Positions 1 through 32,815 of a stretch of DNA of 32,815 nucleotides are shown in pieces (within the stretch, counting starts at the first letter, position 1; each line of letters opens with the position of its first letter). Below the pieces are notes generated by a model, which was not told the DNA's origin, did no database searches, and saw nothing but the letters and a program-made list of their open reading frames with translations. The DNA is from Salinisphaera orenii subsp. halophila YIM 95161 (GTDB lineage Bacteria > Pseudomonadota > Gammaproteobacteria > Nevskiales > Salinisphaeraceae). The stretch spans positions 1 through 32,815 of the forward strand of contig NZ_AYKF01000089.1 in the NCBI RefSeq assembly GCF_003732545.1, in the 5' to 3' direction. A program made the position numbers and the translations under genes.

Positions 1-2
1 AG

Positions 3-713
3 GCGCCGGTCGAACGGGCGATCCCGACGATCCCCCGGGAGGCGATCCGCGCGTTTCTGACCTCGCCCCGGCTGGTCACCGAAGCCGAGCTCGCCGAGGC
101 ACCCTATATCGTGTCGTTCGGCGACGAGCATCTGATCGGCGGCGAAGGCAGCCTCGTCTATGTACGCGGCGCGCCCGCGGACGGGCCGGCGGAATACAGC
201 GTCGTGCATCCGGCCGGCGACTACCGGGATCCGGAAACCGACGAGATCCTGGGCCAGCGGGCGATCCCGACCGGCGAGCTGCAGATACGCCGTTTCGGCG
301 ACATCTCCACCGCGGTCATGACGCGCAGCTATCGCGAGGCCCGGCCGGGCAACCGGCTGCTGCCGGTCGCGGGCGCGGGCATGGTGCGCGACTTCCACCC
401 GCACGCGCCCGCCGATCCGGTCACCGGCCGCATCATGTCGGTCCAGGGTGGCCTGTCCGCGATCGGCCAGTACCAGGTCGTCACGCTCAATCGGGGCCGG
501 CGCGACGGCATCGAACGCGGTCATGTGCTCGACGTCTACGCCGCGGGGCGCGAAGTCGCCGACCCGGTCGCCGGCGGCCGGGTGGAACTGCCCGAGCGAC
601 ACGCCGGCCGGCTGATGGTCTTCAAGGTCGACGCCCGCGTCAGCTTCGCCCTGATCATGAACGCGACCCGCGCCATTCACGTCGAGGACGTGGTGCGCTC
701 GCCGGCCGCGTGA
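3..713 (+). CDS. LysM-type peptidoglycan-binding protein, C-terminal part (5' end outside the window)
   Basis: The reading frame is open from base 3, so the start codon lies upstream of the window and only about 236 C-terminal residues are seen. The frame includes AIPTIPREAIRAFLTSPRLV and, further on, GQYQVVTLNRGRRDGIERGH and NATRAIHVEDVV. I recognise these as typical of the protein encoded just before dprA in Pseudomonas and relatives, which carries a LysM module near its N terminus. That LysM module would be in the missing part, so it is not seen here. The protein probably acts in the cell envelope by binding peptidoglycan; its exact job is not established. An internal ATG-like start at 111 exists, but the conserved sequence before it shows that it is not the real start. 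dprA follows after 40 bp on the same strand. Confidence 0.8.
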   Translation, partial: APVERAIPTIPREAIRAFLTSPRLVTEAELAEAPYIVSFGDEHLIGGEGSLVYVRGAPADGPAEYSVVHPAGDYRDPETDEILGQRAIPTGELQIRRFGDISTAVMTRSYREARPGNRLLPVAGAGMVRDFHPHAPADPVTGRIMSVQGGLSAIGQYQVVTLNRGRRDGIERGHVLDVYAAGREVADPVAGGRVELPERHAGRLMVFKVDARVSFALIMNATRAIHVEDVVRSPAA

Positions 714-753
714 ACCGTCGCGCCGTGCGATTGCGCCCCGAATCGGCAGCTCG

Positions 754-1869
754 ATGAGCACCCGGGACTGGCTGCGGCTGGCGACCACGCCCGGCATCGG
801 GGCAACGCTCGGTGCCCGTCTGATCGCGCACTACGGCGACCCCGCCGCCGTGCTCGCGGCCGGCGACGCCGGCTGGCGGCAGGTCGGCGTGCCGGCCCCG
901 GCACGCCGCGCGCTGGCCGAACCGGACGCCGCGCGCATCGACGAGACCGAACGCTGGCTCGCCGAGGAGGGCCGCGCGCTGATCACTGCCGATCATCCGC
1001 ACTATCCCGGCCCGCTCGCGGAACTGACGCCGGCCCCACCCTGGCTCTACGCCATCGGCGACACCGACCTGCTGCGCTACCCCGCGGTTGCCGTCGTGGG
1101 CAGCCGCAATCCCACACCCGCGGGCCTGGAACACGCCCACGCCTTCGGCCACGCCCTGGCGAGCGCCGGGCTGGTCGTGGTCTCCGGACTGGCCCGCGGC
1201 ATCGACGCCGCGGCCCACGAGGGCGCGCTGGCCGCCAACGGCATGACCATCGCCGTCTGCGGCACCGGGCTCGACCGCGTCTATCCGGCCGCTCACCGGG
1301 ATCTCGCCCAGCGGATCGCCGACCACGGGCTGCTGCTGTCCGAGTTCGCCCTCGGCACCCAGCCGGCGCGGGGGAATTTCCCGCGCCGCAACCGCGTGAT
1401 CGCGGGGCTATGCGCGGCCACTCTGGTGGTCGAGGCGGCCCGGGCCTCGGGCTCGCTGATCACCGCCCGCCTGGCCAGCCAGGCGGGCCGCGACGTCTTC
1501 GCCCTGCCCGGCTCGATCCACAACCCGCTGGCGCGGGGCTGTCATCAGCTCATTCGCGACGGCGCGAAACTGGTCGAGACGACCGACCACATCCTCGAGG
1601 ACATCGCCGGCGTGCTCGACGGCTTCCGGCGCCCCGATCCCGTTCCCGACGACGCCGCCGATACGCTCTCGAATCAGGCAGATGACGCCGGCATGTCGGA
1701 CGCCCAGAGCGCCCTGCTGGCCGCACTCGGCCACGCCCCGGCGCGCATCGACGATCTGGTCGCGCGTACGGGCTGGCCGGCGGATGCGGTATCCTCCACG
1801 CTACTCATACTCGAACTCGAAGGCCGCGTGGTCGCCGCCCCCGGCGGGGCCTACATGCGGACCGGCTGA
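754..1869 (+). CDS. dprA: DNA processing protein DprA
   Basis: DprA binds incoming single-stranded DNA in the cytoplasm and loads RecA onto it during natural transformation. The 371-residue protein has the usual gammaproteobacterial layout: a helical N-terminal region (about 1-80), then a Rossmann-like DNA-binding fold with VGSRNP (115-120), SGLARGID (144-151), FPRRNR (209-214) and the EAARASGSLITA stretch (227-238). A C-terminal winged-helix domain (about 312-368) ends the protein. The ATG at 754 sits 40 bp after the LysM-type gene and no conserved sequence is missing before it. The smg gene follows after 33 bp, so an operon is likely. All family motifs look intact. Presence of dprA alone does not prove competence, since it is also found in species not known to transform. 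Confidence 0.96.
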   Translation: MSTRDWLRLATTPGIGATLGARLIAHYGDPAAVLAAGDAGWRQVGVPAPARRALAEPDAARIDETERWLAEEGRALITADHPHYPGPLAELTPAPPWLYAIGDTDLLRYPAVAVVGSRNPTPAGLEHAHAFGHALASAGLVVVSGLARGIDAAAHEGALAANGMTIAVCGTGLDRVYPAAHRDLAQRIADHGLLLSEFALGTQPARGNFPRRNRVIAGLCAATLVVEAARASGSLITARLASQAGRDVFALPGSIHNPLARGCHQLIRDGAKLVETTDHILEDIAGVLDGFRRPDPVPDDAADTLSNQADDAGMSDAQSALLAALGHAPARIDDLVARTGWPADAVSSTLLILELEGRVVAAPGGAYMRTG

Positions 1870-1902
1870 CTCGACCGACATTCTGGCAACGGATTCGCGC
1901 GT

Positions 1903-2373
1903 ATGAACGAAAACCTGCTCGATGTCCTGCTCTATCTGTTCGAGAACTTCTCGCTCACCGAAGCCGAGCACGCGGCCAACGTCCGCGACGATCTCGGCGA
2001 TGCAGGCTTCTTCCCCGACGAGATCGACGACGCCTTCGCCTGGATACGCGCCACCCAGCCGGAGGGCCAGGCGCTGGCGCTGAGCCCGAGCGCGGACGCG
2101 ATCCGGGTCTACGCCGAGCACGAGACCCGCGTGCTCGACGCCGAGTGCCGCGGCTACATCGCGCGTCTGGAACAGTGCGGCGTCCTCTCGGCCACGGCGC
2201 GCGAGATCGTGATCGACCGGCTGATGGCGCTTGCGGAGGACGAGTCCGAGGGCGCCGAGATCGAGCAGCTCAAATGGGTGGTCATGATGGTGCTGTCCTC
2301 GGGTGGCGAGGATCAGGCCTATGCCCATATGGAATCGTTGATTCACGCCGAATCGCCCGGCGCCAGCCACTGA
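1903..2373 (+). CDS. smg: Smg family protein (DUF494)
   Basis: The 156-residue protein begins MNENLLDVLLYLFENF, the signature start of the Smg/DUF494 family, and its length matches the family. It is acidic and predicted soluble, with no membrane segment. The function of Smg is not established; it is known mainly for its conserved place between dprA and topA in beta- and gammaproteobacteria, which is also its place here. The start at 1903 lies 33 bp after the dprA stop codon. The next gene, topA, starts 137 bp downstream, so the two may be transcribed together or topA may have its own promoter in that gap, where I see only a weak TTGACG at 2414-2419 without a convincing -10 box. Confidence 0.92.
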   Translation: MNENLLDVLLYLFENFSLTEAEHAANVRDDLGDAGFFPDEIDDAFAWIRATQPEGQALALSPSADAIRVYAEHETRVLDAECRGYIARLEQCGVLSATAREIVIDRLMALAEDESEGAEIEQLKWVVMMVLSSGGEDQAYAHMESLIHAESPGASH

Positions 2374-2510
2374 ACCGCGGCCGCGGGCCGGCCCCGGCGT
2401 GCCGCGTCGTTCCTTGACGCGGCGCGCTCGCGCATGCTTCAAAGGCTGTGCTAGCCTGCGACGCGCTCTGCCTCCCGCAGCCATCCCGACTCCGACATCA
2501 GCGTGATTCG

Positions 2511-5174
2511 ATGAGCCGCAACCTCGTCATCGTGGAATCGCCGGCCAAGGCCCGGACGATTGAGAAGTATCTCGGCAAGGACTACGAAGTCCTGGCCTCG
2601 TACGGCCATGTCCGCGATCTGATCCCCAAGGAAGGCGCGGTCGACACCGAGCACGACTTCGCGATGCGCTACGACGTCATCGACCGCAACGCCAAGCAGG
2701 TCGACAAGATCGCGCGCAGCCTCAAGAAATCCGACGCGCTGCTGCTCGCGACCGACCCGGACCGCGAGGGTGAGGCCATCGCCTGGCATCTGCTCGAGCT
2801 GCTGCGCGAACGCGGCCTGCTCGAGGACAAGCACGTCGCCCGGGTGGTCTTCCACGAGATCACCAAGCGGGCCGTGGCGCACGCCGTCGAGAATCCGCGC
2901 GACATCTCCAGCGATCTGGTCAACGCCCAGCAGGCGCGCCGGGCGCTGGATTATCTGGTCGGCTTCAACCTCTCGCCGCTGTTGTGGAAGAAGGTCCAGC
3001 GCGGGCTGTCCGCCGGCCGCGTGCAGTCGCCGGCCCTGCGCCTGATCTGCGAACGCGACGCCGAGATCGAGGCCTTCGTTCCGGAGGAATACTGGAAGAT
3101 CGAGGCCAGCGTCGAGAAGGACGGCACGCCGTTCGGCGCGCGGCTGTCGCAGCTCGACGGCGAGAAGGTCGAGCAGTTCACGGTCAACAATCACGGCAGC
3201 GCCCGGGACGCGCTCGCCACGCTGACGGCTGCCTCCGGCGGTCAGCTGACCGAGGACAGCCAGGAAAGCGCCGACGCGCCCGCCCTGCGCTCGGCCGGCG
3301 GCGAACTGCGCGTGGCCAAGGTCGAGCGCAAGCAGCGCAAGCGCAATCCGGCGCCGCCGTTCATCACCTCCACGCTGCAGCAGGAAGCCGCGCGCAAGCT
3401 CGGCTTCACCGCCAAGCGCACCATGCGCACCGCCCAGAGCCTGTACGAGGGCGTACGGCTGGGCGACGGCGACGAGACCGGCCTGATCACCTACATGCGG
3501 ACCGACTCGGTCAACCTGGCCAACGACGCCGTGGCCGAGCTGCGTCAGCTGATCGCCGATCGCTACGGCGACAAGAACCTGCCGGACGCACCGCGCACGT
3601 TCCGGACCAAGTCCAAGAACGCCCAGGAGGCGCACGAGGCCATCCGGCCGACGGCGAGCGCCCGGGTGCCGGCCGAGATCAAGCAGTATCTGGCCTCGGA
3701 CCAGTTCCGGCTCTACGAGCTGATCTGGCAGCGCACGGTCGCCAGCCAGATGATGCACGCGCTGTTCGACACCGTCTCCGCCGATCTCGCCGCCGGCGAC
3801 GACGACCGGCACCTGTTCCGCGCCAGCGGCCGGACCCTGCGCGAAGCCGGCTTTCTGGCCGTCTACAAGGAAGGCAAGGACGACGACAAGGAAGACGACG
3901 ACGGCGACAAGCGCCTGCCGCCGCTCGAGGAAAACGAGCGGCTCTCGCTGGTCGAGATCGTGCCGACCCAGCACTTCACCGAGCCGCCGCCGCGCTTCAC
4001 CGAGGCCGCGCTGGTGAAAACGCTCGAGGAATACGACATCGGCCGGCCGTCGACCTATGCCTCGATCATCTCGACGCTGCAGGACCGCGAATACGTCGAG
4101 ATGGACGGCAAGGCGTTCATGCCCACGCCGCTGGGCAAGATCGTCAACAAGTTCCTGACCGACCACTTCACGCGCTACGTCGACTACGCCTTCACCGCGA
4201 ATCTCGAGGACCGGCTCGACGCCGTCTCGCGCGGCGAGGAGCAGTGGCAGCCGCTGCTGCGCGAATTCTGGGACCGCTTCTCCGACCAGATCGAGTCGAA
4301 GCAGGATCTCTCGCGCGAGGAAGTCGCCCAGGCCCGCGAGCTGGGCACCGATCCGGAATCGGGCAAGCCGGTGATCGTGCGCATCGGCCGCTTCGGACCG
4401 TTCGTGCAGATCGGCTCCAAGGACGACGAGGAAAAGCCGAAGTTCGCCGGCCTGCGAAAGGGTCAGGACATGGACAAGATCACCCTCGACGAGGCGCTGT
4501 ATCTGTTCAACCTGCCGCGCGATCTGGGCGAAACGCCCGAGGGCGAGGAGATCCAGGTCAACATCGGCCGCTTCGGCCCGTACGTGCGTTTCGGCAAGAC
4601 CTTCGCCTCGCTCAAGGAGGACGATCCCTACACGATCTCCAAGGAGCGGGCGCTGGAAGTCATCGCCGAGAAGAAGGAGGCCGACGCCAAGAAGCTGATC
4701 AAGCACTTCGAGGACGCCGGTATCAAGGTGCAGCACGGCCCGTTCGGCCCCTACATCACCGACGGCAAGAAGAACGCCAGCGTGCCCAAGGACCAGGAGC
4801 CGGCGGACCTCACCCTCGAGCAGTGCCAGGAGATCATCGCCAAGGCGCCCGAAAAGAAAAAGCGCGGCCGCAAGGGCTCGGCCAAGACCGCCGGCGCCAA
4901 GAAGAGCGCCGCCGGCGACGGCCGTACCGCCAGGGCCTCGGGTTCAAAGACCACTGCTTCGAAGACCACGAGCTCGAAGGCCAAGGGCACAAAGACCGAC
5001 GGCGCTCCGAGCAAGGCCGCGAAGTCGGGCACCGGCAAGTCCGGCGGCACGAAGACCAAGGCCACCGGTTCGACCAAGGGTGGCTCAGCTAAGACGACCC
5101 CCGCGAAATCGAAGGCGGCGGGCAAGGACGGCGATAGCGGCAAGGCCGGCGGCGGCTCGCGCCGCAAGTCGTAG
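2511..5174 (+). CDS. topA: DNA topoisomerase I (type IA)
   Basis: Relaxes negatively supercoiled DNA through a transient 5'-phosphotyrosine link. The 887-residue protein opens with a Toprim domain: E9 in VESPAKAR and the DxDxE acids D82, D84 and E86 in TDPDREGEA. The catalytic tyrosine is Y328 in TYMRTDS. I chose ATG 2511 because MSRNLVIVESPAKA is the family's normal N terminus; the frame is open further up (to 2448) but those residues are not conserved. An acidic stretch (KEGKDDDKEDDDGDK, about residues 453-467) interrupts the body. Instead of the Cys4 zinc ribbons of E. coli TopA, the C-terminal part has three repeats of the IGRFGPFV / IGRFGPYV / HGPFGPYI type, then a tail of about 110 residues rich in Lys, Ala, Ser, Thr and Gly that probably binds DNA non-specifically. 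Confidence 0.97.
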   Translation: MSRNLVIVESPAKARTIEKYLGKDYEVLASYGHVRDLIPKEGAVDTEHDFAMRYDVIDRNAKQVDKIARSLKKSDALLLATDPDREGEAIAWHLLELLRERGLLEDKHVARVVFHEITKRAVAHAVENPRDISSDLVNAQQARRALDYLVGFNLSPLLWKKVQRGLSAGRVQSPALRLICERDAEIEAFVPEEYWKIEASVEKDGTPFGARLSQLDGEKVEQFTVNNHGSARDALATLTAASGGQLTEDSQESADAPALRSAGGELRVAKVERKQRKRNPAPPFITSTLQQEAARKLGFTAKRTMRTAQSLYEGVRLGDGDETGLITYMRTDSVNLANDAVAELRQLIADRYGDKNLPDAPRTFRTKSKNAQEAHEAIRPTASARVPAEIKQYLASDQFRLYELIWQRTVASQMMHALFDTVSADLAAGDDDRHLFRASGRTLREAGFLAVYKEGKDDDKEDDDGDKRLPPLEENERLSLVEIVPTQHFTEPPPRFTEAALVKTLEEYDIGRPSTYASIISTLQDREYVEMDGKAFMPTPLGKIVNKFLTDHFTRYVDYAFTANLEDRLDAVSRGEEQWQPLLREFWDRFSDQIESKQDLSREEVAQARELGTDPESGKPVIVRIGRFGPFVQIGSKDDEEKPKFAGLRKGQDMDKITLDEALYLFNLPRDLGETPEGEEIQVNIGRFGPYVRFGKTFASLKEDDPYTISKERALEVIAEKKEADAKKLIKHFEDAGIKVQHGPFGPYITDGKKNASVPKDQEPADLTLEQCQEIIAKAPEKKKRGRKGSAKTAGAKKSAAGDGRTARASGSKTTASKTTSSKAKGTKTDGAPSKAAKSGTGKSGGTKTKATGSTKGGSAKTTPAKSKAAGKDGDSGKAGGGSRRKS

Positions 5175-5228
5175 GGCCCGGTCGCGGCCCGCGTCGACGC
5201 CGTCTCGTCCGCAGCGAACCAATCCGCC

Positions 5229-5816
5229 ATGTCACAGAGCCCTGTCGAACGCGCCTGTCGTATCAGCCCGCATCGCCTGCGCCACGCTGCGCGCGTTCTG
5301 CGCGCCGGCGGCGTGGTCGCTCACGCCACCGAAGGGGTCTGGGGCCTGGCCTGCGACGCCTTCGATCTCGACGCCGTAATGCGCATCCTCGCGCTGAAGC
5401 GACGCGACGCGGTCCGAGGCCTGATCGTGGTCGCGCACAGCGCCGACGCCCTGGCACCGTTCGTCGACCCGGATGCGCAAACGGCCTGGCAGCGCGCCCA
5501 CGCGAGCTGGCCGGGGCCGACGACCTGGCTGCTGCCGGCGCGCGACACCGCGCCGTGGTGGCTCACCGGCGCCCACGACACCATCGCGCTGCGTCAGACC
5601 GCCCATCCGGAGACCGCGGCACTTGCAGCCACACTCGGCAGTGCCCTGGTATCGACCAGCGCCAACGTCAGCGGGCGGCCGCCGGTCCGCAGCGCCCGGG
5701 GCGCGCGGGCGCTGTTCGGAGACGGCATCGATTGCGTCGCCGGCGGCGTCTGCGATCGGCCGGGCGTGCCGAGCACGATCCGGCATGCGCTCGACGACAC
5801 CACGATCCGGGGCTGA
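5229..5816 (+). CDS. tsaC: Threonylcarbamoyl-AMP synthase TsaC (YrdC/Sua5 family)
   Basis: Makes L-threonylcarbamoyladenylate from threonine, bicarbonate and ATP, the first step of the t6A modification at position 37 of ANN-decoding tRNAs. The 195-residue length fits the short YrdC-type enzyme rather than the longer Sua5. Visible family motifs are TEGVWGL (34-40), the basic KRR (57-59) and STSANVSG (142-149), all part of the nucleotide-binding cleft. The ATG at 5229 lies 54 bp after topA. The hemF start codon is only 1 bp past its stop codon, which suggests translational coupling. Its pathway partner tsaD is also in this window (minus strand, 14974-16005). A YciO-type paralogue is the alternative, but the position next to topA and hemF favours TsaC. 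Confidence 0.92.
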
Positions 5817-5817
5817 C

Positions 5818-6735
5818 GTGGGCACCGAGACCGCCGATACCGAAGCCGTCATCGCCTGGTTCAACACCCTGCAGGACCACATCTGCGAGCGCCTGAAGGT
5901 CTTCGAACCCGACCGGGACTTCCACGTCGACGCCTGGCAGCGGCCGGCGGGCGGCGGCGGCGACACCCGCGTGCTCGCCGATGGCGATACCTTCGAGCGC
6001 GTCGGAGTCAACTTCTCGCGCGTGACCGGTGACGACCTGCCGGCCTCGGCCTCGGCGCGTCGTCCGGAACTGGCCGGTCGCTCGTTCATCGCCAGCGGCG
6101 TGTCCGTGGTCGCCCATCCGCGCAATCCGCATGTACCGACCGCCCACGCCAACGTGCGCTTCTTCATCGCCGAAAAGGCCGGCGAGCCGCCGGTCTGGTG
6201 GTTCGGCGGCGGCTTCGACCTGACGCCCTACTATCCGGTGCGCGAGGACGCCGTGGCCTGGCACCGGGCGGCCCGAGACGCCTGCGCGCCCTTCGGCGAC
6301 GACCTGTATCCGCGCTTCAAGGCCTGGTGCGACGAATATTTCCATCTGCCGCACCGCGACGAGAACCGCGGCATCGGCGGCCTGTTTTTCGACGACTTCG
6401 ACGAGCTGGGCTTCGACGAAAGCTTCGCCTTCGTGCGCTCGGTCGGCCAGGCCTTCATCGACGCCTACACCCCGATCGTCGCGCGGCGGCGCGAGACCGA
6501 CTACGGCCAGCGCGAGCGCGACTTCCAGCTCTACCGGCGCGGGCGCTACGTCGAGTTCAACCTCGTCTACGACCGCGGCACGCTGTTCGGCCTGCAGTCG
6601 CGCGGGCGCACCGAATCCATCCTCATGTCGATGCCGCCGCTGGCGGCGTGGCAGTATGGCTTCACGCCGGAGCCGGGCAGCCCGGAGGCGGCACTCTACG
6701 ACACCTATCTGAAGCCGCAGGACTGGCTATCCTAG
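5818..6735 (+). CDS. hemF: Oxygen-dependent coproporphyrinogen III oxidase
   Basis: Oxidatively decarboxylates coproporphyrinogen III to protoporphyrinogen IX in haem synthesis, using O2. The start is taken as GTG 5818, immediately after the tsaC stop; it gives 305 residues, close to the E. coli enzyme. The frame is open much further upstream (to 5473) but that part overlaps tsaC and resembles nothing, and no ATG occurs before the conserved region. The family signature [18 protein letters not shown] is at residues 242-259, and earlier blocks such as [12 protein letters not shown] and [18 protein letters not shown] are intact. The oxyR gene begins 4 bp after the stop codon. An O2-requiring enzyme next to a peroxide sensor fits an aerobic lifestyle. 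Confidence 0.97.
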
Positions 6736-6739
6736 CCTC

Positions 6740-7705
6740 ATGCACATCACCCTGACCGAACTGCGCTATCTCATCGCGCTCGACAAGGAGCGCCATTTCG
6801 GACGCGCCGCGCGGCGGGCGTTCGTGAGCCAGCCCACGCTGTCGGTGGCGGTCAAGAAGCTGGAGAGCGAACTCGGCGTGACCGTGTTCGAGCGTAGCCG
6901 CGGCGAGGCCCGGGTCACCCCCATCGGCGGCCGCATCATCGAGCAGGCCTACCGGGTGCTCGGCGAGGTCAGTTCGCTCGAAGCGGTCGCCGAACAGGGC
7001 CGCGACGAACTCAAGGGCCCCCTGCGTCTGGGCGTGATCTACACCGTGGGGCCCTATCTGCTGCCGCATCTGATCCCCAGACTGCGGGAGGCGACCCCGG
7101 ACATGCCGCTGGTGATCGAGGAGAACTTCACCGGCACCCTCACCCAGCAGCTGCGCAACAACGAACTCGACGCCGTCATCGTGGCCATGCCCTACGACGT
7201 GCCGGGGCTGTCGACGTGGGCGCTCTACGACGAGAGCTTCGTCGTGGTCATGCCGCAGAACCATCCCTGGACCGCGCGCCACGAGATCGACGCCAACGAT
7301 CTGGCCGGCGAGGATCTGCTCCTGCTGGGTCCCGGCCACTGCTTCCGCGATCAGGTGCTGGATATCTGCGCCGAATGCCGGGACGCCGAACGCGACCGCC
7401 AGACCCAGGCCGGCTCGAGTCTGGAGACCATCCGCCACATGGTGGCCAGCGGGCTCGGCATCACCGTGCTGCCACGCTCGTCGATCCCGGGACTGTCCGA
7501 GGAATCGCGCCTGCTGGAGACCCGCCCCTTTGCGGGCGAATCACCCACGCGGCGCATCGCGGTGGCCTGGCGCAAGAGCTTTCCGCGGCCCCGCGCGATC
7601 ACGGCGCTCCGGGAGGCGGTCATGCGCTGCGAGCCCGGCGGCGTGCGGCTGCTGACCGATGCCACCGCGAGCAATCTTGAGGACGAGATCGCGCTCGAGG
7701 GCTGA
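6740..7705 (+). CDS. oxyR: LysR-type hydrogen peroxide sensor OxyR
   Basis: A 321-residue LysR-family regulator with an N-terminal winged helix-turn-helix (RHFGRAARRAFVSQPTLSVA, about 18-37) and a C-terminal sensing domain. The diagnostic feature is GHCFRDQVLDIC: C201 and C210 are nine residues apart, matching the redox pair C199/C208 of E. coli OxyR, which forms a disulphide on H2O2 exposure and switches on catalase and related genes. A third cysteine, C213, follows closely and is not part of the classical pair. The ATG at 6740 lies 4 bp after hemF, so both are probably cotranscribed; coupling of haem synthesis and peroxide response makes sense because catalases need haem. Which genes it controls here cannot be read from the window. 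Confidence 0.94.
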   Translation: MHITLTELRYLIALDKERHFGRAARRAFVSQPTLSVAVKKLESELGVTVFERSRGEARVTPIGGRIIEQAYRVLGEVSSLEAVAEQGRDELKGPLRLGVIYTVGPYLLPHLIPRLREATPDMPLVIEENFTGTLTQQLRNNELDAVIVAMPYDVPGLSTWALYDESFVVVMPQNHPWTARHEIDANDLAGEDLLLLGPGHCFRDQVLDICAECRDAERDRQTQAGSSLETIRHMVASGLGITVLPRSSIPGLSEESRLLETRPFAGESPTRRIAVAWRKSFPRPRAITALREAVMRCEPGGVRLLTDATASNLEDEIALEG

Positions 7706-7755
7706 ATCGGGGCCGAGGGCCGACGGCCCCGCACGCTGGGTTACACTCGGCTGCC

Positions 7756-9702
7756 GTGATCCGCAACTCCTGGATAGCCATGCGCGTGCTGTTGATCGCC
7801 GCACTCGTCGGACTCGCCGGCACCGCGGCCGCGACCACCCCGGCCCAGCGGTCGCTGTTTCTGGACACGCTGGCCGCGGCCGAGCAGGGCCGGCTCGATG
7901 AAAAGCCGGCCGCACGGCGTCAGTTGGAGAACTATCCGCTTCAAGACTATCTCACCGCGGCGGATCTGAGCTATCGCCTGCGAACCGACGCCAGCGCCGC
8001 GCTCGACCGGCGCATCGACGCCTTCGTCACCGCGCATCCCGACCTGCCACCGGCACGCGCGCTGCGCGGCCGCTGGCTGGCCAGCCTGACGCGGCGCGAG
8101 CGCTGGGACACGCTGCTGGCCGCCGTGGACACCGACGCGGACGGCACCGCCAACCGCTGCCGCGCAGTGCACGCGCGCATTGCACGCGGCGGCGAACCGG
8201 CCACCGAGGCGCTGGAACTCTGGCGCGTGGGGCACAGCCAGCCGGACGCCTGCGATCCAGTCTTCGCCTGGCTGGAGGACAGCGGCCGGCTGAGCGCGGA
8301 CGAAATCCTGTTGCGCGCGCGGCTGGCCCTGCTCGAAGGTCACTTCGGCCTGGTCCGCTATCTGGGCCGCAAGTTACCTGAGGACCGCGCCGCGCGCACC
8401 GATCGCTGGCTCGACGTCGCCCAGAACCCGGAGCGGCTCGCCAGCGCCGGCCCGCTCGACACCGATGTCGCCGTCTACGTCTTCAAGCGGCTCGCCCTGC
8501 GCGACCTCAACGCGGCCACCGATCTCTACCCTCCGCTCGTCGAACGCCTGAATCCGGACGCGGCCCAGCAGTACGAGATGAAGCGCTATCTCGCTCTGCT
8601 CTATGCGCAGAACCACGAATCCGAGGCTCTGGCCTGGTTCGCCCGGCTCGACCACGCGCGCATGGACGCCCATGAACTGGGCTGGGAGATCCGGGCGGCG
8701 ATCTACCAGCAGCGCTGGCCGTTGGTCATCGAGGCCATCCACGATCTGCCACCGGAGCTCGCCGACGAGGAGGAGTGGCGCTACTGGCAGGCCCGCGCGC
8801 TGGCCGAGACGGGCGATGACGAAGCCGCGCGGGCGCGCTACCAGGCGCTCGCCCGCGAACGCTCCTATCACGGCTATCTCGCCGCGGACGCGCTCGGCCT
8901 CGATTACAGCCTCAACGAGCGTCCGCTGGCGCCCGACACCGACGCCCTGGCGCGTCTGCGGGCACAGCCGGCGCTGGCGCGGGCCGAGGAACTGCGGGCG
9001 CTCGGCATGGATCACCAGGCCGGCCGCGAGTGGAATGTGCTCGTCGACCAGCTCGACGGCGCGGCCCTCGGCCAGGCCGCGCGCGTCGCCCACGACTGGG
9101 GCTGGCACATACGCGCGATCACGACGCTGGCCAAGGCCGACTACTGGGATGACCTGGACATCCGCTACCCGACGCCGTTCCGCGATACGGTGACCGACGC
9201 CGCCGACCGCGCCAGCATCGATCCGGCCTACGCCTACGCCATCATCCGCACCGAGTCGCTGTTCCAGCCGGCGGTGCGCTCACCGGCGGGGGCGATCGGG
9301 CTGATGCAGCTCATGCCCGGCACGGCACGTCTGGTGGCCCGCCAGAACGACGAACCCACGCCCTCGACCACGGCGCTGACCGAGCCCGCCACCAACGCGC
9401 GGCTGGGCACCCGCTATCTGCGCGACATGCTCGATCGCTGGCAGGGCAATCTGGCCCTGGCCACGGCCAGCTACAACGCCGGCCCCAACCGCATCACGCG
9501 CTGGCTGCCCGAAGAGCCGATGGATCCGGCGATCTGGATCGCCAACATCCCCTACACCGAGACCCGCAAGTACGTGCAGCGCACGATGTCGCACATGAGT
9601 GTGTTCCAGCAGCGGCTGTCGGAGTCGATCGTGCCGCTGGCCGAGCGCCTCGATCCGATCCGGCCGCGCTACGCGGACGACGACGCAGCGGGCGAGAGCT
9701 GA
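7756..9702 (+). CDS. slt: Soluble lytic murein transglycosylase (Slt70 type)
   Basis: Cleaves the MurNAc-GlcNAc bond of peptidoglycan with formation of 1,6-anhydro ends, acting in the periplasm. The N terminus has a basic start, a hydrophobic core (MRVLLIAALVGLAGT) and an AAA-type cleavage region, consistent with a Sec signal peptide. The following 440 or so residues are alpha-helical, as in the doughnut-shaped U and L domains of Slt70. The C-terminal lysozyme-like domain holds the catalytic glutamate E500 in RTESLFQPAV, then GAIGLMQLMPGTA and ATASYNAGPNR. Start: GTG 7756 gives 648 residues; ATG 7780 gives 640 with an equally good signal peptide, and I cannot decide between them. It lies 50 bp after oxyR and 2 bp before cca. 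Confidence 0.95.
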   Translation: MIRNSWIAMRVLLIAALVGLAGTAAATTPAQRSLFLDTLAAAEQGRLDEKPAARRQLENYPLQDYLTAADLSYRLRTDASAALDRRIDAFVTAHPDLPPARALRGRWLASLTRRERWDTLLAAVDTDADGTANRCRAVHARIARGGEPATEALELWRVGHSQPDACDPVFAWLEDSGRLSADEILLRARLALLEGHFGLVRYLGRKLPEDRAARTDRWLDVAQNPERLASAGPLDTDVAVYVFKRLALRDLNAATDLYPPLVERLNPDAAQQYEMKRYLALLYAQNHESEALAWFARLDHARMDAHELGWEIRAAIYQQRWPLVIEAIHDLPPELADEEEWRYWQARALAETGDDEAARARYQALARERSYHGYLAADALGLDYSLNERPLAPDTDALARLRAQPALARAEELRALGMDHQAGREWNVLVDQLDGAALGQAARVAHDWGWHIRAITTLAKADYWDDLDIRYPTPFRDTVTDAADRASIDPAYAYAIIRTESLFQPAVRSPAGAIGLMQLMPGTARLVARQNDEPTPSTTALTEPATNARLGTRYLRDMLDRWQGNLALATASYNAGPNRITRWLPEEPMDPAIWIANIPYTETRKYVQRTMSHMSVFQQRLSESIVPLAERLDPIRPRYADDDAAGES

Positions 9703-9704
9703 CC

Positions 9705-10943
9705 ATGCAGCGCTATCTCGTGGGCGGCGCGGTGCGCGACGCCCTGCTCGGCCAGCCGGTGACCGACCGCGACTGGGTGATCGTCGGCGCCACGCCGGAG
9801 GCGCTCACCGCGCGCGGCTATACCCCGGTGGGGCGCGACTTCCCGGTATTTCTGCACCCCGAAACACGGGAAGAGCACGCTCTGGCGCGCACCGAACGCA
9901 AGTCCGGGCGGGGCTATCACGGCTTTGTCTTCCACACCGGCGCCGAGGTCTCGCTCGAGGATGATCTGGTGCGGCGCGATCTCACCGTCAACGCGATCGC
10001 CCAGGCGGAGGACGGCCGGATCGTGGATCCGCACGGCGGCCGCGCGGACCTGGAGGCCCGGGTGCTGCGGCACGTCTCCCCGGCCTTCGTGGAGGATCCG
10101 GTGCGGCTGCTGCGACTGGCGCGCTATTACGCGCGCTTCGCGCCGCTGGGCTTCACGGTCGCCGACGAGACCATGGCACTGCTGCGCACCCTGGTCGCCA
10201 ACGGCGAGGTCGATCATCTGGTGCCGGAACGCGTCTGGGCCGAGACCGAACGCGCGCTGATGCACGCCGAACCGCAGCTGTTCTTCTATCTCCTGCGCGA
10301 ATGCGGCGCACTGGCGCGGCTGTTTCCCGAGCTGGACGCCCTGTTCGGCGTGCCCCAGCCGGTGCGCCACCACCCGGAGATCGACTCCGGCGTCCACACC
10401 CTGCTCGTGCTCGCTCAGGCGGCGTGCGCGGGGGCCGATCTCGATGCCCGCTACGCCGCGCTCTGTCACGACTACGGCAAGGCCGCGACGCCGCGCGCGC
10501 GGCTGCCGGGCCATCACGGCCACGAGGAGGCCGGTGTTCCCCTGGCACAGGCCTGCAGCAAACGGCTGGGCGTGCCCCGGGCCCTGCGCGACGCGGCCCG
10601 CCTGACCGCACGCTGGCACACCCATGTGCACCGCCTGTACGAACTGCGCCCGGCCACCGTGCTCGCGCTGTTCGAGGGCATCGATGCATTCCGGCGCCCC
10701 GAGCGCCTCGAGACGCTGCTTCACGTCTGCGAGGCCGACGTTCGCGGTCGGCTGGGTTTCGAGCGCCGCGCCTACGGCCAGGCCGATCGGGCCCGCGCGG
10801 CTTTTGCCGCCGCCCGCGCGATCACCGCCAAGCCCCTGGCCGACCAGGGCCTGGCCGGGCCCGAGATCGGCGAGGCGCTGCGCCGGCAACGCATCGCCGC
10901 GATCGCCGAGACGCTGTCGGACCGCCTCGACCGAGACGCCTAG
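9705..10943 (+). CDS. cca: CCA-adding tRNA nucleotidyltransferase with HD domain
   Basis: Adds or repairs the 3'-terminal CCA of tRNAs without a nucleic acid template. The 412-residue protein matches the class II gammaproteobacterial enzyme in length. Visible are YLVGGAVRDALLG (4-16) at the nucleotide-binding site, the metal-binding D21 and D23 in DRDW, the RRDLTVNAIA block that reads out the incoming nucleotide, and EDPVRLLR. The C-terminal part has an HD-type phosphohydrolase motif, H255-D256 in CHDYGK, as in E. coli Cca, which gives 2',3'-cyclic phosphodiesterase and phosphatase activities. The start at 9705 is 2 bp after the slt stop codon, indicating close coupling. A gap of 193 bp without an evident gene separates it from the convergent uppP. 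Confidence 0.96.
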   Translation: MQRYLVGGAVRDALLGQPVTDRDWVIVGATPEALTARGYTPVGRDFPVFLHPETREEHALARTERKSGRGYHGFVFHTGAEVSLEDDLVRRDLTVNAIAQAEDGRIVDPHGGRADLEARVLRHVSPAFVEDPVRLLRLARYYARFAPLGFTVADETMALLRTLVANGEVDHLVPERVWAETERALMHAEPQLFFYLLRECGALARLFPELDALFGVPQPVRHHPEIDSGVHTLLVLAQAACAGADLDARYAALCHDYGKAATPRARLPGHHGHEEAGVPLAQACSKRLGVPRALRDAARLTARWHTHVHRLYELRPATVLALFEGIDAFRRPERLETLLHVCEADVRGRLGFERRAYGQADRARAAFAAARAITAKPLADQGLAGPEIGEALRRQRIAAIAETLSDRLDRDA

Positions 10944-11136
10944 AACGCGAGACGGGCGCGCCGTATTCGTGCGGCGCTCGTGCCGATCAAGTCGAGACCA
11001 GCTGCAGCTTCGCACGGCCGCCGATCAGGCTGTCGCGCCCGTATCGACACAGGCGGCGTCCCGAGTGGCGGGCGAACGCCCGAACGAGTTCGCCCCTGCC
11101 CAGACCACGCCGGGCGCTGCCGGCGCGTCGACGCGG

Positions 11137-11946
11137 TCAGCCGGACCAGCCGAAAAGCGCGAACAGCAGCAGGCCGAGGAGCACGCGATAGACCACGAAC
11201 ACGGTCATGCCCATCGACTGCAGCATGCGCAGGAAGAAATGGATGGTCACGAAGGCGCTCGCGCAGGCCAGCACCGCGGCGACGCCCATCTGGCCCCAGG
11301 CCTCCTCGATCGGACTGCCGAGCATCACCACGATCTCGAACACGATCGCGGCCAGCGTGATCGGAATCGCCATGAAAAACGACAGCCGGGCCGCGGCCGG
11401 CCGCGTCAGACCGAAGGCGCGCGCGCCGAGGATGGTCATGCCCGCGCGCGACGAGCCGGGGATGAGCGCCACCGCCTGGGCGAGACCGACGGCGAGATAT
11501 CCGCGCCAGCCAAGCACGGCGGGCGTGTCGTGGACACGTTTCGCCCGCCAGTCGACCACGCCGAGCAGGATGCCGAAGACGATGCTCGCGGTCGCGATCA
11601 CCCCGGGCAGGCGCAGGCTGTCCTCGCCGAGGGCCCCCAGCACGCCGCCGAACACGATCGCCGGCAGGGTCGCCAGCGCCAAGCCCCAGGCCATGCGCAC
11701 GTCCTCGTCGCGCCGCCCCCGCGTGAGCGACTGGATCCAGGCCACCCCAAGGCGCGCCACGTCAGTGCGAAAATAGGCCAGCACGGCGACGAGCGTGCCC
11801 AGATGCATGGCCAGATCGAAGCCGAGCCCCTGATCCACCCAGCCGAGGAAATGCGGTACCAGAATGAGATGCGCGGAACTGGAGATCGGCAGGAACTCCG
11901 TGATGCCCTGCACCACCGCAAGCACCACCAGCTGATACCACTCCAT
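11137..11946 (-). CDS. uppP: Undecaprenyl-diphosphatase UppP (BacA)
   Basis: Integral inner-membrane enzyme that removes one phosphate from undecaprenyl pyrophosphate, recycling the lipid carrier for cell-wall synthesis; its gene product confers bacitracin resistance when abundant. The 269-residue length is typical. The two family motifs are present: QGITEFLPISSSAH (13-26), containing the glutamate-rich site, and PGSSRAG (163-169). Several hydrophobic segments are visible, including LAMHLGTLVAVLAYF and ACASAFVTIHFFLRM. It is convergent with cca and divergent from the folM-like gene, with 94 bp between the two starts, so its promoter must lie in that short gap. Confidence 0.96.
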   Translation of the reverse strand: MEWYQLVVLAVVQGITEFLPISSSAHLILVPHFLGWVDQGLGFDLAMHLGTLVAVLAYFRTDVARLGVAWIQSLTRGRRDEDVRMAWGLALATLPAIVFGGVLGALGEDSLRLPGVIATASIVFGILLGVVDWRAKRVHDTPAVLGWRGYLAVGLAQAVALIPGSSRAGMTILGARAFGLTRPAAARLSFFMAIPITLAAIVFEIVVMLGSPIEEAWGQMGVAAVLACASAFVTIHFFLRMLQSMGMTVFVVYRVLLGLLLFALFGWSG

Positions 11947-11997
11947 AGACGTATTCCGTGCCCTGAGATTTCAATACGGCCGCCGAACCGAGCGATA

Positions 11998-12026
11998 TCG
12001 ACCGTTTCGTGGCGGCGCACTATAGC
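11998..12026 (+). promoter_or_regulatory. Possible sigma70 promoter for the folM-like gene
   Basis: TCGACC at 11998-12003 and TATAGC at 12021-12026 are separated by 17 bp, each matching the sigma70 consensus at 4 of 6 positions. The GTG start codon lies only 14 bp after the -10 box, so a transcript from here would have almost no leader. Pattern match only. Confidence 0.25.
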
Positions 12027-12040
12027 GCGAGGTCGCCCCC

Positions 12041-12787
12041 GTGTCCGACACACATGCCACAGAAACGTTGCAGCCCTGCGTCGCAATCACCGGCGCCAGC
12101 CGCAATATCGGCGCCCATCTGGCGGCCCGCTTTCTGGACGAGGGCTTTGGCGTCGTGGCGCATTATCGCAGCGAAACGGCGGCCATCGAACGCCTGGCGG
12201 CGCGCGGCGCGCGTCTCGTGCACGGCAGTTTCGACGACGCCGCGGCCTGCACGGGCATCGCCGAGCGCATGGCCGCGGCCGCGCCGTCGCTGCGCGCGAT
12301 CATCCACAACGCCTCGAGCTTCGCGCCGACCGCGGCCGACATCGCAGCCGCCGCCGCACAGTTCCAGGAGTTCTTCGCGGTTCACATGCTCGCCCCGTAC
12401 ATTCTCAACACGCACCTGGCCGCGCATCTCGACGGCACGCCGCAGGCGCCCGCGGACATCATTCACATCACCGACATCTACGCCGACAATCCCGCGCCAC
12501 CGCAGGATCTCTACTGTGCGACCAAGGCCGGGCTCCAGAACCTGTCGCTGGCCTTCGCCAAGCGCTACGCGCCACGCATCAAGGTCAACGCCATCCAGCC
12601 CGGACCCATCAGCTTCGAGGCCTGGCACGACGACGCGCATCGCTCCGCGGTGCTGGCGGCCACGCCGCTAGGCCGCATGGGCAGCCCCGAGGCGATCTAC
12701 GCCGCGGTGCGCGCGATCATGGCCAACGACTACCAGACCGGGGCGGTGATACCCGTCGACGGCGGCCGCCGCCTGGGGCGCGGCTAG
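12041..12787 (+). CDS. folM: Short-chain dehydrogenase, FolM-like dihydromonapterin reductase
   Basis: FolM reduces dihydromonapterin (and weakly dihydrofolate) with NADPH, giving the tetrahydromonapterin cofactor used for example by phenylalanine hydroxylase. The 248-residue protein has the SDR cofactor motif TGASRNIG (17-24), a basic residue in HYRSE (41-45) expected for NADPH preference, HNAS (89-92) and the catalytic YCATK (Y158, K162). The block DIIHITDIY (139-147) resembles the DIIHFTD of E. coli FolM, where ordinary SDRs carry a catalytic serine, and RAIIHNASSF and VNAIQPGPISF agree with FolM too. The start is GTG 12041. The neighbouring folB and folK, on the opposite strand, support a pterin role. 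A generic SDR oxidoreductase is the alternative. Confidence 0.82.
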   Translation: MSDTHATETLQPCVAITGASRNIGAHLAARFLDEGFGVVAHYRSETAAIERLAARGARLVHGSFDDAAACTGIAERMAAAAPSLRAIIHNASSFAPTAADIAAAAAQFQEFFAVHMLAPYILNTHLAAHLDGTPQAPADIIHITDIYADNPAPPQDLYCATKAGLQNLSLAFAKRYAPRIKVNAIQPGPISFEAWHDDAHRSAVLAATPLGRMGSPEAIYAAVRAIMANDYQTGAVIPVDGGRRLGRG

Positions 12788-12903
12788 CCCTCGTCGCACG
12801 CTGACGCAGAGTGACCGCGGCGCGCACGCCCCCTCGTCCTGCCGCCCACAGTCGATCATTCAGGAAGCGCTCGGTGCGGACCCAGATGAGGTGCTGACAG
12901 CCC

Positions 12904-13389
12904 CTACGGCGTGATCGTGACCGGCGTGAGCGGCTGATCACGGTCGTCGAACGCCGCCCAGAGTGCCGCATAGGTCGAGCCGAGCACCGGGTGGCGGGCG
13001 TCGGGGACCAGTTCCGCCAGCGGACGCAGCACGAAGGCGTATTCGAGGATATCGGCCCGCGGCAGGGTCAGACCGTCGCGATCGAGCACGGTATCGCCGA
13101 CCAGCAGCAGGTCGAGATCCATGCGGCGCGAGGCCCGCTTGACGCTGCGATCGCGCCCGCACTCGGTCTCGATCCGACGCAGCGCGGCCTGAAGATCGGC
13201 GACCGGTTCGTCGCTGTCGAATCCGATCACCAGATTGATGAAGTCGTCACCGTCGAAGCCGACCGACGGACAGCGATAGGCCCGGGAGACGCGCAGCGCC
13301 CCGAAACGGGTCTCGAGCAGCGCGAGCGCCCGCGGGACATGGGTTCGCGGATCGATGTTGCTGCCGACGCCGACGAACACCGGCCTCAC
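12904..13389 (-). CDS. folK: 2-amino-4-hydroxy-6-hydroxymethyldihydropteridine pyrophosphokinase (HPPK)
   Basis: Transfers pyrophosphate from ATP to 6-hydroxymethyl-7,8-dihydropterin, the step before dihydropteroate synthase in folate synthesis. The 161-residue protein starts with VFVGVGSNIDPR (4-15), the HPPK signature, and carries the metal-binding pair D91 and D93 in RRMDLDLLLVGD, equivalent to D95 and D97 of the E. coli enzyme. The C-terminal LPRADILEYAFVLRPLAEL block is also conserved. The start codon is GTG (13389) and overlaps the folB stop as GTGA, so translation is probably coupled to folB. It ends 116 bp from the convergent folM-like gene; that gap shows no gene or clear terminator. 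Confidence 0.95.
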   Translation of the reverse strand: MRPVFVGVGSNIDPRTHVPRALALLETRFGALRVSRAYRCPSVGFDGDDFINLVIGFDSDEPVADLQAALRRIETECGRDRSVKRASRRMDLDLLLVGDTVLDRDGLTLPRADILEYAFVLRPLAELVPDARHPVLGSTYAALWAAFDDRDQPLTPVTITP

Positions 13390-13742
13390 GAGCCACGCTC
13401 CCGGGTGATGCGCACGCCCACGCCCGCCGCGCCGCGCAGCGCGTGCGGCTTGTTCACGCGCAGGCTCAGCCGCTGAACGGGGAATTCGTCGAGCACCAGT
13501 GCGGCGACGCGCTCGGCCAGCGTCTCGACGAGCTGGAATTCGGCCGCCTCGACGAAGGCGATGACACGCTTGCCGACCGCCTTGTAGTTCAGGGTCTGCT
13601 CGACGTCGTCGCCGGCCGCAGCGGCACGGATGTCGAAATCCATGTCGAGATCGATGACCACCCGCTGGCGGATGTGGCGCTCCCAGTCGTAGATCCCGAT
13701 GACGGTCTCCACGACCAGTTGCTCGATGAAGATCGTGTCCAC
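13386..13742 (-). CDS. folB: Dihydroneopterin aldolase
   Basis: Converts 7,8-dihydroneopterin to 6-hydroxymethyl-7,8-dihydropterin and glycolaldehyde, feeding folK, with which it overlaps by 4 bases. With the start at GTG 13742 the protein has 118 residues and begins DTIFIEQLVVETVIGIYDWE, the usual FolB start; an AGGGAG ribosome-binding site sits five bases before it. A further in-frame GTG at 13763 would add seven residues but lacks such a site. The key residues E21 (DWE) and K98 (RVNKPHA) fall at the same numbers as in the E. coli enzyme. FolB-type enzymes may also epimerise dihydroneopterin to dihydromonapterin, which would supply the FolM-like reductase next door; that link is inferred. 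Confidence 0.94.
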   Translation of the reverse strand: MDTIFIEQLVVETVIGIYDWERHIRQRVVIDLDMDFDIRAAAAGDDVEQTLNYKAVGKRVIAFVEAAEFQLVETLAERVAALVLDEFPVQRLSLRVNKPHALRGAAGVGVRITRERGS

Positions 13743-14066
13743 GCGCACTCCCTGTCCGTTCACAATATCCGCTGCCGGAACGGTCGTCGTTCGCGGCCGC
13801 GGCGCAAGCCTACGGCCTGTGACCGGCCCTTGCGAAGCCGCGCCGAGCCGCGGGGCTCGGGCAAAACCCGAAACCGCACCGTCGACTGACCGTCACCGGT
13901 CGCGCTCTGGCGGGCGGGGCCGGACGCTGTCCGCCGCACGTCGGCCGGGCGCCGCCCCGCCGCAGCGGGCGGGACCGGCGCGTAAAACCTGCAATGTACA
14001 CGCCACCGTGCCAGAATGCCGCGCCTGTCGGCCGACCGGCCCGGATCGAGGACTGCAGAACCGCTC
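13743..14066. other. Intergenic stretch between divergent folB and the AEC carrier gene
   Basis: About 320 bp without a gene I can support. It is very GC-rich and contains a perfect hairpin with a 7-bp stem (CCGAGCC at 13843-13849, GGCTCGG at 13854-13860) and a four-base loop, with no T run after it on either strand. It must hold the promoters of both divergent genes, but I find no convincing -35/-10 pair. The reading frame of the carrier gene is open back to 14016, but those extra 17 residues look non-conserved. Confidence 0.5.
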
Positions 14067-14981
14067 ATGCTGGCTGTGCAACAGGCCCTGGGGCCGCTTT
14101 TCGTGCTCATTCTGCTGGGCGCCCTGCTGGGCTGGCGCGATTATCCCGGCGGCGATTTCTGGCCGCGCGCGGAACGCCTGATCTACTACCTGCTGTTCCC
14201 GGCCCTGCTGGTCTCCACCCTGGCCACCGCGAACGTGGGCGAGGTGCCGGTGCTGCGGCTGGCGGTGGCGACCATCGGCCCGCTGCTGGCCTTCGCCGCA
14301 CTGCTCTGGCTGGCCCGCGGCCGGCTGCAGCTGGATGACGCCAGCTTCACCTCGGTCTTTCAGGGCGGGCTGCGCTTCAACACCTTCGTGGCCATCGCCG
14401 GTGCGGCATCGCTGCACGGCGAGGCCGGCACCACGGCGGCTGCGGTGGCCATCGCGCTGATGGTGCCGACCGTGAACGTGCTCTGCGTGCTCTGCTTCAT
14501 CGCCGCGGGCACACTCGGTCGCGCGGGACTCTGGCGCAGCCTGCGCGAGCTGCTGCGCAATCCACTGATCCTCGGCTGCGCGCTCGGCGTCGGGCTCAAC
14601 CTGTCGGGGATCGGGCTGCCCGGCTGGAGCGGGCCGGCGCTGGAGCTGGTCGCCCGGGCCGCCCTGCCGCTGGGGCTGATCGCAGTGGGCGTGGCGCTGC
14701 GCCCGGCCGCCCTGGTGCGCAGCGGGCGCGCGTTCTGGAGCTCGACCGCGGTCAAGCTGGTACTGCTGCCGGCCCTGGCGCTGGCCGTCGCCGTGCCGAT
14801 CGGCCTGGATCCGGTCTCCCGCGACGTGGTGCTGCTGTTCACCGCCGCACCCACCGCCACCGCCGCCTATATCCTCGCGCGTCAGCTCGGCGGCGACAGC
14901 GAGCTGATGGCCGCGCTGGTCACGGGCCAGACCCTGCTGGCCATGCTGACGCTGCCGTTCTGGCTGGGCCTGTTCAGCTGA
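14067..14981 (+). CDS. AEC-family transporter (auxin efflux carrier-like permease)
   Basis: A 304-residue, strongly hydrophobic protein with around ten membrane segments and the two-half layout of the AEC family (MleP/MdcF relatives), which belongs to the BART superfamily. The first segment is [16 protein letters not shown]; short motifs such as [20 protein letters not shown] in the middle and [20 protein letters not shown] near the end are typical of the family. Bacterial members carry malate, malonate or other small anions, but the substrate cannot be read from sequence. I chose ATG 14067 over the upstream in-frame ATG at 14016 because it places the first membrane segment directly at the N terminus. 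The stop codon overlaps the end of the convergent tsaD by 8 bp. Confidence 0.87.
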
Positions 14982-16005
14982 CCGCGGCCGGCGGCGTCAG
15001 CTCGGCCAGCGGCCAGCGCGCCACGGCTTCGGCCGGGGCGATGCCGGGGGCCATGTCCGTACGCCGCAGCCACCCGACCAGCGCAATCATCGCGGCGTTG
15101 TCGGTGCAGAACTCGGCCCGCGGGAAATACAGATCGAAGCCGTCGCGCGCCGCGCGCGACTCGAGCGCGGCTCGCAGCCGCCGATTGGCGCCGACGCCGC
15201 CGGCCACCACCAACCGCCCGATGCCGGTCTGATCGAGCGCGCGCGCGCACTTCGCCACCAGCGTGTCCGCGACCGCCTGCTCGAAGCTCGCGGCGATGTC
15301 CGCGCGCGCCGCCGGGGTGTCCGGCGCGGCCTTGATCGCGAGCATGACGGCGGTCTTGAGCCCCGAGAAGGAGAAATCCAGCCCCGGACGACGCACCATG
15401 GGCCGCGGAAAATCGTGCGCGTCCGCACGCCCGGATTCGGCCAGCCGTGCCAGGGCCGGGCCGCCCGGGTAACCCAGCCCCAGCATCTTCGCGCTCTTGT
15501 CGAAGGCCTCGCCGACGGCGTCGTCCAGACTCTGGCCGAGCGGCGTGTAGCGCCCGACCCCGTCCACGCGCACCAGCAGCGTATGGCCGCCCGAGATCAG
15601 CAGCGCCACGAACGGAAAAGCCGGCGGCGCCGGCTCCAGCAGCGGCGAGAGCAGATGCCCTTCCATGTGATGCACGCCGAGCACCGGCAGGCCGCGGCTC
15701 ATGCCCAGGCCTGCGGCGATCGAGGCACCGACCAGCAGCGCGCCGACCAGTCCGGGCCCGCGGGTGTAGGCGATGCCGGTCAGCGTCGGCTGCCCGGCCT
15801 CCGCGAGTACGCGCTCGATCAACGGCGTCAGTTTGCGGATATGATCGCGCGAGGCCAGCTCCGGCACCACGCCGCCGTAGTCGGCATGCAGCGCGACCTG
15901 GCTGTGCAGGGCATGCGCGATCAGCCCGCGCTCGCCGTCATAGACGGCGGCCGCACTTTCGTCGCAGGAGCTCTCGATACCGAGGATGATCGCTTGTCTT
16001 TGCAA
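14974..16005 (-). CDS. tsaD: tRNA t6A37 threonylcarbamoyltransferase TsaD
   Basis: Transfers the threonylcarbamoyl group made by TsaC to A37 of ANN-decoding tRNAs, in complex with TsaB and TsaE. The 343-residue protein has the ASKHA-fold signature GIESSCDE (9-16), the metal-binding HHMEGH (112-117, with H113 and H117 as ligands), LISGGHT, and the C-terminal [10 protein letters not shown] and [10 protein letters not shown] blocks. No ATG or GTG lies before the conserved start, so the codon used is most likely TTG at 16005, which predicts inefficient initiation. It is divergent from rpsU, the ancestral gammaproteobacterial arrangement, and its end overlaps the AEC gene tail to tail by 8 bp. Confidence 0.95.
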
Positions 16006-16028
16006 AACGCCGGGGTCGGGATTAAACT
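16000..16028 (+). promoter_or_regulatory. Candidate sigma70 promoter of the rpsU operon
   Basis: TTGCAA at 16000-16005 and TAAACT at 16023-16028 have a 17-bp spacer and match the consensus at 4 of 6 positions each. They lie about 85 bp before rpsU, in the 109-bp gap shared with tsaD. The -35 box would overlap the tsaD start codon on the other strand. Pattern match only. Confidence 0.35.
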
Positions 16029-16114
16029 TACTCGCCCTATTCTAGCGGTCGGAGCGCTCGCTTGCGGCCGTTCGAATCCAGATACACACGATTCCTCCGG
16101 AGAGTGATTGCTCA

Positions 16115-16330
16115 ATGCCTAGCGTACGTGTCAAGGAAAACGAGCCGTTTGAAGTCGCACTGCGTCGGTTCAAGCGCAGCTGCGAGAAAGCCGGCGTCGT
16201 CACCGAAGTACGCCGTCGCGAGTTCTTCGAAAAGCCCTGCCAGACCCGCAAGCGCAAGCGCGCCGCCGCGGTCAAGCGCCACGCGAAGAAACTGCAGCGC
16301 GAGCAGCAGCGCTTCACGCGCCAGTACTAG
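16115..16330 (+). CDS. rpsU: 30S ribosomal protein S21
   Basis: Small basic ribosomal protein of 71 residues, the normal size for S21, beginning [20 protein letters not shown] and rich in Lys and Arg towards the C terminus. S21 binds near the anti-Shine-Dalgarno end of 16S rRNA and helps initiation. A GGAG ribosome-binding site lies upstream of ATG 16115. It is the first gene of the macromolecular-synthesis operon rpsU-(yqeY)-dnaG-rpoD. A strong terminator hairpin directly after it would allow much more S21 to be made than primase or sigma factor from a shared promoter, as known for E. coli. Confidence 0.98.
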
Positions 16331-16350
16331 GCGCCGCGGGCGATACTGTG

Positions 16351-16380
16351 ACAGCGGCCCCACCGGCCGCTGTTTTTCTT
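16351..16380 (+). terminator. Rho-independent terminator or attenuator after rpsU
   Basis: ACAGCGGCC (16351-16359) and GGCCGCTGT (16365-16373) form a perfect 9-bp stem with a CCACC loop, and the stem's last T runs into a TTTTCTT tract. It ends 17 bp before the yqeY start. In E. coli a partial terminator at the equivalent place separates rpsU expression from dnaG and rpoD; the same use here is inferred. Confidence 0.85.
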
Positions 16381-16397
16381 TGCAACCGGGGTAGCGC

Positions 16398-16844
16398 GTG
16401 AGTCTCAAGGAACAGCTTCAGGACGATCTGAAATCCGCCATGCGCACGCGCGACAAGGAACGCCTTGCCGTCTTGCGCATGCTGATGGCCGCGCTCAAGC
16501 AGCGCGAGGTCGACGAGCGCAGCGAACTCGACGATGCCGAGGTCCTGGGCGTACTCGAGAAGATGATCAAGCAGCGGCGCGATGCCGAAACCCAGTATCG
16601 CGAAGCCGACCGGCACGAGCTGGCCGACGCCGAGGCCGCCGAGATCGCGGTGCTCGAACACTATCTCCCCGCCCAGCTCTCCGAGGCCGAGATCGATGCC
16701 GCCATCGAGTCGGCGGTCAGCGAACAGGGCGCCACGTCGATGCAGGACATGGGCCCGGTGATGGGCGTGCTGAAGAACCGGCTGCAGGGCCGTGCCGATT
16801 TGGCCGTGGTCAGCCAGCGGCTCAAGGCGCGGCTGCAGGGCTGA
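16398..16844 (+). CDS. GatB/YqeY domain protein
   Basis: A 148-residue protein of the YqeY family, recognised by the start SLKEQLQDDLKSAMRTRDKE, the block LRMLMAALKQREVD and VLEHYLPAQLSE. The domain is related to the C-terminal tail of GatB, the subunit of the tRNA-dependent amidotransferase, and is thought to bind tRNA, but the role of the free-standing protein is not established. The start is GTG 16398. The gene sits between rpsU and dnaG, a position often seen in Pseudomonas relatives and many other bacteria but not in E. coli. The strong rpsU terminator just upstream means its expression depends on read-through or on a promoter I do not see. Confidence 0.92.
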   Translation: MSLKEQLQDDLKSAMRTRDKERLAVLRMLMAALKQREVDERSELDDAEVLGVLEKMIKQRRDAETQYREADRHELADAEAAEIAVLEHYLPAQLSEAEIDAAIESAVSEQGATSMQDMGPVMGVLKNRLQGRADLAVVSQRLKARLQG

Positions 16845-16901
16845 ACGGCGCGCCCGAGCCGCGGCACCGCCGCGCCCGCCCACCGGGATAGGCTCGGACC
16901 A

Positions 16902-18665
16902 ATGGCGCGCATTCCACAGCATTTCATCGATCAGCTGCTCGAGCGCACGGACATCGTGTCGCTGATCGACGCGCGCGTGTCGCTCAAGAAATCCGGGCAC
17001 GAATACGCCGCCTGCTGCCCGTTCCACGACGAAAAGACGCCGTCGTTCACGGTCTCGCCCACCAAGCAGTTCTATCACTGCTTCGGCTGCGGCGCCCACG
17101 GCACCGCGATCAGCTTCCTGATGGAATACGACCGGCTGGAGTTTCGGGACGCGGTCGAGGTGCTCGCCCAGCAGTCGGGGCTCGAGATCCCGGAGGAGGC
17201 CGCCACCGCGAACGAGTCCGGGCCCAGGCGCGAACCGCTGTTCGAGGTGATGGCGCTCGCCGACCGCCGCTATCGCAGCGCCCTGCGCGAGACGCCGGCC
17301 GCGATCGACTATCTCAAGCGCCGCGGCGTCTCCGGCGCGATGGCCAAGACCTATGGCCTGGGCTTCGCGCCCGACGCCTGGGACACGCTGGCCGGCGCCC
17401 TGCGGGACCGGGCCTCGGCGCATCGGGCGGGGCTGCTGATCGAACGCGACTCGGGCGGCTACTTCGACCGGTTCCGCAACCGGCTGATGTTTCCCATCCG
17501 GGATACGCGCGGGCGAACGGTCGCCTTCGGCGGGCGCACGCTCGGCGACGACAAGGCCAAGTACCTGAACTCGCCGGAGACGCCGCTGTTCCACAAATCC
17601 GATCACATGTACGGGCTGTTCGAGGCCCGCCAGGCGCTGCGCGACATCCCGCGGCTGCTCGTGGTCGAGGGCTATATGGACGTGATCGCGCTCGCCCAGC
17701 ACGGCTTTCCGAACGCCGTCGCCACGTTGGGCACGGCCACCACCCAATCGCATCTGACCACGCTGTTCCGGCATACATCCGAAGTGCTGTTCTGTTTCGA
17801 CGGCGACGCCGCCGGCGTCCGCGCCGCGCGCAAGGCCCTGGAACAGAGCCTGCCGGTGATGCGCGGCGCCCGGCGGGTGCGGTTTCTGTTCATGCCCGAG
17901 GAGGCGGACCCGGACACACTGGTACGCGGCGAGGACGGGCCGGCACGGTTCCAGCAGGCGATCGACGAGGCGCGACCCGCCTCGGCCGTCCTGCTCGACG
18001 CCCTGACCGACGACATCGACCTGAACACGCCGGACGGCCGGGCCCAGCTGGTGGAGGCCGCGCGCGGCTACGTCAACGCCCTGCCGCCGGAGGCATTCCG
18101 GGCCGAGCTGATCGCCGAGATCGCGCGCCTCGCCGGGCTGCCGGCCGAGGATCTGCGTCAGATGTATGCCAAGGCGCCTTCACGCGCGACGCCGACGGCC
18201 GATACAGATTCGCGTGGGCACGAAATACGTCTGACGCCGGTCAGCCGCGCCTTGTCGCTGCTGCTCAGCGACCCGAGCCTGGCCGGCCAGGTCGAGGACC
18301 TGGAGGCCGTACGCCAGAGCACGGCCCGCGGTGCGGCGATTCTTGTGGAGGCGATTGAGTTTTTCGCAAACAACCCAACAATCCCGGTATCGCACTGGCT
18401 GGAACGCCATCGCGACCAACGCTACTTCGAGAGACTGCAGCAGGTCGCGAGCGTCACGCCGCCGGGCAGCGAGGACGAACGGGCGCGCGAATTCGTGCAG
18501 ACCGTACGCCGGCTCGGCGAATACAGCGCCGGTCGACAATCGCTTCGCGAGCGTTACGACCGGCTGGTGGCACAACAGGCACGCGGCCCGCTCGACGCCG
18601 AGGCCGCGCGCGAACTCAAGGAGGTGCTTCGGCTATTGCAGAGAGCACGCGACGACACGGCCTGA
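16902..18665 (+). CDS. dnaG: DNA primase
   Basis: Synthesises the RNA primers for Okazaki fragments at the replication fork, working with the DnaB helicase. The 587-residue protein has the normal three-part layout. The N-terminal CHC2 zinc-binding domain has ligands C39, H42, C60 and C63 (CCPFHDEKTPSF and CFGCGAHG). The Toprim catalytic core has E256 in VVEGYMDVI and D300 and D302 in FDGDAAG. The C-terminal helical domain, from about residue 440, is the part that binds DnaB and is poorly conserved. The start at 16902 lies 57 bp after yqeY and no other start competes. rpoD follows 117 bp downstream, completing the classical primase-sigma pairing. Confidence 0.98.
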   Translation: MARIPQHFIDQLLERTDIVSLIDARVSLKKSGHEYAACCPFHDEKTPSFTVSPTKQFYHCFGCGAHGTAISFLMEYDRLEFRDAVEVLAQQSGLEIPEEAATANESGPRREPLFEVMALADRRYRSALRETPAAIDYLKRRGVSGAMAKTYGLGFAPDAWDTLAGALRDRASAHRAGLLIERDSGGYFDRFRNRLMFPIRDTRGRTVAFGGRTLGDDKAKYLNSPETPLFHKSDHMYGLFEARQALRDIPRLLVVEGYMDVIALAQHGFPNAVATLGTATTQSHLTTLFRHTSEVLFCFDGDAAGVRAARKALEQSLPVMRGARRVRFLFMPEEADPDTLVRGEDGPARFQQAIDEARPASAVLLDALTDDIDLNTPDGRAQLVEAARGYVNALPPEAFRAELIAEIARLAGLPAEDLRQMYAKAPSRATPTADTDSRGHEIRLTPVSRALSLLLSDPSLAGQVEDLEAVRQSTARGAAILVEAIEFFANNPTIPVSHWLERHRDQRYFERLQQVASVTPPGSEDERAREFVQTVRRLGEYSAGRQSLRERYDRLVAQQARGPLDAEAARELKEVLRLLQRARDDTA

Positions 18666-18718
18666 GTCCACAGCGGCCACGCAGCGACAACACCGCGGTC
18701 GCAGCGAAACGCCCTGAT

Positions 18719-18727
18719 TGATATACT
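18719..18727 (+). promoter_or_regulatory. Candidate extended -10 promoter for rpoD
   Basis: TGATATACT at 18719-18727 fits the extended -10 form TGnTATACT (5 of 6 matches in the hexamer), in the 117-bp gap between dnaG and rpoD, 55 bp before the start codon. No good -35 box is present, as is common for extended -10 promoters. A separate rpoD promoter in or near dnaG is known in E. coli; this one is a pattern match. Confidence 0.45.
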
Positions 18728-18782
18728 GGTCGGTTATCGCCGGACACGCTCAGCCCCTACGGACCCACACGCAGCAGATCAC

Positions 18783-20585
<1,803 letters not shown>

Positions 20586-20601
20586 GCGCAACACGCCGAA
20601 C

Positions 20602-20627
20602 GCTTGGCGGCCCCGCGGCCGCCAAGC
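20602..20627 (+). other. Strong hairpin just after rpoD
   Basis: GCTTGGCGGCC (20602-20612) and GGCCGCCAAGC (20617-20627) form a perfect 11-bp stem with a CCGC loop, 17 bp after the rpoD stop codon. No T run follows, so it is more likely a transcript-stabilising structure or the first part of a tandem terminator with the hairpin 11 bp further on. Confidence 0.6.
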
Positions 20628-20637
20628 TATAGTGCCG

Positions 20638-20666
20638 CGCCGGGCGGATCACACGCCCGGCGTTTT
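20638..20666 (+). terminator. Rho-independent terminator of the rpoD operon
   Basis: CGCCGGGCG (20638-20646) and CGCCCGGCG (20654-20662) form a perfect 9-bp stem with a 7-base loop, directly followed by TTTT. It lies between rpoD and the tRNA gene, with the tRNA starting 10 bp later. Confidence 0.85.
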
Positions 20667-20675
20667 CATGTCAGG

Positions 20676-20751
<76 letters not shown>

Positions 20752-20797
20752 TCAAATCAGCAAGTTACGAACACGCTTTGCGTCTCGACATGCCCAG

Positions 20798-20815
20798 AGG
20801 TACATTATAGGTACA
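20798..20815 (+). repeat. Short direct repeat AGGTACA in front of the integrase gene
   Basis: AGGTACA occurs at 20798-20804 and again at 20809-20815, one DNA turn apart (11-bp period), between the tRNA and the integrase start. The position suits arm-type binding sites of the recombinase near an attachment site or an autoregulatory operator, but two 7-base copies are little evidence. Confidence 0.35.
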
Positions 20816-20837
20816 CTTTCGGTGCAGCAGGCGTGCA

Positions 20838-21875
20838 ATGGCGACCCTCACTAAGACCGAAGCTGGCCGCTGGAAGGCCGTCATCCGACGCCAAGGCTGG
20901 CCGACCAGCTCAAAGACCTGGCGGACTAAACGCGACGCCGAGGATTGGGCACGGCGCACCGAAGACGAGATGGCACGCGGCATCTATCAGAACCGCGCCC
21001 CCGCCGAACGGATGACCCTGAGCGGAGCTATCGATCGCTACCTGAGCGACGTCACGCCCACCAAAAAAGAAAGCACCCAGAAAGCCGAGCAAGCCAAGGC
21101 ACGGAAGCTGCGTGCCGCTCTCGGCCAATACAGCCTCGTCGCAATAGCGCCCGATGTAGTCGCCGGCTACCGGGATGAACAGCTAGCCGACGGTAAATCC
21201 CGCGATACCGTCCGGCTGCAGCTCGCCCTGCTCTCTCATATCTTCGAGATCGCCATCAAAGAATGGCGCGTCGGTATCTGGGCCAATCCCTGTCGCGCTG
21301 TACGCACGCCTAAGCCCGGCAAAGCCAGGGATCGCAGATTGTCACACGATGAAGCTGAAAAGCTCCTCAGGGCGGCCGAGGGCCAGTCCAACCCGATGCT
21401 AGGCCTGATGATCCGTCTGGCATTGGCCACAGCCATGCGAGTTGGCGAGATTCAACGTCTACGCCGGCGCGACGTCGACCTGAAACGTCGCACCGCCCTG
21501 CTCCGCGACACAAAGAACAACCAGTCCCGCACCGTGCCGCTGTCCACCGAAGCCGCGCAAGTGCTTCGCGTCGCGCTAGATAGCCCCGTTCGGCCGATCG
21601 ATTGTGATCTGGCCTTCTTCGGCGAACCTGGGCGTGACGGTATTCGCAGAGGATTCCAATACGGGCCAGGCTGGAAGCGAGCGACACGAGACGCCGGCAT
21701 TACCGATCTACGCTTCCACGATCTACGACACGAAGCAGTCAGCCGCCTCGTCGAGTTGGGTCTAGGAGATCAGGAAGTCGCAGCAATAAGCGGCCACAAA
21801 AGCATGCAGATGCTACGGCGGTATACGCATCTAAGGGCCGAGGATTTAGTGCGGCGGCTGGATGCTCTTGGATGA
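20838..21875 (+). CDS. Tyrosine recombinase (phage/island-type integrase)
   Basis: Catalyses site-specific insertion and excision of the genomic island. The 345-residue protein has a short N-terminal arm-binding part (about 1-50), a core-binding SAM-like domain (about 55-150) and the catalytic domain. All catalytic residues are present: R201 (AMRVGEI), K226 in the beta-hairpin, H294 and R297 (HDLRHEA), H320 (SGHKS) and the nucleophile Y329 (RRYTHL). The enzyme is therefore probably active. ATG 20838 lies 86 bp after the tRNA 3' end and transcription runs away from the tRNA, the normal layout for elements integrated in tRNA genes. No excisionase gene is visible nearby. Confidence 0.93.
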   Translation: MATLTKTEAGRWKAVIRRQGWPTSSKTWRTKRDAEDWARRTEDEMARGIYQNRAPAERMTLSGAIDRYLSDVTPTKKESTQKAEQAKARKLRAALGQYSLVAIAPDVVAGYRDEQLADGKSRDTVRLQLALLSHIFEIAIKEWRVGIWANPCRAVRTPKPGKARDRRLSHDEAEKLLRAAEGQSNPMLGLMIRLALATAMRVGEIQRLRRRDVDLKRRTALLRDTKNNQSRTVPLSTEAAQVLRVALDSPVRPIDCDLAFFGEPGRDGIRRGFQYGPGWKRATRDAGITDLRFHDLRHEAVSRLVELGLGDQEVAAISGHKSMQMLRRYTHLRAEDLVRRLDALG

Positions 21876-21969
21876 CAATTACCCGATCAGGGCACTCAGT
21901 AATACCTATTCGTGCAAGAAGACATCACAGCCAATGCCTGACGCGGAATAACAAGACAGCTGAGCTGCC

Positions 21970-24912
21970 ATGAAAAATACGATTACCGCATACCACGCCA
22001 AGTATTACGCCCACGAACTCACAGCCAGAAACTCCCTGGAAGGCGTCGATCGCCTATCACAGTCTCTATTTGATGCGAGCGTAGATCTAAACCCCCATCA
22101 AATCGAAGCCGCCCTCTTCTCATTGCGAAACCCATTACAGCAAGGGGTATTGCTTGCTGATGAAGTCGGACTAGGCAAGACCATCGAAGCAGCGTTGGTC
22201 ATATGCCAGCTATGGGCCGAGCGCCGCCGTAAGCTGCTCGTGATCGCACCAGCCAGCCTACGAAAGCAATGGGCGCAGGAGCTTCTGGAAAAATTTGCTG
22301 TGCCCGGCACGGTCCTGGACACAATCGCCCTGCGCAAGCAATCGGCCGGTAGCGAACAAGAGACCTTGCAGCGCCTGGCAGGCAAATCAGTGATCATCGT
22401 CTCCTACCAGTTTGCAGCGCGACTGGAGGCCGAGCTTCGCAGCATCCCTTGGGATCTTGTCGTCATTGATGAAGCGCACAAGCTGCGCAACGCTCATCGC
22501 AAGAGCAACCGCACCGGACAGGCGCTCCGCAGAGCATTGGAAGGCCGTAAAAAACTATTGCTGACCGCAACACCGCTCCAGAACTCACTCATGGAGTTGT
22601 ACGGGCTTTCGACTCTGATCGACGAACACCTGTTCGGCGACGAAAAAGCTTTTCGCAAGCAATACATCAACAATCCTGACGGGCTCCAAGAGCTACGCGG
22701 GAGACTGGCAGGCTTTACCCAGCGCACGCTGCGCAAGGACGTACTGGAGTATATCCAGTACACCGAGCGCAGAGCACTCACTCAGCCGTTCAACCCCACC
22801 GACGCCGAGCAAGCGATCTACGAGCGGGTGTCCGCTTTTTTGCTGCGCGAAGAATCTTTCGCATTGCCCAAGCGCCAACGTCATCTGACGGGCCTGATTC
22901 TTCGCAAGCTGCTTGCCTCGAGCGCCCCGGCTATTGTCGGCACTCTATTAACCATCCAAGCACGCTTAGAGCAGCTACTGGCGGATGACACGGTTGCCGA
23001 GGACGTGAACCTGCTTGAGCAATGGATAGCAGAAGACGACCTTGAAACTGACTATCTCGAAGAGCTGGAACTGGCCGAAAACGGTGACGCCAAAGAACCC
23101 AGCCAAAATGCGCTAACCGCAAGTCATAAGGCACCGCTCAGCCCCCAACAAAAAAAGCGAGCGATCTGCGAGGAAGTCGATGAGCTGAATAGCATCATCG
23201 CACTGGCCCAGAGCCTCCAGACCGACACCAAGGCGCAATCCTTGCTCACGGCATTGCAGCTCGGCTTTGCCAACATGGCCAATCTAGGCGCGCCTCGTAA
23301 GACGATCATCTTTACCGAATCCAAGCGTACTCAACACTATCTGTACGAATTTCTGGCTGCCAACGGTTATGACGGCCAGCTGGCAATGTTCAGCGGCACC
23401 AACAATCACCCAGACACCACCGCCATTTATCAGCAATGGCGGACCGAACACCACGGTACAGACCGGGCAACCGGATCCCCCCAGGTTGATCGGCGCACGG
23501 CCCTGATCGACCACTTTCGCAAAGACGACGGCACGGGCGCCGACATCATGATCGCCACCGAAGCCGCCGCGGAAGGCATCAACCTGCAATTTTGTGCGCT
23601 GTTGATCAACTACGACCTGCCCTGGAACCCCCAGCGCGTTGAACAACGTATCGGCCGCTGCCACCGCTACGGGCAACGCTTCGACGTGGTGGTGATCAAC
23701 TTCCTCAACACACGCAACCAAGCCGATCAGCGCGTACTGGAGCTACTGTCGGAAAAGCTGCATCTATTCTCTGGCGTTTTCGGGGCCTCGGATGAAGTCC
23801 TGGGGCGCATTGAGAGTGGCATCGACTTTGAAAAGCGCATCCTCTCTATTTACGAAACCTGCCGACACCCCGACGACATAGAACAGGCATTCAACGCCCT
23901 TCAGGCCGACCTGGAAGACGCGATCAATGATCGAATAAAGGACACGCAAAGCCAGTTGCTGGAAAACTTCGACGAAGAAGTCCACGACCGGCTCAAGTTG
24001 CGGCTGGATGAAGCCGAAGCACGCCTCGATAAACTGGGCCGCTGGTTCTGGGGCGTCACACGCTACGCATTGGACGAACAAGCACGCTTCGACGACGCCT
24101 CATACGCCTTTGGCCTCCAGCAATCACCGCCAGGTATTAGCCCACCCGTCGCTCCGGGCCGCTATCAACTCATTCGTGGCGCGGCCCAGCCCGACATGCT
24201 CGCCCACGCGTACCGGCTAAGCCACCCACTGGGCGAATGGGCGGTGGAAACTGGCTTGGGGGTCTCGACACCCACCGCATTCATTACCTTCGATTACAGT
24301 GCCCACGCCAGCAAAATCAGCGTAGTTGAGAGCCTCGGGGGTCAATCCGGCTGGTTACGCCTGGATCGCCTCCAGGTCACCGCATTTGAGACCACTGATA
24401 CCCTGCTATTTTCTGGACTTACTGATGCTGGCCGGACACTAGATCAGGATGTTTGTGAAAAACTGATGGCCATAGGGGCCCAAGGTCGACCCAAACCATC
24501 GAAAGGCACACCCCCAGCTCAGCTGATCGCGGACAGCGAACGACACGTCGCCGCGGCCATCGCCCAGATTCTCGAAGCCAACCATCGCTTGTTCAACGAA
24601 GAACGCGACAAGCTCGAGAAATGGGCAGACGACAAACTACTGGCCGCCGAAGAAGCACTGAAGAACACCAAGGCACGGATTACTCAGCTCAAGCGTGATG
24701 CGCGTAAAGCCGCCACGCTGCAGGAGCAGTCAGATATACAGCGGGAAACGGCCGCACTCGAAAAGCAGAAACGCCGTCAGCGGCAAGACATCTTTGCCGT
24801 GGAAGACGAAATCATCGAGCAGCGCGACCAACTGATCGATTCCCTTCAGCGACGCCTGCACGAAAAAACCGAGACCGACACCCTATTCACCCTGCGCTGG
24901 CAGGTTGTATGA
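21970..24912 (+). CDS. SNF2/HepA-type DEAH-box helicase or translocase of a putative defence operon
   Basis: A 980-residue superfamily 2 ATPase, first gene of the four-gene cassette. The ATPase core has a Q-like motif (LNPHQIEAAL), Walker A with K70 in DEVGLGKT, the Walker B box D167-E-A-H170, TATPLQNS (motif III), motif V around TEAAAEGINLQ and motif VI QRIGRCHRYGQ (559-569). This is the Swi2/Snf2 pattern of enzymes that translocate on double-stranded DNA. An acidic insertion (about 335-410) separates the RecA lobes. The C-terminal 330 residues have no recognised domain and end in a charged, probably coiled-coil stretch (about 865-965). DISARM DrmD and RapA/HepA are the closest families I know. 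It lies 94 bp after the integrase; the methyltransferase follows after 45 bp. No convincing promoter is visible in front of it. Confidence 0.9.
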   Translation: MKNTITAYHAKYYAHELTARNSLEGVDRLSQSLFDASVDLNPHQIEAALFSLRNPLQQGVLLADEVGLGKTIEAALVICQLWAERRRKLLVIAPASLRKQWAQELLEKFAVPGTVLDTIALRKQSAGSEQETLQRLAGKSVIIVSYQFAARLEAELRSIPWDLVVIDEAHKLRNAHRKSNRTGQALRRALEGRKKLLLTATPLQNSLMELYGLSTLIDEHLFGDEKAFRKQYINNPDGLQELRGRLAGFTQRTLRKDVLEYIQYTERRALTQPFNPTDAEQAIYERVSAFLLREESFALPKRQRHLTGLILRKLLASSAPAIVGTLLTIQARLEQLLADDTVAEDVNLLEQWIAEDDLETDYLEELELAENGDAKEPSQNALTASHKAPLSPQQKKRAICEEVDELNSIIALAQSLQTDTKAQSLLTALQLGFANMANLGAPRKTIIFTESKRTQHYLYEFLAANGYDGQLAMFSGTNNHPDTTAIYQQWRTEHHGTDRATGSPQVDRRTALIDHFRKDDGTGADIMIATEAAAEGINLQFCALLINYDLPWNPQRVEQRIGRCHRYGQRFDVVVINFLNTRNQADQRVLELLSEKLHLFSGVFGASDEVLGRIESGIDFEKRILSIYETCRHPDDIEQAFNALQADLEDAINDRIKDTQSQLLENFDEEVHDRLKLRLDEAEARLDKLGRWFWGVTRYALDEQARFDDASYAFGLQQSPPGISPPVAPGRYQLIRGAAQPDMLAHAYRLSHPLGEWAVETGLGVSTPTAFITFDYSAHASKISVVESLGGQSGWLRLDRLQVTAFETTDTLLFSGLTDAGRTLDQDVCEKLMAIGAQGRPKPSKGTPPAQLIADSERHVAAAIAQILEANHRLFNEERDKLEKWADDKLLAAEEALKNTKARITQLKRDARKAATLQEQSDIQRETAALEKQKRRQRQDIFAVEDEIIEQRDQLIDSLQRRLHEKTETDTLFTLRWQVV

Positions 24913-24957
24913 CACCCACGCAAATAACGCAGCCGAACGATCTACAAGGTTTGAATC

Positions 24958-27900
24958 ATGAGCGCAGCACAAAACGCTAAATTTCAGGAACTCGTCGCCA
25001 AGCTGCGTGAGATTTTCCAGATCGACCGTCCCGAGCTGGACTTCGGCATCTACCGCATCCTCAATGCACGAGCCGACGAGATCAATGAGTACCTGGAACA
25101 GCGCCTGCCTGAAAAAGTAGAAGCAGCACTGAACAGCGGCAGCGAAGCCCAGCGTGAACAGGTGGCCCGCGAGCTGAAAGAAAAGGAAGAACAATACGCC
25201 GCCGATGGACTGGACCCGAACAACGTGCCCAAAGTGCTGGAGCTGCGTGAGAAGCTAGCCGATTACGGCACAGGCGCTTCAAAGCACGAAAACGCCGTGT
25301 ACTCACACTTGCTGACTTTTTTCTCGCGCTATTACGATAAGGGTGACTTCATCAGTCAGCGTCGCTACAAGGGCGACACCTACGCTATCCCCTACGCTGG
25401 GGAAGAAGTCATGCTCCACTGGGCCAACAAGGACCAGTACTACACGAAAAGCGGCGAAAATTTCGCGAACTACAGTTTCAATCTGGACGATGGCCGCACC
25501 GTGCACTTTCGCTTAGTCGCGGCGGACACCGCTAAGGACAACCGCAAAGACAACGACAAGGAACGCCGTTTCGCCCTGGTTGAACCAAAGACGCTGGCTC
25601 GCACTGACGAACATGGCGACGAATACGAAGAGGATTTGATCCCGGTTGAAGAAGTAAACGGAGCTAATGGAAAAGACCTAATCATCCGCTTCGAGTATGC
25701 GCCCCAGCCCAAGGGCACGAAGCAGGAAGCGTTGGTCAGCCAGGGCGTGGATGCAGTATTAGCCGACCAACAAGTTAAATCCCACTGGCCGGACCTAGCC
25801 AAACGCGCACCCACAGAGGATAAACCGCATCGCACCTTGCTGGAAAAATATCTGACGGACTACACGACTAAGAATACAGCTGACTACTTTATCCACAAGG
25901 ATCTTGGAGGCTTCCTAGGCCGAGAGCTGGACTTTTATATCAAAAACGAAGTCATGCACTTGGACGATGTCCAGAACGCCGGCGCCTTTTCCGACATCGA
26001 AAAGAACCTTCGCATGATCCAATGCTTAAGATCGATTGCGTTAGAGCTAATCGACTTTCTCGCGCAACTGGAAAATTTCCAGAAAAGGCTTTGGTTGAAA
26101 AAGAAATTTGTAGTGTCCAGCCATTACTGCATCACGTTAGACCGAGTGCCGGAGGAGCTTTACCCCGAGATCGTTGCGAACGAGCTGCAGTGGGAGCAGT
26201 GGAAGCGGCTCAAAGTTTGTGGCGCCGAAACTCCTACAACGGTCGAGGCGATGAAGTCCGGGCTTTCTAAGATGGTAGATACCAGTCTATTCGGAAGCGA
26301 TTTCAAATATAAGCTTCTCGCGAGCATCGACGATATCGATACCACTTTGGACGGAGTAGTAGTACACAGCGATAATTTTCAAGCGCTGAATTTATTCAAA
26401 GAACGTTATAAGGCACGCATCGACTTCACGTACATAGATCCTCCGTATAACACTGTCCACTCAAAGATCGCCTACAAAAATCAGTTTGAGCACTCCAGCT
26501 GGCTAGCTCTGATCTCGAACACAATTCCGCTCGCGCGGCAATTATTCGGAGACTTGTACTCATTCGGATTCGCGATAGATGATTACGAGTTCGGCAATGC
26601 ACTTGCGTGCTTACGCGATCATTTTTCTGATTCTGATGTGTCAACTATCGTCGTCAATCATCACCCGCAAGGCTCCGGGGGGCGGCTCTCCCGAACTCAT
26701 GAATACTACATCGTCGCATCGCCAGCTAATGGCCCCTCGCACTTGGGGTTTCCCAAAAAAGACGAGATTGAAGAACGCAGTTTTATGCGCAGCGGGACTG
26801 CGGACAACAATTATCGCGCGCCCCGTGGTGGAGGGGTTGGTCGTTGGCGCAGCTTTTATGCGCTGTTAGTTGACCCTGGTACGCGAAAGGTCGTAGGAAC
26901 AGAGCCACCTCCTCCTCTTGATACGGAGTATCCAACGGGGAGAACACCAGAAGGATTGGAGCGGATTTATCCGATCAACTCGAGTGGTGAAGAACGTGTC
27001 TGGCGCTCATCCCGCGAGACGGGCAAAGAACGTGTAGAGAACGGCGAAATATTTCTAACTGATCGAGGAGCTATCAAGCAGATAATCGATCATCGAGACA
27101 AGCGTGAAACACTTTTCAGCAACTGGATTGGAGCGGACTACAACGCCGGCACTAACGGAACTGCGATCTTGGACAACCTAGGGCTCGGTGATGTGTTCGA
27201 CTATCCAAAGTCTGTGAAAACACTTGAACAAGCTTTTTGGATGCAGTCTTTTGGAAAAAGCAACTTCACAGTGCTCGATTACTTTGCCGGCTCAGGGACG
27301 ACTGGTCACGCTACACTTTCTTTGAACCGAAAAGATGGAATGGATCGGAAGTATGTGCTCGTCGAGCAAGGAGAATACTTCGACACTGCGCTCAAACCAA
27401 GACTACAGAAGATTGTTTTCTCCGCTGAATGGGCTAGCGGCGAGCCAACCACCCCAGAAACTGGAATCTCTCACTGCTTCAAGATCCTAGAACTGGAAAG
27501 CTACGAAGACACCCTGAACAACCTGCAGCTGCGGCGTGACGCCAAGCAGCATCAGACTCTCGGACTGCTGGACCAACAAGCAAAAGATGACTACCGGCTG
27601 CATTACATGCTGAATGTTGAAAGCCAGGGTTCGCTGCTGTCGGTCGAAGATTTCAAAAAACCCTTCGATTACGGCATGAATATCGCTACAGATTCCGCCG
27701 GAGCCTGTGAACCTACCCAGGTCGACTTGGTGGAGACGTTCAATTATCTGGTCGGCCTGCGAGTCAAACAAATTGAGGCCCAGCCAGACCGAGGCTTTGT
27801 GACCGTGACGGGCACATTGCCCAGTGACGAAAGCTGCTTGGTGCTTTGGCGCGACTGCGAACTATTGGATTACGAAGGCGTTAGCGGCCTGTGCGAAAAG

Positions 27901-28074
27901 CTTGCTATTAACCCCTCTGATAACGAGTTCGACGTGGTCTATATCAACGGCGACCACAATATCCCCACCAAGCTGACTCAGACGGCCGAGAATGGCGGCG
28001 CAACCCGTGAGCTCAAGCTGCGCCAGATCGAGCCCGAGTTCCTGGAACGCATGTTCTCTGTGGAGGATCTGTAA
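24958..28074 (+). CDS. Site-specific DNA adenine methyltransferase (beta-class, type III Mod-like)
   Basis: A 1038-residue methyltransferase, expected to protect host DNA by N6-adenine methylation using S-adenosylmethionine. The catalytic motif IV DPPY is at 494-497 (DFTYIDPPYN) and the SAM-binding motif I FAGSGTT at 776-782, in the order IV-target domain-I, which defines the beta class to which type III Mod proteins belong. It is much longer than a type III Mod: about 480 residues precede DPPY, including charged helical segments, and about 250 follow motif I. An AAGG ribosome-binding site precedes ATG 24958. Bases from about 26000 to 27480, covering both motifs and the target-recognition part, are poorer in GC than either end, suggesting exchange. 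The stop codon overlaps the RhuM start as TAATG. The target sequence is unknown. Confidence 0.92.
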   Translation: MSAAQNAKFQELVAKLREIFQIDRPELDFGIYRILNARADEINEYLEQRLPEKVEAALNSGSEAQREQVARELKEKEEQYAADGLDPNNVPKVLELREKLADYGTGASKHENAVYSHLLTFFSRYYDKGDFISQRRYKGDTYAIPYAGEEVMLHWANKDQYYTKSGENFANYSFNLDDGRTVHFRLVAADTAKDNRKDNDKERRFALVEPKTLARTDEHGDEYEEDLIPVEEVNGANGKDLIIRFEYAPQPKGTKQEALVSQGVDAVLADQQVKSHWPDLAKRAPTEDKPHRTLLEKYLTDYTTKNTADYFIHKDLGGFLGRELDFYIKNEVMHLDDVQNAGAFSDIEKNLRMIQCLRSIALELIDFLAQLENFQKRLWLKKKFVVSSHYCITLDRVPEELYPEIVANELQWEQWKRLKVCGAETPTTVEAMKSGLSKMVDTSLFGSDFKYKLLASIDDIDTTLDGVVVHSDNFQALNLFKERYKARIDFTYIDPPYNTVHSKIAYKNQFEHSSWLALISNTIPLARQLFGDLYSFGFAIDDYEFGNALACLRDHFSDSDVSTIVVNHHPQGSGGRLSRTHEYYIVASPANGPSHLGFPKKDEIEERSFMRSGTADNNYRAPRGGGVGRWRSFYALLVDPGTRKVVGTEPPPPLDTEYPTGRTPEGLERIYPINSSGEERVWRSSRETGKERVENGEIFLTDRGAIKQIIDHRDKRETLFSNWIGADYNAGTNGTAILDNLGLGDVFDYPKSVKTLEQAFWMQSFGKSNFTVLDYFAGSGTTGHATLSLNRKDGMDRKYVLVEQGEYFDTALKPRLQKIVFSAEWASGEPTTPETGISHCFKILELESYEDTLNNLQLRRDAKQHQTLGLLDQQAKDDYRLHYMLNVESQGSLLSVEDFKKPFDYGMNIATDSAGACEPTQVDLVETFNYLVGLRVKQIEAQPDRGFVTVTGTLPSDESCLVLWRDCELLDYEGVSGLCEKLAINPSDNEFDVVYINGDHNIPTKLTQTAENGGATRELKLRQIEPEFLERMFSVEDL

Positions 28075-29186
28075 TGGCAGACCGTGGGGAAGCATCGCCG
28101 CCGGAACCTGACATGGCCGGCGAGCTGGTGATTTATTCGGATAAGGATGGCCGCCTACGCGTTGAGGCCCGCCTTCATGACGAAAGCCTCTGGCTAACCC
28201 AGAAGCAGATGGCTGAGCTGTTTGGCGTCGATGTGCGCACTATCAGCGAACACCTGAAAAACACGTTCCAGGACAATGAACTAGACGAGGCATCAGTTAT
28301 CCGGAAATTCCGGATAACTGCCACCGACGGCAAGCGCTACCTGACCGGCTTTTACCATCTGGACGCCATCATATCCGTGGGCTATCGGGTGAATTCGGTA
28401 CGCGCCACCCAGTTTCGTCAATGGGCCACGCAAGTGCTGCGTGAATACATCGTCAAGGGCTTTGCCATGGACGATGAGCGCCTGAAGAACCCGCCTGTGG
28501 CGGGCTCCGCCGTGCCAGATTACTTCGACGAGATGCTCGATCGAATTCGCGACATTCGTGCCAGCGAACGGCGGATGTACCTACGGGTGCGCGAGATATT
28601 CGCGCTGGCGGCGGATTATCAGCCATCGCTGAGGGAAACCACGCGCTTCTTCCAAACCATTCAGAACAAGCTGCACTTTGCCGTTACCGGCATGACGGCA
28701 CCGGAGATCATCACCAGCCGCATCAATCACCTGTTGCCCCACGCCGGGCTCACGAGTTGGACGCACGAGGACGTGCGCAAACAGGATGTCACGGTGGCCA
28801 AGAACTACCTGAATGAAGATGAAGTTCGCGAGCTGAACCGCATCATCACCATGTGGCTGGACTTTGCCGAAGATCAGGCCGAGCGTCGCACGCAGGTCTT
28901 CATGGCGGACTGGAAGCAGAAGCTGGACGATTTTCTGCGCTTCAACGACCGCCAGGTTCTGCCTGACGCAGGTAAACGCTCCCGCAAACAAGCCGACGCT
29001 ATCGCCCACGCCGAGTTCGAGAAGTTCGCTGCCCTTCGTCGCGAAGAGAAAGAAACGCTGGGGGCCATCGAGAATATTCGAGAACTAGAGTCTGCTGCTC
29101 GACAGCTCGAAACAAAGCCCGGAAAGCGCAATGTCCGATCGACCAAGGCCAGCAAGAAGAACAGGACGAATGGGGATTCGGAGTGA
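28074..29186 (+). CDS. RhuM-family protein (virulence RhuM, function unknown)
   Basis: A 370-residue protein of the RhuM family, named after a gene in Salmonella pathogenicity island 3; its biochemical role is unknown. The N-terminal part holds LWLTQKQMAELFGVDVRTIS (39-58), which looks like a helix-turn-helix, then SVIRKFRITATDGK (74-87) and YHLDAIISVGYRVNS (94-108), the family hallmarks. The C-terminal end is charged and basic. A strong GGAGG lies seven bases before ATG 28074, which overlaps the methyltransferase stop (TAATG), and its own stop overlaps the next gene (GTGA), so it is made as part of the restriction cassette. Its place between the Mod-like and Res-like genes suggests a partner or regulator role, not shown. 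A perfect palindrome lies inside the gene. Confidence 0.9.
   Translation: MADRGEASPPEPDMAGELVIYSDKDGRLRVEARLHDESLWLTQKQMAELFGVDVRTISEHLKNTFQDNELDEASVIRKFRITATDGKRYLTGFYHLDAIISVGYRVNSVRATQFRQWATQVLREYIVKGFAMDDERLKNPPVAGSAVPDYFDEMLDRIRDIRASERRMYLRVREIFALAADYQPSLRETTRFFQTIQNKLHFAVTGMTAPEIITSRINHLLPHAGLTSWTHEDVRKQDVTVAKNYLNEDEVRELNRIITMWLDFAEDQAERRTQVFMADWKQKLDDFLRFNDRQVLPDAGKRSRKQADAIAHAEFEKFAALRREEKETLGAIENIRELESAARQLETKPGKRNVRSTKASKKNRTNGDSE
28294..28320 (+). repeat. Perfect 27-bp palindrome inside the RhuM gene
   Basis: CAGTTATCCGGAA (28294-28306) and its exact reverse complement TTCCGGATAACTG (28308-28320) flank one central A. As RNA it would fold to an 11-bp stem with an AAATT loop. It covers codons 74-82 (SVIRKFRIT), a conserved family stretch, and uses the ATA isoleucine codon, uncommon in this genome's core genes. 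Could be an operator, an RNA processing site or chance. Confidence 0.8.
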
Positions 29187-32100
29187 GTAAGAAGACGCCC
29201 AAACGCAGCTTCCACCAGGAACTCGTCCTCAACCGCTGGATGCTGAGGTTTTTCAACACCGACAAGCTGGCGAGCTTGAAACAACGCTTGGGTGAAGACC
29301 GGCACGAGGGCATCGACGACGACGGGCAGAGCAAGTTTTTCTACGAGCTGATGCACGGGCTGTTTAACCCCAACCTGGTAGCCGAAGCAGACCTGCGCCG
29401 CTATGACCTGAGCATTGTTCGTCACTGGCAAGCTATCACCGCCGAGCGCAATAAGCTGGAAGGCCACGAGTTGCAGATGAAGTACTTCCAGTACTTGTCG
29501 TTGCTGTTCACCGAGATTTATCTGGACTGGTATTTCAACAAGCGCCAGGCCTTGCTCGACGGCTTGAATGAGGAGATGGCTCGCTACCGGGAAGAACAAG
29601 GCGCTGAACCTTTCCGGGCTTTTTTATCCGAGGATCTGAACAAGGTCGCGTTCTGGAACGCCACCGGCAGCGGCAAGACGCTGCTGCTGCACGTGAATAT
29701 CAAACAGTATTTGCACTATTTTCAGACCGAGCACTCGAACAGCTATCCGGACAAGATCATTCTGCTGACCCCGAACGAAGGGTTGTCGCGGCAGCATCTG
29801 GACGAGTTGAAGCGGTCGAGAATTACGGCCCAGGCCTTTAACAAAAACCAAACAATGCGCTTCCCTGGCACGGTCGATGTGATCGACATCAACAAGCTGG
29901 GCGATGCCACGGGCGACAAAACAGTTGCCGTCGAAGCGTTCGAAGGCAATAACCTGGTCCTGGTGGACGAAGGTCACCGTGGCACGGGCAAAGATGCCAT
30001 GGCTTGGATGCGTCGCCGGAGCGCGCTGGTTCAGGGTGGCTTCGCCTTTGAGTATTCAGCCACTTTCGGGCAGGCCGTAGCCAAAGGCTATACCGTAGAA
30101 ACGGCTGAGCAGGAGATCCAGAAAAAACGCGCCAAGATGCTATTCGGCACTACGAGCTTCAAGAAGCTGGACGAAGACGAATTGGCACAGCTGACACTGA
30201 CCGGCGAGGAAAAGCGCCTCGCCCGTGTCACGGCCACCCGCGAGATCTACGCCAAGTGCATTCTTTTCGATTACTCGTACAAGTTCTTCTACGAAGACGG
30301 CTATGGCAAAGAGTCGCTGATTCTCAACATGAAAGAAGAGGCCTACGAGCAGGCTGATAATGCAGCCAAATATTTCACCGGCTGCCTGCTGGCCTTCTAT
30401 CAGCAGCTTTGGTTGTGGAGCACCCACCGAGAAAAGCTAAGCGAATTCAATCTAGAAAAGCCGCTGTGGGTGTTCGTGGGCAACACGGTGGCCGGCGAAG
30501 ACTCGGATGTCTTGGTAGTGCTCCGCTTCTTAGCAAACTTTCTCAACGACGACGCCAGAATCAAGACTTGGCTCGCCGATCTAATCGCTGATCGAGCTCT
30601 GATCCTGGATGTCAACGACAATAACATTTTCAAAGGCCGCTTTACGCCTTTAATGAGCTTTGTCGGCAAAGTCGATGCCCTCTATACCGACATCCTGCAG
30701 CGCGTGTTCAATGCGCCTGCCCGACAGCGGCTAAAGCTGGTCAATATCAGGACAAGCAAAGGCGAGTTGGCGCTACGCGTTGGCGATGCCGAACCCTTCG
30801 GGCTCATCAACATCGGCGATGACAGCAAGTTTTTCAGCCTGGCGGAGAACATAGAAGCGTTCGACAGCGAACGCGACGATTTTGGCGGCGCCCTTTTTGG
30901 AACGCTGAACAATAAAGACAGCCAGCTCAACGTGCTGATTGGTTCTCGCAAATTTACCGAAGGATGGAGCAGCTGGCGCGTCTCTACCATGGGCTTGTTG
31001 AACATGGGCCAAGGCGAAGGCTCGCAGATTATTCAGCTGTTTGGCCGCGGCGTGCGCCTGAAAGGCCAGAGCTTTTCGCTCAAGCGCACAACGCCACAAG
31101 AGCGGCCCAAGGGCGTCCACCTGGAAAAGTTGGAAACGCTCAATGTCTTTGGGGTGCGCGCTAGCTATATGGCCGCTTTCAAGGATTACCTGCGCGAAGA
31201 AGGGATCACACCTAGCGACGAAGTGTGGGAGCTGGACTTTAAAACGCGGGCCAACCTCCCTGCCAGCAAACTCAAGACGCTGACGCTGAAAGATGGTTAT
31301 AAGGACAATCAGAAACAGGGGTTCAAGCGCACGCACTTTCCCTGGCTGTACGAGATCCCCGCCGAGTTCGAGGACAAGATCAAACCGCCTCACGTGGCGC
31401 TGGACCTCTATCCTCGGGTAGAGGCGCTTAGCACCGAACGCAGCAAAACCAAGGGCAAAAGCGGCCACGCAACGCCAGAAGCCCGAAACAAAGGCAAGCT
31501 GGATACGCAGCTCTTTTCGCTATTCGATTGGGACCGCATTTATTTGGCGCTGCAGGAGTACAAGATCCAACGTAGCTGGAGCAATCTACGCCTCGACCGG
31601 CAGAAGCTGATCGGTTTTTGCTCCGGCTCCACCGACTGGTACACCCTCTTCATCCCGGCGGCTGAGTTGGATGTCCGTAGCTTCGGCGACATTCGAAAGC
31701 AAGAAGATATCCTGATTCGACTGCTGATCGACTATACCGATCGGTTTTACAACGCCCTGAAGAAAGGCTATGAAGGCCAATTTTACGATATTGCTCATAT
31801 CGATGAAGATCACGGATCGATGCTCAAGCTGTACCAGTTTGAGGTCGACAACACCGACGACGGGCTGGAGTACCTGAAAAATCTGGAACTACTCAAGCAG
31901 CTGGTAGCGGACCGCAAGATAGGCGAGGCAAGCCAATGGAATGCGCCGCACATGGTGACAATTAGCTTCGACAGCCATCTTTACTACCCACTACTGGCTC
32001 TAGAAGATAAAGATGCTGTTCCTCTGAGAATGCGGCCGTTGGCTTTCGACGCACCCAGCGAGTGGGAATTTGTGCGCGACCTGGAAGCTTTCTACAAGTC

Positions 32101-32536
32101 TCCCGAAGGCAAAGCGGCCATTGGCGGTCGAAGCCTTTACCTACTGCGCAATGCCGATAACGAGAAAAAAGGCCTTGGCTTCGCTTTGGCTGGCAACTTT
32201 TATCCAGACTTCCTGCTGTGGCTGGTGGACGACGATACGGGTCAGCAGTGGCTGACGTTTGTGGATCCCAAGGGGCTTCGCAACCTGGATCTTTCGCATC
32301 CCAAGCTCGGGCTTTATAAAGAAGTGAAAACGCTCGAGGCAGCACTAGCCAGCCAGGCCAAGCCGGGAGACTCGGCGTTGATATTGAACGCTTTCGTGCT
32401 GTCGCCGACAAAGTTTGCTGATCTACTCAATGTCGGCGACTCCGCTCAGAAAACGGACCTGGAAGACCGGCATGTGCTGTTCATGCAAGACGGCAGGAGC
32501 AGCTATTTAGGGAAGATGCTCAACAGAATCGGCTAA
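29183..32536 (+). CDS. Type III Res-like DEAD/DEAH helicase with C-terminal PD-(D/E)xK nuclease
   Basis: A 1117-residue superfamily 2 helicase resembling the Res subunit of type III restriction enzymes, probably the DNA-cutting effector of the cassette. Walker A has K165 in NATGSGKT, and the Walker B box is D262-E-G-H265 (LVDEGHRGTG), a variant of DEAH. Motif VI is QLFGRGVR (618-625). Near the C terminus D1009 in YPDFLLWL and D1028-P-K1030 in FVDPKG form the PD-(D/E)xK pattern expected of an active nuclease. The N-terminal 130 residues (HQELVLNRWMLRFFNTDKL onward) are specific to this subfamily. The start is GTG 29183, overlapping the RhuM stop as GTGA, so translation is coupled. Type III Res proteins are usually somewhat shorter (about 900-1000 residues). 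Confidence 0.9.
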   Translation: MSKKTPKRSFHQELVLNRWMLRFFNTDKLASLKQRLGEDRHEGIDDDGQSKFFYELMHGLFNPNLVAEADLRRYDLSIVRHWQAITAERNKLEGHELQMKYFQYLSLLFTEIYLDWYFNKRQALLDGLNEEMARYREEQGAEPFRAFLSEDLNKVAFWNATGSGKTLLLHVNIKQYLHYFQTEHSNSYPDKIILLTPNEGLSRQHLDELKRSRITAQAFNKNQTMRFPGTVDVIDINKLGDATGDKTVAVEAFEGNNLVLVDEGHRGTGKDAMAWMRRRSALVQGGFAFEYSATFGQAVAKGYTVETAEQEIQKKRAKMLFGTTSFKKLDEDELAQLTLTGEEKRLARVTATREIYAKCILFDYSYKFFYEDGYGKESLILNMKEEAYEQADNAAKYFTGCLLAFYQQLWLWSTHREKLSEFNLEKPLWVFVGNTVAGEDSDVLVVLRFLANFLNDDARIKTWLADLIADRALILDVNDNNIFKGRFTPLMSFVGKVDALYTDILQRVFNAPARQRLKLVNIRTSKGELALRVGDAEPFGLINIGDDSKFFSLAENIEAFDSERDDFGGALFGTLNNKDSQLNVLIGSRKFTEGWSSWRVSTMGLLNMGQGEGSQIIQLFGRGVRLKGQSFSLKRTTPQERPKGVHLEKLETLNVFGVRASYMAAFKDYLREEGITPSDEVWELDFKTRANLPASKLKTLTLKDGYKDNQKQGFKRTHFPWLYEIPAEFEDKIKPPHVALDLYPRVEALSTERSKTKGKSGHATPEARNKGKLDTQLFSLFDWDRIYLALQEYKIQRSWSNLRLDRQKLIGFCSGSTDWYTLFIPAAELDVRSFGDIRKQEDILIRLLIDYTDRFYNALKKGYEGQFYDIAHIDEDHGSMLKLYQFEVDNTDDGLEYLKNLELLKQLVADRKIGEASQWNAPHMVTISFDSHLYYPLLALEDKDAVPLRMRPLAFDAPSEWEFVRDLEAFYKSPEGKAAIGGRSLYLLRNADNEKKGLGFALAGNFYPDFLLWLVDDDTGQQWLTFVDPKGLRNLDLSHPKLGLYKEVKTLEAALASQAKPGDSALILNAFVLSPTKFADLLNVGDSAQKTDLEDRHVLFMQDGRSSYLGKMLNRIG

Positions 32537-32556
32537 GCGGTCACACGCGGACCGCT
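32536..32556 (+). terminator. Hairpin after the cassette, possible weak terminator
   Basis: AGCGGTC (32536-32542) and GACCGCT (32550-32556) form a 7-bp stem with a 7-base loop, beginning at the last base of the stop codon of the Res-like gene. No T run follows (ATCTCC), so termination would be weak or Rho-assisted. Confidence 0.4.
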
Positions 32557-32815
32557 ATCTCCTAGAAGGGAATGGCGGTCCTGTGGCCGCGCCTGCTGTT
32601 CAACCCCAGCCAACTCACCATTGGCATGCATAAGACTTTATTATGCAGCCACATATCGCACGCTATATCCGTATCCGCGGGCTGACATGAGCTGCACACG
32701 GCCGTAACTGTAAGCCCTTCTTCATCGGCTTTGCTCTGAGCTGTGGAGCTACGCTCATTTCTGGTGTATGAGCGATTGAAGGAGGCGGCACCCACCTGCT
32801 GAAATTAGTAAGACC
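32557..32815. other. Unassigned right edge of the window
   Basis: About 260 bp with no gene I can support. A minus-strand frame of 77 codons (32562-32795, GTG start) is open but matches nothing I know and may be chance or the remnant of a gene. A small inverted repeat, GCATAA (32628-32633) and TTATGC (32641-32646) around seven bases, is present. No copy of the tRNA 3' end occurs here, so the island continues past the window. Confidence 0.4.

What the first reader, a model, noticed from the sequence alone, without database searches (positions are those of the whole stretch)
21970..32536. Four-gene SNF2 - methyltransferase - RhuM - Res cassette as an undescribed hybrid defence system
Four co-directional genes, the last three overlapping, combine a Snf2-type motor, a very large beta-class adenine methyltransferase, a RhuM protein and a type III Res-like helicase-nuclease. 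The parts are known from type III restriction-modification (Mod and Res) and, for a Snf2 helicase beside a methyltransferase, from DISARM, but DrmA/DrmB/DrmC-type proteins are absent and I know no named system with this set. Inferred model: methylation marks self, the Snf2 motor senses or moves on DNA, Res cuts, and RhuM regulates or bridges. It sits on an integrase-bearing island at a tRNA, a usual place for defence genes.
Basis: partly seen in the sequence, partly recalled or inferred. Interest (0 to 1): 0.85.

Follow-up and report, generated by a model that had tools for sequence, protein, structure and literature searches.

The report
Type III restriction locus with SNF2 helicase
This is a mobile bacterial restriction-modification locus of the type III kind that carries an extra SNF2 motor as a recurring partner and a RhuM gene as an exchangeable passenger; it is a variant of a known defence rather than a new four-part system.

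Summary
The four genes exist as described, but they are not a four-gene system. Mod and Res match type III restriction-modification models full length. A RapA-like SNF2 ATPase is a recurring, not constant, partner: in 67 of 77 near Mod relatives with room to see it and beside Mod in 5 of 9 Mod-Res genomes of a class sample, absent in 3, unjudgeable in 1. Its 81-row tree separates long-Mod from ordinary short type III contexts. RhuM is a passenger: 6 of 80 loci, in a slot that 24 further loci fill with other genes. In one pair RhuM is 80% identical while Mod and Res are about 36%. PADLOC lists RhuM as candidate PDC-S05, and RhuM in RM loci was reported in 2013 (PMC3710099). The cassette lies on an element at tRNA-Met, 99.98% identical in two hosts whose nearby DNA is 90% identical. 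DISARM membership fails. I saw no print description of the SNF2-type III link in capped search listings. SNF2's function is inferred.

The parts
20676..20751 (+). tRNA-Met (CAT), presumed attachment site; left border of the shared element
   Evidence: identity with L003 begins at 20676; identity with G370 ends at 20751
20838..21875 (+). tyrosine integrase
   Evidence: Phage_integrase 1.8e-32
21970..24912 (+). SNF2: RapA-like SWI2/SNF2 ATPase, recurring partner
   Evidence: SNF2-rel_dom; DrmD models partial and below NCBI cut-off; model pLDDT 80.1, first four fold matches are RapA
22159..22182 (+). SNF2 Walker A DEVGLGKT
   Evidence: 76 of 77 rows, one gap
24958..28074 (+). Mod: type III methyltransferase with long N-terminal extension
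   Evidence: MTase_III PDLC03646 over 7-1036 of 1038, 1384 bits; 3 solved type III-like Mod chains matched, best 1e-18
26437..26454 (+). Mod motif IV DPPYNT
   Evidence: D, P, P, N in 82 of 82 rows; Y in 81, F in 1; T in 72
26455..27282 (+). Mod target-recognition region (hypervariable, between motifs IV and I)
27283..27303 (+). Mod motif I FAGSGTT
28074..29186 (+). RhuM: embedded passenger gene (PADLOC candidate PDC-S05)
   Evidence: Virulence_RhuM 2.6e-108; PDC-S05 509 bits; 6 of 80 loci
29183..32536 (+). Res: type III restriction subunit, SF2 motor plus C-terminal PD-(D/E)XK-like motif
   Evidence: REase_III PDLC03654 over 6-1113 of 1117, 1574 bits
29660..29680 (+). Res Walker A ATGSGKT
   Evidence: GSGKT in 76 of 76 rows
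32204..32272 (+). Res nuclease-like motif PD...DPK
   Evidence: PD in 76 of 76; D 72, E 4; final K in 71, H in 5

Best explanation
A type III restriction-modification locus with an added RapA-like SNF2 motor and an embedded second-line gene (RhuM), carried on an integrative element at tRNA-Met. Steps: (1) Mod reads a short DNA site through its exchangeable target-recognition region and methylates adenine in host DNA [recognition region shown by sequence variation; chemistry inferred from family]. (2) On unmodified DNA, Mod-Res uses ATP to slide and cuts when complexes meet [inferred from EcoP15I; Res motor and nuclease motifs shown]. (3) SNF2 acts as a dsDNA-tracking ATPase in restriction, most likely clearing RNA polymerase or other proteins from DNA or helping Mod-Res move or meet; no nuclease domain was found in it [recurring association and RapA-like architecture shown; role inferred]. 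It helps but is not indispensable, since Mod-Res pairs occur without it. (4) RhuM is a separate defence unit, most likely a toxin-like back-up acting when restriction fails, using the RM operon for expression and mobility [exchange shown; toxin role is a published proposal]. The placing (type III RM variant, SNF2 partner, RhuM passenger) I put at about 0.8; the SNF2 mechanism alone at about 0.3.
For: Mod and Res each match one type III model end to end. In 369 genomes of the class, Mod and Res (E <= 1e-50) occur in the same 9. SNF2 in 67 of 77 Mod loci with room (upstream of Mod in 62, downstream in 5); all three genes in 57 of 66 with room on both sides. Of 22 genomes of the sample with this SNF2, 18 show type III Mod and/or Res on the same stretch, 5 long and 13 short type. 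SNF2 tree: 70 long-Mod rows lie on one side of one supported branch, shuffled mean 10.5 changes. Distances over 53 loci: SNF2-Res r=0.77, Res-rest of Mod 0.95, recognition region 0.19-0.21 with each. RhuM in 6 of 80; its 5 rows on the Res tree need 4 changes, shuffled mean 4.9. L108 against L030: RhuM 80%, SNF2 51%, Mod 37%, Res 36%. Two E. coli copies read are SNF2-Mod-Res without RhuM. Mobility.
Against: SNF2 is not constant: of 9 Mod-Res genomes in the class sample, 5 have it beside Mod, 3 have none, and 1 cannot be judged; 10 of 77 near relatives lack it at the threshold used, one of them with a 229-bit remnant. A Priestia plasmid has an unrelated helicase and a haloarchaeal plasmid an AAA ATPase upstream of Mod. 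So SNF2 could itself be a long-lived passenger. Slot contents taken together are weakly clustered on the tree (24 changes, shuffled mean 27.3, as low in 0 of 200), HEC-01 identities follow Res identities in several pairs, and in L003 and L007 RhuM has diverged along with SNF2 and Res (85% against 82-83%), so exchange is not free. The fold match to RapA superposes loosely (TM 0.36-0.47, rmsd 13.6-17.5). No experiment was done.
Confidence: 0.8

Rival explanations
1. SNF2 is only a passenger like RhuM, i.e. a plain two-gene type III RM with neighbours.
For: Mod-Res without SNF2 in 3 of 9 class genomes, a fourth not judgeable, and in 10 of 77 near relatives. In 5 SNF2-less loci one neighbour each was scanned: three are ordinary genes (transporter, TPP enzyme, mfd-like), two have no Pfam match.
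Against: SNF2 lies upstream of Mod in 62 of the 67 loci that have it, splits by Mod type on its tree, correlates with Res distances at r=0.77, and 18 of 22 sampled genomes with this SNF2 family have type III genes on the same stretch. Slot genes turn over more.
Confidence: 0.2
2. One reading: an undescribed four-gene hybrid defence system in which RhuM regulates or bridges.
For: Overlapping, co-directional genes; the window's system and relative L007 share all four, with similar divergence of SNF2, RhuM and Res.
Against: RhuM in 6 of 80 loci, other genes in the same slot in 24 further loci; lateral exchange of RhuM.
Confidence: 0.05
3. A DISARM relative: SNF2 (DrmD-like) plus methyltransferase.
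For: P0001's best PADLOC match is DrmD, 643 bits.
Against: The match covers 25-657 of 872 and NCBI's DrmD_b model scores 644 against a cut-off of 950; no MZB match in the genome; Mod hits MTase_III models, no DrmM model.
Confidence: 0.03

Closest known systems
Type III restriction-modification (EcoP15I type)
   Same: Mod with motif IV then I and a variable region between them; Res with SF2 motor and C-terminal PD-(D/E)XK-like motif; both match PADLOC type III models full length
   Different: Mod is 1038 aa with 493 residues before motif IV; an SNF2 gene precedes Mod; EcoP15I is described as Mod and Res subunits only (PMC4490356, passages)
DISARM class 1 (DrmD with an adenine methyltransferase; class make-up recalled)
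   Same: SNF2 ATPase of a related family next to a methyltransferase
   Different: no MZB match in the genome, DrmD score under cut-off, type III Res present
Hma / DUF499 BREX-related systems
   Same: SNF2 helicase plus methyltransferase; slot proteins of relatives hit HEC-01, HEC-03 and HEC-06 models (that HEC means Hma-embedded candidate is recalled)
   Different: no HmaB or HmaC among the matches of Mod and Res; HmaB is reported as m5C methyltransferase, HmaC as ATPase (PMC8565338, passages)
Embedded defence genes in RM loci
   Same: RhuM between RM genes, as reported for RM loci in PMC3710099 (passages); PADLOC candidate PDC-S05; Payne et al. 2024 preprint seen only as a citation
   Different: the host here is an SNF2-type III locus, whose slot contents were tabulated here
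ARMADA (PMC12458937, passages)
   Same: Swi2/Snf2-type helicase plus methyltransferase on elements at tRNA genes
   Different: has a YprA-like helicase and PglX-like methyltransferase; no such match among the four proteins (PADLOC's 2023 set predates ARMADA)

Membership tests
Type III RM | Mod of the type III methyltransferase family | tested here: met
   PDLC03646, residues 7-1036, 1384 bits
Type III RM | Res with SF2 motor and PD-(D/E)XK nuclease beside Mod | tested here: met
   PDLC03654 1574 bits; motor motifs in 76 of 76 rows, PD in 76, K in 71; nuclease by motif only
Type III RM | recognition region of Mod between motifs IV and I, varying independently | tested here: met
   10-50% identity at residues 450-800 against mostly above 60% outside, for L003 with L007, L009, L050; r 0.19-0.21 with the other parts
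Type III RM | adenine methylation of an asymmetric site; cutting needs two inverted sites and ATP | not testable with these tools
   no methylome or biochemistry here
DISARM | DrmB-type protein (MZB/DUF1998 domain, recalled) in the locus | tested here: not met
   no PF09369 match in the window's genome; 1 of 8 relatives' genomes has one, its place relative to the system not checked; DNA beyond the contig end unseen
DISARM | DrmD over NCBI cut-off | tested here: not met
   643.8 bits against 950
Hma | HmaB methyltransferase and HmaC ATPase | tested here: not met
   no such model among the matches to P0002 and P0004
Embedded phage-defence candidate PDC-S05 (RhuM) | RhuM-family protein in PADLOC's PDC-S05 set | tested here: met
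   PDLC04852, 12-348 of 370, 509 bits
Embedded phage-defence candidate PDC-S05 (RhuM) | anti-phage activity | not tested
   needs plating assays
tRNA-integrated element | integrase next to tRNA; element shared between hosts with divergent flanks | tested here: met
tRNA-integrated element | direct repeat of the tRNA end at the far border | tested here: inconclusive
   25-mer found once in the genome, at the tRNA itself; contig ends at 32815

The most novel reading that the evidence does not exclude
This RapA-like SNF2 family is a true third subunit of a large subtype of type III restriction systems, shared by two Mod/Res lineages (long and short Mod), making them two-motor enzymes in which SNF2 clears or drives the DNA for Res; a component overlooked because Mod-Res enzymes have been studied as two-subunit machines.
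Probability: 0.35. Interest if true: 0.65.

Novelty: new variant of a known kind. Interest (0 to 1): 0.4.

Why it matters
If SNF2 is needed for restriction, many loci now annotated as plain type III RM are three-part enzymes, and searches that count only Mod and Res miss a component. The contrast between a co-inherited SNF2 and an exchangeable slot also gives a simple sequence test for telling core genes from embedded passengers in defence operons.

Tried and rejected
DISARM and Hma membership were tested and not met. A RhuM structure was predicted but is too weak to use (mean pLDDT 59.7); one fold search with it failed because the library was absent and no other was run. The far attachment repeat was sought and not found. 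A unit of four genes was rejected. A recurrent replacement for SNF2 was looked for at one neighbour in each of 5 SNF2-less loci and not found. A sequence match of RhuM to a lectin chain (23 residues) was set aside as chance.

Print: ten paper searches were made, seven with SNF2 among the terms. Listings show at most 20 rows, and some searches had far more hits (1,271). None of the listed titles, nor the passages I read in 15 papers, describes SNF2 as partner of type III RM; SNF2 helicases in other RM-type operons are on record (PMC2292703; PMC3710099). Three papers of the last listing could not be opened, and bioRxiv preprints are not held as such, so an existing description is not excluded.
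Full report
1. What is there. The window is one whole contig (32,815 bases) of a 3.79 Mb, 153-contig assembly. Up to about 20585 it is high-G+C DNA (0.69); then come tRNA-Met (20676-20751), a tyrosine integrase (20838-21875) and four co-directional genes of G+C 0.52-0.57: SNF2 (980 aa), Mod (1038 aa), RhuM (370 aa) and Res (1117 aa), with spacings of +45, -1 and -4 bases. Key motifs are intact: SNF2 DEVGLGKT, DEAH and QRIGRCHRYGQ; Mod DPPYNT (494) then FAGSGTT (776), the order of beta-class enzymes (class order recalled); Res ATGSGKT, DEGH, and PD...DPK near the C terminus. Pfam reports no nuclease domain in Res, so the nuclease rests on the motif and on the full-length REase_III model.

2. 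Mobility. Against L003 (record titled Endozoicomonas sp. G2_2) the stretch 20676-32746 is 99.975% identical over 12,072 columns, while DNA at 19498-20584 is 90.3% identical; identity starts at the first base of the tRNA. In L003 about 4.6 kb of other sequence lies between that flank and the tRNA. G370, 99% identical to the window over 18306-20751, stops matching at 20751, the last base of the tRNA. Of 14 genomes of the genus searched, 2 carry Mod in full, the window's own and G377, whose coordinates fit the L003 record; two others show only short weak matches. So an element was inserted at tRNA-Met and moved recently. The far border was not found: the tRNA-end 25-mer occurs once in the genome, and both contigs end soon after the cassette.

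3. Mod and Res are type III RM. PADLOC's MTase_III PDLC03646 and REase_III PDLC03654 match them end to end with 1384 and 1574 bits. Mod also matches three solved Mod-type chains including EcoP15I Mod; Res matches no solved chain by sequence, and NCBIfam has no model for either. In 369 genomes of the class, Mod and Res (E <= 1e-50) occur in the same 9 genomes. The region between Mod motifs IV and I behaves as a target-recognition domain: at residues 450-800, L003 against L007, L009 and L050 shows 10-50% identity, while windows outside are 44-98%, mostly above 60; yet L003 against L004 and L005 stays at 62-88% there. Over 53 loci its distances correlate at only 0.19-0.21 with those of SNF2, Res or the rest of Mod, while Res and the rest of Mod correlate at 0.95. 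Specificity thus seems to change in Mod without changing SNF2 or Res.

4. RhuM is a passenger. A scan gave 453 relatives of Mod, of which the best 80 were returned. RhuM is present in 6 of these 80, one being the near-identical L003 and one (L044) a truncated copy. By blastp clusters, and family scans of ten representative proteins only, the Mod-Res slot holds YhcG/DUF1016 in 11 loci, AAA plus DUF4276 (HEC-01A/B models) in 8 (in L010 only the DUF4276 frame was picked), other AAA proteins in 3 (two of them in near-identical records), an AlbA/Schlafen-like protein in 1 and Abi_2 in 1: 24 loci besides the 6. Fourteen loci have a gap of more than 250 bases between SNF2 and Mod; Abi_2, GmrSD (HEC-06) and HEC-03 are among its contents. 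On the Res tree of 76 rows, HEC-01 (6 rows) needs 6 changes against a shuffled mean of 5.9, YhcG (9 rows) 7 against 8.7, RhuM (5 rows) 4 against 4.9; all labels together need 24 against 27.3, as low in 0 of 200 shuffles, so there is weak clustering. Changes may be gains or losses; HEC-01 identities follow Res identities in several pairs, which suits an old gain with repeated loss. For RhuM the exchange is direct: L108 and L030 share RhuM at 80% while SNF2, Mod and Res are 51, 37 and 36%; L003 and L030 show the reverse, RhuM 48% with Res 72%. L003 and L007, by contrast, have RhuM, SNF2 and Res at 85, 82 and 83%. RhuM also appears beside an ordinary short type III Mod in L099. This does not look like a regulator or bridge of this system.

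5. SNF2 is a recurring partner, though not a constant one. Among the 80 loci it is present in 67 of 77 with at least 3 kb upstream of Mod or with SNF2 seen; Res in 73 of 74; all three in 57 of 66 with room on both sides. It is upstream of Mod in 62 of the 67 and downstream in 5. This sample is biased to near relatives of Mod. In the 369-genome sample SNF2 sits with Mod in 5 of the 9 Mod-Res genomes (G000, G140, G192, G240, G356; in G140 and G240 a Res stretch lies on another contig); G097, G202 and G217 have none in the stretches read; in G046 the contig ends just upstream of Mod, so it cannot be judged, and its SNF2 lies beside a short-type system elsewhere. Conversely, 22 of 369 genomes have this SNF2 family, and 18 of 22 show a type III Mod and/or Res on the same stretch (5 long, 13 short type; three of the stretches gave the short-type queries themselves). 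The four others are G110, G254, G077 and G163; in G077 and G163 the gene runs off the contig. On the SNF2 tree of 81 rows, the 70 long-Mod rows lie on one side of a supported branch (1 change, shuffled mean 10.5, as low in 0 of 500), the other side holding 10 short-type rows and 1 of unknown context; it is a FastTree tree with some long branches, and partial SNF2s were left out. SNF2-Res distances correlate at r = 0.77, highest of 200 permutations 0.149; shared descent of hosts was not removed. A Hymenobacter plasmid has SNF2 at 51%; a Priestia plasmid has an unrelated helicase in that place, and a haloarchaeal plasmid an AAA ATPase.

6. What SNF2 looks like. The predicted structure (mean pLDDT 80.1, pTM 0.70) has RapA as its first four fold matches, aligned over about 1,075 columns (E 6e-26 to 2e-22) but superposed loosely (TM 0.36-0.47, rmsd 13.6-17.5). 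Pfam finds no nuclease domain in it. The RapA entry title describes a protein that recycles RNA polymerase. I infer a dsDNA-tracking ATPase that removes or pushes proteins.

7. Spread. 253 of 5426 E. coli genomes have a DNA match to the SNF2-Mod query, none covering 80% of it; the two read in detail are SNF2-Mod-Res without RhuM, one beside tRNA-Leu and one on a plasmid. An Aeromonas plasmid copy has AAA and DUF4276 in the slot. Among plasmids 25 of 378 matching records cover at least 80% of Mod. Of the phage records one, Thermus phage phiLo, has a Res relative.

8. Comparison with print (passages only, no paper read whole). EcoP15I is described as Mod and Res subunits (PMC4490356). A 2013 analysis placed RhuM in RM loci, often fused to DOC, and proposed a toxin role in layered defence (PMC3710099). 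Embedding between RM genes is described for DarTG2 in a type I system (PMC12255303), citing the Payne et al. 2024 preprint, which I did not read. SNF2 helicases in other RM-type operons are on record (PMC2292703; PMC3710099). A term search of a type III review found no SNF2 (PMC3874151). I saw no description of SNF2 as partner of type III RM in the seven searches with SNF2 among the terms, whose listings are capped; three papers could not be opened.

9. Verdict. A type III restriction-modification variant with a co-inherited RapA-like SNF2 motor and an embedded, exchangeable RhuM, on a tRNA-Met element. New variant of a known kind; the four-gene hybrid reading is not supported.

Noticed in passing
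L098, L100-L104, L144, L145, L147: The same SNF2 family stands near ordinary short type III Mod and Res (PDLC03636 and PDLC03648 in the L102 and L104 proteins scanned). Proteins between include an LmuB-like SMC ATPase (L102), AIPR/AbiU (L101) and IetA (L098).
   Followed up: partly
L099:2460-10678: SNF2, GmrSD, short type III Mod and RhuM in a row; no Res relative detected on the stretch held.
   Followed up: no
L137:6013-8958: In a Priestia plasmid an annotated ATP-dependent DNA helicase without significant similarity to SNF2 takes its place before Mod-Res.
   Followed up: partly
Res residue 1030 (window 32270-32272): The nuclease lysine is H in 5 of 76 relatives; these Res copies may be altered.
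   Followed up: no
L003: Record titled Endozoicomonas sp. G2_2, but its contig coordinates fit G377, which the genome set places in the window's own genus; the name may be wrong.
   Followed up: partly
L003:1088-5717: About 4.6 kb of other genes lie between the flank shared with the window and tRNA-Met.
   Followed up: no
MH673673.1 18072-20477: Thermus phage phiLo encodes a Res relative at 38% identity over 77% of the query.
   Followed up: no
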